Shown: in pieces, positions 1 to 64,000 of the stretch
Layout of the letters: each line of letters begins with the position of its first letter
How positions within the stretch are numbered: position 1 is the first letter of the stretch
Assembly: GCF_014495845.1 (NCBI RefSeq)
Contig: NZ_CP061080.1
Coordinates: forward strand, 5,074,001 to 5,138,000
Source: Aquibium microcysteis
GTDB lineage: Bacteria; Pseudomonadota; Alphaproteobacteria; Rhizobiales; Rhizobiaceae
Length of the DNA stretch: 64,000 bases
Reading direction: 5' to 3'
The notes under the pieces: model-generated
What the model was told of the DNA's origin: nothing
Seen by the model: the letters and a program-made list of their open reading frames with translations, nothing else
Database searches by the model: none
Position numbers and translations under genes: made by a program

Positions 1-705
1 CGGGATCGTCCGGTCGATGCGCCCGTCGGGACGATGCCGCACGATCCGGCCGCCGGCGAAGAAGGCCATCCAGACGCAGCCGTCGACGTCGACGCAGGCG
101 CCGTCCGGGCGGTCGCCGGTGGCGGTGTGGTCGGCAAGGACGCGCCGGCTGCCGATGGTCCCGTCGTCGAGGTCGAGATCGTAGGCGAAGCTCAGGTGCC
201 GGCGGGTGTCGGTGAAGTAGAGCGTGCGCCCGTCGGGCGAAAACGCGATGCCGTTGGAGACGATGACGTCGCCCGCCATCGCGGTCGTGGTGCCGTCGGG
301 ATCGATCCGGTAGAGGCTGCCGGCCGGGCGATGCAGCTGGTTGTCCATCGTGCCGACCCAGAAGCGGCCGCGCGCGTCGACGCGGCCGTCGTTCAGCCGG
401 TTGTCGAGGCCGGGTTCGACCGAGGCGATGTCGGCGCGCGCACCGGTCTCGAGGTCGAGCGCGTAGAGGACGAGGTCCTCGGCCAGCAGCCGCCGCCCGT
501 CGGCCGCCAGCGCCTGCGTGCCGGCGAAGGTGCCCGGCAGCGGAGACTGCCCGTCGGCTCCGGTGGCGGGATCGAACCAGCGCAGTCTGGGGCGCTCGAT
601 GTCGACCCACCAGAGTTTCTGCGTGCGGTCGCACCAGAGCGGCGTCTCGCCGAGCTGGTCCTGCCCGGCGACCGCCACGTCGATGGTGACCGTCCGATCC
701 TTCAT
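1..705 (-). CDS. SMP-30/gluconolactonase-like hydrolase (3' end cut by window edge)
   Basis: Read on the minus strand from an ATG at 705, this gives 235 residues and then leaves the window. The order of motifs is that of the SMP-30/gluconolactonase/LRE six-bladed propeller family: LGETPLWCD near the start, then DGRVDARGRFWVGTMD, SNGIAFSPDGRTLYFTDT and PDGACVDVDGCVW. Members bind a divalent metal and open sugar lactones in the cytoplasm. It starts 7 bp after the dctM stop, so it is the last gene of the aroE-dctPQM operon. A lactonase here fits oxidation of a sugar acid or cyclitol carried in by the TRAP system; the actual lactone is unknown. Confidence 0.88.
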   Translation of the reverse strand, partial: MKDRTVTIDVAVAGQDQLGETPLWCDRTQKLWWVDIERPRLRWFDPATGADGQSPLPGTFAGTQALAADGRRLLAEDLVLYALDLETGARADIASVEPGLDNRLNDGRVDARGRFWVGTMDNQLHRPAGSLYRIDPDGTTTAMAGDVIVSNGIAFSPDGRTLYFTDTRRHLSFAYDLDLDDGTIGSRRVLADHTATGDRPDGACVDVDGCVWMAFFAGGRIVRHRPDGRIDRTIP

Positions 706-712
706 CGCCCGC

Positions 713-2014
713 CTATCCCTGATAGCCCAGCAGCCGCGGCAGGAAGAGCACGAGGTCCGGGACGAAGGTGATGATCGCCAGTGCGGCGAACAGGGCGTAG
801 AGGAACGGCATCAGGTCGCGGATGATCGAGGACAGCGGCGCCTTCGTGATGTTCTGGACGACGAAGAGCAGCAGTCCGTAGGGCGGGGTCACGAGGCCGA
901 TCATCGAATTGACCACGACGACGACGCCGAAATGCACCGGGTCGATGCCGAGCGCCTGGACGGTCGGGATGAAGATCGGCACGATGATCAGGAGGATCGC
1001 GCCGCCCTCCAGCACGCATCCGAGCGCGAGAAGCAGGAGATTGATGACGATCAGGAAGCCGATCTGCGACAGCTCGAACTGCTGCAGCCAGCCTGCCAGC
1101 ATTTCGGGCACGTTCTCGCGCGTGATCACGTAGTTGAAGGCGAGCGAGCCGGCGATCAGGATGCCGATGTTGGCGGTCGACCGGCCGCTGGACAGCAGCG
1201 CGCCGTAGAACTGGCCGAAATTGACGGAGCGGTAGAAGATCACCGAGACGAGCAGCGCATAGGCCGCGGCCGCGGCGGCCGCCTCCGTCGGCGTCATGAC
1301 GCCGCCGTAGATGCCGCCGAGCAGGATGACGGGCAGCATCAGCGCCGGAAAGGCGCGGAAGGTGATGCGGGGGAAGTCGCTGAGCGGCACGGCTTCGTCG
1401 ACCGGGAAGGCCCGCCGGCGCGCGAGCCAGGCGTTCATGAGGATGAGCACGAGGCCGATCAGCAGCCCCGGGATCATGCCGCCCGCGAAGAGATAGCCGA
1501 TCGAGGTGTCGGAGACGAGGGCGTAGAGCACCATCGGGATCGAGGGCGGAATGATCGGGCCGATCGTGGCGGAGGCCGCCGTGATGGCCGCCGCGTAGCT
1601 CGGCGTGTATTTGCCATCCTTGGTCATCATGTTGATGATGATGCGGCCCATGCCGACGGCGTCTGCGAGCGCCGATCCGGACATGCCCGAAAAGATCAGG
1701 CTGGAGACCACGTTGACGTGGCCGAGCCCGCCGCGGAACCGGCCGACCAGTGCCTGCGAGAACCGCAGCAGGCGGTCGGCGAGGCTGCCGACGTTCATGA
1801 TGTCGGCGGCGAGGATGAACAGCGGGATGGCCAGCAGCGTGTAGCTGTTGAACAGGCCCTGCAGCATGGTCTCGGCGGCGATCGAGGTGTCGAAGCCGGC
1901 GAGCGCCAGATAGAGGATCGTGCCGCAGATCATCGCCTCGCCGATGGGCAGGGCGAAGACGGCCAGCACGAGGATCAGCGCGAGCGAGGCGCCCAGCGGG
2001 TCAAGCATGCTCAT
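713..2014 (-). CDS. dctM: TRAP transporter large permease DctM (first system)
   Basis: This 433-aa, very hydrophobic protein has the usual DctM length and about 12 membrane segments. Family signatures are GGLGHVNVVSSLIFSGMSGS near residue 100, then GPIIPPSIPMVLY and VTPPYGLLLFV near the C-terminus. It is the sodium-coupled translocating subunit that takes substrate from the periplasmic DctP protein. The start MSML at 2014 overlaps the dctQ stop by 14 bp and was preferred over an upstream start inside dctQ. It lies between dctQ and the lactonase gene in one minus-strand operon. Confidence 0.93.
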   Translation of the reverse strand: MSMLDPLGASLALILVLAVFALPIGEAMICGTILYLALAGFDTSIAAETMLQGLFNSYTLLAIPLFILAADIMNVGSLADRLLRFSQALVGRFRGGLGHVNVVSSLIFSGMSGSALADAVGMGRIIINMMTKDGKYTPSYAAAITAASATIGPIIPPSIPMVLYALVSDTSIGYLFAGGMIPGLLIGLVLILMNAWLARRRAFPVDEAVPLSDFPRITFRAFPALMLPVILLGGIYGGVMTPTEAAAAAAAYALLVSVIFYRSVNFGQFYGALLSSGRSTANIGILIAGSLAFNYVITRENVPEMLAGWLQQFELSQIGFLIVINLLLLALGCVLEGGAILLIIVPIFIPTVQALGIDPVHFGVVVVVNSMIGLVTPPYGLLLFVVQNITKAPLSSIIRDLMPFLYALFAALAIITFVPDLVLFLPRLLGYQG

Positions 2015-2522
2015 CGGACACCGGTGCCTCGAGAGGGTCGTGATGGCCCGGACGGCCCGACAGTGCCCGCCAGACCGACAGGAGCGAGCGCAGAACCACG
2101 GCGACGGCAAAGGGAATGTAGACCGCGAAGACGATGTCGAAGCGGATGCGCAGGAAGGAGGTCCGCTCGATCGCCATGAAGGTGACGAAGTCCCAGGCCT
2201 TCGGGATCGACCAGGCGAAGATGCCGGCACAGGCGAGCCCGGCCACGACGTCCATGACGCGTCGCGCAGGCAGCGGAAGCAGCTGGTAGACGATGTCGAG
2301 CCGGATCGCGTCGTCGGCCTTCACCACGAAAGTGTAGCCGAAGAAGATGCCCCACAGCCAGGCGATGGTGACGTATTCGACCGTCCAGCCGAGCGGCAGG
2401 TTCAGGAAATAGCGGAAGACGATCTGCACGATGAAGGCGGCGAACATGCTGCCGAGCAGCAGCGCGAGGATGTTCTCCGCGCGCCGTGCGAGCCACCGTC
2501 CGATGCCCTGGAGCTTGTCCAT
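2001..2522 (-). CDS. dctQ: TRAP transporter small permease DctQ (first system)
   Basis: This 173-aa protein has four predicted membrane helices and the DctQ features VFRYFLNLPLGWTVEY and WLWGIFFGYTFVVKADDAIR. DctQ pairs with DctM to form the membrane part of a TRAP importer. The ATG at 2522 (MDKLQGIGRW) lies 62 bp downstream of dctP, and the intervening DNA forms a strong stem-loop. The end overlaps dctM, suggesting translational coupling. Confidence 0.92.
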   Translation of the reverse strand: MDKLQGIGRWLARRAENILALLLGSMFAAFIVQIVFRYFLNLPLGWTVEYVTIAWLWGIFFGYTFVVKADDAIRLDIVYQLLPLPARRVMDVVAGLACAGIFAWSIPKAWDFVTFMAIERTSFLRIRFDIVFAVYIPFAVAVVLRSLLSVWRALSGRPGHHDPLEAPVSDEHA

Positions 2523-2538
2523 CTCGTGTCCCCGCTCG

Positions 2539-2572
2539 CGACCGCACCGGCAACAGGGAGCCGGTGCGGTCG
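2539..2572 (-). terminator. Stem-loop between dctP and dctQ
   Basis: A perfect 13-bp inverted repeat (CGACCGCACCGGC with its complement) encloses an 8-nt loop. There is no U-run, so full termination is unlikely. In binding-protein transporter operons such structures usually protect the upstream binding-protein mRNA or partly terminate transcription, giving more binding protein than permease. That role is inferred from position. Confidence 0.7.
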
Positions 2573-2584
2573 TGGTCCGCCGCG

Positions 2585-3571
2585 TCAGAGTGCGTTGATC
2601 TTGTCGAGCAGGCCTTCGGGCCAGTCGGCCGAGAACTTGGAAGCCTTGTACTTCTCGAGCACGTGGTTGCGGAACGCTTCCTTGTTGGGCTCGTAGACCT
2701 CGAGGCCTTCGCCCTTGAAGAAGGCGACGAGTTCGGCTTCCTGGCGCAGCGTCTCCTCGTCCAGCGCCGCCTGGAAGTTCAGGGCGCATTCCTGCACCTT
2801 GGCCTGCTGCTCGGCCGTCATGCTTTCCCACTTCGACATCGAGATCGTGAACTGGTTGTTGGCGATCAGGTGTCCGGTCAGCACGATCTGGTCGGTGACC
2901 TCGTAGAACTTCATCGACTTGTTGGCGGGCAGGGGATTGTCCTGCGCGTCGATCGCGCCAGTCTGCAGGCCGGTATAGACCTCGGTGAAGGCCATCGGGG
3001 TGGGATTGGCGCCCAGCGCCTCGCCGACGAACTGCCAGCCCTCGCCGCCCGGCATGCGCAGCTTCACGCCAGCGAGGTCCGCCGGCTCCATGATCTTCTT
3101 GTCGCCGCGCAGGTTCAGGTGGCGCGTGCCGATGTAGGGATTGGCCAGCACCTTGACCTTCGCCTGCTCCTCGACCTGCTTCCAGAGATCGGCGAGCGGC
3201 TCGGGGCTCATGACCTTGCGCATGTGAGCATAGTCGCGGAACAGGTAGGCGGTGCCCAGGATGCTGGTCTGCGGCACCTGGTTGTAGAAATCGAAGATGG
3301 CGAGGTTCGCCATGTCGAGATTGCCGCGCTGCATGGCGGTCAGCTCGGTGCCCTGCTTGAACAGGGTGGCGCCGTGATAGGGCTTGAAGTCGAACTGGTC
3401 GCCGAGGCAGCCCCCGAACTCCTCGCGGAGCAGCTTCGAGCGGATGTCGGCGTCCTGGACTGTGTCGGAATAGACGAGCTGCACCTTGTCCTGCGCGACC
3501 GCCGCCGTGGCGGAGAGCGCGATGGCGAGTGCGGCCGCGCCGCCCATGAGCCGTGTCGTCAACGAATGCAT
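2585..3571 (-). CDS. dctP: TRAP transporter substrate-binding protein DctP (first system)
   Basis: This 328-aa protein starts with a Sec signal peptide (MHSLTTRLMGG, hydrophobic core, cleavage near AVAQ). The mature part is a DctP/TAXI-type periplasmic binding protein. The segment VKLRMPGGEGWQFVGEALG carries the conserved arginine that normally salt-bridges a substrate carboxylate, and ANPTPMAFTEVYTGLQTG follows. The start at 3571 has a good ribosome site (GGGAGG, 7 bp upstream). It sits between aroE and dctQ, so the cargo is probably an organic acid such as quinate, shikimate or a sugar acid; this is inference. Confidence 0.93.
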   Translation of the reverse strand: MHSLTTRLMGGAAALAIALSATAAVAQDKVQLVYSDTVQDADIRSKLLREEFGGCLGDQFDFKPYHGATLFKQGTELTAMQRGNLDMANLAIFDFYNQVPQTSILGTAYLFRDYAHMRKVMSPEPLADLWKQVEEQAKVKVLANPYIGTRHLNLRGDKKIMEPADLAGVKLRMPGGEGWQFVGEALGANPTPMAFTEVYTGLQTGAIDAQDNPLPANKSMKFYEVTDQIVLTGHLIANNQFTISMSKWESMTAEQQAKVQECALNFQAALDEETLRQEAELVAFFKGEGLEVYEPNKEAFRNHVLEKYKASKFSADWPEGLLDKINAL

Positions 3572-3662
3572 GTGAGTTCCTCCCTTTCGCGTTGTTCCGG
3601 GCGGCCGCGGCCGCACGGGTCTGTGTCCTCCCGGCCTGCGCCGGTCCGTCTGCCGCGGCGGC

Positions 3663-4574
3663 TCACCCGCCGGCTGCCTCGCCGAAGGCGACGAACGCCG
3701 CCCTCATTCGATTGGTGTCGGGCCTGACGCCGGAGAAGAGTTCGAAGGCCCGCACCGCCTGGAACAGCGCCATGCCGTCGCCCGGCAGCGTGCGGCAGCC
3801 CTTCTGCCGCGCCAGGCGCAGGAGCTCCGTCTCCAGCGGGAAATAGATGATGTCGGCCACCCAGCTGCCGGAGCGGATCAGCGCGGGATCGATCGGCGTG
3901 CCGGGAAGCTTGGCCATGCCGACCGGCGTCGCGTTGACGATGCCGTCGGCCGTCCCGGCCGCGGACGACGCCTCTGCCGCGACACAGCGTTCTTCGCCGA
4001 AGAAGCCGCAGAGCCGGCCGGCGAGCGCCTGCGCCCGTTCGGCTTCGGGATCGGCGATCGACAGGCGCTCGACGCCATTCTCCAGCAGCGCGTGCGCGAC
4101 GGCTGCGCCGGCCCCGCCCGCGCCCAGCAGCAGGACGTGCCCGCGCGCGGCGCCGGGCAGGCCGCGCCGGAAGCTTTCGGCGAAGCCCCACATGTCGGTA
4201 TTGTGGCCGAAGCGCCGGCCGTCGCGGAAGACGATCGTGTTGACCGCGCCGATCGACCGCGCTGCCGGCGACAGTTCGTCGAGCAGCGGCAGGACGACCT
4301 GCTTGTAAGGGAAGGTGACGTTCAGGCCGGAGAAGCCGAAATCCTCGGCGAAGCGGACGATCGACGTCACGTCGCCCGTCGCTCCACCCATCCGGTCGGT
4401 GTCGAGCAGCCGGTAGACGTAGGGAATGCCCAGCGCCTTGCCCTCGGCCTCGTGCATGGCCGGCGTGCGCGAGAGCTGGATGCCTTTGCCGAGAAGGCCG
4501 ACGAGGACCGTCCGCCCTGACGCTTCGGCAGCGACCGGACCGGTGTCGACGGCGTTCCCGACGCGATGACCCAC
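3663..4574 (-). CDS. aroE: Shikimate/quinate 5-dehydrogenase
   Basis: This 303-aa AroE-family protein shows the substrate domain motif SRTPAMHEAE, the catalytic lysine in LNVTFPYKQ, GAVNTI, the catalytic aspartate in HNTDMWGF, and the NAD(P) Rossmann loop LLGAGGAGAA. The GTG start at 4574 was chosen because GGGAGG lies 6 bp before it; an upstream ATG would add 24 unlike residues. It is the first gene of an operon with a TRAP importer and a lactonase, which suggests catabolic oxidation of quinate or shikimate rather than aromatic amino acid synthesis. A type II dehydroquinase lies at 20.5 kb. Which direction the enzyme runs is inferred. Confidence 0.9.
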   Translation of the reverse strand: MGHRVGNAVDTGPVAAEASGRTVLVGLLGKGIQLSRTPAMHEAEGKALGIPYVYRLLDTDRMGGATGDVTSIVRFAEDFGFSGLNVTFPYKQVVLPLLDELSPAARSIGAVNTIVFRDGRRFGHNTDMWGFAESFRRGLPGAARGHVLLLGAGGAGAAVAHALLENGVERLSIADPEAERAQALAGRLCGFFGEERCVAAEASSAAGTADGIVNATPVGMAKLPGTPIDPALIRSGSWVADIIYFPLETELLRLARQKGCRTLPGDGMALFQAVRAFELFSGVRPDTNRMRAAFVAFGEAAGG

Positions 4575-4647
4575 GCAAATCCTCCCTGATCCGGCACGTC
4601 GCGGACGACCTCCATCGTCCGCCGCCGGGTGATTGTGCGTAGACAAT

Positions 4648-4695
4648 GTACGGGACGGTTAATTCTGTCAAGGGCTTTGTACGAGGCGGTTAATT
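4648..4695. promoter_or_regulatory. Paired 17-bp direct repeats in the aroE/tetR divergent region
   Basis: GTACGGGACGGTTAATT (4648-4664) and GTACGAGGCGGTTAATT (4679-4695) differ at two bases and start 31 bp apart, about three helical turns, so bound proteins would lie on the same face. They occupy the 156-bp gap between the aroE operon and the divergent TetR gene. They are the best candidates for the operator of that regulator and would control both directions. Confidence 0.6.
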
Positions 4696-4730
4696 GGTGT
4701 ATGCGTCTGCTGCGACGGGAGGAGACAGGC

Positions 4731-5390
4731 ATGGGCGAGGGCATCGGTCCGGTGGAGAAACCCGGCCGCGGCGGGTGGAAGCAGGACCCGGAGGGCGTGC
4801 GCAGCAACATCGTCGCGGTGGCGATGGCGGAGTTCGCGCAGAACGGGCTGTCGGGCGCGCGCATCGACGAGATCGCGGCCAAGACGCTGACCTCCAAGCG
4901 GATGATCTACTACTATTTCGGCGACAAGGAGGGGCTCTACCGCACTGTCCTGGAGGAAGCCTACCGCAAGGTCCGCAGCGGCGAGCAGGCGCTCGACCTC
5001 GAGCATCTGGCCCCGGACGCCGCGCTGGCGAGGCTGGTCGAGTTCACCTTCGACCATCACAGTTCCAATCCCGACTTCATCCGCATCGTGATGATCGAGA
5101 ACATCCATCACGGCGCCTATCTCGAGCAGTCCGACCTGATCGCGACCCTCAACGAGGGGGCGATCCGCAAGCTGGAGGACATCTGCGCCCGCGGCCGCGC
5201 GGCGGGGCTGTTCCGCTCGGAGATCGAGCCGCTGGAACTGCACTGGATGATCAGCGCGCTCTCCTTCTTCAACGTCTCCAACCGGCCGACCTTCTCGCGC
5301 ATCTTCGGCCCGGCGCTGTTCGGCGCCGCGGGCCAGAAGACGCTGCGCGGCCACGCCGTCGAAATGGTCATGCGCTTCGTCAGGGCCTGA
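4731..5390 (+). CDS. TetR-family transcriptional regulator (NicS-like C-terminal domain)
   Basis: This 219-aa protein has the TetR helix-turn-helix near residues 23-70 (NGLSGARIDEIAAK, then SKRMIYYYFGDKEGLY). The C-terminal half (FIRIVMIENIHHG, then RKLEDICARGRAAGLFR) resembles the NicS/PsrA-type ligand domain. The ATG at 4731 follows GGGAGGAGACAGGC, which decides the start. It is divergent from the aroE-TRAP operon and heads the esterase-DUF3237 genes, so it probably represses both; the 17-bp direct repeats upstream are likely sites. The ligand is unknown. Confidence 0.92.
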   Translation: MGEGIGPVEKPGRGGWKQDPEGVRSNIVAVAMAEFAQNGLSGARIDEIAAKTLTSKRMIYYYFGDKEGLYRTVLEEAYRKVRSGEQALDLEHLAPDAALARLVEFTFDHHSSNPDFIRIVMIENIHHGAYLEQSDLIATLNEGAIRKLEDICARGRAAGLFRSEIEPLELHWMISALSFFNVSNRPTFSRIFGPALFGAAGQKTLRGHAVEMVMRFVRA

Positions 5391-5419
5391 CCGAAAACCG
5401 GAATGCGAAAGGACGATCG

Positions 5420-6352
5420 ATGCTCGATCCCGAACTGAAGCCGTTTCTCGACGAATGGCAGCGGCAATGGGCGAAACTGCCGCCGAACGCGACGCCGCAG
5501 GACCGCCGCGCGCATTTCGAGGTGGTGGCCGCCGAAATGCGGCTGCCGACGCCCGACGGCGTCTCGACCGACCACGTGGAGTGGATCGAAACGCCCGCCG
5601 GCGCCGTTCGCGTGCGCATCTTCCGCCACGACGGCGACGGCCCGCAGCCCTGCCTGATCTACATGCATGGCGGCGCCTGGATGCAGGGCAGCCCCGAGAC
5701 GCACTGGGACATCACCGCCCGCATCGCCGCCGCCAACCGCCAGACGGTGATCAGCGTCGACTATGCGCTCGCGCCCGAGCATCCCTTTCCCGCCGCCGTC
5801 GTGCAGTGCGGCGCGGTGGTGGAATGGGCCTTCGCCAACGCCGGCGCGCTCGGTCTCGACGCATCGCGCATCGCCATCGGCGGCGACAGCGCCGGCGGCA
5901 ACCTCGCCGCGGCCACGGCGCTCAAGTTCCGCGGCTCGGACTGCCCGCTGCATGCGCAGCTGCTGATCTACCCGGCCGTCGAGTTCGAACAGGCGCGGCC
6001 GTCCTTCACGGAAAACGCGAACGGTCCGCTGCTGACGACGGCCGGCATGCCGGCCGTGAACGCCATGTACATGCCCAACGCGGCCGACCGGGTCGACCCG
6101 CTCGCGGCACCCCTGAAGGCGAAGGACCATTCGGGCCTGCCGCCGGCCTTCGTGGCGGTGGCCGAGCACGACCCGCTGCGCGACGACGGCGTCGCCTACG
6201 CCGAAGCGCTGGAGGCGGCGGGCGTGCCGGTCGTCCTGCACCGCGGCACGGGCCTGATCCACGGCTACCTGCGGGCGATGGACTATTGCACCGCCAGCCG
6301 CGACGCCCTCGCGGCCATGTGCGCCTGGCTCGACGCGCGCAACCGGGCCTGA
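5420..6352 (+). CDS. Alpha/beta hydrolase of the hormone-sensitive-lipase family
   Basis: This 310-aa esterase-type enzyme has the oxyanion motif MHGGAWMQG, the nucleophile elbow GGDSAGGN, the acid in EHDPLRDDG and the histidine in IHGYLRAM, so the Ser-Asp-His triad is complete. The family hydrolyses carboxylic esters or lactones in the cytoplasm. AAAGGACGATCG precedes the ATG. It follows the TetR gene by 29 bp and precedes a DUF3237 gene by 4 bp, so all three are probably co-transcribed. The substrate is not apparent; an ester feeding the neighbouring acid pathway is plausible. Confidence 0.9.
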   Translation: MLDPELKPFLDEWQRQWAKLPPNATPQDRRAHFEVVAAEMRLPTPDGVSTDHVEWIETPAGAVRVRIFRHDGDGPQPCLIYMHGGAWMQGSPETHWDITARIAAANRQTVISVDYALAPEHPFPAAVVQCGAVVEWAFANAGALGLDASRIAIGGDSAGGNLAAATALKFRGSDCPLHAQLLIYPAVEFEQARPSFTENANGPLLTTAGMPAVNAMYMPNAADRVDPLAAPLKAKDHSGLPPAFVAVAEHDPLRDDGVAYAEALEAAGVPVVLHRGTGLIHGYLRAMDYCTASRDALAAMCAWLDARNRA

Positions 6353-6356
6353 CGCG

Positions 6357-6827
6357 ATGACGCCCGCGACGCCCGCGCTGGAACACGTCTTCACCATCGC
6401 GGCGGAGATCGGCAAGCCGCTCTCCGGCGGCCGGTCCGCCGCGGGGGAGCGGCTGCACATCCCGATCCTCGGCGGCACGGTGGCCGGGCCCAAGCTTTCC
6501 GGCACCATCCGGCCCGGCGGCTCCGACTGGCCGCTGATCCGGCCGGACGGGACGAGCGAGATCGAGGCGACCTACACGGTCGTGGCCGACGACGGCACGC
6601 CGATCCTGGTGCGCAACGCCGGGCTGCGGGCCTCGGCGCCGGAGGTGCTGGCGCGGCTGCGGGCCGGCGAGGCCGTCGGACCCGAAGAGTACTACTTCCG
6701 CTCGGCTCCGCGATTCGACGTGCCCGACGGACCGCACGCCTGGCTGCGCGACCGCCTGTTCGTGGCGAGCCTCGCGCCGGACCCCGCTGCCGGGCGGATC
6801 GTCATCGACGTCTACGCCGTGTCCTGA
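6357..6827 (+). CDS. DUF3237 (UPF0311) family protein
   Basis: This 156-aa protein matches DUF3237 by its layout: LEHVFTIAAEIGKPLSGG at the N-terminus, ILGGTVAGPKLSGTIRPGG, then YYFRSAPRFDVPDGPHAWL and a short C-terminal strand. DUF3237 proteins are small beta-barrels found beside aromatic and ester catabolic genes; their function is not established. It lies 4 bp after the esterase and its last 16 bp overlap the convergent FAD oxidoreductase gene. Confidence 0.85.
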   Translation: MTPATPALEHVFTIAAEIGKPLSGGRSAAGERLHIPILGGTVAGPKLSGTIRPGGSDWPLIRPDGTSEIEATYTVVADDGTPILVRNAGLRASAPEVLARLRAGEAVGPEEYYFRSAPRFDVPDGPHAWLRDRLFVASLAPDPAAGRIVIDVYAVS

Positions 6828-8590
6828 GACGCCGGCCGCGGCGCTGGCGGCAGAATACGACCGGAGCCGGGCGGAGCCTTGCGCGCCGCATGGGTGGCCG
6901 CGACGTAGCCGAAGACGATGCCCGGGCCGATCGTGATGCCTGGCCCCGGATAGACGCCGCCCATGATCGACTGCATGTCGTTGCCGACGGCATAGAGGTT
7001 CTCCACCGGCGTGCCGTCCTCGCGCAGCACCCGCGCCTCGGCATCGGTGACGAAGCCCTGGGCGCTGCCGATGTCGCAGGGATAGAGCCTGACGGCGTAG
7101 AAGGGCGGCGTCTCGATGGGACCCAGCGTCGGGTTGGGGCCATGCGAGGCGTCGCCGTTGGCGCGCTGGTAGACGGTCGAGCCGCGGCCGAATTCGCTGT
7201 CGACGCCGCTCGCCGCATGGTCCTTCATCCGCGCCAGGGTCTGCTCGAGGGTCGCGGCGTCGATGCCCAGGCGCTCCGCCAACTCGCGCGGCGTGCGGCC
7301 CGCCACGACATAGCCCGAGGCGAGGTAGCGTTTCAGCCCGCGCGCGCCGGGCCGCACCATGCCGAGACCATATTTCCGCATGGCGGTGCTGTCGGCGATC
7401 AGGAAGGCCGGGATGGTGGAGCCGTTTTCGTCGCGCTCGATCATCGTCGCTCCGAACAGATGATACGAGATGCTCTCGTTGACGAAGCGCCGACCGTCTC
7501 GCCCGACGCAGACCGTCCCCGGTTTGGCGCGGTCGAAGACGAAATGCGGGAATACCGCCAGCGACCCGTCGGCGCGGCGGTTCACCGAACAGGGCGCCCA
7601 GAAGCAGGACTGCCAGGCGTCGCGGCCGTGGAACCCGCCGAGTTCCATCGCCATCGCGTGCAACTCGCCCTTCGGCCCCGGTGCGCCCGGGCCGAAGCCC
7701 GGGACCGACGCCGGGACATAGCGCGCGCGCATCGCCTCGTTTCCGGCGAAACCGCCGCTGGCCAGGACGACGCCGCGCGTCACGCGGACGCGGCGCGTCG
7801 CGTCGCCCTGCGTGACGACGAGGCCGTCGACCGTGCCGTCCGTCGCGAGGATCTCGTCGACGCGCGCGTCGGTGGCGATGTCGACCCCGGCCCGGCGCGC
7901 GGCCAGCAGCAGGTGGCCGACGAGCGCGTTGCCCATCACCAGCCGCGTGCCGCGACGATGGCGCAGCCGGTCGGCGGCGTGGCGCCCGACGAGCTTCAGC
8001 GCGTGCGCGAAGGCCCGGGCGGAGCGCGTCATCGTCAACAGGCTGGCGATGTCGTCGCGGTCGACCATCATGCCGCCGAGGAGGGTGAATTCGGGGATCG
8101 GCGGCCGGACGAGGTCGAAGTCGGCGCCGAGCAGCCGGCCGTCGAACGGAACCGGCTCCAGCGCGCGGCCGAAACGCGTCGAGCCCTCGATGTCGGAGAG
8201 ATAGTCGGGGTGGAACGGCCGCGCACGCAGCCGCACGCCGGCCTCGTCCTCGAGGAACGCGACCGCCTCCGGACCCGCCGCCAGGAAGCGGTCGCGCAGG
8301 GCCCTGGGCGAACGGTTGCCGACGGCTCGGTCGAGGTAGCCGGCGGCCCTGGCGGTGTCGTCGTCGGCGTTCAGCGCCTGCGCGTGGCGCGTGTTCGGCA
8401 CCCACAGCGTGCCTGCCGAATAGGCCGACGTGCCGCCGACATGGGCGGTGCGCTCGACGAGGAGGACGCGGCAGCCCAGACGCGCCGCTGTCGCCGCGCA
8501 GGCGAGGCCGGCAGCGCCGGCGCCCAGCACCGCGACGTCGTAGACGGCATCGTCGGCCATCGCGGCGACGAAACGGTCGCTGCGCATCAT
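6812..8590 (-). CDS. FAD-dependent oxidoreductase (fumarate reductase/ketosteroid dehydrogenase-like)
   Basis: This 592-aa flavoprotein begins with a dinucleotide fold (VAVLGAGAAGLACAATAARLG). The C-terminal flavin segment is ENLYAVGNDMQSIMGGVYPG followed by GITIGPGIVFGYVAA. This arrangement is typical of the FAD_binding_2 group, which includes 3-ketosteroid dehydrogenase and fumarate reductase flavoproteins that introduce or reduce an alpha,beta double bond. The next gene upstream on the same strand is the GntR regulator, about 100 bp away. The substrate cannot be read from sequence; the setting suggests a cyclic acid. Confidence 0.9.
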   Translation of the reverse strand: MMRSDRFVAAMADDAVYDVAVLGAGAAGLACAATAARLGCRVLLVERTAHVGGTSAYSAGTLWVPNTRHAQALNADDDTARAAGYLDRAVGNRSPRALRDRFLAAGPEAVAFLEDEAGVRLRARPFHPDYLSDIEGSTRFGRALEPVPFDGRLLGADFDLVRPPIPEFTLLGGMMVDRDDIASLLTMTRSARAFAHALKLVGRHAADRLRHRRGTRLVMGNALVGHLLLAARRAGVDIATDARVDEILATDGTVDGLVVTQGDATRRVRVTRGVVLASGGFAGNEAMRARYVPASVPGFGPGAPGPKGELHAMAMELGGFHGRDAWQSCFWAPCSVNRRADGSLAVFPHFVFDRAKPGTVCVGRDGRRFVNESISYHLFGATMIERDENGSTIPAFLIADSTAMRKYGLGMVRPGARGLKRYLASGYVVAGRTPRELAERLGIDAATLEQTLARMKDHAASGVDSEFGRGSTVYQRANGDASHGPNPTLGPIETPPFYAVRLYPCDIGSAQGFVTDAEARVLREDGTPVENLYAVGNDMQSIMGGVYPGPGITIGPGIVFGYVAATHAARKAPPGSGRILPPAPRPASQDTA

Positions 8591-8692
8591 CCGATCCTCC
8601 GCCCGCCCAGACGTGCGCCGCCTGCCCCGCGGGCGGGGAGGGCGTGGCTCGTCGGGCTGCCGACCCGGGTCCGGGTGGTCGGCCGGTGCGCG

Positions 8693-9391
8693 TCAGACCA
8701 GCTGCAGCGCGTTCGCGTAATTGGGCTCCATCTCCGCGATGTGGGTCCGGAGGACGGCCTGCAGCGCCGCGAGGTCGCGCTTCTCCACCGCCTCGACGAT
8801 CTCCAGATGCTCCTGGAACGTCCGCTGCCGATGCAGCCCGAGCTGGGCCGACATGTGGGCGCGCAGCGCGGCGATCCGGCCGGCGACGATGTCGTAGGCC
8901 TCGACGAAGAAGTGGTTGCCGCAATGGTCGAAGAAGGCGTTGTGGAAACGCGTGTCGGCATTGGCGTAGGCCAGCGTGTCGTCATTGTCGCGCGCCTTCT
9001 CCATCGTCTCGATGGTTCTGGTCAGCGACCTGAGCAGGGCGTCGGGCGCCCGTTCCAGCGCCAGTTCGCCGGCCAGGAGCTCCAGCCGCAGCCGGTATTC
9101 CACGATCGCGTGCAGGTCCTCCTTCTCGGGCCGGAAGACGAAGCTGCCGCGGCGCGGCAGGATGGTGATCAGGCCCTGCAGCTGCAGGATCGTCAGCGCC
9201 TCGCGCACGGGCGTGCGGCTGACGTCCATCGCCGCGGCGATCTTTTCCTCCGACAGGGCCTCGCCCAGCGAAAGCTCGCGCTTGAGGATGGCGGCCTTCA
9301 ATCGCTCGGCGACCGTCATGGCCAGCGACTGCGGCCGGTTGATCGGGCTCTTCTTCATCGGGTTGACGTTCTTGTTCGCCTTCAACAGCAT
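8693..9391 (-). CDS. GntR-family regulator, FCD subfamily
   Basis: This 232-aa protein has an N-terminal winged helix (AERLKAAILKRELSLGEALS, then SRTPVREALTILQLQGLI) and an all-helical FCD ligand domain from about residue 95. Metal-binding residues are expected around DTRFHNAFFDHCGNH and EHLEIVEA. It is divergent from an EthD-like gene. The gap between them holds two copies of a TGACATAC element, and the same 15-bp element recurs before the second TRAP operon and the second EthD-like gene. It is therefore the likely local repressor of a regulon spanning about 9.4-20.4 kb. Confidence 0.92.
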   Translation of the reverse strand: MLLKANKNVNPMKKSPINRPQSLAMTVAERLKAAILKRELSLGEALSEEKIAAAMDVSRTPVREALTILQLQGLITILPRRGSFVFRPEKEDLHAIVEYRLRLELLAGELALERAPDALLRSLTRTIETMEKARDNDDTLAYANADTRFHNAFFDHCGNHFFVEAYDIVAGRIAALRAHMSAQLGLHRQRTFQEHLEIVEAVEKRDLAALQAVLRTHIAEMEPNYANALQLV

Positions 9392-9410
9392 CGTCCGTGT
9401 CCCCTCCGTC

Positions 9411-9495
9411 TGACATACCAGATGCAGACTCTAGATGAATTCGCCCCATGGTCCAGCCTCCGTGTCCCGCGCCCGATGATTGACATACAGTACCT
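9411..9495. promoter_or_regulatory. GntR-type operator pair in divergent promoter
   Basis: TGACATACAGTACCT at 9481-9495 is shared exactly (as the reverse complement) with 17507-17521 and with two differences at 20388-20402. Its centre TACAGTA is a 7-bp palindrome. A partial copy, TGACATACCA, begins at 9411, 70 bp away and close to the GntR start, which would allow autoregulation. The first site begins 55 bp before the EthD-like start and follows ATT, so ATTGACA could double as a -35 element. Confidence 0.65.
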
Positions 9496-9535
9496 CAAAA
9501 GGCAAATAGCGGAGGATGATCGGACGGAGGCTTGC

Positions 9536-10207
9536 GTGACGGGACTGCTGGGACTTGGGGTGCTGGTGAACTGGGGCGGCGTCGTCGCCGAGCAGGAAGA
9601 CGACTACAATGCATGGCACAGCATGGAGCACATGCCGGAGCGCCTTTCCGTGCCCGGGTTCAGGCGCGGCCGGCGCGCGATCGGCGTGGACGGCACCAGC
9701 GACGACCAGAAGTACTTCATGATGTACGAGGCCGAATCGGCGGACGTCTTCGTCTCGCCGCCCTATCTGGCGCGGCTGAACGATCCGACGCCGTGGACGC
9801 GGCGAATCCTGTCGGCCTACGTGGCGCCGTCGCGCACGGTCTGCCGGGTGCGGCAGAGCATCGGACGCGGGGTCGGAGGCTGGAACGCGACCGTGCAGTT
9901 CGCCGCCCCGCTCGGGCCGGTCGACTGGCTGCCGGCGATCGCCGGGATCCAAGGGGTCCTCGGAGCCCATGTCCTCGACGGCGACACGAACCTCGGCCAG
10001 CAGCCGACGGCGGAGAAGGCATTCCGCGAGAGCCGCGGCGCGGCCGACCGCACGGTGGCGGCAGCCATCCTGATCGATGCCTACGATCATCGCGCGGCCG
10101 GCATCGCGCTCGCAGCGACGCTCGACCGGCTCGGCGCGGCGGCGACGGGCGCGATCGCCACGCTCTACCAGGTCCAGCACGTCATCGTGCCGGACGACGC
10201 CCGGTAG
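9536..10207 (+). CDS. EthD/DUF4286-like dimeric alpha+beta barrel protein (paralogue 1)
   Basis: This 223-aa protein starts at GTG 9536, five bases after GGAGG. It shares the blocks YNAWHSMEHMPERLSVPGF and PPYLARLNDPTPWT with the protein at 19659-20357, so the two are paralogues. The His-Met-Pro-Glu-Arg-Leu pattern after a W-H pair recalls EthD-type ferredoxin-fold proteins, and the length suggests two such folds. No catalytic function can be assigned; it could be a decarboxylating or ring-modifying auxiliary enzyme. Genes for an epimerase and an SDR follow. Confidence 0.7.
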   Translation: MTGLLGLGVLVNWGGVVAEQEDDYNAWHSMEHMPERLSVPGFRRGRRAIGVDGTSDDQKYFMMYEAESADVFVSPPYLARLNDPTPWTRRILSAYVAPSRTVCRVRQSIGRGVGGWNATVQFAAPLGPVDWLPAIAGIQGVLGAHVLDGDTNLGQQPTAEKAFRESRGAADRTVAAAILIDAYDHRAAGIALAATLDRLGAAATGAIATLYQVQHVIVPDDAR

Positions 10208-10241
10208 CCGGCGGCATCGGGCGCAGGGGAGGAGACAGTCC

Positions 10242-11138
10242 ATGAGAACACTCGTCACCGGCGGCGGCGGCTTCATCGGCGCCTGGATCCTCCGGGCGCT
10301 GGCGCAGGAGGGATTCACGCCCGTCGTGCTCGACCGCGCCGAGGACAGATCGAAGGTCCGCGAGATCGCCGGCCGCGATTTCGCGGACAGCCTGGAATGG
10401 GTGACGGCCGACATCGCCGACACCCGCGCCGTGGTCGATGCCGCGCGCGGCTGCGAGCGGATCGTCCACCTCGCCGGACTGCTGACGCCGGCCTGCAAGG
10501 CCGACCCGGTGCTCGGCGCGCAGGTCAATCTGATCGGCACGCTGAACGCCTTCCTGGCGGCGCGCGCACACGGCATGCCGTCGGTGATCTACATGAGCAG
10601 CGCGGGCGTCTTCGGCCCGGACGGCGGCCCGGAACCGCACCCGACCACGCTCTACGGCGCCTACAAGCTGGCGTCGGAACATTCCGCCCGCGCGTTTCGC
10701 GAGGACCACGGCATCGCTTCGATCGGCTTCCGGCCCTATGTCGTCTACGGTCCCGGCCGCGACGGCGGGCTTTCGGCCGGGCCGACGCTTGCCTGTCGCG
10801 CGGCGGCGCGCGGCGAGGCCTACACGATGCCGATCACCGGACCGTTCGACATGATCCACGTCGCCGACGTGGCGGCCGCCTTCCTGGCGGCAGTGCGGAT
10901 GCCGCTCGACGATGCGCATGTCGTCAACCTTCTGGGGCACCCGACGACGGCGGACGACGTCGTCGCGGCGATCGGGCGGGCCGTGCCGGGCGCGCGGATC
11001 GACCGTGCCGGCGATCCGCTGCCGATCGCCTGCCCAACCAGCGACGCGACTCTCGACCGGCTCTTTCCGGACTGGCGCCCGATCAGCGTCGAGGACGGTC
11101 TTCGCGCGACGATCGACTTCTATCGCGGGCAGGAATGA
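10242..11138 (+). CDS. NAD-dependent epimerase/dehydratase (extended SDR)
   Basis: This 298-aa extended short-chain dehydrogenase has the NAD motif VTGGGGFIGAWI at the N-terminus, the active-site serine stretch YMSSAGVFG, and Tyr-x3-Lys in LYGAYKLASE. VYGPGRDGGLSAGP and the segment around FDMIHVADVAAAFL are typical of sugar epimerases. GGGGAGGAGACAGTCC precedes the ATG. It overlaps the next SDR gene by 4 bp, so the two are coupled. The nucleotide-sugar or sugar-acid substrate is unknown. Confidence 0.9.
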   Translation: MRTLVTGGGGFIGAWILRALAQEGFTPVVLDRAEDRSKVREIAGRDFADSLEWVTADIADTRAVVDAARGCERIVHLAGLLTPACKADPVLGAQVNLIGTLNAFLAARAHGMPSVIYMSSAGVFGPDGGPEPHPTTLYGAYKLASEHSARAFREDHGIASIGFRPYVVYGPGRDGGLSAGPTLACRAAARGEAYTMPITGPFDMIHVADVAAAFLAAVRMPLDDAHVVNLLGHPTTADDVVAAIGRAVPGARIDRAGDPLPIACPTSDATLDRLFPDWRPISVEDGLRATIDFYRGQE

Positions 11139-11878
11139 TGACCGGCCGCTTCGCCGGGCAGGTCGCGGTGGTGACCGGCGGCGCGCGGGGGCTCGGCCTG
11201 GCGATCTCCCGCCGGCTTGCCTGCGAAGGCGCCTCCGTGATCGTCTGGGACGTGGACGTCGGGGCGCTCGATCCCCGGGATGCGGGCTTCCGGCCGACCG
11301 CGGCCGTCACCGTCGACGTGACCCAGCCCGCGGCAGTGGCGGCGGCGATGGCAGACCTCGTGTCGAGGTTCGGGCAGCTCGACATCATGGTCAACAATGC
11401 CGGCATCACCGGGCCGGTGGTTCCCGTCGAGCACTACGAACTCGAGGACTGGATGCGCGTCCTGGAGCTCGATCTCACCGCCGTCTTCCTGTGCTGCCGC
11501 GCCTGCATCCCGCCCATGAAGGAACGCGGCTACGGCCGCATCGTCAACGTCGCCTCGATCGGCGGCAAGGAGCCGGTGCCGGGTATCTGCGCCTACGGCG
11601 CGGCCAAGGCTGGCGTGATCGGCTTCACCAAGTCCATCGCGCGCGAACTCGCCGGCAGCGGCGTATTGGCAAACTGCATCGCGCCGGCCATGGTGGAGAC
11701 CGATCTCCTGAAGCAGATGACGCCACGCTTCGTCGAGGAGAGCCGGAACAGGATCCCGCTCGGACGCTTCATCACGGCGGAGGAGGTCGCGACCGCGGCT
11801 GCCTTCGCGGCCAGCCCCGAATGCTCCTTCGCGACCGGCTTCACCTTCGACGTCTCCGGCGGCCGGGCGACCTATTGA
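11135..11878 (+). CDS. Short-chain dehydrogenase/reductase (classical SDR)
   Basis: This protein of about 247 aa has VTGGARGLGLAISRRLA for cofactor binding, the NNAG motif in MVNNAGITGP, the catalytic serine in NVASIGGKE, and YGAAKAG with the catalytic Tyr and Lys. FabG-like SDRs of this type oxidise or reduce secondary alcohols in sugar and polyol catabolism. The start is one of two adjacent ATGs (11135 or 11138); the first overlaps the previous stop as ATGA. Confidence 0.92.
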   Translation: MMTGRFAGQVAVVTGGARGLGLAISRRLACEGASVIVWDVDVGALDPRDAGFRPTAAVTVDVTQPAAVAAAMADLVSRFGQLDIMVNNAGITGPVVPVEHYELEDWMRVLELDLTAVFLCCRACIPPMKERGYGRIVNVASIGGKEPVPGICAYGAAKAGVIGFTKSIARELAGSGVLANCIAPAMVETDLLKQMTPRFVEESRNRIPLGRFITAEEVATAAAFAASPECSFATGFTFDVSGGRATY

Positions 11879-11939
11879 GGAGACCGGACGGGCGCGTCGG
11901 CGAGAACAGGGACGAACCCATGGCGGCGGCGGTGAAACG

Positions 11940-12806
11940 ATGAAGACGGGACAGGGCGGGTCGCTGACGACCGGCATCGTGCTGATCCTCGCCGCCGGCC
12001 TCACCTTCGCCACGCTGGACAGCCTCGGCAAGCAGATGATGGCGACGCTTCCCGTGCTGCAGGTGCTCTGGGCGCGCTATGCCGTGCACACGCTGCTTTC
12101 GACCGGCTATCTGGTCGCGATCACGGGGCCTCGCTTCCTGCGGACGCGCCGGCCGCTGCTGCACGTCCTGCGCGGAATGGCGCTGCTGACCGCGAGCGTC
12201 TGCGCCTACGCCGCGCTGGCGCATGTTCCGATCGCCGACGTCACCTCGATCGTCTTCTTCTCGCCCTTCGTCATCACGCTGCTGTCGGTGATCTTCCTGA
12301 AGGAGCGCATCGGCCTGCACCGCATCGCCGCCCTGGTCTGCGGCATGGCGGGCGTGATGCTGATCATCCGGCCGGGTTTCGGCGACACGGGCATCCATCA
12401 TGTCCTGGCGCTCGCGGCCGCCGTCGCGAACGCGGTCTACATCCTGCTGACGCGCCAGCTGGCCGAGCCCGGCGAACGCGAGGCGGCGCAGTTCCACACC
12501 ACCGCGGCAGGGGCGGTGATCCTGACGCTGGTGGTGATCCCGTCCTGGGTCACGCCCGGCCTCGTCGATGCCGCACTGCTGGTGCTTCTCGGCGCGCTGG
12601 CGACCGTCGGGCATTTCATGCTGCTGCGCGGCTTCGCCCACGCCTCGGCGTCGCTGCTGTCGCCCTTCCTCTACGGCCAGGTGGTCTTTGCCGCTCTCTA
12701 CAGCTGGTACTGGTTCGGCGACCCGCTCGCCCCGACGATGGTGGCCGGCACCGCGATCCTGATGGCCAGCGGCCTCTACGTCTGGTGGCGCGAGAACCGG
12801 GCCTGA
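11940..12806 (+). CDS. EamA/DMT-family transporter
   Basis: This 288-aa protein has ten predicted membrane helices in two EamA repeats (first half ending VMLIIRPGFGD, second half beginning HHVLALAAAVANAVYIL). DMT proteins usually export metabolites or amino acids across the inner membrane. Its ATG overlaps the stop of a 7-codon frame at 11920-11943 (MAAAVKR) as ATGA, and an AGGGACG site lies before that mini-frame, so re-initiation is possible. It is the last gene of the 9.5-12.8 kb operon. Confidence 0.88.
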   Translation: MKTGQGGSLTTGIVLILAAGLTFATLDSLGKQMMATLPVLQVLWARYAVHTLLSTGYLVAITGPRFLRTRRPLLHVLRGMALLTASVCAYAALAHVPIADVTSIVFFSPFVITLLSVIFLKERIGLHRIAALVCGMAGVMLIIRPGFGDTGIHHVLALAAAVANAVYILLTRQLAEPGEREAAQFHTTAAGAVILTLVVIPSWVTPGLVDAALLVLLGALATVGHFMLLRGFAHASASLLSPFLYGQVVFAALYSWYWFGDPLAPTMVAGTAILMASGLYVWWRENRA

Positions 12807-12810
12807 CGGA

Positions 12811-13635
12811 TCAGGCCGGGTCCCAGGCGGGCGACCAGGCGAAGTCGCAGAGCCGCCGATGCTCGTCGAGGCCCGCGATGCGGCGCATCTCCTCGGGATC
12901 GAGCTCGAAGTCGAACACGTCGAGATTGGCCCGGATGTTCTCGATCCTGGAGGAGCGCGGGATCGCGGCGACTCCGTCCTGCTGGATCAGCCAGCGCAGC
13001 GCCACCTGCCCGGCGGACTTGCCGTGGCGGGCGCCGATGGCGCGCAGCAGCTCCGACTGGAAGACGGCGCCGCGGGCGAGCGGGAGGTAGGCCGTCATCA
13101 GCATGCCGGCGTCGCGGACCGCCTTCATGACCCGGGGCTGGGCCATGAACGGATGGTACTCGACCTGATTGGCGAAGAGGTCGGCGCCGTGGATCCGGAT
13201 CGCCTCGTCGAGCAGCGCCGTGGTGAAATTGCTGACGCCGATCAGCCGGGTGCGGCCTCCGGCGCGTTGCTCCGCGAAGGCTGCGAGCGTCTCGCCGAGC
13301 GGCGTCTCGCGGCTCGGCCAGTGCACGAGAAGCAGGTCGACATGATCAAGCTGGAGGCGCTCCAGGCTTTCGGCGGTGCGGGCGGCGACCTTCTCCGGCG
13401 CGAGGTTGTCGAACCAGATTTTCGTCGTCACGAAGAGCTCGTCGCGCGCGATGCCGCTGTCGCGGATCGCCTGGCCGACCTCGCGCTCGTTGCCGTAGCG
13501 GATCGCGGTATCGATGTGGCGATAGCCGGCCTCGATTGCGGCCCGGATCGCGCGGATGCCGTCGGCCCCCGTCAGCTCGAAGGTTCCGAGGCCGATGGCG
13601 GGCACGGACACGCCCTTGATCATCCTGTTCTTCAT
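12811..13635 (-). CDS. Aldo/keto reductase (DkgB-like)
   Basis: This 274-aa AKR barrel carries the catalytic tetrad: Asp in RHIDTAIRYGNE, Tyr in the same stretch, Lys in VTTKIWFDN and His in LLLVHWPS. The NADP-binding end AIPRSSRIENIRANLDVFDF is intact. It most resembles 2,5-diketo-D-gluconate reductase B and related AKR3/AKR5 enzymes. It is the last gene of the second TRAP operon, 15 bp after the alcohol dehydrogenase, so the two may act on the imported compound in sequence. Confidence 0.9.
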   Translation of the reverse strand: MKNRMIKGVSVPAIGLGTFELTGADGIRAIRAAIEAGYRHIDTAIRYGNEREVGQAIRDSGIARDELFVTTKIWFDNLAPEKVAARTAESLERLQLDHVDLLLVHWPSRETPLGETLAAFAEQRAGGRTRLIGVSNFTTALLDEAIRIHGADLFANQVEYHPFMAQPRVMKAVRDAGMLMTAYLPLARGAVFQSELLRAIGARHGKSAGQVALRWLIQQDGVAAIPRSSRIENIRANLDVFDFELDPEEMRRIAGLDEHRRLCDFAWSPAWDPA

Positions 13636-13650
13636 CGTCCGGCTCCGGTT

Positions 13651-14646
13651 TCAGTTCCTGAGGATGATCTTGGCGGAGGCGGTGCGCCCGGTGTCGAGAT
13701 CGCCGAAGGCCTGCGCGCCCTCGCGCATGGGGCGCTGCTCGGTCCAGGAGAGGTCGCCGAAGCGGCCGTGGGCGAGGAGCGCGACCGTCTCGCGGAAATC
13801 GGGCATCGAGTAGCAGTAGGAGCCGGCGAAGATGATCTCGCCGAGCGTCATGCGCCGGACGTCGACCCCTTCGGAGCCGGGCAGCAGGCCGAGATGGATG
13901 ACGACGGCGCCGCGCGCGGCCATCCGGAAGGCGGCCTCGCGCGTGCTGCGGGCACCGACGGCGTCGAAGACGACGTCGACGCTCTGGGCCTGCGGTTCCT
14001 CCGCGGCGGGATCGTAGACGTGGAAGGCGGGATCGGCCCGCGCCGCCGTGGCGCGGCGTCCCGGATGCGGCTCGGCGATGGCGATGCGTCCCGTCCCGGA
14101 AATGGCGAGCGCCAGCGCGGTGCCGAGGCCGATCGCGCCGCCGCCCAGCACGACGGCGCGCGCGGCGGGCAGCGGACGGCGCATCAGGCGGGCGGCCAGT
14201 TGCACCGCGTGATAGGAGACCGCCAGCGGCTCGGCGAGCGCGGCCGTCTCCATCGCCATCGAATCCGGGATCTCGACCAGGTTTTCCTCGGGCACCACGA
14301 CCCGGTCGGCGAAGGCGCCGGCATGCGGCGGCAGGCCGATGTTGCGCTGGTTCAGGCACAGGTGCTGGGCGCCGGTCTGGCAATTGGCGCAGCGGCCGCA
14401 GAACAGGAACGGGTTGACCGCGACGCGGCGTCCGGCAAGGGCGCCCGTCTCGACCACGCCGGCCGCCTCGTGGCCCATGACCATCGGCGGGACGCGGCGC
14501 GGATCATGGCCGTGATAGCCGTGCATGTCCGAGCCGCAGATGCCGCAGCTGTCGACCCGGACCACCGCTTCGCCCGGACCCGCGACCGGCTCCGGGAAAT
14601 CGCGATAATCGAGCGACTCCTTGCCCAGGTAGACGAGCGCTTTCAT
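13651..14646 (-). CDS. Zinc-dependent alcohol dehydrogenase (MDR family)
   Basis: This 331-aa medium-chain dehydrogenase has the catalytic zinc site (CGICGSDMHGYHG and GHEAAG) and the structural-zinc cysteines in FCGRCANCQTGAQHLC. The Rossmann motif is VVLGGGAIGLGTALALA. It resembles L-idonate, sorbitol and threonine dehydrogenases, and polyol or sugar-acid oxidation with NAD(P) is likely. The ATG at 14646 lies 17 bp after dctM of the second TRAP system, so transport and oxidation are co-expressed. Confidence 0.9.
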   Translation of the reverse strand: MKALVYLGKESLDYRDFPEPVAGPGEAVVRVDSCGICGSDMHGYHGHDPRRVPPMVMGHEAAGVVETGALAGRRVAVNPFLFCGRCANCQTGAQHLCLNQRNIGLPPHAGAFADRVVVPEENLVEIPDSMAMETAALAEPLAVSYHAVQLAARLMRRPLPAARAVVLGGGAIGLGTALALAISGTGRIAIAEPHPGRRATAARADPAFHVYDPAAEEPQAQSVDVVFDAVGARSTREAAFRMAARGAVVIHLGLLPGSEGVDVRRMTLGEIIFAGSYCYSMPDFRETVALLAHGRFGDLSWTEQRPMREGAQAFGDLDTGRTASAKIILRN

Positions 14647-14663
14647 GCGTGGATTCTCTCGGC

Positions 14664-15941
14664 CTAGAAGAACAGCGACGGCAGGAAGGTGCTGACGGCC
14701 GGCACGTAGGTCACCAGCATGAGCACGAACACGTTGACCAGCAGGAAGGGCAACGATGCGCGCACCAGCTTCCAGAGATCCACCTTGGCGATGGCCGCGC
14801 CGACATAGAGGCAGTTGCCGACGGGCGGGGTGACGAGACCGACACCGAGATTGACCACCATCATGGTGCCGAACTGGATCGGATCCATCCCCGACGCCAC
14901 CGCGACGGGCAGCAGGATCGGCGCGAACAGGATCAGCGCCGGAACGAGATCGATGAACATCCCGACCACCAGCAGGAACAGGTTCATCAACAGAAGGACG
15001 AAGACGGGTCCGATGTCGAGTTCGGTAAAGAAGGAGACGAGCGCGGCTGGAAACTGTTCGATCGCCACCACCCACGCGACGACCGATGTGGTCGCCACCA
15101 CGAAAAGGGGCACGGCGGTGTTCACCGCCGATTCGACCGTGATCCAGAACAGCTGGCGGAACGAGTACTCGCGGTAGACGACGCCTGCGAGAAACAGCGC
15201 GTAGACGACGCCGATGACGCCGGCCTCGGTGGCGGTCGTCAGGCCCGTGACGATGGCGCCGAGCAGGAAGACCGGCAGCAGCAGCGACAGGATGGCGCCC
15301 TTGAAGGCAGCCCACAATTCGCCCACGGGAGCCCGCCGTTCCGATTGCGGCCAGCCCTTTCGCTTCGCCATGACGTAGACCGTCACCATCAGCAGGAGGC
15401 CGACCAGGATGCCCGGCACGAGACCTGCGAGGAACAGCGCGCCGATGGACGTGCCGACGGTGACGCCATAGAGCACCATGGGAATGCTGGGCGGGATGAG
15501 GATGCCGATGGTCGAGGAGCAGATGGTGATGGCGCCCGCGTCCTCGCGCGAGTAGCCCTGCTTTTCCATGGCCGGGATCATCAGGCTGCCGACCGCGGCC
15601 GTATCCGCGACCGCCGATCCCGAAATGCCGCCGAAGAACATCGACGAGGCGACGTTGACGTGTCCGAGGCCGCCGCGGATGTGGCCGACCAGCGCCGAGG
15701 CCAGCCGCACCAGACGCTGCGCGATGGAGGTTTCTCCGGCGAGCGACCCCGCGAGGATGAACAGCGGCACCGCGACCAGCGGGAAGGAGTAGACGCCGTT
15801 GACCATCTTGTGCGGGATCTGGGCGATCGGGAAGGTGCCGTCGAAATAGAAGGCGGCCACCGCCGCCGAACCGATCGCGATGGCGATCGGCACGCCGATG
15901 AACAGGCAGATGAAGAAGACGACGAAGATCGTGAGGATCAT
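14664..15941 (-). CDS. dctM: TRAP transporter large permease DctM (second system)
   Basis: This 425-aa DctM has signatures GGLGHVNVASSMFFGGISGS, IGILIPPSIPMVLYG and GLVTPPVGNCLYVG. Its ATG at 15941 overlaps the dctQ stop as ATGA; upstream starts fall within dctQ. It belongs to the dctP-dctQ-dctM-adh-akr operon. It is clearly divergent in sequence from the DctM at 713-2014, so the two systems are not a recent duplication. Confidence 0.93.
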   Translation of the reverse strand: MILTIFVVFFICLFIGVPIAIAIGSAAVAAFYFDGTFPIAQIPHKMVNGVYSFPLVAVPLFILAGSLAGETSIAQRLVRLASALVGHIRGGLGHVNVASSMFFGGISGSAVADTAAVGSLMIPAMEKQGYSREDAGAITICSSTIGILIPPSIPMVLYGVTVGTSIGALFLAGLVPGILVGLLLMVTVYVMAKRKGWPQSERRAPVGELWAAFKGAILSLLLPVFLLGAIVTGLTTATEAGVIGVVYALFLAGVVYREYSFRQLFWITVESAVNTAVPLFVVATTSVVAWVVAIEQFPAALVSFFTELDIGPVFVLLLMNLFLLVVGMFIDLVPALILFAPILLPVAVASGMDPIQFGTMMVVNLGVGLVTPPVGNCLYVGAAIAKVDLWKLVRASLPFLLVNVFVLMLVTYVPAVSTFLPSLFF

Positions 15942-16408
15942 GACGGGCGTCCGGATGCGGTGGGCCTGATGAGCCTGAAGAGGTTCTCGACGCTGCAGGC
16001 CGCCATCAGCGCCGCCGAGATCGGCAGGCAGAGATAGAAGTAGCCGCGCGGGATCTTCAGCGCGTCGGACAGGCTGTTCATCGCCTGGGTGACGATCTGC
16101 CAGCCATAGACGATCATGACGACGAAGAAGCCGAGGACGATGATTTCCGCGACGATGCACAGGATGCGCGACAGCGGCGCGGGCAGTGCTTCGGCGAGCA
16201 CCGAGAAGGCGATGTGCCGCTTCTCGTAGAAGGCCACCACGCTGCCCAGGAAGACGATCCAGATGAGCAGCACGTTGGGCACCTCGGTTGCCCAGTACAG
16301 CGATTCCTTGAGGACGTAGCGGTAGAAGACGCCCAGCGCCACGCTGGAGACCAGCGTGGCGATGAGCAGTCCAATGACCGCGCGCAGGATCGTGTTGACG
16401 CGCCGCAC
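15938..16408 (-). CDS. dctQ: TRAP transporter small permease DctQ (second system)
   Basis: This 156-aa protein has four membrane helices with VFYRYVLKESLYWATEVPN and LLIWIVFLGSVVAFYEKRHI, the DctQ core. It lies only 4 bp after dctP and overlaps dctM by 4 bp. Unlike the first TRAP operon, no stem-loop separates dctP from dctQ. Confidence 0.92.
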   Translation of the reverse strand: MRRVNTILRAVIGLLIATLVSSVALGVFYRYVLKESLYWATEVPNVLLIWIVFLGSVVAFYEKRHIAFSVLAEALPAPLSRILCIVAEIIVLGFFVVMIVYGWQIVTQAMNSLSDALKIPRGYFYLCLPISAALMAACSVENLFRLIRPTASGRPS

Positions 16409-16412
16409 GTGA

Positions 16413-17402
16413 TTACTTCGCCTGCAGAACGGCGTCGATCAGGTCGCGTCCGATGGTGGCTTCGGAGGCCTTGTAGGACTCCTCGGCGCCGGCGCGGAAC
16501 GATTCCTTGTCGATGTCGCGGATGATCTTCAGACCGCTGGCCTCGAGCTTGCCGACCAGATCCGCGTTGGCCTGGCGTGCCGCGGCGACCTGGATCAGGC
16601 TTCCCGCCCGTGCCGCCTCGAGCACGATTTCGCGGGTGTCTTCCGGCAGTTTTTCCCAGTAGCTGCGCGCCAGCACGAACTCGGTCGGGATGTTGGCGTG
16701 GCCGGTGAGGCTCATCGTCTTCTGCACCTCGTAGAACTTCGAGGTCCAGATGTTCTCCGGCGGATTCTCCTGAGCGCTGACGACGCCCTGCTGCAGCGCG
16801 GAGTAGACCTCCTCGAACGGCAGCGGGGTCGGGTTGGCGCCCCAGGCCTTGAAGGCGGTCAGCCAGGGCTGGACGTTGGGCACGCGGATGTCGAGGCCCT
16901 GCAGGTCGGAGGCGTTGCGGATTTCCTTGCCGTTGGTGGTGATGTAGCGGAAACCGAGTTCGCCCCAGGCGAGGACCTTGTAGCCGCGCTCGAACAGGAT
17001 GTCGTCGAGGCGCTTCTGCACGTCGCTGCCGCTGTGCAGCACGGCGTCGACATGCGCGTCGTCGCGATAGATCATCGGCAGGTTCAGGACGTCGAGGCGC
17101 TGGTCGATCTGGCCGTGGCGACCCAGGATCGCGCCGTCCAGCGTGCCGATCTGCATGGATTCGAGATACTCGGTTTCCGTGCCCAGCTGGGCCGCGGGGA
17201 ACACCTTGACGTCGAACCGGCCCGGCAGCTTCTCCTCGAGCACTTCCTTGAACTTGCCGAGCCAGAGCGCGTAGCTGTGCGCCTCCGGCATATTGTGCGC
17301 GATGCGCATGACGATCTTGTCCTGCGCCATGGCGGAACCGGCCGCAAGCGCGATGCCTGCCGACAGGGCAGCCACGAAAACTCTTCTCGAAATGGAACGC
17401 AT
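16413..17402 (-). CDS. dctP: TRAP transporter substrate-binding protein DctP (second system)
   Basis: This 329-aa protein has a Sec signal (MRSISRRVFVAALSAG, cleavage near SAMAQ) and a DctP fold. IRVPNVQPWLTAFKAWG contains the carboxylate-binding arginine, and NPTPLPFEEVYSALQQG and VSAQENPPENIW follow. GGAGGAGAGAC lies just before the ATG at 17402. The operon promoter region contains one copy of the shared GntR-type 15-bp element, 105 bp upstream of the start, so uptake is probably induced together with the 9.5-12.8 kb genes. Confidence 0.93.
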   Translation of the reverse strand: MRSISRRVFVAALSAGIALAAGSAMAQDKIVMRIAHNMPEAHSYALWLGKFKEVLEEKLPGRFDVKVFPAAQLGTETEYLESMQIGTLDGAILGRHGQIDQRLDVLNLPMIYRDDAHVDAVLHSGSDVQKRLDDILFERGYKVLAWGELGFRYITTNGKEIRNASDLQGLDIRVPNVQPWLTAFKAWGANPTPLPFEEVYSALQQGVVSAQENPPENIWTSKFYEVQKTMSLTGHANIPTEFVLARSYWEKLPEDTREIVLEAARAGSLIQVAAARQANADLVGKLEASGLKIIRDIDKESFRAGAEESYKASEATIGRDLIDAVLQAK

Positions 17403-17506
17403 GTCTCTCCTCCAGTGCGGGTCGGATTGCGTCTGCCCGCCGTCGACGCGACGACCGGTCTGCTGCCTCACTCGCGGCACAATCCCGTCCCCATGCTTGG
17501 CAAATG

Positions 17507-17521
17507 AGGTACTGTATGTCA
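17507..17521 (-). promoter_or_regulatory. GntR-type operator before second TRAP operon
   Basis: Read on the minus strand this is TGACATACAGTACCT, identical to 9481-9495, and likewise preceded by ATT. It lies in the 165-bp gap between divergent dctP and the TIM-barrel gene and points toward dctP. It may control both genes. Confidence 0.65.
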
Positions 17522-17567
17522 ATAAGGTTCGACAGGACCGATCCGGGACGCAGGCGGTGAATGGCCG

Positions 17568-18410
17568 ATGAAGAGACTTTTTTCCCTTTCCTATCTTACG
17601 CTTGAGTGCGGTCCGGTCGAGACGGTCGAGCATGCCGCGGCGGCGGGGTACGACCTCGCCGGGGTCCGGATGATCCCGGCCGTGGACGGCGGCCGCGCGT
17701 TCCCGCTGTTTGCCGAACCGGGGTTGCTGTCCGACACGATCGCACGATCCCGCGACACCGGCGTCGGCATCCTGGACGTCGAGATCGCGCGCATCGACGG
17801 GCGCAACAGCGTGGAGGACTGGCTGCCGATGCTCGAGGCCGCGGCCCGCGTCGGTGCCCGGACCGTGATCGCGGCCGGCGACGATCCGCAGCGTTCGCGC
17901 ATGACCGACACCTTCGCCGTGCTCTGCGCCGCGGCGGCGCGCTTCGGGCTGACGGTGAACCTGGAATTCACGCCCTGGACGGCGCTGTGCGACGCGCGGA
18001 TGGCGCTCGAGGTGGTCGAGGCGTCCGGCGCGGACAATGCGGAGGTGCTGATCGACACCATCCACGTCGCCCGCTCCGCGACGACGCTCGCCGACCTTCG
18101 GGCCATCCCGGCCTCGCGCATGAGCTACGTCCAGATATGCGACGCGCCGGCCGGTATTCCGGCAAGCCGCGAGGAACTGCTGTTCACCGCCCGGCAGGAG
18201 CGCCTGCTGCCCGGCGAGGGCGGCGTCGACATCGAGGAGCAGGTCGCGGCCCTGCCGGCGGGGCTGATCGTCAGCGTCGAGATTCCGAGCCACGCCCGCA
18301 TCGCTTCTCTCGGTGCACGGGAATGGGCGCGCCGCACGCTCGACGTCTCGCGCGACGCGATGAGGCGTTTCGATGCCGCCCGCCAACAGCCAGCACGGCA
18401 TCCGGCCTAG
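17568..18410 (+). CDS. Sugar phosphate isomerase/epimerase-like TIM barrel protein
   Basis: This 280-aa protein belongs to the xylose isomerase-like TIM barrel superfamily (AP_endonuc_2). Metal-binding acids are expected in LTVNLEFTPW, VLIDTIHVAR, MSYVQICDAP and IVSVEIPSH. Such proteins isomerise or epimerise keto-sugars and inositol derivatives, and some are 3-dehydroshikimate dehydratases. The latter would fit a quinate/shikimate pathway here, but that is speculative. The M24 hydrolase gene follows by 29 bp. Confidence 0.82.
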   Translation: MKRLFSLSYLTLECGPVETVEHAAAAGYDLAGVRMIPAVDGGRAFPLFAEPGLLSDTIARSRDTGVGILDVEIARIDGRNSVEDWLPMLEAAARVGARTVIAAGDDPQRSRMTDTFAVLCAAAARFGLTVNLEFTPWTALCDARMALEVVEASGADNAEVLIDTIHVARSATTLADLRAIPASRMSYVQICDAPAGIPASREELLFTARQERLLPGEGGVDIEEQVAALPAGLIVSVEIPSHARIASLGAREWARRTLDVSRDAMRRFDAARQQPARHPA

Positions 18411-18439
18411 ATCCGGAGGGACTGCGAGGGAGCCTGCTC

Positions 18440-19621
18440 ATGGAGACCAACCCGGTCGTGGCGCCGACGCGGCTGCCCTTCGACGCCGCGCTGCTCGACG
18501 CGCTGATGGACGATGCCAGGCTCGACGTGCTCGTCGTGACGTCGAAGCACAATGTGCAGTATCTGCTCGGCGGCTACCGCTTCTTCATGTTCGACACCAT
18601 GGATGCCATCGGACTCAGCCGCTATCTCCCCATCCTGGTCTACCCCAGGGGCGCGCCCGACAAGGCCGCCTACATCGCCAATCCGAACGAGCGCTACGAG
18701 CAGGAAAGCCGCGGCTTCTGGCCTGCGACGATCATTGCCCGGGCGCGCGGCACGACCGACGCGATGCGTTTCTGCATCGACCATCTGCGCGCCATCGGGG
18801 CGGACCGGGGCCGCATCGGCGTCGAGGCCGGCTTCCTGCCGGCCGACGCCTGGGCGCTGATGGCGCGCGACCTCGGTTCCGCGACGCTCGGCGACTGCGT
18901 GGAGGTGATGGAGAGCCTGCGCGCGGTCAAGACGCCCGCCGAGCTCGCCCTTCTCCGATCGGCGTCCGAGCGCATCGAGCGGTCGATGCTGGAGACGTTC
19001 GCGTCCGTCGCGCCGGGACAGACCAAGGCACGGATCGCCGAGACCCTGCGGCAGCGCGAGGTGGCGAACGGGCTGGTGTTCGACTACTGCCTGATCACCA
19101 CGGGCCGCAGCCTGAACCGCGCGCCTTCGGCCGACACGATCGGCGACGGCGACATCCTGTCGCTCGATTCGGGCGGCAATCTCGGCGGCTACATCGGCGA
19201 CATCTGCCGCATGGGCATCCTCGGCGAGCCGACGGCGGAGCTCGTCGACGCGCTGGACCGTATCGACGACATCCAGCAGGCGGCGCGCGCCGCGGTCGCC
19301 GCCGGCCGGCAGGGCGCGGACGTCTTCGCCGCGGTCGCCGGCCGCCTGGCGACACCGCGAGAGGGCGCGCTGAGCTTCGTTGCGCATGGCATGGGCCTCG
19401 TCAGCCACGAGGCGCCGCGCCTGATGGCCGACGGGCCGATTCCCTATCCCGCGGCGCATCGCGACCGGCCGCTGGCGGCAGGCATGGTGCTGTCGATCGA
19501 GACCATATGGCAGCATCCGCGCCTCGGCTTCCTGAAGCTCGAGGACACCGTCGCGGTGACGCCGGAGGGGTGCGAAGGCTTCGGCGACGCTCATCGCGGC
19601 TGGAACCGCGCTGGCGCATAG
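18440..19621 (+). CDS. M24-family metallohydrolase (Xaa-Pro dipeptidase/creatinase-like)
   Basis: This 393-aa protein has the creatinase-type N-terminal domain (VTSKHNVQYLLGGYRFF) and the pita-bread C-terminal domain. All five dinuclear-metal ligands are visible: two Asp in LSLDSGGNLGGYIGDICR, His in VAHGMGLVSHEAP, Glu in LSIETIW and Glu in KLEDTVAV. M24 enzymes cleave Xaa-Pro peptides or act as creatinase or ectoine hydrolase. In this setting it may open an amide conjugate of the transported acid. GAGGGAGC precedes the ATG. Confidence 0.88.
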   Translation: METNPVVAPTRLPFDAALLDALMDDARLDVLVVTSKHNVQYLLGGYRFFMFDTMDAIGLSRYLPILVYPRGAPDKAAYIANPNERYEQESRGFWPATIIARARGTTDAMRFCIDHLRAIGADRGRIGVEAGFLPADAWALMARDLGSATLGDCVEVMESLRAVKTPAELALLRSASERIERSMLETFASVAPGQTKARIAETLRQREVANGLVFDYCLITTGRSLNRAPSADTIGDGDILSLDSGGNLGGYIGDICRMGILGEPTAELVDALDRIDDIQQAARAAVAAGRQGADVFAAVAGRLATPREGALSFVAHGMGLVSHEAPRLMADGPIPYPAAHRDRPLAAGMVLSIETIWQHPRLGFLKLEDTVAVTPEGCEGFGDAHRGWNRAGA

Positions 19622-19658
19622 ACCTCACGCGCCGGCCTGCCCCGTCCGGACAGCACCG

Positions 19659-20357
19659 TCAGGCCTGGCCCATGTCGTGCGACGTCAACTCGTAGGCAAG
19701 GCTGTAGGTGATGCTGCGCGGCTCGATGAAGCCGCAGGCACTCGCCGCGATCGCAGCCTCGATCCCGCCGATCGCCGATTCGAGCTCCATCCGGCCGCTG
19801 CCCTCGGTGATGACCACCGCATCGAAACCGCGCTCGGCCATCTCGGGCCTCAGTTCCGTCTCGCGGGTTCGCACGCCCGAAACCTCGGTGCGCGCCAGGC
19901 CGACATGGGCTCCGCAGACGCCCTTGATCGCGAGGATGCTCTCGACCAGCGCCTGCGCACCGCCGCGCGCGACCGGATCGCCCGCTCCCTCCGCGAAGAC
20001 GAGCCGCGTCGTGGCGACGGCCCCCCCGTCACCGCGCCCTGCCGAGGCGACGCGTTCGCACGCCACGCGCAGGAAGTTGCGGAAGGCCGGCTGCAGCCTG
20101 TTGCTCCAGGGCGTCGGGTCGTTGAGCCGCGCCAGATAGGCCGGTGAGCGAAACACCTCGACATCGCGACCGGTATAGATCGTTCCGTACCGATAGCGGT
20201 CGAGGTCGTGGTTCATGAGGCGCTTGCCGACCAGGAAGCCCGGGATCGAGAGGCGCTCCGGCATATGCTCGCGCGTGTGCCACTCGGTGTACTCACTCTG
20301 CATGTCCGGGACGATGTCGTGCCACATCACCAGAAAGCCGTCACCCAAAAGCGCCAT
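19659..20357 (-). CDS. EthD/DUF4286-like dimeric alpha+beta barrel protein (paralogue 2)
   Basis: This 232-aa protein shares YTEWHTREHMPERLSIPGF and PAYLARLNDPTPWSNR with the protein at 9536-10207. Both copies are preceded by the same GntR-type 15-bp element, so they are co-regulated paralogues. Conserved W-H and E-H-M-P-E-R residues suggest a shared ligand or active site. Function unknown; I am confident of the relationship, not of the family name. Confidence 0.7.
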   Translation of the reverse strand: MALLGDGFLVMWHDIVPDMQSEYTEWHTREHMPERLSIPGFLVGKRLMNHDLDRYRYGTIYTGRDVEVFRSPAYLARLNDPTPWSNRLQPAFRNFLRVACERVASAGRGDGGAVATTRLVFAEGAGDPVARGGAQALVESILAIKGVCGAHVGLARTEVSGVRTRETELRPEMAERGFDAVVITEGSGRMELESAIGGIEAAIAASACGFIEPRSITYSLAYELTSHDMGQA

Positions 20358-20387
20358 GACATCTCCTTGCCGTCGCGGTGAAATCTA

Positions 20388-20402
20388 GGGTACTGTATGT
20401 TA
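20388..20402 (-). promoter_or_regulatory. GntR-type operator before EthD-like paralogue 2 and aroQ
   Basis: On the minus strand this reads TAACATACAGTACCC, differing at two positions from the other two full sites and keeping the TACAGTA core. It begins 45 bp upstream of the EthD-like start and 100 bp before divergent aroQ. Confidence 0.6.
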
Positions 20403-20501
20403 GTTTTCGCGTTTACCGCAGTCCGCGATGCCGGGCCAGTCTTTTGTCGGAACGGGGCGTCTCAACCCGTCCGGCATGCCGCCGCAAGCAAGGGGCCGAA
20501 C

Positions 20502-21002
20502 ATGACGACCGCACCAGTCTTCGTCCTCAACGGCCCCAACCTCAACCGCCTGGGCACCCGCGAGCCCGAGATCTACGGCAGGACAACGCTGGCGCAGGTC
20601 GAGGCCATGTGCCGCGCGGCGGCGGGTGGCATGCCCGTGGAATTCCGGCAGTCGAACCGGGAAGGCGACATCATCGACTGGGTGCATGAGGCGATCGACC
20701 GCCCCGCGGCCGGCATCGTCATCAACCCGGCGGCGTTCAGCTTTACCTCGATCGCCATCCTCGATGCGCTGAAGATGTTTCCGCGCCCGATCATCGAGCT
20801 GCACATCTCCAACATCCACCGCCGTGAGGAGATCTACCACCGCTCGCTGGTCTCCCGTGTCGCCACCGCCGTGATCGCCGGGCTGGGACCGAGCGGCTAT
20901 GGCATCGCGATCACGGCCATGCGGGAACTGGTCGGCGTCGATGCGGCGGCCGGGCCGGCGAGCGGCACGGACGACCGCGCTCCGGCCGGGGACCGGCCCT
21001 GA
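20502..21002 (+). CDS. aroQ: Type II 3-dehydroquinate dehydratase, active-site variant
   Basis: This 166-aa protein has the type II dehydroquinase length plus a short tail. LNGPNLNRLGTREPEIYG carries the catalytic Tyr25 and flexible-loop Arg20, QSNREGDIIDW is typical, and ELHISN holds the catalytic His. The normally invariant histidine of NPAAYTHTS is missing: here it is NPAAFSFTS, with Phe81 where most family members have His. The enzyme dehydrates 3-dehydroquinate reversibly; in a catabolic cluster it would work in quinate breakdown. The substitution may mean altered substrate preference. Confidence 0.88.
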   Translation: MTTAPVFVLNGPNLNRLGTREPEIYGRTTLAQVEAMCRAAAGGMPVEFRQSNREGDIIDWVHEAIDRPAAGIVINPAAFSFTSIAILDALKMFPRPIIELHISNIHRREEIYHRSLVSRVATAVIAGLGPSGYGIAITAMRELVGVDAAAGPASGTDDRAPAGDRP

Positions 21003-21104
21003 CCGGAGCGCGGTTGTCGGAGCCGCGCCCGTTCCCGCAGCGTCGCTTCGCGCCGAAGCCGGGTGTTTCCCCGCCCAGGGGAGCGGACGCCGGTCCGGGC
21101 AGGC

Positions 21105-22034
21105 TCAGCGGGGCAGGCGGGACCCGTAGAGCGCTTCGGCCTCGTCGAGAGACGGCATGGCGGGTGCCGTCCCACGGCGGGTGACGGAGATGCCGGCAAC
21201 GGCGCAGCCGAAGCGGGCGGCCTCGACCGGCGGCAGGCCGCGCGCCAGACCGACGGCGAAGCCGCCGTTGAAGGCGTCGCCCGCCCCGGTCGTCTCCAGC
21301 ACCGGCCCTGCGGAATAGGCCGGGACGACTTCGGAAACGCCCTTGCCGTGCACGAGCGCGCCGCGCTCGCCGAGCGTGATCGCCGCCATGCCGACGCCGC
21401 GCGCCAGGAGCACGTCGCCGGCCCGGCGCGCATCGTCGAGCGTGACGACCGCGATGCCCGTCATGTCCCCGGCCTCGGTCTCGTTGGGGGTCATGTAGTC
21501 GCAGAGCGGGTAGATCGCATCGGGCAGCGGCGCGGCGGGCGCGGTGTTGAGGATGGTGACGACGCCCGCGCCCTTCGCGACGGCGAGTGCGGCATGCGCC
21601 GCCTCGATGGGCTGCTCGAGCTGGGTGACGAAGACGGACGCGCCCTCGATCAGGTCGCGGTTGGCCGCGATGTCGGCCGGCGAGATCAGCCGCGCGGCGC
21701 CGGGGCTGACGATGATGGCGTTGTTGCCGGTCGCCTCCTCCAGGAAGATGTAGGCGGCGCCGGTGTAGCTCTCCGGCGTGACGATGACGCGCGGCGTGAC
21801 GCCGGCCGCCTCCCAGGTGTTCATCGCCATGGCCGCGAAATCGTCGGCGCCGAGGCGCGTCAGCATCGTGACGGGAGCCCCGAGCTTGCCGATGGCCACG
21901 GCCTGGTTGGAGCCCTTGCCGCCGGGCCCGAGCGAGAAGCCGCTGCCGAGGATGGTCTCGCCCAGGCGCGGCTGGCGGGCGGCGCGGTAGGCGGTGTCGG
22001 CGACGAAGACGCCGAGGACGACGATGGGTTTCAT
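21105..22034 (-). CDS. PfkB-family carbohydrate kinase (ribokinase-like, first)
   Basis: This 309-aa kinase has the ribokinase sugar motif GPGGKGSNQAVAIGKLG and the C-terminal catalytic and anion-hole motif ETTGAGDAFNGGFAVGLA. It phosphorylates a sugar using ATP. It sits downstream of a FucU-like mutarotase and the ABC ATPase gene on the same strand. The overall similarity is to RbsK, but the neighbouring genes suggest the substrate need not be ribose. Confidence 0.9.
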   Translation of the reverse strand: MKPIVVLGVFVADTAYRAARQPRLGETILGSGFSLGPGGKGSNQAVAIGKLGAPVTMLTRLGADDFAAMAMNTWEAAGVTPRVIVTPESYTGAAYIFLEEATGNNAIIVSPGAARLISPADIAANRDLIEGASVFVTQLEQPIEAAHAALAVAKGAGVVTILNTAPAAPLPDAIYPLCDYMTPNETEAGDMTGIAVVTLDDARRAGDVLLARGVGMAAITLGERGALVHGKGVSEVVPAYSAGPVLETTGAGDAFNGGFAVGLARGLPPVEAARFGCAVAGISVTRRGTAPAMPSLDEAEALYGSRLPR

Positions 22035-22146
22035 GGCGTCCGACCTCAGACCGTGTGGATCAATCGAGGATGCGAAATCGTGCCCACGGAAATCCTCGAG
22101 AATCCTGGCTCAAGCTGCGCGGAAGCGGGCATTCTTTCACATCCTC

Positions 22147-22596
22147 TCAGGCGTCCGGCGCGATCACGCCCTTGCGGAAGGCGAAGCAGCCGTAGAAGCG
22201 GCGTTCGTGGGTCTGGATGACGCAGTAGGCCTTCTTGGCCCGTTCGTAGAAGGCGTAGCGCTCGACCGAGATCATCGGCCAGGACCTGCCCTCGGCGGCG
22301 TCGATCTCGGCCTGGACCTCGGCGGCGACGGGCAGGATCTCGGCCGGCGCGCCGACCACCTCCATGCGGGCGGCGGCATCGTCGACGAAGGTGTCGAGCG
22401 GATAGACCGACAGGATCGCCCGCACGGCGCGGGCGGCCGGCGCGTCGATGCGCAGCACCGTGCCGAGGACCGTCTGCCGCGCGACGGAATCGGAGGGGAA
22501 GTTGGTGTCGGCGACGATCAGGTCGTCGCCGTGCCCCATCGCGCGCAGGGCGCGAAGCACGTCGGCATTGAGAAGCGGGTCGATACCCTTCAGCAT
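22147..22596 (-). CDS. RbsD/FucU-family sugar mutarotase
   Basis: This 149-aa protein opens MLKGIDPLLNADVLRALRAM followed by GHGDDLIVADTNFPSDS, the FucU pattern in which His and Asp line the sugar pocket. The C-terminal SVERYAFYERAKKAYCVIQT also matches L-fucose mutarotase, which interconverts alpha and beta anomers. The length fits FucU (about 140-150) better than RbsD. It lies between the ribokinase and the ABC ATPase, consistent with supplying one anomer to the kinase or dehydrogenase. Confidence 0.88.
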   Translation of the reverse strand: MLKGIDPLLNADVLRALRAMGHGDDLIVADTNFPSDSVARQTVLGTVLRIDAPAARAVRAILSVYPLDTFVDDAAARMEVVGAPAEILPVAAEVQAEIDAAEGRSWPMISVERYAFYERAKKAYCVIQTHERRFYGCFAFRKGVIAPDA

Positions 22597-22630
22597 GGTC
22601 TGTCCTCCGGCATGGCTTTCGATGGGTGCC

Positions 22631-23680
<1,050 letters not shown>

Positions 23681-23776
23681 CGGCCCTCCCAAGCCGCGGA
23701 ATGCTTCTCCCGCGACAGACGTATCGGACGCCGAAGGGACTGTCCATGAGGACGGCGAAGTGTTTTTTCCGTCCGA

Positions 23777-23806
23777 TTGACAGCCATCCTTCGTCGGCCC
23801 TAGGCT
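23777..23806 (+). promoter_or_regulatory. Candidate sigma-70 promoter for the ABC operon
   Basis: TTGACA at 23777-23782 is a perfect -35 hexamer. With an 18-bp spacer it leads to TAGGCT at 23801-23806 as a weak -10. It lies 187 bp before the binding-protein start, in the 288-bp divergent gap, where nothing else was recognised. Confidence 0.4.
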
Positions 23807-23968
23807 CTCGCGCGCTCCGAATTCGAACGGTTTCGTGTCCGGCGCGAGCGGTTCCGCACGGGAGAGAGGCCGGGGTCCGGCCTGCGGTCGTTCGCAACGT
23901 CCGGCATGATCGCCCTCGCATTCCCGGCGCTTGCGCGCGCCCGCCGGGCGCACATGGGAGGAAGATCA

Positions 23969-25615
23969 ATGAGAGTGGAAGTCTATGCCGAGCTGATGGC
24001 GCGCCACGCGAGCCGTCGGTCGATCCTTCGCGGCCTGGCCAGCACGGCCGCCGTGGCGGCCCTGTCGCCGTCGATGCTTGCGGCGACGACGCCGCAGGCG
24101 CGCGCCCAGGCCGATCTCCGCAAGCAGATTCTCGCCATTCCCGGCGTCGGCAAGGGCTCGCCGACGGACGCGGACTGGCAGAAGGTCGGCGAGCTCTGCC
24201 TCGCCGCCACCAAGGCGTCGGTGAAGGAAGGTGAGTTCGCGGGCGTCGAGCTGACCTTCATGGGGCTCAACAACCAGAACCTGCACAATTTCCTGTTCCG
24301 CGGCTTCCTGCGGCCTTGGGAGGCCTATACCGGCGCCAAGATCAACTGGATCGACCTCGCCCAGGCCGACTACAATGCGCGCCTGCAGCAGTCGATCGCG
24401 ACCGGCACGGTCGATTTCGACATCCTGGAGATGGGCGCGCCCTTCGAGGGCGACACCGCCGGCAAGGGCCTGCTCGACGAGATGCCCGACTGGGTGCCGG
24501 CCCTGATCGAGGCCGACGACCTCGTGAACTACCTCAAGGCGCCGGTCGGCACCTGGGCGGGCAAGAGCTACCGCATCACCATCGACGGCGACTGCCACAC
24601 CTTCGCCTACCGCAAGGACTATTTCGGCGAGGGCTCGATCTCGGGCATGGCCAATCCGCCCAAGACCTGGGAGGAGGTCAACGCCGCCTCGAAGGCGCTC
24701 GTCGGCAAGACCGACCCGCTGACCGGCCAGCCCGCGCACGGCTTCCTCGACCCGCTGAAGGGCTGGGGCGGCTTCGGCTTCTACTTCCTGGAGGATCGCG
24801 CGACCGCCTATGCCAAGCATCCGGACGATCCGGCCTGGCTGTTCGATCCCGAGACGATGAAGCCGCGCGTCAACAACCCGGCCTTCGTCCGCGCCATCCA
24901 GGAGGTCATGGACCTGATCGCGACGCCGGGCGCCTATCCGGCCGACCAGATCAACGCCGATCCGGGCACGACCGCCTTCTCGCAGTTCCTCGCCGGCACC
25001 GGCTCGATGCTGACCTGGTGGGGCGACGTCGGCTCGTCGGCCCGCACCTCCGACACCTCGGTGGTGGGCGACGTCACCGGCTTCGGCATCCTGCCTGGCG
25101 CCAACCAGGTCTACAATTCCAGGACCGGCGCCTGGGAGGACAAGTACAACGAGGCCCCGAACATGGCCTATATCGGCTGGGGCATCTACGTGACGTCGCG
25201 GGTCTCCGGTGACGAGAAGAGGCGCAAGGCCGCCTGGTCGGCCGCCGCGCATCTCGGCGGCAAGGACCTCTCCTTGTGGACGGCTGCCTATCCGTCCGGC
25301 TTCCAGCCCTACCGCAATTCGCATTTCGACTTCGCGGAGTGGGAGGCGGCCGGCTACGACCGTGCCTATGTCGAGGACTATCTCGGCTCGAACGCCGACA
25401 GCTACAACCACCCGAACGCCGCCATCGAGCCGCGCATCCCCGGCATCTTCCAGTACTACTCGATCGCCGAGGACGAACTGGCGAAGGGCTATGCGGGCCA
25501 GTACAAGTCGGCGCAGGAGACCGCCGACGCGATCGCGGCGGCCTGGGAGAAGCTGACCGACCAGATCGGCCGCGACAGCCAGATCGCGCTCTACAAGGCC
25601 TCGCTCGGCATGTGA
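23969..25615 (+). CDS. ABC transporter sugar-binding protein, Tat-exported
   Basis: This 548-aa protein starts at ATG 23969 after GGGAGGAAGATCA. Its N-terminus has a twin-arginine signal (SRRSILRG at residues 15-22, then a hydrophobic run and AxA), so it is probably exported folded. The mature part is an extracellular solute-binding protein of family 1 (FLRPWEAYTGAKINWIDLAQ, GTVDFDILEMGAP, NPPKTWEEVNAASKAL). It is about 100 residues longer than MalE-type proteins. Two permease genes follow. Confidence 0.9.
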   Translation: MRVEVYAELMARHASRRSILRGLASTAAVAALSPSMLAATTPQARAQADLRKQILAIPGVGKGSPTDADWQKVGELCLAATKASVKEGEFAGVELTFMGLNNQNLHNFLFRGFLRPWEAYTGAKINWIDLAQADYNARLQQSIATGTVDFDILEMGAPFEGDTAGKGLLDEMPDWVPALIEADDLVNYLKAPVGTWAGKSYRITIDGDCHTFAYRKDYFGEGSISGMANPPKTWEEVNAASKALVGKTDPLTGQPAHGFLDPLKGWGGFGFYFLEDRATAYAKHPDDPAWLFDPETMKPRVNNPAFVRAIQEVMDLIATPGAYPADQINADPGTTAFSQFLAGTGSMLTWWGDVGSSARTSDTSVVGDVTGFGILPGANQVYNSRTGAWEDKYNEAPNMAYIGWGIYVTSRVSGDEKRRKAAWSAAAHLGGKDLSLWTAAYPSGFQPYRNSHFDFAEWEAAGYDRAYVEDYLGSNADSYNHPNAAIEPRIPGIFQYYSIAEDELAKGYAGQYKSAQETADAIAAAWEKLTDQIGRDSQIALYKASLGM

Positions 25616-25637
25616 GCCGGGACGCTCGACAGCACTG

Positions 25638-25660
25638 CCGGCGGCGCCCAGCGCCGCCGG
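25638..25660 (+). terminator. Stem-loop between binding-protein and permease genes
   Basis: A perfect 10-bp stem (CCGGCGGCGC with its complement) closes a 3-nt CCA loop, 22 bp after the binding-protein stop. No U-run follows. As at 2539-2572, it probably stabilises the binding-protein mRNA or attenuates permease expression; this is inference from position. Confidence 0.7.
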
Positions 25661-25688
25661 TCCCGCATGCCTTCGAAAATGGTGACCG

Positions 25689-26783
25689 GTGGCCGAGAAC
25701 CCTGTCCTCAACTACGGCGAGACGACGCCCGGCCGCAGGCGGCTCGGCCGTTCCATCGTCTGGGGCGCGACCGCGCTGCTTACGCTCACGGCGCTCTACC
25801 AGACCCTCTTCGCGCTCGGCGCCACGAGTTCGGGCTTCGCGTCGTGGCGCCCGGTGCTCTACGCCTACGGCCTGTGGGGCGTGGCACTCGGCGTGGCCCA
25901 GGTCGTGGCCCATGGCGAGCAGGGCAAGCGCGCGCTGTTCATCCTGCCGGCGGTGCTGTTCACCGTCGCCATGGTCATCTTCCCGACCCTGTTCGGCTTC
26001 TACATCGCGCTCACCGACTGGAACCTCGCCAGCCAGGACGGCATGCGGTTCAACGGGCTCGCCAATGTCCGGCAGATGCTCGCCGACCCCTTCTTCCGCA
26101 ACGCGCTCGGCAACATGGTGTTCTACGTCGCCATGGTGCTCGTCGAATACGTGATCGCCTTCGGCCTGGCGCTGCTGCTCAACGCCCAGATCCGCGCCCG
26201 CAAGTTCTTCCGCGTCGCCTTCCTGCTGCCGCTGATGCTGTCGCCGGTCGCGGTGTCCTGGATGATCGGCAAGTCGATGATGGAGGTCCGCTTCGGCCCG
26301 CTCGCCAATTTCCTGAAGTGGCTCGGGGTCGAGTCGCCGTCCTTCTTCGGCAGTCCCTGGATCGCCAAGCTGTCGATCCAGGCCATGGACGCCTGGACCT
26401 TCATCCCCTTCATGATGATCATGCTTCTGGCGGGACTGCAGGCGCTGCCCAAGGACGTCACCGAAGCGGCGCAGGTGGACGGCGCCAACGCCTGGCAGAC
26501 CTTCTGGGGCGTCACCTTCCCGCTGATGATCCCGGTCTCCATCACCGCCATCGTGCTGCGCATCATCTTCAAGCTGAAGATCGCCGACATCATCATCAAC
26601 GTCACCGCGGGCGGGCCGGGCGGCGCGACCGACAGCGTCACGAGCTTCATCTTCCGCGAGTATCGCGACCGCTCCAACGTCGGCTACGGCACCATGCTGG
26701 CGATGACCTATCTCATCCTCATCATCCTGTTCATCACGCTGCTGCTGAAGCTCGTGAACCGCTGGCGCAGGAGCTTCGCATGA
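25689..26783 (+). CDS. ABC sugar permease (MalF/UgpA type)
   Basis: This 364-aa protein starts at GTG 25689. It has two extra N-terminal helices, then the core beginning FILPAVLFTVAMVIFPTLFG. The EAA loop that contacts the ATPase is EAAQVDGANAWQTFWGVTFP. Length and extra helices match MalF/UgpA-type subunits. It overlaps the second permease gene as ATGA. Confidence 0.92.
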   Translation: MAENPVLNYGETTPGRRRLGRSIVWGATALLTLTALYQTLFALGATSSGFASWRPVLYAYGLWGVALGVAQVVAHGEQGKRALFILPAVLFTVAMVIFPTLFGFYIALTDWNLASQDGMRFNGLANVRQMLADPFFRNALGNMVFYVAMVLVEYVIAFGLALLLNAQIRARKFFRVAFLLPLMLSPVAVSWMIGKSMMEVRFGPLANFLKWLGVESPSFFGSPWIAKLSIQAMDAWTFIPFMMIMLLAGLQALPKDVTEAAQVDGANAWQTFWGVTFPLMIPVSITAIVLRIIFKLKIADIIINVTAGGPGGATDSVTSFIFREYRDRSNVGYGTMLAMTYLILIILFITLLLKLVNRWRRSFA

Positions 26784-27709
26784 CCGCCGCGCGAAACGCC
26801 GCCGGCCCCGAGGCGCCCGCCATGCCGGCCGGCGAGCGCGCCCGCTGGTGGCTCGGGCGCACGGCGATCTACACGGCCCTGATCGTCTGGACCGTCGTCT
26901 GCCTGTTTCCGATCTACTGGACGCTGACGACCTCGTTCAAGGCGGCGCCGAACGTGATGCGGGGCGACCTCGTCCCGTGGCTCGACTATGCCATCGACTG
27001 GCGCGGCTGGCGCTCGATCGGCCTGTCGCCGGACACGATCTTCCAGACGTCGACGGTGCGCGACGAGTTCATGAAGCGGTTCATGAACTCGCTCGTCGTG
27101 TCGCTCGGCGCCTCGGCGCTGGCGATCGTCATCGGCTCGCTCGCCGCCTACGGCCTGACGCGCTTCCGGTACCGCTGGCTGTGGCTGCGCAACGCCGACA
27201 TCTCGTTCTTCTTCCTGTCGCAGATGATCCTGCCGCCGGTCGTGCTGGCGCTGCCGTTCCTGGTGCTCTACCGGGAGCTCGACCTGCGCGACACGCTGGC
27301 GGGGCTCGTCATGCTCTACACGCTGATGGTGCTGCCGATCGTCATCTGGATCATGCGCGACCAGTTCGACGCGATTCCCGTGGAGCTGGAGGAGGCGGCG
27401 CTGGTCGACGGGCTGTCGACCTGGGGGGCCTTCTTCGCCATCGTGCTGCCGATCGCGCTGCCGGGCATGGTGGCGGCCTTCGTCTTGTCGATGATCCTGT
27501 GCTGGAACGAGTATTTCTTCGCCGCGTTGCTCGCTTCCACCAACTCCTCCACCCTGCCGGTGATGGTGGCGAGCCAGACCGGCAGCCAAGGCATCTCCTG
27601 GTGGTCCATGGCGGCGCTGTCGACGGCGGCGATCCTGCCGCTGATCGTCGTGGCGATCGCGCTGGAACGCTACATCATCAAGGGCATGACGGCCGGCGCG
27701 GTGAAGTGA
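26780..27709 (+). CDS. ABC sugar permease (MalG/UgpE type)
   Basis: This 309-aa protein has six membrane segments. The EAA loop is EEAALVDGLSTWGAFFAIVL, and TTSFKAAPNV follows the first helix as in the MalG family. A periplasmic loop of about 60 residues (WLDYAIDWRGWRS to DEFMKR) lies between helices 1 and 2. It forms the importer with the preceding permease, the ATPase at 22.6 kb and the Tat-exported binding protein. Confidence 0.92.
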   Translation: MTAARNAAGPEAPAMPAGERARWWLGRTAIYTALIVWTVVCLFPIYWTLTTSFKAAPNVMRGDLVPWLDYAIDWRGWRSIGLSPDTIFQTSTVRDEFMKRFMNSLVVSLGASALAIVIGSLAAYGLTRFRYRWLWLRNADISFFFLSQMILPPVVLALPFLVLYRELDLRDTLAGLVMLYTLMVLPIVIWIMRDQFDAIPVELEEAALVDGLSTWGAFFAIVLPIALPGMVAAFVLSMILCWNEYFFAALLASTNSSTLPVMVASQTGSQGISWWSMAALSTAAILPLIVVAIALERYIIKGMTAGAVK

Positions 27710-27716
27710 CGGGCGG

Positions 27717-28559
27717 TCAGGTCATGCCGTAGAAGCGCGCCGCCGTGCCGCCGAAGATGTCCGCCCGCTCGGCGGGCGCGAGGTCGGCCGTAAGCGTCCG
27801 GGCCGTGGCGAGCCAGGTGCCGTGCTCGCAGCGCAGCCGGCACACCGGCCAGTCCGAGCCCCACATCACGCGCCGCGGGCCGAAGGCGTCGAGGACGAGC
27901 TCGGCATAGGGCCGCAGCCGCGCGGCTGTCCAGCCCTCGCCGTCCTCGGTGACGAGCCCGGAGAGCTTGCAGAGCGCCGGCGTCTCCCGGGCGATGCGCC
28001 TCATCCCGGCCGACCAGCGCGCGAACTCGTCCGCCGCCGTCGCGTGGTCGCGGATCTGCGGCTTCATGCAGTGGTCGACGACGACGCGCAGCCCCGGGTG
28101 GCGGGCGAACAGCGTGAGGAAATTGTCGAGATGGCGCGAGAAGCCGAGCGCGTCGAAGGTCAGGTCGAGGTCGACGAGGGCGTCGAAGGCCCACCGCACG
28201 TCGGGGCGCAGCATCCAGTCGACATCCGGGATGTCCTGGATCATCGGGCGGACCCCGGCGAACTTCGGATGCGCCTTCAGCCGCTCGAGGTGGCGCAGGT
28301 CGGCGCGGTTCTCGAAATCCACCCAGCCGACGACCTTGGCGACGCTGTCGGACGCGTCGGCGATGCCGAGCAGGTATTCCGTCTCGGCGACCGTCGGCGC
28401 CGCCTGTACGAGCACGGTCTTGTCGATGCCCGCGGCCTTCAGCTGCGGATCGAGATCGTGCGGCCTGTAGATCCGGTCGAGAACCGGGTCTCCCTTCGGC
28501 ATCCAGAAATAGTCACCGCGCGCCGGGTTCCAGTAATGCTGATGGGCATCGACGAGCAT
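27717..28559 (-). CDS. Amidohydrolase, L-fuconolactonase-like
   Basis: This 280-aa amidohydrolase_2 barrel has the metal motif VDAHQHYWNP at the N-terminus, VVDHCMKP in the middle and MWGSDWPVCRL near the end. These are the motifs of L-fucono-1,5-lactonase and 4-sulfomuconolactone hydrolase relatives. It lies 8 bp after an aldose dehydrogenase-like gene on the same strand. The pair would oxidise a free aldose to its lactone and then open it, as in non-phosphorylative L-fucose catabolism. Confidence 0.88.
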   Translation of the reverse strand: MLVDAHQHYWNPARGDYFWMPKGDPVLDRIYRPHDLDPQLKAAGIDKTVLVQAAPTVAETEYLLGIADASDSVAKVVGWVDFENRADLRHLERLKAHPKFAGVRPMIQDIPDVDWMLRPDVRWAFDALVDLDLTFDALGFSRHLDNFLTLFARHPGLRVVVDHCMKPQIRDHATAADEFARWSAGMRRIARETPALCKLSGLVTEDGEGWTAARLRPYAELVLDAFGPRRVMWGSDWPVCRLRCEHGTWLATARTLTADLAPAERADIFGGTAARFYGMT

Positions 28560-28567
28560 GGCCGGCC

Positions 28568-29593
28568 TCACGCGGGCGTCGGCGCGTCGTCGCGCATCAG
28601 ACCCTCGCGCTTGAGGTCGGCCCAGAGCGCTGCGGGAATTCCGGCCGACAGGATGTCGAGATTGGCCCTGACCTCGGCGGCGACCTGTCCGCCGGGAATG
28701 AGCGATACGACGGCCGGGTGGGTGAGCGGGAAGTTCAGCGCCGCCTCGATCAGCCGCACGCCGTGGCGGACGCAGACCGCCTCGATGCGCGCGACCCGGT
28801 CGAGCACCTCCGGCGGCGCGGGATTGTAGTTGTACCAGGCGCCGGGCTTCGGCCCGGTCGCCAGGATGCCGGAATTGTAGGGTCCGCCGAGCACGATGCC
28901 GACGCCGCGCGCCTCGCACAGCGGCAGGAAGGAGGCGAGCGAGTCCTGCTCGAGCAGCGTGTAGCGGCCGGCGAGCAGGAAGAGGTCGAAATCGCCCCGT
29001 TCCAGCAGCCACTGGCACGGCTGCCACTCGTTGACGCCGGCGCCGAAGGCCCTGATCACGCCCTGGTCGCGCAGCGACAGGAGCGCATGGTAGCCGCCGG
29101 CCATGAACTGGGACAGATAATGGTCGAGCGTCTCCTGCGTGCCGTGGTTGAAGATGTCGAGGTCGTGGGCGAAGAGGATGTCGACCCGGTCGATGCCGAG
29201 GCGCTCCAGCGAGGCCTCGAAGGAGCGCATCACGCCGTCATGGGTGAAATCGTAGACCTCGCGGCGGCTCGGCACGTCGAAGAACTTGCCGATGCCGGTG
29301 CGCTCTTCCGGAGCGCAGCGCTGCAGCAGGCGGCCGACCTTGGTGGATAGCACGTAGTCGTCGCGGCGGCGCCCGCGCAGGAAGGTGTTGAGCCGCGTCT
29401 CGGCGAGGCCGAGCCCGTAGAGCGGCGCGGTGTCGAAGTAGCGGCAGCCGGTCTCCCAGGCGGCTTCGAGCGCACCCTGCGCCTCCGGCTCGCTGACCGC
29501 GCGGTAGAGATTGGCCATCGGCGCCGTGCCGAAGCCGAGTTCGGTGAAGGTGATGCCGCCATTTCCCAGGCGGTCGAAATGCCGTGTCTTCAT
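28568..29593 (-). CDS. Aldo/keto reductase family aldose 1-dehydrogenase (L-fucose dehydrogenase-like)
   Basis: This 341-aa AKR has FDTAPLYGLGLAETRLN with the catalytic Asp and Tyr, LSTKVGRLL with the Lys, and ILFAHDLDIFNHG with the His. The TAPLYG pattern plus this length matches D-threo-aldose 1-dehydrogenase and L-fucose dehydrogenase rather than the shorter DkgA/B group. With the lactonase downstream and the FucU homologue nearby, an L-fucose-type sugar is the best substrate guess. Confidence 0.88.
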   Translation of the reverse strand: MKTRHFDRLGNGGITFTELGFGTAPMANLYRAVSEPEAQGALEAAWETGCRYFDTAPLYGLGLAETRLNTFLRGRRRDDYVLSTKVGRLLQRCAPEERTGIGKFFDVPSRREVYDFTHDGVMRSFEASLERLGIDRVDILFAHDLDIFNHGTQETLDHYLSQFMAGGYHALLSLRDQGVIRAFGAGVNEWQPCQWLLERGDFDLFLLAGRYTLLEQDSLASFLPLCEARGVGIVLGGPYNSGILATGPKPGAWYNYNPAPPEVLDRVARIEAVCVRHGVRLIEAALNFPLTHPAVVSLIPGGQVAAEVRANLDILSAGIPAALWADLKREGLMRDDAPTPA

Positions 29594-29605
29594 GGCTGAA
29601 CGCCG

Positions 29606-29662
29606 CGCCTCCCAACGCCGATCGCACGGCAGACTAGCATGGATCGGGCGGTTGGGGAGGCG
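29606..29662. repeat. 57-bp imperfect palindrome in divergent intergenic region
   Basis: CGCCTCCCAACGCCGATC (29606-29623) is mirrored by 29642-29662, which is its reverse complement with three single-base insertions. An 18-bp centre separates the arms. It lies just upstream of the aldose dehydrogenase start and 150 bp before btpA. It could be an operator, an mRNA hairpin or a dispersed palindromic element. Confidence 0.6.
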
Positions 29663-29814
29663 TCTTCGGGCGGAGGCGACGCGTTCGCCCTTCCTGCCTC
29701 TGCGGTTTCACGTGTGACGGAGACGGAATCCGTCGTGCCGGCCGGTCGACGGATTGCACCCGGCCACGGGGCTGGCTAGCTTGGACGGCAGCGCTTGGGA
29801 GGGCCTGCATCGAC

Positions 29815-30618
29815 ATGACCGCGAAGTTCCGCCGTGTGTTCGGCGACGGCAAGCCGCTGATCGCCATGGTGCATCTGGGGGCACTGCCCGGCAGCCCGCT
29901 CTTCGACGATGATGCGGGCGTCGAGGGGCTCGTCGAGGCGGCCGGACGCGATCTCGACGCGCTCTGCGCGGCCGGCTTCGACGCGGTGATGTTCGGCAAC
30001 GAGAACGACCGCCCTTACGAGTTTTCGGTCGACACGGCGTCGAGCGCGGCCATGGCCTATGTGATCGGGCGGCTGCGTGCGCGCATCACCGTCCCCTTCG
30101 GCGTCAACGTGCTCTGGGACCCGATGAGCTCGATCGCGGTCGCCGCGGCGACCGGCGCGTCCTTCGTGCGCGAGATCTTCACCGGCACCTACGCCTCCGA
30201 CATGGGTCCCTGGACGCCGGATGCCGGCAAGGCGATGCGCTACCGCGACCGGCTCGGCCGCAGCGACATGCCGCTGCTCTACAACGTCTCGGCCGAGTTC
30301 GCCCATTCGCTCGACGCGCGGCCGCTGGCCGAGCGCGCGCGCTCGGCGGTGTTCTCGTCGATCCCCGACGCCATCCTCGTTTCGGGGCCGATCACCGGCG
30401 AGGCGGCGCCGATGCACCATCTGGAAAGCGTCAAGGCGGCGCTTCCGGCGATGCCGGTGCTGGCCAACACCGGCGTCAGGCATGCGACCGTGCGCGACGT
30501 GCTGGCGGTGGCCGACGGCTGCATCGTCGGTTCCGCGCTGAAGGTGGACGGCGACACCTGGAACGCCGTCGATGCGGACCGCGCCCGCGAGTTCGTCGCC
30601 CTGGCGAAGGGTCGCTGA
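29815..30618 (+). CDS. BtpA/SgcQ family protein
   Basis: This 267-aa TIM-barrel protein has the BtpA signature: IAMVHLGALPGSP near residue 20, FDAVMFGNENDRPY, FVREIFTGTYASDMGPW and a C-terminal ADGCIVGSALKVDG phosphate-binding-like stretch. BtpA is known for a role in photosystem I stability in cyanobacteria, while most bacterial members, such as SgcQ, sit in sugar clusters with unknown activity. Here an M42 peptidase and an FGGY kinase follow with almost no spacing. Confidence 0.9.
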   Translation: MTAKFRRVFGDGKPLIAMVHLGALPGSPLFDDDAGVEGLVEAAGRDLDALCAAGFDAVMFGNENDRPYEFSVDTASSAAMAYVIGRLRARITVPFGVNVLWDPMSSIAVAAATGASFVREIFTGTYASDMGPWTPDAGKAMRYRDRLGRSDMPLLYNVSAEFAHSLDARPLAERARSAVFSSIPDAILVSGPITGEAAPMHHLESVKAALPAMPVLANTGVRHATVRDVLAVADGCIVGSALKVDGDTWNAVDADRAREFVALAKGR

Positions 30619-30621
30619 GCC

Positions 30622-31719
30622 GTGGACGTCGCCGCGCTGACCGCCGAGCTGATGACGATCCCGGGCCTGTGCGGCCACGAGGGCCGCGTGCGCGCCCGCA
30701 TCCGGCGGGAGCTCGACGCGATCGGCCTTGCGCATGCGACCGACGTGCTCGGCAACCTGACCACGACCCTGCCCGGGGATCCGGAGGCGCCGTCGGTCAT
30801 GCTGATCGCCCACATGGACCAGCTGGGCTTCATGGTCCGCCGGATCGAGAAGGACGGCTTCCTCCGGCTCGAACGCGTCGGCGGCGTGCCCGAGCGGGCG
30901 CTGGCGGCGCAGCCGATGCTGATCTGCGTCGGCGAAGGCCGGGACGTGACCGGGATCGTCGCCAACAAGGCCCATCACGCCACCACGCCGGACGAGAAAT
31001 ACGCGGTCGTGCCCTATCCTGAGATCTATCTCGACGCCGGCTTCCGCTCGGCCGACGAGGTGGAGGCGGCCGGCATCCGCATCGGTACGCCGGTGGTCTA
31101 CGCGCCCGCCGTGCGGCGCCTCGCCAACGGGCTGCTTGCCGGCACGTCCGTCGACGACCGCGCCGGCTGTGCCGTCATGCTCGCCGTGGCGCGCGCGCTC
31201 GCGACGGGGGAGGGGCGGCGGCCCACGGTCCATCTCGCCTTCTCGGTGCAGGAGGAGTTCAACCTGCGCGGCGTGCTGCCGGCCGTCCATGCGCTGAAGC
31301 CCGCCATCGCCATCCAGATCGACCTGGTGCTCGCGACCGACACGCCCGACATGGCCGCGCGCGGCGACGTGCGCCTGGGCGGCGGTCCGGCGATGGGGCT
31401 CTACTCGTTCCATGGGCGGGGCACGCTGAACGGCCTCATCCCGCATCCGGCCCTGACCGGGCTGTTCGAGCGGACGGCCGCCGCGGCGGGACTGCCGCTG
31501 CAGCGCTCGGTCCATATCGGGGCGCTGACCGAGACCAGCTACGTCCAGATCGCCGGGACGGGCGTCGCCTGCCTCGACGTCGGCTTCCCGATGCGGGCCT
31601 CGCATTCGGCGAACGAAGTGGTCGACCCCGCCGACCTCGACGCGCTCGCCCGGCTGATCGTCGCAGCCCTGCACGGCATCGGCCCCGGCTTCCCGCTCGA
31701 TCCGGACGCAACGGGATGA
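30622..31719 (+). CDS. M42-family metallopeptidase (SgcX-like)
   Basis: This 365-aa protein starts at GTG 30622. It has the co-catalytic zinc ligands of M42 aminopeptidases: MLIAHMDQLGFMV, then SVDDRAGCAVML with the bridging Asp, and FSVQEEFNLRG with the general-base Glu pair. HSANEVVD near the C-terminus holds the last His. In E. coli an M42 protein (SgcX) and a BtpA protein (SgcQ) share one sugar operon, so the pairing is conserved. The substrate may be a glycosidic or amide conjugate rather than a peptide. Confidence 0.88.
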   Translation: MDVAALTAELMTIPGLCGHEGRVRARIRRELDAIGLAHATDVLGNLTTTLPGDPEAPSVMLIAHMDQLGFMVRRIEKDGFLRLERVGGVPERALAAQPMLICVGEGRDVTGIVANKAHHATTPDEKYAVVPYPEIYLDAGFRSADEVEAAGIRIGTPVVYAPAVRRLANGLLAGTSVDDRAGCAVMLAVARALATGEGRRPTVHLAFSVQEEFNLRGVLPAVHALKPAIAIQIDLVLATDTPDMAARGDVRLGGGPAMGLYSFHGRGTLNGLIPHPALTGLFERTAAAAGLPLQRSVHIGALTETSYVQIAGTGVACLDVGFPMRASHSANEVVDPADLDALARLIVAALHGIGPGFPLDPDATG

Positions 31720-33203
31720 GACACACGCTCGGCATCGACGTCGGCACCTTCGAGACCAAGGGCGTCATCGCCGACGCGGACGGACGCATCGTGGCGCAGG
31801 CCGCGCGGCCGCACCGCATGCTGGTGCCGCAGCCCGGCTGGGCCGAGCATCGCCCCGACGAAGACTGGTGGGGCGACTTCGTGCACGTCACCCGCACGAT
31901 GCTGGCCGAGAGCCGCATCGATCCGCGCTCGATCCGCGCCGTCGCCGCCTCCGCCATCGGCCCCTGCATGCTGCCGGTGGATGCCGGGGGCCGCGCGCTG
32001 ATGAACGGCGTGCTATACGGCGTCGACACGCGGGCCGCGCGCGAGATCGAGGAACTGAACGCGCTCGCAGGTGCCGACCGCATCCTGGCGCGCTGCGGCA
32101 ACACGCTGACCTCGCAGTCGGTCGGGCCGAAGATCCTGTGGACGAGGAACCAGCGGCCGGAGGTCTTCGCCCGGACCGCCACCTTCATGACGTCGACGAG
32201 CTTCCTCGTCATGAAGCTGACCGGCCGCAGGGTCATCGACCACTACACCGCGTCCAACGCGACGCCCTTCTACGACGTCGCCGCGCTCGACTGGTGCTTC
32301 GACCTCGCGCCCGACGTCGTCCGCCGCGAGCAGATGCCCGAACTGATGTGGTCGACGGAGATCGCGGGCCATGTGACGGCCGCCGCGGCCGCCGAGACCG
32401 GCCTCGCCGAAGGCACGCCGGTGACCTGCGGCACGATCGACGCGGCGGCCGAGGCCGTCTCCGTCGGCGTGCTGGAGCCGGGCGAGATGATGATGATGTA
32501 TGGTTCGACCATCTTCATCATCATGCCGACGGAAGGCCGCGTCGCCGATTCCCGGCTCTGGCATGCGCCGTGGCTGTTTCCGGGCCGGAGCGCGGCGATG
32601 GCGGGACTCGCCACCTCCGGCACGCTGACCCACTGGTTCCGCGACCAGTTCGCCCGCGACCTCGACCCCGAGACCGCCTTCGCCGCGCTGGCAGAGGAGG
32701 CGCAGGCCTCTCCGCCAGGCGCGAGGGGTCTGATCGTGCTGCCCTACTTCTCCGGCGAGCGGACGCCCATCCACGACCCCGACGCGAAAGGAGTCATCTT
32801 CGGGCTGAACCTCACCCATACCCGCGGCGACGTCTACCGCGCCGTGATCGAGGGCATCGCGCTCGGCACGGCGCATGTGATCGACACCTTCCGCGAGGCG
32901 GGAGCCCCACCCCGCGCCATCCGCGCCGTCGGCGGCGGCACGAAGAACGCGCTCTGGGCGCAGGCGACGTCCGATGCCTGCCAGGTGACGCAGAGCCTGT
33001 GCGCGAAGTCCATCGGCGCATCCTATGGCAACGCCTTCCTGGCCGCGCTCGCCGTGGGCGACGTGAAGCCGGACGACATCCGGCGCTGGAATCCCGTGGA
33101 GGGCGAGATCGTGCCCGATCCGGCCGTGGCGGACCTCCATGCCGGCAGGAACCGGATCTTCCGGGACCTCTATGCACGGACGAAGACGCTGATGGCGCAA
33201 TAG
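31716..33203 (+). CDS. FGGY-family carbohydrate kinase (xylulokinase-like)
   Basis: This 495-aa kinase opens with the phosphate loop GIDVGTFETKGVIAD. It has QPGWAEHRPDEDWW, the catalytic Asp region CGTIDAAAEAVSVG and the C-terminal ATP motif AVGGGTKNALWAQATSD. FGGY kinases phosphorylate sugars or sugar alcohols. It overlaps the M42 gene by 4 bp. Confidence 0.92.
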   Translation: MRHTLGIDVGTFETKGVIADADGRIVAQAARPHRMLVPQPGWAEHRPDEDWWGDFVHVTRTMLAESRIDPRSIRAVAASAIGPCMLPVDAGGRALMNGVLYGVDTRAAREIEELNALAGADRILARCGNTLTSQSVGPKILWTRNQRPEVFARTATFMTSTSFLVMKLTGRRVIDHYTASNATPFYDVAALDWCFDLAPDVVRREQMPELMWSTEIAGHVTAAAAAETGLAEGTPVTCGTIDAAAEAVSVGVLEPGEMMMMYGSTIFIIMPTEGRVADSRLWHAPWLFPGRSAAMAGLATSGTLTHWFRDQFARDLDPETAFAALAEEAQASPPGARGLIVLPYFSGERTPIHDPDAKGVIFGLNLTHTRGDVYRAVIEGIALGTAHVIDTFREAGAPPRAIRAVGGGTKNALWAQATSDACQVTQSLCAKSIGASYGNAFLAALAVGDVKPDDIRRWNPVEGEIVPDPAVADLHAGRNRIFRDLYARTKTLMAQ

Positions 33204-33226
33204 GTCTTAGACCGGCGTCCTGCGGA

Positions 33227-34111
33227 CTATGGCAGCGTCCGGCCGGCCGGGCCGCTCTCCGAAAGACGGGTGACGTCGGCGGCCGTGAGGGTGCCGCGGC
33301 GCGCGACCGGCATCGAGACGTGGAGCGCGGCTGCGGCGGCGGCGAAGGAGACCGCTCCGCCGAGATCGCCGCCGGCCGCCAGCCGGGCCGCCAGCGCCCC
33401 CGTGAAGCAGTCGCCGGCGCCGTGGGTGGAGACGACGCCGACCGGAAAGGCCGCGACATGGCGCGTGGCTTCGCCCGGGCTTCGCAGGATGCAGCCCTCA
33501 TCGCCGCGCGTCTCGATCAGTGTACCGCGGAAGCCGTCGAGGCCGCGCCCGATCATCTCCGCTTCGACGCGGTTGACGACGAGCACGTCCGTCAGCGACA
33601 GCAGTTCCCGTGGGACCGCGCGCGCGGGCGCGGCGTTGAGAACGACGCGCGCACCCGTAGCGGCGGCCTTGCGCGCCACGGCGAGATTGGCGGCCTCCGG
33701 CACTTCGTTCTGCAGCAGGACGAGGCCGCAGTCGTGAGGCAGCGCGATGGAACCGCCGTCGATCGCCCCGTTCGCCGCCGACACGATGACGGCGCCGTAG
33801 TCGCCGCCCTGCGTGACGATCGCCACGCTCATGCCGGAGGCGAGCGCCGGGTCGACCGCGATGCGGCTCACGTCGACGCCGCCGGCGGCAAGCTGCGCGG
33901 TCATGGCGGCTCCCGCCTCGTCGCGGCCGACTCGCCCGGCGAAGGCGACGGACGCCCCGAGGCGCGCGGCGGCGAGCGCCTGGTTGCCGCCCTTGCCGCC
34001 GAGCGCATAGGTCACGCCGGTCCCGGGCAGCGTCTCGTCGAGCACGGGCAGGCGCTGCGCGGTGACGATGACGTCGTGATGCAGCGCGCCGACCACCAGC
34101 ACCGACCCCAT
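33227..34111 (-). CDS. PfkB-family carbohydrate kinase (ribokinase-like, second)
   Basis: This 294-aa kinase has ALGGKGGNQALAAARLG and VSTHGAGDCFTGALAARLA; the second motif carries the catalytic Asp in GAGD. It is divergent in sequence from the kinase at 21105. It lies 3 bp after the TIM-barrel isomerase gene, so the two form an isomerase-kinase pair on the minus strand, convergent with the FGGY kinase. Confidence 0.9.
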   Translation of the reverse strand: MGSVLVVGALHHDVIVTAQRLPVLDETLPGTGVTYALGGKGGNQALAAARLGASVAFAGRVGRDEAGAAMTAQLAAGGVDVSRIAVDPALASGMSVAIVTQGGDYGAVIVSAANGAIDGGSIALPHDCGLVLLQNEVPEAANLAVARKAAATGARVVLNAAPARAVPRELLSLTDVLVVNRVEAEMIGRGLDGFRGTLIETRGDEGCILRSPGEATRHVAAFPVGVVSTHGAGDCFTGALAARLAAGGDLGGAVSFAAAAAALHVSMPVARRGTLTAADVTRLSESGPAGRTLP

Positions 34112-34114
34112 GCC

Positions 34115-35098
34115 TCAGGCTCCGAACAGGGCGCGGGAGACGATGCGGTGGGAGGCGGGCGAATCCTGGCGGGCGACGGCCGCGGCCAGCGCCGGGTCGT
34201 CCACCAGCAGCGACGCGACCTCCCCGAGCCGCCGGACCACCGCGATGTTGGCGGCGCACTCCGCCTCCGGGTCGATGCCGGAATGGTCGGGGAAGGTGTC
34301 GAAGTAGATCGCCCCGCCATAGCGCTGGCGCTTCAGCTCGACCAGCAGCTCGACCGTCTGCACCGGATGCACCGTGCCCACCATCAGCCCGTCGTCGCGT
34401 TTGCCATAGCCGTCGTTCAGGTGCACGCCGAGCAGCCTCGAATGGCGGGCGACGAGATGGGCGGCATGCGCCGGCATCTCGTCGGCATAGAGGACGTGCG
34501 CGAAGTCCAGCGTGACGCCCAGATTGGCGCAGCCCGCCTCGCGGATGGCCAGCAGCGTCGTGCCGACGTCGGGCATCAGCGCGAAGGCGCGCGGCTCGTT
34601 CGGCTTGTACTCGATGGCGACGTCTGTTTCCGGGTCGTGCGCGGCGACTTCCCGCAGGGCCTCGATCGTCCAGTCCCACAGCCGTCCGTAGTCGGCCTGG
34701 AAGGAGGTGTCGAAGCCGTCCTGGCCCATCCAGAGGGTCATCAGCCGGCTGCCGAGCGCGCGGCCGGCATCGATGCCGCGTTTCGTCACGTCGATGGCGG
34801 CGCGGCGGATGCGCGGGTCCGGATGGGTAAAGGCGCCCAGCTTGAACTCCGGCTCGGTGTAGTAGCGCATGGCGAGCCCGTTCAGCGCGATCCCGTGCCG
34901 CTCGAGCGCCGCGGCGACGTCGGCCGGATCGAGACCGTCGACATGGTCGGGATAGTTCAGGTCAGCGGCGTTGAGGCCGGGCACGAGGCTCGCGCGCTCG
35001 AGAAGGTCGAGCGTGGTGATGCGGTTGCGGCCGGGCCACTTGTCCGCGATGCCGATCCGGAAGGCGTTGAGCCGGGCCGCGAAACGGGGCGTCGTCAC
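34115..35098 (-). CDS. Sugar isomerase/epimerase TIM barrel protein
   Basis: This 327-aa protein of the xylose isomerase-like TIM barrel family shows metal and substrate residues in DVAIEYKPNEPR, GVTLDFAHVLYAD, GVHLNDGYGKRDDG and YFDTFPDHSG. This set resembles rhamnose isomerase-type and L-sugar isomerase proteins. The GTG start at 35098 overlaps the stop of a 50-codon frame as GTGA. A kinase gene follows directly. The specific ketose is unknown. Confidence 0.86.
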   Translation of the reverse strand: MTTPRFAARLNAFRIGIADKWPGRNRITTLDLLERASLVPGLNAADLNYPDHVDGLDPADVAAALERHGIALNGLAMRYYTEPEFKLGAFTHPDPRIRRAAIDVTKRGIDAGRALGSRLMTLWMGQDGFDTSFQADYGRLWDWTIEALREVAAHDPETDVAIEYKPNEPRAFALMPDVGTTLLAIREAGCANLGVTLDFAHVLYADEMPAHAAHLVARHSRLLGVHLNDGYGKRDDGLMVGTVHPVQTVELLVELKRQRYGGAIYFDTFPDHSGIDPEAECAANIAVVRRLGEVASLLVDDPALAAAVARQDSPASHRIVSRALFGA

Positions 35099-35247
35099 GT
35101 CGCGGCTCCGATCCGGATGGGGATCGATCCATGTCCTGGCCGCCCTGGTTTCGGCCGCGCCCCCGAGGCGGCAGGCCGCACCGTCACGGCGACGCCGTCG
35201 TTCGCAGGCAGGCGCAGGGTTTCGCCAGCCTCGGTCTCGCTCTCCAT
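35095..35247 (-). CDS. Small open reading frame coupled to the isomerase gene
   Basis: A 50-codon frame starts at ATG 35247 immediately after GGAGGAGACG, a strong ribosome site, and its stop overlaps the isomerase GTG. The peptide (MESETEAGETLRLPAND...) resembles nothing I recognise; it could be a coupling leader or the 5' remnant of a lost gene. It occupies half of the 302-bp gap; the rest (35248-35400) shows nothing. Confidence 0.35.
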   Translation of the reverse strand: MESETEAGETLRLPANDGVAVTVRPAASGARPKPGRPGHGSIPIRIGAAT

Positions 35248-35400
35248 CGTCTCCTCCACGTCGTCGCGGCCCAGCATGGGCGTGCCGGAGGCGCGGCGTC
35301 AACGACGATTTCGGCCCTGCCGGCGCGCCCGCCGCCCGGGTTCCCGCCGTGCCGGGGGCCTGCCGTTGAGCGGCCCGGGTGCCGCCGCTATCCTGCCGCG

Positions 35401-35973
35401 ATGGCCCGGATCGTCGTCTTCTCCGCCGAACTGACCGTGATCGCCGCGACGACCCGGGCGACGGGCGGGATTCGCTGGGGCGGCCCGGCCGACCGCGACG
35501 CCCTCGTCGCCGCGGGAGCCGGGCCTGCGATGGTGGACAGCGCGTTCAGGGAAAGCGCCATCGCCCGGGTGGCCGTCGCGGAGGAGGACGGGCGGGTCAT
35601 CGGGCAGAACGTCTATCTGGCCGCCGGCGCGCTCCGGGTCTACCCATGGCTCACCGTCGAACTGGCGCAGGGCCGGGAGGTCCTGGCGATGGGCGGCCTG
35701 GTGGTGCCGGAGCATCGCGGCCGGCATCTGCTTGCCGACATCAAGGGCTTCGCCGCCCGCGCCTTTCTCGACCAGGGCTACGTGCGCATGGTCAGCGTCG
35801 TCGAGACGCGCAACACGGCGTCCCTGCGGGCGCATGCGCGGATCGGCGCGGTGGCGCTCGCGACGCTGACGCGGATCCGTCTCGGCCGGCTGGACCTCGT
35901 CCGCGACGACCGTTCGACGCGGCACCTGCAGATCGCGACCCGTCCCTACGTCTTCTCCACACGGCTGCCTTGA
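35401..35973 (+). CDS. GNAT-like acetyltransferase
   Basis: This 190-aa protein shows a GNAT-like pattern: VAVAEEDGRVIGQNVYLAAG, then MGGLVVPEHRGRHLLADIKG with the acetyl-CoA pyrophosphate loop (R-G-R-H-L), and YVRMVSVVETRNTASLRAHA matching the C-terminal N-x-x-S-x-x-x-x-x-x-x-G motif. The acyl acceptor is unknown. No good ribosome site precedes the ATG. It is convergent with the DUF4011 helicase gene, 15 bp apart, and marks the left edge of the defence island. Confidence 0.75.
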   Translation: MARIVVFSAELTVIAATTRATGGIRWGGPADRDALVAAGAGPAMVDSAFRESAIARVAVAEEDGRVIGQNVYLAAGALRVYPWLTVELAQGREVLAMGGLVVPEHRGRHLLADIKGFAARAFLDQGYVRMVSVVETRNTASLRAHARIGAVALATLTRIRLGRLDLVRDDRSTRHLQIATRPYVFSTRLP

Positions 35974-35988
35974 GCGACCGGCCGCCGG

Positions 35989-38900
35989 TCAGGGTTCGAT
36001 CTCGGTTAGGATGTCGAAGACCCGGCTGCCGAACTCCTTGAGCTGGGCGCCATCGGTGTTCTGCCGCAGGTCGAGGCGAACCAGCGCCCGGAACTCGTCC
36101 ATGTCCGTGGGCCGCTTCTTCAGGAGTTCGTCCAGCATGCTCTTGCGCAGCAGGCCGGTCGTCGGATCGGCGTCCGGAAAAAGGAGCTTGATCCTGCGCT
36201 CGCGCAGGTCGATGAGCCGGGCGCGGGCCTGATCGACCGAAATGCCACCCGACGCCGGTGCCGCCGGCGCTTCGTCACCGAAGAGCGTGCCCTGGGCAGG
36301 GCCGGCCGGCTGGTCGGACGGTCCGGCCTCGCCTGCCTCGCCCGTCACCGCCGCGGCCGCTTCCGCCGCGACCTCGTCGCGGGATGGGCCGGCGGCCTCC
36401 GGCTCGCCGGCCGGCGCGTCCGGCCTCTTTCCGAGCCGTCTGTCCCGGGCCTGCCGCCGCGCCGCCACGAGCCGCTCCAGCTCTCGGCAGACACGGGCGA
36501 GTTCCGCGTCGGGATCGCGGAACCAGTCGGTCGACCAGACCCGGATCATGTTCCAGCCGAGGTTCTCCAGGATTTCCTGGCGCAGGCGGTCGCGGTCGCG
36601 GGCCGACATCTCGGAGTGGTAGGCCGCGCCGTCGCATTCCACCGCCGCGACGAACTCGCCGGGAACGTCGGGGTCGCGCACGCCGATGTCGATGAAGAAG
36701 TTGGCGACGCCCACTTGCGGCACGCAGTCCCAGCCCCTCTCGCGAAGGCCTTCGAGGACGGCGTCCTCGAAATCGCTGTCGGGGTCCTTCGGCGCGACGC
36801 GGGGCTCGCCGCCGAGCCGGCCGGTCTCGGCATAGTCGAGGAACTGCTTCAGCGCGCGCAGGCCACGGTCGGCGCCTTCCTTCGGCACCACGTCGGAGGC
36901 GCGCATCGAGCTGAAGATCTCCATCCTTTCCTTGGCGCGGGTGAAGAGCACGTTGAGACGGCGCCAGCCCGTCTCCTGGTTTATCGGCCCGAAACGCTGC
37001 GGCGTCCGGCCGCCGGCCGAAGCGGGGCCGTAGGTCATGGAGATCATGATGACGTCTCGCTCGTCGCCCTGGACGTTCTCGAGGTTCTTGACGAAGAACG
37101 GCTCGGCGCCCGACCCGCTCTCGGCCTCGGCGAGCACCTTGGCGAGGTTCGGATCGGCATCGGCCAGCGCGGCGAGTTCGTCGGCGATGCGCTGCGTCTG
37201 CTTGATGTTCATCGCCACGACGCCGAGGCTGCGGCTCCGGTTCTCCACGAGGAAGCGCGCCGCCGCCTGCGCCACGGCACGCGCCTCCTGCGCGTTCACG
37301 CCCTTCGTCGTCACGCCGTCGGGGAGGAAGGTCCAGCCGATGCCGAAGCGCCCGGCCTGGCCGGCGGGCGACGGGAAGACGATCAGCTCGTCCTTGTAGA
37401 ACTGCCGGTTGGAGAAGGCGATCAGCGCCTCGTGGCGCGAACGGTAGTGCCATTTCAGCATGCGCCGCTCGAAGATGGCGGATGCGAGTTCGAGGATGCT
37501 CTTGCTGTCCTCGGCCAGCGTGACCTCCTCGTCCTCCTCCTCGTCGGCGCGGTCGGCGATCCGGTCGAAGAAGGAGGTGGGAGGCAACTGCTTCGGGTCG
37601 CCGACGACGATGGCCTGGCCGCCGCGCGCGAGCGCGCCGATGGCATCTTCCGGCCGCATCTGCGAGGCCTCGTCCATGATCACCAGATCGAACGTCAGCG
37701 TGCCCGGCGCGATGTACTGGGCGACCGACAGCGGCCCCATCATGAAGCAGGGCTTCAGGGCCTGGACGGCCCGTCCCGCGCGATGGACGAGCTGGCGGAT
37801 CGGGATGTGGCCCTTCTGCTTGCCGATCTCGTGGGTGACCAGCGCCATGTCGGTCCGCTCCGAAACGCGTCCCGACGACTTTCCCGCCGGCGGCTGCCGT
37901 TCGACGAGCCGGGCGGCGATGGCGGAGCGGCGCAGTTCCATGACCTGCGCGTCGATCGCGCGGTACTCGTCGCGCAGCGCGTCGAGGGTCTTGCCGGAGG
38001 CGGCGTGGAGGGACGGCGCCTCCGCGAAGGCCCGGCGCGCCAGCGCGTCGAAGACGAGGAAGTCGAGGCACAGCGGCAGAAGCCCGGCGTCGAGCGATCC
38101 GGCCCCCGCCGCGCGCGCCAGGTCGCGTTCGGGCCCCTGTTCGCAGGCGCGGCGGAACCGGTCGAAATCGAGCCATTGCGGCAGGAGTTCCGGGCGTGCG
38201 GCCGCCCGGCGTGCCCGCGCCGCCACGTCCGCAAGCGCCGGTGCCGGACCGCCGAACCAGAGCGCCGCGTCGAGGCCGGTGTCGGCCACGACTGCCGCTT
38301 CCGCCGCCATGCAGGCCTGCGCGGCATCGGCGCAGGCACCGACCTGCGAGCGCAGGCGGGTCCAGGCGCCGTCCTCGGCTGCCGCGGCCGCGAGCGCCTC
38401 CAGCGAGCCGAGCTCCGCCGCGGCCACCAGCGACTCCCAGAAGGTCGGGCCGCTCCTCGATCCGGGCGGAGACCGGCGCAGTTCGTCGAGCGCCGCCATG
38501 GTCTCGTCGGTGCACAGCCGGCCGAGGCGCGCCAGCGCGTCCTCGCCGAGGCGCACGAGGACGCCGCCGATCGGTCCGGGCAGGGCCGAGCGGACGCTGG
38601 CCGCCCATTCGGCAACCGCCAGGACGGGGCGGAAGTCGAAGGAGGCCTCGCGCGCGCCGTCGCCCAGCCGCTCGTCCACGATGCGGTCGGCCCGCAGGGC
38701 CTCCAGGTCGAGCAGGAGCGTCCGCAGCTCCGCCAGCCGCGCCGACCGCTCCGCCGCCTTCGCCCTGAGATGCGCCGGGCGCGCGAGCTGTTCCCACCGC
38801 GCGGCGGCCGCACGCCAGCGCCGGCCGAAGCGGGCGAAGAAGCCCCTCTGGCCGAGCGCGGCCGACCATTCCTCGAGATCGTCGGGGGCGGCCGAGAAGG

Positions 38901-40980
38901 CGTCGCTCCGGAAGACCTCGCGCAGCCCGGTCTGCGTCCGGTCGAGGCGCGACATCCGCTCGGCCTGCGCCCGGACCCAAGCCACGGCCTCCGGCGACAG
39001 GAGGAACGCGTTGCGCCGCGCGAGCCCCTCGGACGGAACGGCGCGGGCCGCCGGCAGCAGGGTTGCGAGAACCGCCAGGCCCGTCGCGGACCGAGGGAGG
39101 GCCTTGCCCGTCACGGCCTCCACCTCCGCCGCGACCGCCTCGGCCTGCAGCGCGGGTACGCGCAGCGCATCGAGAGCCTGCAGGCGGTCGGGCGCCACGA
39201 CGATGGCTGAGGGCTCCATCTCGGGCAGCCCCGCGCCGCTGAGGGCAGAGGCGCAGGAGTGGGCCGCATCGGCCCAGCCCGAGACCAGCGCGGCGACGCG
39301 GTCGCGGTCGTGCGGCAGCACCGCCAGGGCGGAGACCCCGGCCCAGGGATGTTCGTGCGCCGCACCCGCGACGCCGAGATCCCGGTAGGCGGAGGCGAGG
39401 TGGCCGAGCCGCCCCCTGGCGTCGGCGAGGTCGGCCCAGCCGAGCGCCTCCGGCTTCTCGACCTGGCTGCCGCTCGCTTCCAGCGCCGCGAGGCTCGGCC
39501 CGAGCCGGCGCCGCGCCCGGCCCGCCCGCATCAGGGCCTCGCCCACGGTCAGGTCACGGAACGCGCCGGCGGGACCGCCGATGGTCTCGACATAATCCGA
39601 CAGCTTCCGGCGCCGGTCGGCAAGGCGCGACAGCGCCGCCTCGAGGTCCCGCGACGGGCGGGTCCGTCCCGCGAGCTTCACGCGGTCGCCGATGTCGTCC
39701 AGCACCTCCGTCTTGCGGGTCTTGTGGCTGTGCAGCTCGAGGCAGAAGTCGCCGAGCCCGAGCTCGCGCAGCCTGCGGCGCACGACCTCCAGCGCCGCCA
39801 GCTTCTCCGCCACGAAGAGCACCGTCCTGCCGTCGGCGAGCGCCGCGGCGACGAGATTGGTGATGGTCTGCGACTTGCCGGTGCCGGGCGGTCCCTCGAT
39901 GACGAGGTTGCGCCCGGCGAGCGCGGTCTGCAGCGCCTCGCACTGCGATCCGTCCGCCCGGTCGACGAGGTCGAGCGCCAGATCGCGCGCCTGCGCCGCC
40001 TCGGGCGACGGGTCGACCCCGGCGAAGGACCGCGGCGGCGCGCCCGTCTCGGCCTCGTCGCCCTCCAGGATGGTGCGCACCAGCGGATGGCCGTCGATCG
40101 GCGCGTGCCCGGGCCACCGCTCCGGATCGAGGTCGAGATAGAGCAGGATCTTGCCGAACTCGAACAGGCCGAGCGTGACGTAGCGGCGAACGATCCAGTC
40201 CGACCTGTGGCGGACGGCGCGCCCCACCTCGGCAAGGAAGTCCGCGATCGTCTGGCCGTCCCGGAGGGCGGGCAGGCTGATGGCGAACTCGTCGAGCTTC
40301 TTCTGCAGCGACAGGTTGGGCTGCAGCTCTTCCCCGGTCCAGCGGACGCGCGTGCGGTAGCGGCCGCCACGCGTCTGCTCGCGTTCGAGCTCGACCGGCA
40401 GCAGGAGGAGCGGCGCCTGGTGGGCCTTCGACGTCGCCTGGTCGCGCCATTCGAGGAAGCCGAACGCCATGTAGAGCATGTTGGCGCCGCTCTCCTCGAT
40501 GGCCGTGCGGGCGGAGGAGCGGATCTTGCGCAGCCGCGCGTCGAGCTCGTCGGGATAGTGCAGGGTCTGGATCTTCCGGTCGGCGTGCCGCTCGGACCGG
40601 AGGAAACTGTCGGTCTCGACCGGCAGGTCGTGGTCGGTGCCGATCCCGAGATGGCGTGCCCAGACCGCAGCCTCCGGGCGTTTCGGCTCCGGCGCCTCGC
40701 CGGCGCGGGGAACCGCGTCGTGCCGCGCGTGCCACTCGTCGAGTTCCCGCCGCGAGGGCTCCGGAACCGCCTCGAAGGTGAAGGGATCACCGTCGAGCAG
40801 GCCCGCGAAGAGCACCTCCGGAAGCTCGTCGACGACCCGCAGGCACGAGGCGCGCGGATGCCGGAAGCTCAGCATCTTGTTGGTCGTCGACAGGTCGAGC
40901 AGCTTGGTGCGCAGCCGCTCCAGCCGCTCGGCCGCGACCGCGCTCCGCCGGGGGCCGCGGCCCTGATCCAGAACATCCAT
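35989..40980 (-). CDS. DUF4011-SF1 (Upf1-like) helicase-Vsr-like nuclease fusion
   Basis: This 1,663-aa protein begins with a DUF4011 domain (RLRTKLLDLSTTNKMLSFRH). Walker A GPPGTGKSQTITNLV is near residue 365 and Walker B LVIMDEASQMRPED near 1100, followed by VGDPKQLPPTSFFD and TRAKERMEIFSSM; about 700 residues of mostly helical sequence separate the two halves of the helicase. Near residues 1405-1510 a Vsr/DUF559-type nuclease is visible (DIGVRDPD, VAAVECDGAAYHS, ENLGWNMIRVWSTDWF). A DUF3320-like tail ends the protein. ATG 40980 was preferred over 41028 (16 residues longer) because GGGAGG lies nearby. Homologues cluster in defence islands; this one abuts McrBC. Confidence 0.9.
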   Translation of the reverse strand: MDVLDQGRGPRRSAVAAERLERLRTKLLDLSTTNKMLSFRHPRASCLRVVDELPEVLFAGLLDGDPFTFEAVPEPSRRELDEWHARHDAVPRAGEAPEPKRPEAAVWARHLGIGTDHDLPVETDSFLRSERHADRKIQTLHYPDELDARLRKIRSSARTAIEESGANMLYMAFGFLEWRDQATSKAHQAPLLLLPVELEREQTRGGRYRTRVRWTGEELQPNLSLQKKLDEFAISLPALRDGQTIADFLAEVGRAVRHRSDWIVRRYVTLGLFEFGKILLYLDLDPERWPGHAPIDGHPLVRTILEGDEAETGAPPRSFAGVDPSPEAAQARDLALDLVDRADGSQCEALQTALAGRNLVIEGPPGTGKSQTITNLVAAALADGRTVLFVAEKLAALEVVRRRLRELGLGDFCLELHSHKTRKTEVLDDIGDRVKLAGRTRPSRDLEAALSRLADRRRKLSDYVETIGGPAGAFRDLTVGEALMRAGRARRRLGPSLAALEASGSQVEKPEALGWADLADARGRLGHLASAYRDLGVAGAAHEHPWAGVSALAVLPHDRDRVAALVSGWADAAHSCASALSGAGLPEMEPSAIVVAPDRLQALDALRVPALQAEAVAAEVEAVTGKALPRSATGLAVLATLLPAARAVPSEGLARRNAFLLSPEAVAWVRAQAERMSRLDRTQTGLREVFRSDAFSAAPDDLEEWSAALGQRGFFARFGRRWRAAAARWEQLARPAHLRAKAAERSARLAELRTLLLDLEALRADRIVDERLGDGAREASFDFRPVLAVAEWAASVRSALPGPIGGVLVRLGEDALARLGRLCTDETMAALDELRRSPPGSRSGPTFWESLVAAAELGSLEALAAAAAEDGAWTRLRSQVGACADAAQACMAAEAAVVADTGLDAALWFGGPAPALADVAARARRAAARPELLPQWLDFDRFRRACEQGPERDLARAAGAGSLDAGLLPLCLDFLVFDALARRAFAEAPSLHAASGKTLDALRDEYRAIDAQVMELRRSAIAARLVERQPPAGKSSGRVSERTDMALVTHEIGKQKGHIPIRQLVHRAGRAVQALKPCFMMGPLSVAQYIAPGTLTFDLVIMDEASQMRPEDAIGALARGGQAIVVGDPKQLPPTSFFDRIADRADEEEDEEVTLAEDSKSILELASAIFERRMLKWHYRSRHEALIAFSNRQFYKDELIVFPSPAGQAGRFGIGWTFLPDGVTTKGVNAQEARAVAQAAARFLVENRSRSLGVVAMNIKQTQRIADELAALADADPNLAKVLAEAESGSGAEPFFVKNLENVQGDERDVIMISMTYGPASAGGRTPQRFGPINQETGWRRLNVLFTRAKERMEIFSSMRASDVVPKEGADRGLRALKQFLDYAETGRLGGEPRVAPKDPDSDFEDAVLEGLRERGWDCVPQVGVANFFIDIGVRDPDVPGEFVAAVECDGAAYHSEMSARDRDRLRQEILENLGWNMIRVWSTDWFRDPDAELARVCRELERLVAARRQARDRRLGKRPDAPAGEPEAAGPSRDEVAAEAAAAVTGEAGEAGPSDQPAGPAQGTLFGDEAPAAPASGGISVDQARARLIDLRERRIKLLFPDADPTTGLLRKSMLDELLKKRPTDMDEFRALVRLDLRQNTDGAQLKEFGSRVFDILTEIEP

Positions 40981-41167
40981 CGCGCCAGACGCCTCCCGCC
41001 CCCGCACGACCCGCGTGCTTTCCCGCATGAGAATAGGTCGCCGCTCCCGGCGCGCTACCAGGTTGCAGGTTCGCCGATGCCCGCCGGACGATCAAGCCGC
41101 GCCGGCAGACGGTCCACAAGCGGGAGGGCGTCGACGCGTCGCGACCGGTGGAGGACCCAGCGGCGGA

Positions 41168-42490
41168 TCAGGCGCCGGCACCACGACGCGCGGCTGACGG
41201 CGCCGTCAGGTCGGTTAGTCTCTGCACGACCGCCGCCGTGCCCGGCAGGAGATCGACGCTGGCGACCCGCAGCCGTTCGCCGCCGCTCTGGATCGTGTAT
41301 CCGACCTCCAGCGCCTCAGGCCCGAGTCCGGCATGATGGGGATAGAGCAGCATCACGTCCCGGCAATCGTACAACCGGGCATAGGCCATCATCTGATAGA
41401 CGTCGGCCTGCGACACACCGCGCTTCCCGTCTTCGGGATTTCGCCCGACCAGCTTCCACTTCGTGTCGATCAGCATGACCGTCTCGCCATTCCGCGTGAC
41501 GAGAATGTCGGGCCTCGTGCGGAAGCGCTCGCTGCCGGACCCCTCCTCCACGAGACAGGAGCGAAGACCGCTCTGCGCGCGCACTGTCATGGGCGTGTCT
41601 CGCAGCGCCCGACGCGCGAGGGTGGCGATGTAGGCCTCGAACAGGTCGTTCATGGCAAAGAGCAAGGTGATTCCCTCTCCGCCCTTCGCATGGTGGTCGG
41701 TGCGCTGCCATTCGCGCTTCAGGAAGAGCCTCGCCAGATCCAGGAGCCTTTCCCAGCGACGATTGGTCCGGTCGATGCGAACGTCGCTCCAGGGAAGGGC
41801 GCCTGCGGGAACGTCGCTCACGTCCGCCAGGAGAAACCGCAGTTCGTCGAGGCGGCGCTGGGTTTCCACTGCGCGGGCATGGCGGCGCAGCATCGAGACG
41901 CAGGCCTTCATGATGCGCAGGAGAGGGGTGTCCGGCGCCAGGGAATCGAAACGGCAGGCAAGTCGGTCCGGGCGCACCGCGTGATGGGTGAACTGCCGGA
42001 CGACGTCGAGCCGGCCGCGGAGCGTGAGCAGGTCCTCCTGCCGGGCCTGATAGGCGCGGGGAAGGCCGCGGCGGGATTCAGCCAGGAGCCGGTCGGCGAA
42101 GAGACGGATCAGGATGTCGAGCAGGGTTTCCTTCTGGCGCGCCATCGCCAGTGCCGGTCCATGTCCGAGCTCGAGGCCGAGCGCGACGTCGAGCATGGAG
42201 ACGAGGCGGGCGCGGATCGTCTCGTCCTTGTCGTCGGCGGCATTGTCGATCTTGGGCAGGATTTCGAGACTGCACCCCGGTGCTGCGATGACGCCGACGA
42301 CCTGCTGCGCGATCAGTTCGTTGCGACCGTGGACGAGGATGTTCGTCCCCTGTCCGGTGGCCAGTGGATGCCGCCAGGCGGCGCGCAGGAGGGCGTCCGC
42401 CTCGCTTCGGGAGTAGGTGTTCTCAGGCTGGGGGCCGGCGCCGCCATGCACGCCGACGCGCCCCCACTCGCGGACCGTCAGATGCGTCAT
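41168..42490 (-). CDS. mcrC: McrC-like restriction subunit
   Basis: This 440-aa protein has the McrC layout: an N-terminal OB-like region, SLEILPKIDNAA, then RGRLDVVRQFTHH, and a C-terminal PD-(D/E)xK nuclease (TRPDILVTRNGETVMLIDTKWK, then QADVYQMMAYARLY). The catalytic Asp and the D-x-K triad are present. McrC is the nuclease partner of the McrB GTPase and cuts modified DNA. It lies 34 bp after mcrB on the minus strand. Confidence 0.9.
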   Translation of the reverse strand: MTHLTVREWGRVGVHGGAGPQPENTYSRSEADALLRAAWRHPLATGQGTNILVHGRNELIAQQVVGVIAAPGCSLEILPKIDNAADDKDETIRARLVSMLDVALGLELGHGPALAMARQKETLLDILIRLFADRLLAESRRGLPRAYQARQEDLLTLRGRLDVVRQFTHHAVRPDRLACRFDSLAPDTPLLRIMKACVSMLRRHARAVETQRRLDELRFLLADVSDVPAGALPWSDVRIDRTNRRWERLLDLARLFLKREWQRTDHHAKGGEGITLLFAMNDLFEAYIATLARRALRDTPMTVRAQSGLRSCLVEEGSGSERFRTRPDILVTRNGETVMLIDTKWKLVGRNPEDGKRGVSQADVYQMMAYARLYDCRDVMLLYPHHAGLGPEALEVGYTIQSGGERLRVASVDLLPGTAAVVQRLTDLTAPSAARRGAGA

Positions 42491-42524
42491 GGCCGGAGGC
42501 GCACGGTCGGGAGCGAGTGCCCGA

Positions 42525-44927
42525 TCACGCGCCTGGCTCCACCGCGACAGCCGCCTTCCCGGTCAATCGGGCATAGGCTCCCGGCTCGAACGGCGTGCGG
42601 ACAGACCAGCTCGGCAACCGATCACCGTCGATACCGGGAGGCGGGTCGATCTCTGTCTTCCGGATGAAGCCGTCCCCGAGCACCGCATGGAGCCGGCTCC
42701 AGTCCTCGAAGAAGTATTCCTGGAGCAGCGGGATGACCTTGTCCCGCATGACGGCATCGACGTCCGCGACGGTCGCGCAGCCCATGAAGAAGGCGTGGCC
42801 GATGCGGTGTTCGCGATCGATCAGGTATTCGATGCGCCGGTTGATGGCCGTCAGGACGCCGACGAGATCGACCCCGGTCCGTTTGCTCGCATCCGCGAGA
42901 AGATCGGGTATCGGCTCCATCTCCCGGAAGACGAAACGCCGGCGCAGCGCGGTGTCGAGCAGTGCGATGGAGCGGTCCGCGGTGTTCATCGTGCCGATGA
43001 TGTGGAGATTGGCCGGAACGCCGAAGTTCGGCTTCTTCGAATAGGGCAGCGTCAGAGTCAGTTCGTTGGGCATTCCGAGCCGCTTGTCCGGCTCGATGAG
43101 AGTGATGAGTTCGCCGAAGACCTTGGAGATGTTGGCGCGGTTGATCTCGTCGATGACGAGCACGTGCTGGTCGGGCAGGCCAGCGCGGACGGTGCCGGTG
43201 TCGCCGTCACCATCGGCGCTGCCGGCGACCAGTCGGCCGAGTGCGGGCAGTTTCAGGCGATTCGCCTGGAGCTGGTACAGCGTGCGCATGGTGAACCTGC
43301 CGTCGATGATGGTGTCGAGGGGCAATGGTTCGTCGAGCGTCAGGAGCCAGCGGACATCGCGGCGATGCGCGTAGTAGCCCGCGGCCGAAGGTTCGAACTG
43401 ATACTCGCCCGTCACCTCGGCGATGGCCCTGAAGGCCGTGTTGCCGTGAGGCACGATGACGATGTCGCCCACCCGCATGTCACAGCGAAACTGCGCCGTC
43501 TGGGTCCAGTTGCTCGGCGTGGCGTCGCCCGGGTTCCGTGCCATCCATTCCGCCTTGATCGCTTCGGGCGTGGAAAAGCGCGCCGGGCTCCAGTCGATGG
43601 AGCCACCCCAGCCGAGGGCGACGTAGTTGCCGGCGACAGCGGCTTCGTAGACGTCGTCTTCCGTGCCGATGGCCCCCTGTCCCATCTTCCAGAAGCGGCG
43701 ACCCGAGAAATCGAATGCAGGTGCTCCGGGAGGAGGAACGTTTCGCGTGCGGGCCAGATCGGCGAGCGCGCAGATTTCGCGGAAGAGCCCGGCGCGGGCT
43801 TCGAGCCGGAAGCCGGCCGACGCGCCTTCGCTCTCGCCCGTTTCGGGTCGAAGGCCTTCGACGAAGGTCTCGTAATCGTAGTTCTGATGGAAGGTGACGA
43901 AGGCAATCCGCTTCTGGTCGACCAGTTCGCGGTAGCGCTTCATCAGCGCCGCCCTCCCTTCGACCGTGTCCGGAACGTCTGTGCCGAGGTCGCAGAGCAA
44001 CACGGCTTCGTACGCGGTGCGATAGGTTTTTCCCGTACCGGGCGGGCCATAAAGGATGATGTTCTTCGGATCTGGTTTTGTCCCGGGCACTTCGTTTGCT
44101 CCTGCCGATCCTACAGATGGCTGCGCCTCGGACGCACCGGCGCCCCCTTCGTCCGGCCAGTAGCCGGGGCGTGGCGGCTGCGGCGGCCGCCATGAGCGGA
44201 TGGTGTCCTGCGCACGGTCGATGGCTGCCACGAACGCATCGGCGGATCCGGAATCGAACGGATAGCTGCCTTCAAGACCTACACGTTTGTTCTGATGGCT
44301 GAACTTGAGGAAGGCGCCATCCCGTCCGATCTCGAGATTGCCGAGTGTGCCTGGTGCCCTGTCATCCTCGGGCCTCTTCCGGCCGAAACGGATCTCCGGA
44401 ATTTTGGTATGGTACCAGTCGAGACCGGCATCATGCACGGCACGCGCCATCCGGCAGAATGCGGCACGCTGGTCTTCGGACCAGATCTTGCGCGCGTCAT
44501 AGAATTCGGGGTCGCCGTCGAACCGGGCGAGCAGGTCCTCGTCGTCACCGTCGTCATCGTCGGCTGCGGGGTCGTCGGCTGCCCCGTAGTTCGGATCGCG
44601 GTCGGCCAGAAAGTAGCCGTACTGGGTGAGCGCTGCGTGCAGGTTGCCGAGTTGACCCTTCGGGTTTTCGGACTGCGGAACGACCGACCGGACCGCCTCG
44701 GGATCAGCAGCGGGATCCCTCCTCAGGTCCGCCAGGCGCGACAGGAGATCGGGCCACCGTCCCGCATGGAACACCTCTTCGAGCGTCCTTTCTGCGAAGC
44801 CCAGTCCGGGCAGGCCGCGCTCGACCCTCTGGCACCGCCGGTATCGGCTGTTCCTGGCCTTATGTGCCAGGGGTATGCCTTTCCACTGCCGTGCTCCCAG
44901 CCAGGCACGGAACTCGGCTTCGCGCAT
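42525..44927 (-). CDS. mcrB: McrB-like AAA+ GTPase with inserted EVE-like domain
   Basis: This 800-aa protein has an unrecognised N-terminal region (1-285, with an acidic stretch at 117-131). Walker A GPPGTGKT is at 294-301, Walker B HVLVIDEINRANISKVFGE near 588-606, and the McrB signature GTMNTADRSIALLD near 645-658 with LRRRF after it. Between Walker A and Walker B about 140 extra residues (405-545) read like an EVE/YTH-type module: WKMGQGAIGTEDDVY, VALGWGGSIDW, CDMRVGDIVIVPHG, AIAEVTGEY, YAHRRDVRWL. EVE modules bind modified bases. GGGGGGACACTTC precedes the ATG. McrB assembles rings that drive McrC cleavage. Confidence 0.9.
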   Translation of the reverse strand: MREAEFRAWLGARQWKGIPLAHKARNSRYRRCQRVERGLPGLGFAERTLEEVFHAGRWPDLLSRLADLRRDPAADPEAVRSVVPQSENPKGQLGNLHAALTQYGYFLADRDPNYGAADDPAADDDDGDDEDLLARFDGDPEFYDARKIWSEDQRAAFCRMARAVHDAGLDWYHTKIPEIRFGRKRPEDDRAPGTLGNLEIGRDGAFLKFSHQNKRVGLEGSYPFDSGSADAFVAAIDRAQDTIRSWRPPQPPRPGYWPDEGGAGASEAQPSVGSAGANEVPGTKPDPKNIILYGPPGTGKTYRTAYEAVLLCDLGTDVPDTVEGRAALMKRYRELVDQKRIAFVTFHQNYDYETFVEGLRPETGESEGASAGFRLEARAGLFREICALADLARTRNVPPPGAPAFDFSGRRFWKMGQGAIGTEDDVYEAAVAGNYVALGWGGSIDWSPARFSTPEAIKAEWMARNPGDATPSNWTQTAQFRCDMRVGDIVIVPHGNTAFRAIAEVTGEYQFEPSAAGYYAHRRDVRWLLTLDEPLPLDTIIDGRFTMRTLYQLQANRLKLPALGRLVAGSADGDGDTGTVRAGLPDQHVLVIDEINRANISKVFGELITLIEPDKRLGMPNELTLTLPYSKKPNFGVPANLHIIGTMNTADRSIALLDTALRRRFVFREMEPIPDLLADASKRTGVDLVGVLTAINRRIEYLIDREHRIGHAFFMGCATVADVDAVMRDKVIPLLQEYFFEDWSRLHAVLGDGFIRKTEIDPPPGIDGDRLPSWSVRTPFEPGAYARLTGKAAVAVEPGA

Positions 44928-45336
44928 GAAGTGTCCCCCCGGTTCTCCACATCAGTGGAATGACGCGAACTACAAATAATGTCGGCAGCAACTCTTTGAT
45001 CTCGTCTGACGAAGACCATCCCTCCAAGCAACGATATCAGGAGCCGCGGGCGACTGAAACCCTTGCGTGTGATTGGTAAGCTGGCTCTTTCGCGATGATG
45101 CGCCGGGTCCGCCGGCAAAGAGGGCAGCAGGCGCGCGGGGCGGGGGATTGCGGCGCCGATCGCCGCACAGCAGCGGGCGGGGCTGTTGGCAAGTCCATCC
45201 GGAACTGTTTTTTCGGAGGTGCGGGCTTGTAAACTGGCGACCGGGATTGTTCAGTGTCGCCGCAGTTGTTGTTCGTTTCTCCGGCGCGGGATCTTCGTTG
45301 CAGAGCTTTTCATCCCGTGCCTGATGTCGCCGCTGC
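44928..45336. other. 409-bp divergent gap between mcrB and the exonuclease-RecQ-UvrD gene
   Basis: The stretch must contain promoters for both divergent defence genes. It is less GC-rich in its left part (44,960-45,020). No convincing -35/-10 pair, tRNA or small gene was found. A short inverted repeat GCGGCG...CGCCGC lies near 45,150-45,167. Confidence 0.6.
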
Positions 45337-48300
45337 ATGACCGAGCCGTTTCAAGATCTGCTGCAGCGATGTGTTTCGCTCGATCTGGAAGTGGATCCGG
45401 CGACCGCCACGATCTTCGCTTTCGCGGCGGTGCGCGACGATACCCGCCCGCCGATCCTGGCGGGGAAGCGGGATCTCGTTGCCGCGCTGGATCGGCTGGA
45501 GGCCCAGGCGACCGGCGTCGGCCATGTCCTCGGCCACAACATCCTCCGTCACGACCTGCCGCATCTCGCCGCGACGCGGCTCGGGCTGGCGAAACTGTTT
45601 CAGTCGCCGATCGACACCTTGTGGCTCAATCCGCTGGCCTTCCCGCGCAACCCCTATCACCATCTGGTCAAGCACTATCAGGACGGGCGCCTGCAGGCCG
45701 GCCACGTCAACGATCCCGAACGCGATGCGCGGCTGGTGTTCCAGGTGCTGCGCAACCAGCTCGCCGCCTTCTCCGAGCAGAACGCCGCGCAACCGGACGC
45801 GCTGGCCGCCTTTCACTTTCTCACCACGCGGATGGAGAACCCGGACGGGTTCGACGCGGTGTTCCGTGCGGTGCGAAGGGCCGGGGCGCCCGATGCGCCG
45901 GCGGCCAGGGACGCGATCGTCCGGCTGCTGGCCGTCCGCGCCTGCGATCTGCGCCTCGAGCAGACGCTCGACCGTCTCGCCAGCCCGCAGCTCGGATGGC
46001 CCATGGCCTATGCTTTGTCCTGGATCCTGGTGGCCGGCGGCGATTCGGTCATGCCGCCCTGGGTTCGGGCGCAGTTTCGCGAGGCCTCGCTCATCGTCCG
46101 GCACTTGCGCGACACCAATTGCGACAATTCCGGCTGCGCCTGGTGCACCGAGCGAAACGATCCGGTCCGCGCCTTGTCGCGCTGGTTTGGCTTTCCGGCC
46201 TTCCGCGCCGAGCCGGTGGACGACGAGGGCCGCCCGCTTCAGGAGCGGATCGTCGAGGAGGCGATGCGCGGCGCCTCAGTCCTCGGCATTCTGCCGACCG
46301 GCACCGGCAAGTCCGTCTGCTACCAGGTGCCTGCATTGTCGAGGTTCGACAAGACCGGCGCGCTGACGGTGGTGATCTCGCCACTGGTCGCGCTGATGGC
46401 CGATCAGGTGCAGGGCATGGAACGGGCAGGGATCGCCTCCTCCGTCACCGTCAACGGCATGCTGTCGATGCCCGAACGGCAGGATGCGCTGGACCGCGTG
46501 CGGTTGGGCGAGGCGGCGATGCTGCTGATCTCGCCCGAACAGCTGCGCAGCAATTCCGTCCGCTCGGTCCTCGCGCAGCGCGAGATCGGGCTCTGGGTGC
46601 TGGACGAGGCGCATTGCGTCTCGAAATGGGGCCATGATTTCCGGCCGGACTACCGATACGTCAGCCGCTTCATCAAGGAGACCGCGGGAGACGAGCAGGC
46701 CCCGCCGCTGCTCTGCCTCACGGCGACCGCCCGGCCCGAGGTGGTGCGCGACATCAGCGACCACTTCAGGTCGCGCCTCGACCGCGAACTGATCCTGCTC
46801 GACGGCGGCGCAACCCGGGGAAACCTCCGCTTCGAGGTGCGCGCCACGCAGCGCGCGACCAAGCTCGTCGACATCCTCGACGTGATCGAGGCCAGGCTGC
46901 CAAAGGAGGGCGCCTCGGGTGCGGTGGTCTATTGCGCGACGCGCGGCGAGACCGAGCGCGTGGCCGAATTCCTGCGGCAGCAGGGTCTCGCGGCCGATCG
47001 CTTCCATGCCGGACTGACGTCGGAGGAGAAGCGGGGGATACAGGAGGCGTTCCGTACCGGCGAGCTGCGCGTCATCGCCGCGACCAACGCCTTCGGCATG
47101 GGCATCGACAAGCCCGACATCCGGCTGGTGGTGCATGGCGACATCCCGGGATCGCTCGAGAATTACCTGCAGGAAGCCGGGCGGGCGGGCCGCGACCGGG
47201 CCAGCGCCGACTGCGTGCTCCTCTTCTGCGCCGACGACGTCGAGCGGCAGTTCGCGCTGTCGGCGCGCTCGCGGCTCGCCCGGCACGAAATCGGCGCCAT
47301 CCTGAAGGCGCTGCGGCGGCTGGACGAGCGGATGAAGAAGTCAGGCCCGGTGGTCGCAACCCCGGGTGAGGTGGTGAAAGCGGAACAGGAACGGGATTTC
47401 GAGCGCGACAGCGCCACCGACGACACGCGAGTGAAGACCGCCGTCTCCTGGCTGGAGGAGGCGAAGCTGCTCAGCCGCGAGGAAAACCGTGTTCAGGTCT
47501 TCCCCTCCTCGCTCAGGATCCGCACCCTCGACGAGGCAGAGGCGATGCTGGCCAGGGCCGCGATCACCGGCACGCACCGCAGCCAGCTGATCGACATCAC
47601 ACGTCACCTGATGAATGCCCCGCCCGACCAGGGCATCTCCACCGACGAACTGGCAGGCGCCAGCGGATTGACCGGCCGTCTGCTGCTGAAGGCACTGGCC
47701 GATCTCGAGACGCTCGGCATCGCCCGCAACGACGTCGCCGTCACCGTCTTCGTCCACGCCGCCGTCGAAGGCCATTCGCAGCAGCGCCTGGCACAGGCTG
47801 CCGCGCTCGAGACGGCGCTGATCGCTGCGATGCGCGAGCTTGCCCCGGACGCGGAGGGCGCCGGGCACATTCCGCTCCATCTCGCCGAAACCTGCCAGGT
47901 GCTGCGCAACCAGGGCCATGGCGCCGTGAGCCCCGACGTCGTGGAAAAGCTCCTGCGCGGAATGGGCCGCGACGGCCGCGACCAGGACGGTGGCAAGGGA
48001 AATCTCAGGCTGCGCAAGGCGTCGCGGAACACGCTGGCCGTCTCGCTGCAGCGGTCCTGGCAGGCGCTCGAGCAGACCGCCGGGCTGAGGCGGCAGGGTG
48101 CCGAGCTGCTGCTGTCGCATCTCCTCGGCAGGCTGCCCAAGGGAAGCCGCGGCAAGGACATCCAGGTCGAGACGACGATCGGCGATCTGCTCGCCGCCCT
48201 GAACGGTGATGCGTTGTTGCGCGGCAGCGGCATCCAGGACATGACGAAGCTGATGGACCGTGCGCTGCTGTGGCTGCACGAGCAGGGGGTTGTGACACTG

Positions 48301-50442
48301 GGCAAGGGCTTGACGGTGTTCCGTCAGGCGATGACGATCCACCTCAACCCCACGGGCGGCCAGTTCACGACGAAGGACTTCGTGCCACTCGAGGAGCACT
48401 ACGCCGAGCAGACCGTCCAGACTCACGTGATGGCGGCTTATGCCGAGCGGGGCCTGGCGGCGATGGACCAGGCGCTGCGGCTGTCGGAGGACTACTTCGT
48501 GCTTGCCCGGGACGCCTTCCTGCGCCGGTGGCTGCCGGGGCGCGGCGCGGAACTGCGGCGCCAGACGACGGGTGCCTCCTGGAAGAAGATCGTCGAGGTG
48601 CTGGACAACCCGGTCCAGCAGAAGATCGTCGCGGACGACCGCGAGCAGACCAGCGTGCTGGTGCTGGCCGGTCCCGGTTCGGGCAAGACGCGGGTGCTCG
48701 TCCACCGCATCGCCTATCTGATCCGCGTCCGGCGGGAGGATCCGCGCGGCATCCTCGTCCTGACCTACAACCGCCACGCCGCCGCCGAAATCCGCATTCG
48801 GCTGCGCCACCTGATCGGTGAGGCGGCCAATGCCGTCACCATCTCGACCTGCCATGCGCTGGCGATGCGGCTGGTCGGCGCGAGCTTCGCTGGTGTCGCC
48901 AGCGAGACGAAGCACGATTTCGACGGGATTCTCCTCGAGGCGGTGCGGCAACTGAACGGCGAGGGCCTGAGCCGCCTGGAGGCGGAAGCGCAGCGCGAGA
49001 CGCTGATCCAGGGCTATCGCTGGATGCTGGTGGACGAGTACCAGGATATCGGCCCGGAGGAATATGCGCTGATCTCGGCCATCGCCGGCCGCTCGCTCGC
49101 CGATCGGGATGCGCGGCTCAGCCTGTTTGCAGTAGGCGACGACGACCAGAACATCTACGCCTTCACCGGCGCCTCGATCCGCTTCATCCGCCAGTTCGAG
49201 ACAGACTACGGCGCGCGGCCGGAATATCTGGTCGAGAACTACCGCTCGACGGCACACATCATCGCCGCAGGCAACGCAGTGATCGCGCCGGCCGCCGACC
49301 GCATGAAGGCCCGCCACGACATCCGCATCGACCGCAGGCGCGGCAAGGACCCGGCCGGCGGCGATCTCGCATCGCTCGATCCCGTCGGCCAGGGCCGGGT
49401 GCAGGTGCTCGACGCGGCGCCCGGCGACGTGGATCAGGCAGTCGCGGCGGTCGACGAGTTGGTCCGGCTCTCGCACCTCGATCCAGAGTGGAGCTGGACC
49501 CGCACCGCCATCATCGCCCGCGACTGGCGCCGGCTGGCGCCCGTGCGGGCCTATGCCGAGACGCTGGGTATCCCGGTCGAGATGGCCAACGAGAGCCTCC
49601 CCAGCATCTGGCGTCTGCGCGAGATGCAGCGCTTCGTCGACGCGCTGCGAAGCGACGCGGGCCGCCTGCTCGGCGTGCGCGACCTGATCGACGTGCTGAA
49701 CACGATCCCGTCCAGCCGCTGGACAGAACTCGTCGCCGAAGGCATCGCCGCGCTGGCGCGAGAACTCGCCAGCAAGACCATGCCCGTGCCGGACCTGATC
49801 GAATGGTTCGCCGAGTGGGCGCAGGATGCCCGCGGCGACCAGCGCGGGCTGCTGCTGTCGACCGCGCACCGGTCGAAGGGACTAGAGTTTGACGACGTCG
49901 TCATCCTGAACGGCGGCTGGGACAGGGCCTCGCAGGGCGAGGACCCCGACGCGCCGCGCCGCCTGTTCTACGTCGCCATGACGCGTGCGCGGCGCAGCCT
50001 GACGATCCTTGCCGCCGGGCCGCATCCGCTCGTGCCGGCCGGCGGAGACCATATGCTGCGCCGGGCCACGCCGCCGGCCGCGGCCGGGAGCGTTCGTTCG
50101 ACCGCGCTCTATCAGGTGCCGAACCTCAGGGTCGTCGACCTGTCCTGGGCCGGCCGCCTGAGGCCGGGCCACGCATCGCTCGGCGCCATCGGGGAAGCGA
50201 AGGCCGGCGACCCGCTGCGCATCGTTGCTGAGGGCGACGCCTGGATGATGCGGGACGCACAGGGCCGGGCGCTCGGCCGCATGGCCAGAAGCTGGTCGCC
50301 GCCGGACGGCCTCGCCATCCGCCGTGCCGAGATCGGCGCCATCATGCGCCGGCGCAGGGCCGACAGCACGGAAGAATTCCGGCCGCACCTTCAGCGGGAC
50401 GTCTGGGAAGCGGTGCTTCCGGAGATCGTGTTCGACCGGTGA
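45337..50442 (+). CDS. DnaQ-like exonuclease-RecQ-UvrD triple fusion
   Basis: This 1,701-aa protein joins three enzymes. Residues 1-170 form a DEDD 3'-5' exonuclease (Asp16 and Glu18 in SLDLEVD, Asp73 in GHNILRHDLPHL, Asp130 in NDPERDARL). A Cys cluster CDNSGCAWC (262-270) follows. Residues 300-850 are a RecQ helicase: LPTGTGKSVCYQ (319), DEAH at about 423, QEAGRAGRDRA near 610. Residues 1090-1600 are a UvrD/Rep SF1 helicase: GPGSGKT near 1112, VDEYQDIGPEE near 1232, TAHRSKGLEFDDV near 1509, VAMTRAR after it. The frame is open throughout with complete motifs in each part, so it is not an assembly artefact. It lies divergent from mcrBC; a role in phage or plasmid DNA degradation is inferred. 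Confidence 0.93.
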   Translation: MTEPFQDLLQRCVSLDLEVDPATATIFAFAAVRDDTRPPILAGKRDLVAALDRLEAQATGVGHVLGHNILRHDLPHLAATRLGLAKLFQSPIDTLWLNPLAFPRNPYHHLVKHYQDGRLQAGHVNDPERDARLVFQVLRNQLAAFSEQNAAQPDALAAFHFLTTRMENPDGFDAVFRAVRRAGAPDAPAARDAIVRLLAVRACDLRLEQTLDRLASPQLGWPMAYALSWILVAGGDSVMPPWVRAQFREASLIVRHLRDTNCDNSGCAWCTERNDPVRALSRWFGFPAFRAEPVDDEGRPLQERIVEEAMRGASVLGILPTGTGKSVCYQVPALSRFDKTGALTVVISPLVALMADQVQGMERAGIASSVTVNGMLSMPERQDALDRVRLGEAAMLLISPEQLRSNSVRSVLAQREIGLWVLDEAHCVSKWGHDFRPDYRYVSRFIKETAGDEQAPPLLCLTATARPEVVRDISDHFRSRLDRELILLDGGATRGNLRFEVRATQRATKLVDILDVIEARLPKEGASGAVVYCATRGETERVAEFLRQQGLAADRFHAGLTSEEKRGIQEAFRTGELRVIAATNAFGMGIDKPDIRLVVHGDIPGSLENYLQEAGRAGRDRASADCVLLFCADDVERQFALSARSRLARHEIGAILKALRRLDERMKKSGPVVATPGEVVKAEQERDFERDSATDDTRVKTAVSWLEEAKLLSREENRVQVFPSSLRIRTLDEAEAMLARAAITGTHRSQLIDITRHLMNAPPDQGISTDELAGASGLTGRLLLKALADLETLGIARNDVAVTVFVHAAVEGHSQQRLAQAAALETALIAAMRELAPDAEGAGHIPLHLAETCQVLRNQGHGAVSPDVVEKLLRGMGRDGRDQDGGKGNLRLRKASRNTLAVSLQRSWQALEQTAGLRRQGAELLLSHLLGRLPKGSRGKDIQVETTIGDLLAALNGDALLRGSGIQDMTKLMDRALLWLHEQGVVTLGKGLTVFRQAMTIHLNPTGGQFTTKDFVPLEEHYAEQTVQTHVMAAYAERGLAAMDQALRLSEDYFVLARDAFLRRWLPGRGAELRRQTTGASWKKIVEVLDNPVQQKIVADDREQTSVLVLAGPGSGKTRVLVHRIAYLIRVRREDPRGILVLTYNRHAAAEIRIRLRHLIGEAANAVTISTCHALAMRLVGASFAGVASETKHDFDGILLEAVRQLNGEGLSRLEAEAQRETLIQGYRWMLVDEYQDIGPEEYALISAIAGRSLADRDARLSLFAVGDDDQNIYAFTGASIRFIRQFETDYGARPEYLVENYRSTAHIIAAGNAVIAPAADRMKARHDIRIDRRRGKDPAGGDLASLDPVGQGRVQVLDAAPGDVDQAVAAVDELVRLSHLDPEWSWTRTAIIARDWRRLAPVRAYAETLGIPVEMANESLPSIWRLREMQRFVDALRSDAGRLLGVRDLIDVLNTIPSSRWTELVAEGIAALARELASKTMPVPDLIEWFAEWAQDARGDQRGLLLSTAHRSKGLEFDDVVILNGGWDRASQGEDPDAPRRLFYVAMTRARRSLTILAAGPHPLVPAGGDHMLRRATPPAAAGSVRSTALYQVPNLRVVDLSWAGRLRPGHASLGAIGEAKAGDPLRIVAEGDAWMMRDAQGRALGRMARSWSPPDGLAIRRAEIGAIMRRRRADSTEEFRPHLQRDVWEAVLPEIVFDR

Positions 50443-50853
50443 GGTGGGCGCAGGCGGGGAGGGCCGCGGCGCGGCCTTGGGTGCACCGCACCGCCTCGGA
50501 CGGACCTGGCTGCGCGCCGTCGACGCGGCGGTGATCTTGGCTGTCTGCTGCTGCAGATATCTGCCGGGTCGTATCGCTTCGAGGCTTTTTCGGCTGCTCG
50601 ACCCGCGCTACCTCGCCGCCGCCCGGGACGCTCCGCGCCTTGCCTCCTGCCTCGGCGTCCGCGCCGCGCTGCCCGGGGCGCAGCGCCAGGCGAAGGAGCC
50701 CGCCTTGCCCGTCGTTCCCGCCCGGATCCTGCCTGCGATCGTCATGTCGCGGTTTGCCGCGACCTGCCGGCAACGCGGTGATGCCGGATCTGCAGCGCGG
50801 CGCGGTGAGGGCGTCTGAGCCGCCGGGGCCGGAGGCGGATGCGGACGTCTCCG
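50443..50853. other. 411-bp gap after the triple-fusion gene
   Basis: Just after the stop, GGCCGCG and CGCGGCC flank one G (50462-50476), a possible weak terminator without a U-run. Nothing else is recognisable; open frames here are short and unlike known proteins. The gap separates the convergent fusion gene and EamA gene. Confidence 0.5.
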
Positions 50854-51723
50854 TCACTCCTTCGCCGCGTACTCCCGCAGGATGACGACGACGCCGCTGG
50901 CGATGATGATTGCAGCGCCGACGAAGGTGGCGGTGTCGGGGATTTCGTTCCAGACCAGCCAGCCGAGGGCGGTCGCCCAGACGAGAGCGGTGTAGTCGAG
51001 CGGGGCCACCAGGGCGGCGGGGGCGAAGCGGAAGGCCTGGGTCATCATGGTCATGCCCGCCGTTCCCGCGATCGAGATCGCGACGAAGAGCCAGAGATGG
51101 TCCGCCTGGACCTCGCGCCAGACGAAGGGGGCGGCAAGCGCCGACAGCAGGGCGCCGGCGCCGGTCAGCCAGAGCAGCAGCGTCCACACGCTCTCGCGCG
51201 GATCGAGCCAGCGTGCGCTCAGCATCAGCAGCGCATAGACGAAGGCGGTGGCGACCGGCAGCAGCGAGACCGCCTGGAAGCTCGCCCCGCCGGGGCGGAT
51301 GACGATGAGCACGCCCGCGAAGCCGGCGAGCACCGCCGCCCAGCGGCGCCAGCCGACCTGCTCGGCGAGAAACGCCGCCGACAAGGCGGTGATGAAGAGC
51401 GGGGCCACGAAGATGAGCGCGGTGGCCTCGGCGAGCTGCAGATGCATGATGCTGGTGAAGAACAGGACGGCGGCGCCGAGCCAGAGCACGCCGCGCGCCA
51501 GGTGGGCGACCGGCCGGCGGGAGCGCAGGGCGCCCGCCCCTCCCATCCTCCAGGCGAGCGCCACCGCGAAGGGCAGGGCGATCATGTTGCGCAGGAAGAG
51601 GACCTGCACGGGCGAATAGCTCGCCGTCAGCGCCTTGGCGAGCGCGTCGTTAACGCTGAGACAGGCGACGCCGAGGATCATCAGGACGATGCCGGTCAGC
51701 CTGTTCTGCCGCGTTTCCTCCAC
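50854..51723 (-). CDS. EamA/DMT-family transporter
   Basis: This 289-aa protein has ten membrane helices in two EamA repeats (first ending GVLIVIRPGGASFQ, last ending FVGAAIIIASGVVVILRE). The GTG start at 51723 (VEETRQNRL) follows GGGAGGACGAGGC; the longer upstream frame is low-complexity and is rejected. It resembles RhtA/YdcZ-type exporters of amino acids or metabolites. It shares little sequence with the EamA protein at 11940. Confidence 0.87.
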   Translation of the reverse strand: MEETRQNRLTGIVLMILGVACLSVNDALAKALTASYSPVQVLFLRNMIALPFAVALAWRMGGAGALRSRRPVAHLARGVLWLGAAVLFFTSIMHLQLAEATALIFVAPLFITALSAAFLAEQVGWRRWAAVLAGFAGVLIVIRPGGASFQAVSLLPVATAFVYALLMLSARWLDPRESVWTLLLWLTGAGALLSALAAPFVWREVQADHLWLFVAISIAGTAGMTMMTQAFRFAPAALVAPLDYTALVWATALGWLVWNEIPDTATFVGAAIIIASGVVVILREYAAKE

Positions 51724-51979
51724 GCCTCGTCCTCCCTGGTCGCTTCGCCGGCGTCTTCCGGCGCCACTGCCCGGCCGCCGCCGAAGCAGGGCCTGGGAGG
51801 GGATAGCCGAGCAGGCTCGCCCCGTCTTCCCCGAACGGCCGGTGGCACAAGGCTTGGCCCGCGGTGACTTCCCGCACGGCGAGCCGGCGGCTTCCCTTCG
51901 GCAGCGACGGCGAGGACCCCCGGCGTCCGCAACCGCCGGGCGGCCGATCCCGCGCAGGGCCGTCGCTTTCGGACCGGCT

Positions 51980-52139
51980 GCGCCCCCTCCGCCACTCCGT
52001 GGTCCCCTGCCGGGGCCAGCCGCCGGTCTCGCCGGGCCTGCGGCCCCGCGCTTCGCAGGGGAGGATGTCGGCGCCGCGGCCTTGGATCCTCCCCTCCGTC
52101 GCGGGGGAAGGGGACCACGCGACGCGGGGCGGAGGGCGC
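51980..52139. repeat. 160-bp palindromic intergenic element
   Basis: The arms GCGCCCCCTCCGCC...GTGGTCCCCT (51980-52008) and its imperfect complement at 52109-52139 bound an element containing further C-rich and G-rich inverted segments. It sits in the 463-bp gap (51724-52186) between two minus-strand genes, which contains nothing else I recognise. Its form is that of the dispersed palindromic repeats common between genes of high-GC alphaproteobacteria. Whether other copies exist outside the window cannot be seen. Confidence 0.6.
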
Positions 52140-52186
52140 GCATGGCGAGCGGATGCCACTGCCCTGCGAGCCCGCGAGCAGGCGGT

Positions 52187-53314
52187 TCAGGCCCGCCCGG
52201 CCGCCATCTCCGCGTCCGCCGTTCCGTCCCGCCCGCTCCGCGGGTCCGCGGCGGCGACCGCCGGCCCGGCTGGCTGCGCGACCGCCGCTTCGCGGTCGGC
52301 GGGTTGGCCGAACGCCATCCGGAAGACGACGCCTCCGCCCGCGCGGGGCTGCCAGGAGACCTGTCCATGCAGCTGGACGGCGAGCGCCTTGATCAGGGTC
52401 TTCCCGACACCGTCGGGCCCGTCCGCCATCCCCATTCCGTCGTCCGAGACGGTCACCGACTTCCCGGCCCCGTCCCGGGCGAGCGCGATGGTCAGCACGC
52501 CGTCCCGCCGCTCCGGAAACGCATGCTGCAGCGCGTTCGCGAGCACCTCGTGAAGGATGAGGGCGAAGGAGGCCGCGTGATCCAGCTGCACCTCGAAATC
52601 CGGGCCGGTGACCTCGACCACGACGTCCGGAACGCCCTTCGCGTCCTTCATGGAGCGGACGAGCGATTCCACGAAGGGCCGCGCCCGCAGCGTCGTGCTG
52701 CCGACCTCCTGCAGCTGCTCGTGGACGGCGGCCATGGCGGTGATGCGGTCCCTGAGGGCTTCGAGCTCTCCGACGGGGCCGGCCGATCGCCGGACGTGGA
52801 GATTGACGAGGCTCGCGGTCACCTGGAGATTGTTCTTCACGCGGTGGTGCACCTCGAGCAGCAGCAGCCGCTCGTGCTCCAGCGCCTGCTGCAGATCGGC
52901 GGTGGCCCGCTCCACGGCCTCCTCCAGCGTGCGCCGGGCCGCCGCCGGCGACGCCAGCTGGAGGATGGTCGGCAACAGGTAGGTGAAGCCCGCTGCCGTG
53001 GCGAGCGAGACGATCGCGGTGCCGACGACGACGGCGAGCCCCAACCAGCCATGCGGGCTCGCATCCGTCAGGGCATGCAGGGCATGGACCACGTGGCTGA
53101 GCCCGCAGGCCGTGATGAAGAGGACGAACCCGATCCAGAGCCAGCGATAGGGCAGTTCCTCGCGCCAGCGGGTGAAGACCGCAGCCATGACGGCGGGAAT
53201 CCAGAAATAGGCGAGCGCGGTGCCGAGATTCGCCAGAACGGTGATCTCGCGCCAGTGGGCGGGAGGAGGGGCACTCGTGCAGATGTCGTAGACGTAGCGC
53301 AGCCACTCAATCAT
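52187..53314 (-). CDS. Histidine kinase (HisKA_2) with ETR1-like ethylene/copper-binding sensor domain
   Basis: This 375-aa membrane kinase starts at ATG 53314 (MIEWLRYVYDI) after GGAGACACC. Residues 25-115 form three or four helices closely patterned on the ETR1 sensor: ALAYFWIP (33-40), PYRWLWIGF (55-63), FITACGLSHVVHAL (66-79). Relative to ETR1, Tyr36, Ile39, Pro40, Ile67, Cys70 and His74 match Y32, I35, P36, I62, C65 and H69; the equivalent of Asp25 is Asn29. A HisKA_2 dimerisation/phosphoacceptor segment follows (EVHHRVKNNLQ, His156/157) and an ATPase domain (LANALQHAFPERRDG, VSDDGMGM). Its response regulator is not adjacent. Confidence 0.88.
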   Translation of the reverse strand: MIEWLRYVYDICTSAPPPAHWREITVLANLGTALAYFWIPAVMAAVFTRWREELPYRWLWIGFVLFITACGLSHVVHALHALTDASPHGWLGLAVVVGTAIVSLATAAGFTYLLPTILQLASPAAARRTLEEAVERATADLQQALEHERLLLLEVHHRVKNNLQVTASLVNLHVRRSAGPVGELEALRDRITAMAAVHEQLQEVGSTTLRARPFVESLVRSMKDAKGVPDVVVEVTGPDFEVQLDHAASFALILHEVLANALQHAFPERRDGVLTIALARDGAGKSVTVSDDGMGMADGPDGVGKTLIKALAVQLHGQVSWQPRAGGGVVFRMAFGQPADREAAVAQPAGPAVAAADPRSGRDGTADAEMAAGRA

Positions 53315-53756
53315 GGTGTCTCCGGCGCCGGTGTCGCCGCCCCGCCTCCGCCCGCCGACATGCGCCCGCCGGGGGCGGATCATCCGGCGGCACGTCGACC
53401 GCCCGGGAGCGATTCCGGCAATTCCGTTTCACGCGCACCGGCACCGCAACCCCCTGTCGACCGGCGGGATCGACCGCTCGAGCACCCGCGCAGGCCTTCA
53501 TGTCGCACTTCTTCACAACTTTTGCGACGACGACCGGCGTCGCAACTGCCGGCAAGGGTTATCATGCGGATGGTTCGTGTGTCACTAATTCGTAGTTCAC
53601 TAATATGTTGAGGCATCGTCGGCCCTGCTGATCCGCGAGAGGCTCTGCGTCGCGACCCCGCCGGTCTTCTGCGGAGAACCGCGATCCGGCGCGCGCGGAC
53701 GTGACGAGGACGTCGGCGAACGGGGGCGCTTGCGGCCGTCAGGCCAGGGAGGGACG
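53315..53756. other. 442-bp divergent gap with hairpin and direct repeats
   Basis: It lies between the divergent kinase and beta-propeller genes. GCGACG and CGTCGC form a hairpin at 53522-53541. TCACTAAT occurs twice (53582-53589 and 53597-53604), 15 bp apart, in an AT-rich patch, which may be a promoter or regulator site. No gene is recognised. Confidence 0.5.
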
Positions 53757-54764
53757 ATGATCGACGGTCTGGCGGCGAGACTCGACGTGCAGGTGCTGGA
53801 TGCGGCGGCCGAGGCGTTGCCGCGGCTCGGCAGGACCGAGGACGTCCGCTTCTCGCCGGCGAACCGGAGGATCGCCATCGCCGGCTATCTGGAGAATTCC
53901 TGCTTCGTCTTCGACGTGGCGATCGGACGGGGCGGGGCCGGGCCGGCCGTGACGCTGACGGACCATCTGGAGATCCGCTCCTCCTCGCTGAAGGAGCCGC
54001 ACGGCTTCGACTTCATCGACGAGCAGACGCTGGCGGTCGCCAACCGCGCCGGCGACGTCACCATCTTCCGGCTTCCCGCCGCCGGCACGGGCGAGCGGCT
54101 GCACCGGCTCGATCCGGTCCGGACGATCCGGCGCATCGGGTTGCGCGGGAAGGTTCGGTCACCGGGCTCGCTCTGCGTCGCGAAGGCGGACGGGCGGCGC
54201 GCGACGCTCTACGTGTGCAACAATTATGCCGATCTCGTCTCGCGCCACGACGTTTCGGCCGGCGGATCTTTCGGTCTTCCCCGCAATTCGGTCCTGCTGA
54301 AGAAGGGGATGTCCATTCCCGACGGAATTGCGATCAGCCAGGATCGCGCCTGGCTCGCGGTCAGCAACCACGGCACAGGGTCCGTCTTCATCTTCGACAA
54401 CACGGTGGCCTTGTCGCCGGAGTCGGAACCGGCGGCGATCCTGCGGGGGACGGCCTATCCGCACGGTCTGCGTTTCACGCCGGACGGCCGCTTCCTGGTC
54501 GTGGCCGATGCCGGCCGGCCGGTGGTCCTGCTCTACCGCCGCGCGGCGGGACGCTGGCAGGGCGAGCAGGAACCAGCGGCCGTCATGCGCGTGCTCGACG
54601 ACGAGACCTACATGAGAGGGCGCTCGAACCCCGCCGAGGGAGGTCCCAAGGGGTTGGACATCGACGCCACCGGCACCATCCTGGCGATCACCTGCGAAGA
54701 GCGGAACCTGGCCTTCTTCCGGCTGGAGACGCTGATCGCCGGTGCGGCCTCGGATCCGGCCTGA
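53757..54764 (+). CDS. Beta-propeller protein of the lactonase/YVTN type
   Basis: This 335-aa protein starts at ATG 53757 after GGGAGGGACG. It has repeated blades of the form x-x-S-x-D-x-x-x-L-x-V-x-N (DVRFSPANRRIAIAGY, DGIAISQDRAWLAVSNHG, HGLRFTPDGRFLVVADAG, KGLDIDATGTILAITCEE). No signal peptide is evident. This fits a six- or seven-bladed propeller such as 6-phosphogluconolactonase-like proteins; an enzyme activity cannot be assigned. The GGDEF/EAL gene follows 151 bp later. Confidence 0.75.
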   Translation: MIDGLAARLDVQVLDAAAEALPRLGRTEDVRFSPANRRIAIAGYLENSCFVFDVAIGRGGAGPAVTLTDHLEIRSSSLKEPHGFDFIDEQTLAVANRAGDVTIFRLPAAGTGERLHRLDPVRTIRRIGLRGKVRSPGSLCVAKADGRRATLYVCNNYADLVSRHDVSAGGSFGLPRNSVLLKKGMSIPDGIAISQDRAWLAVSNHGTGSVFIFDNTVALSPESEPAAILRGTAYPHGLRFTPDGRFLVVADAGRPVVLLYRRAAGRWQGEQEPAAVMRVLDDETYMRGRSNPAEGGPKGLDIDATGTILAITCEERNLAFFRLETLIAGAASDPA

Positions 54765-54868
54765 CGTCACGGCGCGGCGGGATCACCGGCCGCCGCATGG
54801 TCCGGACGGTGGCGGGCGCCGGCCTCCGGCAGCCCCGGGTTGCCCGAAATATTATATTAGGAAGTTCT

Positions 54869-54919
54869 ATGATAGCCGTGACCGGGTACGACCTCCTCGT
54901 GCAGCCGGTGGCGCCATGA
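54869..54919 (+). CDS. 16-residue leader peptide coupled to the GGDEF/EAL gene
   Basis: ATG 54869 is preceded by TTAGGAAG four bases upstream, in an AT-rich patch. It opens a 16-codon frame (MIAVTGYDLLVQPVAP) whose stop overlaps the GGDEF/EAL ATG as ATGA. The main start has no ribosome site of its own, so its translation may depend on this leader. Confidence 0.4.
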   Translation: MIAVTGYDLLVQPVAP

Positions 54920-57162
54920 CACGTCCAATTCCCCTGAACGAGGCCGAGCGGCTGGCGGAGGTCGTCGAACTGGACATTCTGGACTCGCCGCGGGAGCCGT
55001 CCTTCGACGCGCTCGTCGAACTGGCCGTCGAAATGCTCGGAATGAAGATGGGCCTCCTGTCCATCGTCGACCGGGACAGGCAGTGGATCAAGGCCGGCTG
55101 CGGCACCGACATGCAGGAGACGTCGCGCGCGGACGCCTTCTGCAGCCACGCGATCATGAGCGACGACCCGCTGGTGGTGGAAGACGCGCTGCTGGACGAG
55201 CGCTTCCGCGACAACCCGCTCGTGCGCGGACGGCCCTTCATCCGGTTCTATGCGGGCGTGCCGCTGTCGGTGCGGCCGGGCGTTGCCGTCGGCTCTCTGT
55301 GCGTCCTCGACGACAAGCCGCGCCGCCTGTCCGCGATCGGCCGGTCGACGCTGCGCCGCCTCGCCGACGTCGCCCGCATGCTGCTGCTCGGCCACATGAA
55401 CGCGCGCAAGATGGAGAAGGTGGCGGAGGAACTGCGCGCGCGCCACGCCGAGATCGAGCGCCAGAAGGAACGGCTCGAACTGCAGAAGCGGGTGGTCGAC
55501 GCGGGCAGCCAGCTGGCGAACATGGGCGCATGGGAGTTCGACCTCCAGACCGGCCAGTACAGCTGGAGCGACAGCATGTACGTCCTCCACGGATTGCCGC
55601 GGGACCATCCGCTGACGCTGGAGAGCGTGCACCGCCTGTACCCCGAGCACGAGCGCCGGCGGCTGCAGGACGCGATCGAGCATGCCACCCGGACGAACGG
55701 CGAGTTCAAGTTCGAGGGGCAGATGGATGCCGCCGACGGAACGCGTAAGGTCGTCCGCATCCTGAGCCGCGTGGAACTGGCGAACGGGGTGCCTGTCCGC
55801 CGCTACGGCTGGAAGCAGGACATCACGGAGGAACATGCGGCGCGGCAGAAGCTGATCGACCTGGCGGAGCGGGATCCGCTGACCGGCCTCCTCAACCGCA
55901 ACCGCTTCAAGGACCACGTCGCCGAGCAGCTGGCGGCGGGAGTGAATCCGGCCGTGGTGCTGTTCGACCTCGACGGCTTCAAGGACATCAACGACAGCTA
56001 CGGCCACGCGCTGGGAGACGCCTTCCTGGTGGAGATCGCGCGGCGGCTCCGGCGGTTCCCCCTCGATTCCGTCGTGGCCGCACGCCTGGGCGGAGACGAG
56101 TTCGCGCTCTGCCTGCCGCACACCGACCGTCTCGAGATGGCGATTCTCGCGGAATGGCTGTGCGCGGAGATCCGGCGCCCCTGGCTCTGGGGTGCACGGA
56201 CCTTCGAACTGACGACCTCCGTCGGGATCGCGCATCTCGAGGGCGCTCCGGCCGGGCTGGACGATCTGATCCGCTACGCGGACCTCGCCCTCTATGCCGC
56301 CAAGCAGTCGGGCCGCAACGGCTATCGCTTCTATGACGAGACCATGCGCGAGGAGGCCGACCGCCGCATGGAGGTGCTGCACGACTTCCGCCGTGCGCTG
56401 CGCGCCGGCGGCGACGTCGTGCTCCACTACCAGCCGAAGGTCGATCTCCGGACCGGGCGGATCGCCGGGCTGGAGGCCCTGCTGCGCTGGCAGCGCGCGG
56501 ACGGCACGGTTCTGGGCCCCGGTGCCTTCAAGGATGCGTTTCACGACACCGCGCTGTCCGACCGGATCGGCACCCACGTGCTGACGCAGGCCCTGGCGGC
56601 CGCGTCGCGATGGCATGCGTGCGGGCTTCCCTTCGGCTCGATCGCCATCAACCTCAGCGCGCTGCAGTTTCGCGACCAGGACCTGGCGGACGTCATCCTG
56701 CACGGCATCGGCGAGGCCGGCATTCCGGCGCGCTGCCTGCAGGTGGAAATCACCGAGGAGGTGCTGCTGTCGAACAGGTTCTCCCGCGCGGTCGAATCGA
56801 TCGACACGCTGCGCCGGGCGGGCGTCAAGGTCGCCTTCGACGACTTCGGCACGGGTTACGCGTCGCTGACCCATCTGTGCGACTTTCCCGTCGACATCAT
56901 CAAGATCGATCGCAGCTTCGTGACGGGGCTCGACCGGCAGAGCCGCAAGAAGGCGATCACCGCCTCTGTCATCGAGCTGGCGCGCTCGCTCGACCTGGAG
57001 GTGGTGGCCGAAGGCATCGAGACGCCCGCGCAGCGCGACATCATCCGCTCGCTCGGCTGCCGCTTCGGCCAGGGCTACCTCCTGGGCAGGCCGGTCGACG
57101 CCGCCGCGATGGAGGCGCGGCTGGCCGCAGGAGACGCCGGCGCCCGACGCGCCGGATCGTGA
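54916..57162 (+). CDS. GAF-PAS-GGDEF-EAL cyclic-di-GMP protein
   Basis: This 748-aa cytosolic protein has a GAF domain (about 15-165: DILDSPREPSFDALVELAVE), a coiled linker, and a PAS domain (about 200-315). The GGDEF domain (about 315-480) has DLDGFKDINDSYGHALGD and an intact GGDEF; no RxxD inhibitory site precedes it. The EAL domain (about 490-735) has GLEALLRW, INLSALQF, EITEE, DDFGTGYASL and VAEGIET. Both active sites look complete, so it could make and degrade c-di-GMP. Its start overlaps a 16-codon leader. Confidence 0.92.
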   Translation: MTRPIPLNEAERLAEVVELDILDSPREPSFDALVELAVEMLGMKMGLLSIVDRDRQWIKAGCGTDMQETSRADAFCSHAIMSDDPLVVEDALLDERFRDNPLVRGRPFIRFYAGVPLSVRPGVAVGSLCVLDDKPRRLSAIGRSTLRRLADVARMLLLGHMNARKMEKVAEELRARHAEIERQKERLELQKRVVDAGSQLANMGAWEFDLQTGQYSWSDSMYVLHGLPRDHPLTLESVHRLYPEHERRRLQDAIEHATRTNGEFKFEGQMDAADGTRKVVRILSRVELANGVPVRRYGWKQDITEEHAARQKLIDLAERDPLTGLLNRNRFKDHVAEQLAAGVNPAVVLFDLDGFKDINDSYGHALGDAFLVEIARRLRRFPLDSVVAARLGGDEFALCLPHTDRLEMAILAEWLCAEIRRPWLWGARTFELTTSVGIAHLEGAPAGLDDLIRYADLALYAAKQSGRNGYRFYDETMREEADRRMEVLHDFRRALRAGGDVVLHYQPKVDLRTGRIAGLEALLRWQRADGTVLGPGAFKDAFHDTALSDRIGTHVLTQALAAASRWHACGLPFGSIAINLSALQFRDQDLADVILHGIGEAGIPARCLQVEITEEVLLSNRFSRAVESIDTLRRAGVKVAFDDFGTGYASLTHLCDFPVDIIKIDRSFVTGLDRQSRKKAITASVIELARSLDLEVVAEGIETPAQRDIIRSLGCRFGQGYLLGRPVDAAAMEARLAAGDAGARRAGS

Positions 57163-57327
57163 GCGCCCGCCGCGGAACCGGGATGCCGGCCGCATCGCGG
57201 TCGGTCGGCAACCTCTCGTCGACGCGGGCCGCAGCAGGACGCTCCCGGCCGCGGGTCGGGCGGCGATGGCCTGCAGTCCCGCGATCCCGGTCGGGCTGCA
57301 GCCGAACCGCGAGACGGGTCCGCGACG

Positions 57328-58104
57328 TCACGTCCCGCCGCCGGTCCGGTCCGGAAGCGCCGCCAGGCCCTCCGCCAGTCCCTTCGTGCTGATGGCGAAC
57401 GGGACGCCCCGTCCATCGGCGGAGAAGACCATCAGCGCGATGTGCTCGGCCTGCGAGAGGGCCTTCCGCGTTTCCGGAGCCAGATCGGCCCGCGCGATGC
57501 AGCCGCCGGTGAAGCAGGCGGAATAGGGGACGACGTGTTCGGTGCCGGGCGTGAGCACCAGCACGACGCCGCGATCGAAGGCGATGTCCGTCGGCGTCCG
57601 GATGAGCGAAACGATACCGCCTTTCCCGTCCTGGAGGAGTTGCCAGACGAGCAGGGGCGTCTTCGAACCGGCACCGACCAGACGCTGCGATATGGAACAG
57701 ACGGACGGCTTGCCGGCCTCCTCCCGGGAGCAGCCATAGCGCCAGTCGCCGAAGCTGGTGAAGCGATCCGCAGCCGGCTCCCCGGCCGATGCCGATGCCG
57801 AGGCCGACGGCTGCGCGGCCGCCGCCGAACGGCCAGCACCGGCGTCCGGCCCCGGGCTCCCGGGCGGCGGGGCAGGGACGATCTGGTCGCGCCTCGATGC
57901 CAGCATCTCCTCCAGCCGCCCGGTCACGCTCCAGCCGGTGCCGGCGACACCGGCGAAAACCACCATTCCCACGATGACCGCGTGAACGGCGACCGACAGC
58001 AGCAGGGCAAGGGCACCACGCAAGGCAAGACACTCTCGACGAAGGGAACCTGCTGCACACCGCAGAACCGCAGGCCAGGAAGAGGATGGCGTCCTCGAAC
58101 GCAC
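57328..58104 (-). CDS. Invasion-associated locus B (IalB) family protein
   Basis: This protein of up to 258 aa has one N-terminal membrane helix, a low-complexity Ala/Ser/Pro linker, and a C-terminal IalB domain (SFGDWRYGCS, VCSISQRLV, LIRTPTDIAFDRG, YSACFTGGCIARADL, FAISTKGLAEGLAAL). Paired cysteines are placed as in IalB proteins, which are periplasmic or membrane-anchored. The start is uncertain; ATG 58104 gives an odd Arg/Ser-rich front and a later start near the helix is possible. Confidence 0.82.
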   Translation of the reverse strand: MRSRTPSSSWPAVLRCAAGSLRRECLALRGALALLLSVAVHAVIVGMVVFAGVAGTGWSVTGRLEEMLASRRDQIVPAPPPGSPGPDAGAGRSAAAAQPSASASASAGEPAADRFTSFGDWRYGCSREEAGKPSVCSISQRLVGAGSKTPLLVWQLLQDGKGGIVSLIRTPTDIAFDRGVVLVLTPGTEHVVPYSACFTGGCIARADLAPETRKALSQAEHIALMVFSADGRGVPFAISTKGLAEGLAALPDRTGGGT

Positions 58105-58216
58105 CGGTCCGGTCGGCAGGCCGCTTCGGCCGGGACGCCGGCGCCGTCGCTCCGCGCCACTGCCGGCCGCCGGATGCGTCGGAACCGGCCGCCGCGGGCG
58201 ACGGCCGCGTGCCCGC

Positions 58217-60190
58217 CTACCAGGCGAGGATTCCGCCGGCGCGCGCGCTGATCATGCCCGTGGCGCTGACCGCCATGCCTCCGGTCACATGGAGGCTCTC
58301 GTTCAGTTTGCCTCCCATGTTGAACCCCATCGCATAGGTGCCGTCGAAGCTCGAGGTGTTCATGCCGACGGCGAACGTCTTGCCGTCCGGAACCCAGAAG
58401 TTCCCGAGCGCGAGGGCCATGGCCACGCCCTGCCGGTTCTCCCCGATCTGGTCGTAGAGCCCGCGATCGGCAGCCAGGTTCCCGCTCGCGTCGGTCGTCA
58501 CGAGCGATTTCGGACCGACCTGCCGCATCGTGCTCGTGTAGGAGGTCAAGCCGGGCATGGTGTAGGTGTTGGATGCGACGCCGAAGACCTGCTGGCGCTC
58601 CAGGGTCGTCGTGGCCCCGGCACCGAACGCCGCCGAGCCTGCGTGAGCCGCCTGGGCCTGTGCGCCCACGGCGGTTGCGGAATTGCCGGAGGCGACGGAC
58701 GCCTGGCCCATCGCGGTGGCACTGGTCCCGGATGCCATTGCGTTCTGGCCGGTGGCCGTCGACCGTGAACCGAGCGCAAGGGCGGACTCGCCGATCGCTG
58801 TCGAAGCATCCAGCTCGGCATAGGAGTCCCTGCCCAGCGCCGTGGACGAGGCACCATAGGCCACCGCGAACTGACCGAACGCGCTCGCTCCCTCGTCGAA
58901 CGCCAGCGCGCCCTGCCCGACGGCCGTCGTGTCGTCGGCGACTGCCGAGGCGAGCTGCCCGACGGCGGTCATGTTCTCGCCATTCAGGAAATTGCCGGTG
59001 GTGGGGTCGAATGCCTGCGCGCCGTCGCCGATTGCCGTGTTCCGGGTCCCGGCGGCGATCGCGCCTGAACCGAACGCGGCGGTCTGGCTCCCTTGCGCCT
59101 GCGCATCGGTCCCGACGGCGGTCACGTTCGTCCCGTCGGCAAGGGCATTCTGGCCGAGCGCCGACGCATTGGTACCGGTGGCGCGCGCGTCGGCGCCGAA
59201 GGCCGTGGTGTTGGTGCCCGCAGCCCGCGAGTCGGCGCCGACCGCCGTCGCATTCGTGCCCTCCGCATAGGCGGCGTCGCCGATCGCGATCGCGTCCGGG
59301 GAGAGCGCCTGCGCGCCGTTTCCGATGGCGATCGCGCTGACGTGGGCCGTGAAGGCATTGGCTCCGCCGAAGCCGGCGCCTCCGACCCCGCCGCCGCCGA
59401 TGGTGATGCCGTCGAAGGAGTATTCGACGGGCACGTCCGCATCGGCATCGAAATCGGGGTTGCCGAAATAGCCGAGCGTGACGCGTCCGTCATGCGCCGA
59501 CACGCCCATCTGCGCGATCACGTTCGCATGGGTCATCAGGCTGCCGGTGAACTCGCCCTCGCAGCTCGGCAAGGCGAACGTCTGGACGCCGTCGAAGATC
59601 AGGCTGCCCGCCTGCAGGCCGACGCCCACGGCCTGGACGGCGTTCGACGCCGATTCGCTCAGCCCCGTGAAATCCAGCGACGTGAGGATTTCCGACGTCA
59701 CGCCGGCCGCTTCGGTGGCGACGCCCGCCGCGTCGAACGCGTAGCGGAAAGGCTCCAGCTGTTCGGCACAGGACGCGGTCGCGGCCAGCGTGTTGGGATC
59801 GCCGGCATTGTCGACCGAGGTCTGGATGGCGTTCAGCGCGGCCTCGCGGGCCGCCTTCGCATTGGCCACCTGCGTGGGATAGTTCGCATCCCAGACGCAG
59901 GTGGGGGCGTCGGGGTCGCACGGCGAACCGCCGCTGCCGTCGTCCGGCGGATTCTGGCGCAGATTCGTCTCGGTCTCCGCCGCAGCCTTGTAGGCGTCGA
60001 GTTCAGTCGAGAGATCGAGCGTGGGCGAGCCGCCCAGCACGGACGTCACGACGAAGGACGGCGGATCGACATCCGGTTTGCCGGGGGTCGACGCGATGTA
60101 CTGCGCCGACGCGGGTGTCGTGGCCTGGCTCAGGGCCGCAAAAGAAAAGACCGCGCCGGCAATGCCGGGAATCCAATTCCGATCGTGCAT
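58217..60190 (-). CDS. YadA-like trimeric autotransporter adhesin
   Basis: This 657-aa protein has a signal peptide (MHDRNWIPGIAGAVFSFAAL, cleavage near ASAQ). An N-terminal region of about 230 residues contains two short cysteine pairs (SPCDPDAPTCVW; another with SCAEQ and LPSCEG). About 18 YadA head repeats follow, of the form AxAxGxxAxA (AIAIGNGAQA, AIGDAAYAEG, ATAVGADSRA), at residues 295-535. The end is a YadA membrane anchor (GVAMALALGNFWVPDGKTFA to the terminal W). It is short for the family, with almost no coiled stalk. Confidence 0.9.
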   Translation of the reverse strand: MHDRNWIPGIAGAVFSFAALSQATTPASAQYIASTPGKPDVDPPSFVVTSVLGGSPTLDLSTELDAYKAAAETETNLRQNPPDDGSGGSPCDPDAPTCVWDANYPTQVANAKAAREAALNAIQTSVDNAGDPNTLAATASCAEQLEPFRYAFDAAGVATEAAGVTSEILTSLDFTGLSESASNAVQAVGVGLQAGSLIFDGVQTFALPSCEGEFTGSLMTHANVIAQMGVSAHDGRVTLGYFGNPDFDADADVPVEYSFDGITIGGGGVGGAGFGGANAFTAHVSAIAIGNGAQALSPDAIAIGDAAYAEGTNATAVGADSRAAGTNTTAFGADARATGTNASALGQNALADGTNVTAVGTDAQAQGSQTAAFGSGAIAAGTRNTAIGDGAQAFDPTTGNFLNGENMTAVGQLASAVADDTTAVGQGALAFDEGASAFGQFAVAYGASSTALGRDSYAELDASTAIGESALALGSRSTATGQNAMASGTSATAMGQASVASGNSATAVGAQAQAAHAGSAAFGAGATTTLERQQVFGVASNTYTMPGLTSYTSTMRQVGPKSLVTTDASGNLAADRGLYDQIGENRQGVAMALALGNFWVPDGKTFAVGMNTSSFDGTYAMGFNMGGKLNESLHVTGGMAVSATGMISARAGGILAW

Positions 60191-60456
60191 CGAGCCCCCA
60201 GCTCACGGCTGCGTTTCGAGCGACTAAACCTTGTATTGCAGGTGATTACTGTTACGCGGGCCGGTCGTATTCCGGCCTCTTGCCCGGCTTTCGATGGAAA
60301 CTGTTCGAGCCGGGTTCACGAACAGCTTACACTTTGGTTAACGGATGACAAGCCCCGTCGCGCGCGTCGGCGGAGCCAGGGCTTTCCCTCGCGCCTTGCC
60401 GGCCCGTCGGGCTCTGGAGCCGGGATCGGCGGTCGTCTTGCGGAACGGCCGGACCG

Positions 60457-61044
60457 TCAGTCGAGCGGGCGGGGCATGGGGATCGGAACGGTCGACGGCG
60501 CGGGCGCGGCGGCGGTCGGGGGCGCCGCCGGCGCCGGAACCTGGATGACCTCCTGCCTCGGCTCGGGGGCTGCGACCGAGATCCCGAACAGGCGCCAGCG
60601 TCCGCCGATCGGCTCGAAGACCAGATCGAAGTTGACCTGTTTCGGCCGGCTCGGAAAAATGCCGGTGAGCCTGAGCTTGCTGCCGTCGTCGGTCATTTCC
60701 GCCCGCGTGAACTGCGGCGCGAGGATCAACGTGGGGGCGAGGTTGAGATCCTGGCTGCGAAGGGGCGCGAAGATCCCGGCAAGCTTCGCCGGATCGTTGA
60801 CGGCGGCGAAGTTGGGCGACGCGTAGTCGCGGAGCACGGTATAGTTGCCCGTCAGATTCGCCTGGTTCAACGCGGCGATCGCATCCCGCACGAGAATGAC
60901 CGCGAGGTTCCCGTCGACCTGCCGGGCCTGTGCCCCCGCGGGCCGGCTCCCGCCGATCGCTGCCGCCGCCAAGCCGGCCAGCACGGCCCGGACGAGAAGC
61001 GGACGACGGCTGCGTCTCCCAGGCGCCTGCCGGCCGTCGCTCAT
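60457..61044 (-). CDS. Exported protein with NTF2-like/unknown domain
   Basis: This 195-aa protein starts at ATG 61044 after GGGGAGAGG. An Arg-rich N-terminus and hydrophobic run (RRPLLVRAVLAGLAAAAIGG, cleavage near AGAQ) make a signal peptide. The middle (IAALNQANLTGNYTVLRDYA to LVFEPIGGRWRLFGISVA) has the spacing of a small NTF2-like alpha+beta fold. A Pro/Ala-rich tail follows. Function unknown. Its start overlaps the stop of the preceding frame as ATGA. Confidence 0.7.
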   Translation of the reverse strand: MSDGRQAPGRRSRRPLLVRAVLAGLAAAAIGGSRPAGAQARQVDGNLAVILVRDAIAALNQANLTGNYTVLRDYASPNFAAVNDPAKLAGIFAPLRSQDLNLAPTLILAPQFTRAEMTDDGSKLRLTGIFPSRPKQVNFDLVFEPIGGRWRLFGISVAAPEPRQEVIQVPAPAAPPTAAAPAPSTVPIPMPRPLD

Positions 61045-61382
61045 GCCGGCCTCTCCCCGCCGCGTCCCAGGGGTGCCTCGCGAACGGCGAAGCGTGAGAA
61101 ACCCCACCGCTGCAGGCCCGTCCGGCCCCGCCCGACGTCTTCGCGCTTCCCGGTGGCCGTCGATCGGACCCGCCCTGCGGGACCGGTCCGGGCCGCCGGG
61201 GCCGCCCCGGCTCCGGTGCGCCGTGTCTTCGGCTTTCTGCCCGGTCCGTGCCTGCCGCGCCTGACCGCTACCTCCCGCCCGATCAGGACGAGCCGGTCGT
61301 GCGCGGCTTCCGGTCCCCCGGATGGCGAGGCCTCCGCGATGAGCGCGTCCGCCGCCCGCTCGTCTGTGATCCTGTCCCCCAT
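61041..61382 (-). CDS. Hypothetical protein, possibly coupled to the exported protein
   Basis: A 113-codon frame (MGDRITDERAADALIAEASP) ends in an ATGA overlap with the exported protein. The N-terminal 40 residues look protein-like; the rest is Arg/Ala/Gly-rich and of biased composition. No good ribosome site is seen. It may be real or chance in high-GC DNA. Confidence 0.35.
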   Translation of the reverse strand: MGDRITDERAADALIAEASPSGGPEAAHDRLVLIGREVAVRRGRHGPGRKPKTRRTGAGAAPAARTGPAGRVRSTATGKREDVGRGRTGLQRWGFSRFAVREAPLGRGGERPA

Positions 61383-61549
61383 GGGGCGACCCTAGCCGTT
61401 GGTGCGCGGAACGCAATGGCGAAGAAACGGGCGCACCAACGTCCCCGCGGCGGCAAGGTCCGCGCCGAAACGGCGGAGACCTCCAGCTCGACCACAGCGC
61501 TTCCGCACCACATCGACGCCCCCACCCGACGACCGATCCTCGACCTCTC

Positions 61550-61745
61550 CTGAGGCCAGACAATAAAAAGCCCGGTTCTTGATGCGGTCGATCGCTTCGC
61601 GCAACACGAAGAGCGGGACGAGGAACCACTCACATGGGATGACCGGCTGGCCGAATCGATCCTCAATCTCGAACTCCAGGCGGGGCGGCACCGAAGACGC
61701 GGTGGATGAGGTTTTCCAGCCGTGGGGAAATCCTGCAATACACTG
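61550..61745 (-). pseudogene. Decayed GIY-YIG nuclease C-terminus
   Basis: On the minus strand one frame reads PRLENLIHRVFGAA (61,725-61,685) and, after a frameshift, the next frame reads LEFEIEDRFGQPVIPCEWFL, then VPLFVLREAIDRIKN, to about 61,552. Together these match the conserved C-terminal part of GIY-YIG/T5orf172-type nuclease proteins (ENLxHRxF followed by an EIEDRFG...EWFxVPL block). The N-terminal nuclease half is absent. It marks the edge between the host chromosome and the CRISPR region. No gene is recognised between 61,745 and 62,110. Confidence 0.5.
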
Positions 61746-62115
61746 TCAATGGAAAGTGCTTCACCCACAAGCAGCGGATTCCTTGAATCAATGGCGTTTT
61801 TCACGCTGCACCCTCTCTGGCAGTGTTTCTCAATCAGAACCTGGTCAAAAGAAGAGAGGTCGGGAACGCCTTGCAGTCGGTCGGGTGGTGATGCCGCCGG
61901 AGTTTCCACAGGGGTACGAGTGGAATGCGAGTGCAAGCCAATGGCCGCGCGGGAGCCGCAGCCTTTCCTTCACCAAGGAGCTGCCGTTCGCGCCGACAAG
62001 AGGATGAAAAAGCTCCCCACTGATTTCATTCAGAAGGAGGCTTCTCGCTTCACCGAGCGAACCGTTGGCCAGGACCAAAGACTGAGCAGCGGGTTGTTCT
62101 GAAGCAGCTCCCAAC

Positions 62116-62201
62116 AGAAAAGCCCCCGCCGTGGCGAGGGCCTTATTTGGTGCCGTCGAGGCTTGTTAACAGCCAGACCGCGTTTTCTGAACTGCTGCTA
62201 T
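62116..62201 (-). ncRNA. Type II CRISPR tracrRNA (predicted)
   Basis: Starting near 62201 on the minus strand, about 86 nt read as an anti-repeat (GCAGTTCAGAAAACGCGG, then TCTGGCTGTTAAC), a short nexus-like hairpin (GCCTCGACGGC) and a 9-bp GC-rich terminator hairpin ending in TTTT. The anti-repeat is matched by a repeat-like sequence at 62423-62458. The gene lies 340 bp upstream of cas9 and is transcribed away from it. Known type II-C tracrRNAs have this order: anti-repeat, nexus, terminator. The true repeat lies outside the window, so pairing is inferred from the lone repeat copy. Confidence 0.75.
62122..62141 (-). terminator. Rho-independent terminator of the tracrRNA
   Basis: On the minus strand GCCCTCGCC and GGCGGGGGC pair (one T-G wobble) around AC, followed at once by TTTTCTGTT. 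On the plus strand the U-run is poor, which fixes the direction. Confidence 0.8.
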
Positions 62202-62207
62202 CCGTCT

Positions 62208-62236
62208 AATATACCGTCCCGGAAGCGAATGAGCAA
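62208..62236 (-). promoter_or_regulatory. tracrRNA promoter (-35/-10)
   Basis: On the minus strand TTGCTC (62236-62231) and TATATT (62213-62208) are separated by exactly 17 bp. The predicted start, 7 nt after the -10, falls at A62201, the first base of the anti-repeat region. Confidence 0.7.
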
Positions 62237-62422
62237 GGCTTTCCGGTGTGCATACAGAATCTGACACTCTGTCCCGCAGGGACCGACATGCGATTGAACG
62301 TCGATGGTGGCGCGTTCCGGTGAGACGGATAGCAGTCTAGCAGAGATGCTGTGGCCCAAACCAGTATCGCGTTTTTGCGCACTACGGACATCGCATTCGC
62401 GTTGAAAAATGTTAGTCCCGTA

Positions 62423-62458
62423 GTTGCCGCTGGACCGCGTTTCTGAATTGCGCGAAAG
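62423..62458 (+). repeat. Single degenerate CRISPR repeat-like sequence upstream of cas9
   Basis: GTTGCCGCTGGACCGCG followed by TTTCTGAATTGC matches, with a few changes and two single-base gaps, the reverse complement of the tracrRNA anti-repeat (62165-62200 on the plus strand: GTTAACAGCCAGACCGCG, then TTTTCTGAACTGC). Only one copy is present and it sits 80 bp upstream of the cas9 ATG. It may be a stray degenerate repeat, or a guide-like element for control of cas9. Confidence 0.6.
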
Positions 62459-62538
62459 GACAGCTGCTCCTAATGGAGCGGCAGTCCTCTTGATTTATAG
62501 TCACTGGTGTGGCCAACAAACGATGGGGAGGCACCGGG

Positions 62539-64000
62539 ATGCGGAAGAAGCTGTTCTCGTTCGACATGGGCACCAACAGTATCGGCTGGTGCGTCTTCAA
62601 TCTTGGTCCGAGCAATGAGCCGATCGCGATCGTCGATGCGGGTGTCCGCATCTTCTCCGATGGTCGCGAGCCCAAATCGGGAAACTCGTTGGCGGAGGGT
62701 CGCCGGATGGTGCGCGGCATGGCCCGCCGGCGCGACCGCTACAAGCGCCGCCGAAAGGCCGTGCTGCGGACGTTGACGGAGTACGGTCTGATGCCGTCGG
62801 ATCCGGGGGCGCGTGCGGCGCTGGTGGCCGAGACCAATGATGCGCGACGGGATCGGCCGGCGAACGACGTCTATGCGCTGCGTGCGCGTGGGCTGGACGA
62901 GAGACTGCCGCTCCACCATCTCGGCCGCGCCTTGTTTCACCTTCAGCAGCGGCGCGGGTTCAAGAGCAACCGCAAGGCCGATCGCCGGTCGAATGACAAC
63001 GAGAAGGGCGCCATCGCGATCGGCGAGGATCGCCTGCGCACCGCCATGCATGAAGCCGGCGCGCGCACCCTGGGCGAATTCCTGGCCGGGCGGCGCGGAA
63101 CCGATCCGCTCGGGCGAGGCGGTGTGCGCGTGCGCATCGACGCTGCTGCTTCGTCGGAAGGAGAAGGACGGCGCGAAAAGCCCGGCTACGATTTCTATCC
63201 TGTTCGTGCGATGCTGGAAGACGAGTTCGACCAGATATGGGCCAGGCAGGCCGAGTTCTGGCCCGAAGTCCTGACGGACGATCGCAGACGGCATCTGTTC
63301 CGCGTCATGTTCTACCAGCGGCCGCTGAAGCCGCCGGTCGTCGGCAAATGCAGCTTCAATCCGTCCGAAATGCGGCTGGCGAAGGCGCACCCGCTCTTCC
63401 AGACGTTTCGCCTCTACAAGGAGGTGAACGAACTCGAACTGGTGATGCCGGACCAGTCACAGCGGAAACTGACGAAGGACGAGCGCGACGCCCTCGTGAT
63501 CCATTTGCGCGGCGTCCGCAGCGCGGGCTTTCCGGCTTTGCGCAAGACGCTGAAACTCTCCGAACGGGGGACCCGCTTCAACAAGGAGCACGAAGGTCGC
63601 GAGAAGCTCCTCGGCGACGAGATCCACGCGGCCATGTCCGATAAGGCGCTTTTCGGCAATCGATGGGCTGCGATGCCGATGGACCGACAGTGGGAAACCG
63701 TCGAAAGGCTGCGCGAGGAGAACGATCCTCTCGCCCTTCATCGGTGGCTCGTCGAGCAAGCCGGACTGTCCGACGAGGCGGCCGAAAAGGCGGCGGATGC
63801 GAAGCTCCCCGAAGGTTACGGGCGACTCGGACGAACCGCTCTTGCGACTATGTTGGAAGAGCTGAAGGCAGACGTCATCACGGAGGCCGAGGCCGCGCGC
63901 CGTGCCGGCTACGACCACGCCCTTGCGCGCCATGGCGAAGCCGTCGAGAGGTTGCCCAAGTACCAGGAAATCCTGGAGCGCCGCATTCCCCCGGGCACCG
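62539..64000 (+). CDS. cas9: Cas9 endonuclease, type II-C-like (3' end outside window)
   Basis: The first 487 codons are present. RuvC-I is FSFDMGTNSIGW with catalytic Asp9. The Arg-rich bridge helix is near residues 55-75 (RRMVRGMARRRDRYKRRRK). LFHLQQRRGFKSNRK (132-146), YDFYPVRAMLEDEFDQIW (217-234) and FYQRPLKPPVVGKCSF (258-273) are typical of the compact II-C Cas9 recognition lobe. The HNH domain and RuvC-II/III lie beyond 64,000. The ATG at 62539 follows GGGGAGG by 8 bp and was preferred over the in-frame GTG 62509. Guided by crRNA:tracrRNA, Cas9 cuts invading DNA; the tracrRNA gene lies just upstream. Confidence 0.95.
   Translation, partial: MRKKLFSFDMGTNSIGWCVFNLGPSNEPIAIVDAGVRIFSDGREPKSGNSLAEGRRMVRGMARRRDRYKRRRKAVLRTLTEYGLMPSDPGARAALVAETNDARRDRPANDVYALRARGLDERLPLHHLGRALFHLQQRRGFKSNRKADRRSNDNEKGAIAIGEDRLRTAMHEAGARTLGEFLAGRRGTDPLGRGGVRVRIDAAASSEGEGRREKPGYDFYPVRAMLEDEFDQIWARQAEFWPEVLTDDRRRHLFRVMFYQRPLKPPVVGKCSFNPSEMRLAKAHPLFQTFRLYKEVNELELVMPDQSQRKLTKDERDALVIHLRGVRSAGFPALRKTLKLSERGTRFNKEHEGREKLLGDEIHAAMSDKALFGNRWAAMPMDRQWETVERLREENDPLALHRWLVEQAGLSDEAAEKAADAKLPEGYGRLGRTALATMLEELKADVITEAEAARRAGYDHALARHGEAVERLPKYQEILERRIPPGT

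Follow-up and report, generated by a model that had tools for sequence, protein, structure and literature searches.

A solitary repeat unit beside cas9 in a type II-C CRISPR remnant of Aquibium microcysteis and candidate cas9-directed short guides in its relatives

The CRISPR–Cas locus that begins at the right edge of a 64,000-nt stretch of the Aquibium microcysteis genome, here called the window, is probably a type II-C remnant in which a solitary repeat unit, placed between the tracrRNA and cas9, belongs to, or descends from, a family of guide units that would repress cas9 in related bacteria. The sequence anatomy argues strongly for such a family in the relatives and weakly for the window itself.

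Intact cas9 and a short divergent tracrRNA

The window comprises bases 5074001–5138000 of a one-contig 6.11-Mb genome (completeness 100). The part of the cas9 frame that lies inside it (62539–63998, 486 aa) matched the TIGR01865 (Csn1/Cas9) profile with an E value of 1.7e-75 over profile positions 3–482 of 1070, and reading past the window edge yielded a complete 1117-aa product, free of stops, with HNH_4, RuvC_III and Cas9_a matches. This bears out the Cas9 N-terminus recognized in an earlier note on this DNA, as does the motif FDMGTNSIGW at residue 8, which places the RuvC-I aspartate at residue 9 as that note had it. Further motifs are IHIELAREL (530), DIDHILPWS (615) and HHAIDAAVI (771); the assignment of catalytic residues within the four motifs is our assumption. 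The combination of HNH and split RuvC is as expected of type II-C, and neither csn2 nor cas4 was found by Pfam among the nine frames of L002, the window locus extended past the window edge.

Protein matches were obtained in 31 of 297 genomes of the family, 43 of 397 of the order and 61 of 385 of the class, the window's own genome being included each time, and wide flanks were retrieved for many, not all, of the family and order loci. In the genus, one of the five genomes searched contains this Cas9, namely the source genome. The closest relative, locus L041, encodes a Cas9 that is 78% identical, and its cas9 differs from that of the window at 57% of synonymous sites. The dN/dS ratio of cas9 between L002 and L041 is about 0.15 (0.159/1.07), and the 16 lineage-specific changes in the window locus are no excess over the 19 in L041, so the intact cas9 of the window provides no evidence of a new function.

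Upstream of cas9 and divergent from it lies a tracrRNA of approximately 85 nt (Table 1). The parts that the earlier note had read as a complete tracrRNA unit are all present (TTGCTC, 17 bp, TATATT, anti-repeat, nexus-like stem, GC hairpin and TTTT), but a consensus scan flagged neither the promoter nor the terminator, and we therefore infer the +1 position and the 3′ end. The predicted fold of 62114–62203 has a z score of −2.4. L041 shares at least 63 bp of the tracrRNA without a difference, a stretch that extends from the terminator to within the anti-repeat, where two differences follow; given the 57% synonymous difference of cas9, this identity indicates that the tracrRNA is more than a chance likeness. 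Of 61 loci, 51, the window's among them, have the tracrRNA motif CTTGTTAAC in the same orientation at 97–539 bp upstream of cas9, which, with the profile matches and the identity to L041, upholds the earlier reading of a II-C-like Cas9 with a divergent upstream tracrRNA. It also makes a short divergent tracrRNA the normal state of this lineage, in which approximately 85 nt is not an unusual length, although the earlier note had singled out its figure of about 86 nt as short. What that note observed is thus confirmed, yet both the Cas9 and the tracrRNA are ordinary among the II-C loci of this lineage. In L048 the CTTGTTAAC motif is on the other strand.

The array repeat of the relatives is GTTGCCGCTGGACCGCGTTTTCTGAACTGCTAAGCT in L034 and L043, with variants elsewhere. 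With the L043/L118 array repeat as a proxy, the pairing of an array repeat with 62201–62165 that the earlier note had put forward as a check is predicted at −50.2 kcal/mol for the window's anti-repeat. An Rfam scan of 60000–64000 returned four sub-threshold matches, which we discarded as chance.

Table 1 Features at the right edge of the window (positions in the window)
Feature	Position	Strand	Remarks
tracrRNA	62118..62201	−	anti-repeat, nexus-like stem, terminator-like hairpin 62122–62141, T run 62118–62121; ends inferred
Anti-repeat core	62176..62196	−	exact complement of positions 11–31 of the L043/L118 array repeat
13-bp perfect inverted repeat, left arm	62195..62207	.	overlaps tracrRNA 5′ end
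Putative tracrRNA promoter	62208..62236	−	TTGCTC-17-TATATT; from sequence
Best, weak candidate target of guide	62265..62278	+	8 nt including one wobble; PAM GGG at 62279
13-bp perfect inverted repeat, right arm	62323..62335		partner of 62195–62207
Guide-like 11 nt	62412..62422	+	TTAGTCCCGTA; weak hairpin just before
Solitary repeat	62423..62451	+	first 20 nt equal family repeat; a one-base deletion and a mismatch follow
GC-rich hairpin after repeat	62458..62487	+	terminator-like stem, weak T tract
cas9, 5′ part	62539..64000	+	gene end beyond the window at contig position 5139892; 1117 aa

A truncated cas1, with no cas2 or array found

Downstream of cas9, a 141-aa frame matched only positions 3–123 of the 283 positions of the Cas1 model, and this cas1 ends after approximately 130 residues at insertion sequences. 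The sequence directly after the fragment, judged by eye, is presumably the end of an IS3-family element. The next element is of the IS21 type, with IstB_IS21 in one frame and rve and Mu-transpos_C_2 in another (Pfam); it ends near L002:5425 and 7915, lacks a target duplication and has a far flank that is not cas1. The data do not support a whole CRISPR locus that continues past the edge, as the earlier note had read it: no repeat array was found in L002 or in the 10 kb after cas9, nor was a cas2 of the locus. Across the 6.1-Mb chromosome, two family-repeat patterns allowing up to three mismatches matched only the anti-repeat and the site at 62423 (reversed control patterns gave 0 and 2 matches). 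Two other Cas1 matches in the genome both lie beside arrays with unrelated repeats, and the sole Cas2 (PF09827) match, near 535 kb, is at one of these loci. A comparison of the window's end with plasmids gave no match. The locus thus resembles type II-C systems (cas9–cas1–cas2–array) in the family, size and domains of its Cas9 and in a divergent tracrRNA that fits the relatives' repeat, and differs from them in a short cas1, in a cas2 and CRISPR array that were not found, and in an extra unit upstream of cas9.

Between L002 and L041, cas1 has a dN/dS of 0.07 (128 alignment columns), which indicates that it was kept until recently in both lines. The cas1 of L041 is also broken, at another place: a comparison with L118 by eye puts the break near residue 230, not far from the end of the contig. 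In the draft genome of L041, a 27-nt pattern taken from its repeat unit matched only the unit and one solitary copy with three mismatches, and no array. L041 is thus similar to the window in that the repeat search gave no array and cas1 is interrupted, at a different site, and it carries a unit that matches the promoter. Long-term domestication without an array was also considered, and is weakened by the conservation of cas1 until recently.

A solitary repeat unit between tracrRNA and cas9

The interval between the tracrRNA and cas9 holds a guide-like stretch, a solitary repeat and a stable hairpin (Table 1), arranged as in the relatives and separate from the tracrRNA. The earlier note had overlooked this unit. 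Pairing of its repeat with the window's own anti-repeat is predicted at −40.6 kcal/mol, compared with −17.7 ± 3.4 kcal/mol for 500 shuffles (minimum −33.7). The region 62424–62495 after the repeat start folds with a z score of −3.3, and the hairpin before the guide is predicted at −2.2 kcal/mol (z −1.9), a value equalled or bettered by 15 of 200 shuffles. The consensus scan did not call the 62458–62487 hairpin a terminator and found no promoter for the unit.

The best candidate target of the guide has p = 0.011 among NGG sites and p = 0.21 without a PAM condition, and its score of 7.3 was equalled or exceeded by 20 of 914 guides taken from array spacers. The sequence TGACACTCTGTCCC at 62262 resembles the cas9 promoter of L041, TGACAATCCGTCCC, a likeness that is not significant alone. 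Genome-wide, no target of the guide (TTARTCCCRTANGG, 11 nt plus NGG, at most one mismatch) was found; the reversed control gave 4.

The window unit lies on the plus strand, that of cas9, whereas the other 16 units compared are opposite to cas9. It is also on the strand opposite to the tracrRNA and so not part of one RNA with it, unlike tracr-L, the natural single guide of a II-A system. The tracrRNA–cas9 interval was compared with that of L041 in case it had been inverted; beyond the repeat (41), the best scores were 21 forward and 19 inverted, both under the shuffle 95% level of 22, and thus favour neither orientation. The reversed orientation and weak target may mean that the unit is decaying; we lean towards a relic or a weak brake, and have also considered a brake with another target.

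Units with cas9-matching guides in relatives

Among 61 loci scanned upstream of cas9, 13 had a repeat-like stretch (likeness 12 of 20 or better) with a guide that fitted, at a score of 8.5 or higher, an NGG-flanked site located −450 to +120 relative to cas9; shuffled-repeat decoys led us to expect 0.75. Because L036 and L091 look like one contig (32,939 bases each), the 61 loci amount to 60. L120 has no N-terminal part of cas9 and counts among the rows that were doubtful or left out. The matches in L035 and L124 are probably due to chance, leaving 11, to which L054, L096 and L058 were added. The final 14 family and order loci are L041, L042, L047, L048, L053, L054, L057, L058, L059, L094, L096, L099, L100 and L118.

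The guides of these 14 loci match 10–14 nt of their own cas9 promoter or 5′ region, with some wobbles. Without a PAM condition, the best site has a shuffle p of at most 0.018 in all 14, and it is followed by an NGG PAM in 12. The exceptions are L058 (GGT) and L054, whose best site is inside cas9; an NGG site near the L054 start codon, with a single mismatch, gives p = 0.0025, which, like the other early guide-scan p values, is the best of six register shifts. The guide sequences vary among loci yet track each locus's own target. As a negative control, 914 array-spacer guides from 43 loci gave 3 scores of at least 8.5, 1 of at least 10 and 20 of at least 7.3.

Altogether 17 units, hand-picked after inspection, were compared: those of the 14 loci and those of L002, L056 and L111, for which no significant target was obtained (p = 0.21, 0.80 and 0.05, respectively). 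The unit of L046, also without a clear target, was excluded from the 17. In a first look at ten loci without PAM constraint, the best site carried NGG in L034, L041, L042, L048, L053, L057 and the window, and lacked it in L054, L056 and L046. As a separate check of the PAM, the spacers of one array were compared with phages, without a match, and those of one array with plasmids, which gave four records at 60–80% identity.

In the wider class, a scan that applied a tighter threshold and repeats drawn from the family and order, and so could miss more distant forms, found the unit in none of 29 loci (decoys 0.80). We claim the unit only within the order.

Two anatomies on the Cas9 tree

The units of the 14 loci occur in two anatomies. 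In eight (L042, L047, L058, L059, L094, L096, L099 and L100) the repeat and the tracrRNA motif share a strand and the repeat start precedes the motif by 80–97 nt, so guide, repeat and tracrRNA could share one RNA. Folds were predicted for seven of these eight: the anti-repeat is paired with the guide-bearing repeat in L042, L047, L094 and L096 and with a second, inner repeat copy in L099 and L100, whereas neither pairing is evident in L059. The folds leave 2 to 8 of the 11 guide bases unpaired. The remaining six loci have a separate unit, which in L041, L053, L054, L057 and L118 lies 129–197 nt away and is followed by a hairpin; L048 likewise has a separate unit, with its tracrRNA on the opposite strand.

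On a Cas9 tree of 53 rows that includes 13 of the 14 unit loci, the anatomy labels require 11 changes, compared with 12.5 when shuffled, and a value as low was reached in 16 of 200 shuffles. The sister loci L042 and L118 differ in anatomy, and L002 groups with L041 as its sister at a support of 100. Taken together, the relatives suggest that type II-C systems within the order also use RNA-guided autorepression, with two anatomies that are dispersed across the Cas9 tree.

Alternative explanations of the window unit

Descent from, or membership in, the relatives' cas9-directed units is favoured by the identity of the repeat, the duplex energy, the relatives' matches with their NGG PAMs, the decoy and array-guide controls and the precedent of II-A. 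The plus-strand orientation, weak target and missing promoter of the window unit weaken it, as do the targets of L056, L111 and L046, the folds of L059, L099 and L100, and the empty result in the wider class.

The strongest alternative, to which we give a little less than an even chance, is that a once-autoregulatory unit is now dead and that the whole locus is decaying after loss of its array. The truncated cas1, the cas2 and array that were not found, the base deleted in the repeat, the inverted orientation and the weak target all fit such decay. So does the strong purifying selection on cas1 over most of the L002–L041 divergence, which makes the loss recent, so that an intact cas9 needs no new role. 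A dead unit is harder to reconcile with a repeat that is still predicted to pair with the tracrRNA, and with a cas9 that contains neither a stop nor excess lineage-specific changes.

We consider it unlikely that the unit never had a regulatory role and is either what remains of an earlier array or a repeat inserted ectopically. A single repeat copy without a clear target does resemble a spent array end, but the arrays of the relatives are nearly all downstream of cas9 and read toward it (L055 and L103 have upstream arrays too), whereas the window copy is upstream, runs in the same direction as cas9 and precedes a hairpin, and promoter-matching units occupy the same interval in relatives.

Less probable again is a plain II-C locus with its tracrRNA whose array lies elsewhere, for example on an unsequenced plasmid. 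Arrays can be far from cas genes, and Cas9 and the tracrRNA are intact; however, the chromosome-wide repeat search matched only the anti-repeat and the unit, and the other Cas1 matches and the sole Cas2 match are at loci with unrelated repeats. Finally, a chance likeness of the stretch at 62423 to the repeat is hardly credible, as its leading bases are identical at 20 of 20 positions and its duplex energy is below that of all 500 shuffles.

Discussion

For the cas9-directed units we propose the following mechanism. In the window locus, adaptation and memory would have been lost lately, with cas1 cut by insertion sequences and an intact Cas9 and tracrRNA retained. In the relatives, the unit, once transcribed, would give a short crRNA of its own or be joined to the tracrRNA in one molecule as a natural single guide, and in either form be loaded into Cas9. 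The 10–14-nt guide would then pair with the promoter or 5′ region of cas9 at its own locus, in most cases next to an NGG PAM. Matches of this length are expected to permit Cas9 binding without cutting; the match would be too short for cleavage, so that Cas9 would bind its own promoter or start region and thereby repress its own gene, acting as a brake. That the window has gone further, retaining a II-C Cas9 with the regulatory unit as its sole II-C guide RNA, a stand-alone RNA-guided regulator whose immunity was lost, seems doubtful to us.

Two precedents bear on this proposal. One is tracr-L, which was reportedly described by Workman in 2021 as a natural single guide of Streptococcus pyogenes II-A; the other is the class of cas-regulating CreR RNAs, or standalone repeats, said to have been treated by Shmakov in 2023. 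In S. pyogenes, II-A Cas9 with a crRNA that has an 11-nt match represses Pcas (PMC11417352). Like tracr-L (PMC11417352), the units of the relatives have a short guide, of approximately 11 nt, to the cas promoter beside a GG PAM; in eight relatives the guide and repeat also share a strand with the tracrRNA and immediately precede its 5′ end. The units differ from tracr-L in belonging to II-C, in their sequences, in being separate from the tracrRNA in six relatives and the window, and, in the window, in lying on the strand opposite to the tracrRNA. A 2026 review names, in one sentence, SpyCas9 and the CreRs of I-B, I-E and V-A, and II-C is not in that sentence (PMC13131331). CreR RNAs likewise have a solitary repeat and a guide partly complementary to a cas promoter, whereas here the partner would be Cas9 with its tracrRNA.

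Other Cas9-linked guide-like RNAs outside arrays are the II-C scaRNA of Neisseria meningitidis, which acts on efeUOB mRNA (PMC13431127, 2026), and noncanonical crRNAs, whose guides come from host transcripts (PMC8224270). Unlike these, the present units are dedicated copies of the repeat located next to cas9, for which the relatives show a PAM and a match of the DNA type. Racr units of phages share the lone repeat copy, but are found in viral genomes away from cas genes, whereas the window unit is inside the cas locus (PMC10651486). Among the literature matches listed (titles and abstract starts, with most subscription literature outside the scope), none concerned short-guide autorepression of cas9 in II-C.

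RNA-guided autorepression is thus known from II-A Cas9 with tracr-L (PMC11417352) and from other effectors of I-B, I-E and V-A (PMC13131331). The part of our findings that stands out is the solitary unit together with a family of cas9-directed short guides, a variant of that theme. The guide–target pairs of the relatives predict an NGG-type PAM for this Cas9 group, and the window provides a naturally occurring example of a locus of this kind that no longer has its array. Two questions become testable: whether each Cas9 lineage comes to need a short-guide brake, and whether the guide length of 10–14 nt is set by the boundary between binding and cutting.

Repeats at the tracrRNA and in relatives of the cas9 locus

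The 5′ end of the tracrRNA is covered by one arm of a perfect 13-bp inverted repeat, which may be an operator, a relic of a duplicated anti-repeat or a product of chance.

In the genome of the closest Cas9 relative, a single repeat copy of the II-C family (L164; G241:C35:7294-7320), with 3 mismatches to the 27-nt pattern, sits at the end of a gene judged by eye to be phage-like; this lone repeat resembles a solitary repeat unit of the Racr type. At L055, a relative's locus, cas9 is flanked by arrays on both sides, with upstream arrays of 8 and 7 repeats running in the same direction as cas9 and a downstream array of 7. Another relative's locus, L111, carries a near-perfect repeat copy (alignment score 32) and a second, partial copy at −273 to −170 relative to cas9. 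These upstream copies, the guide of which had no clear target, are possibly a mini-array.

Other features of the chromosome and the cas1 flank

Two further CRISPR places, L131 and L132, have repeats unrelated to the II-C family of the window's locus. The L131 repeat adjoins Cas1 (inside a 748-aa open frame) and Cas2, and that of L132 is I-E-like. Within the window, a 657-aa frame resembles, by eye, a trimeric autotransporter adhesin head.

Positions of the features discussed
Feature	Location	Strand	Remark
Frame with serial AVG.GA.A-type repeat	window 58217-60190	minus	657 aa
Inverted repeat	window 62195-62207 and 62323-62335		perfect, 13 bp
L131, near Cas1 match	G000:C1 about 532000-537000		repeat GTCTCAATCCGCGTGAAATGCGGCTGAGGTCCAGAC
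L132, near Cas1 match	G000:C1 about 4300000-4303200		repeat GCGTCCCCCGCACACGCGGGGATGATCCG
Disrupted cas1 and insertion sequences	G000:C1 about 5140335-5142915 (L002 5335-7915)		
Phage-type integrase	L002 11880-13556		about 6.5 kb beyond cas1 break

In the window's own locus (L002), cas1 is interrupted by an apparent IS3-family end, which is followed by an IS21-type element. Inspection of the ends of this element in L002 revealed no target duplication, suggesting a deletion next to it. Because a phage-type integrase lies farther out, the flank past cas1 may be a mobile island.
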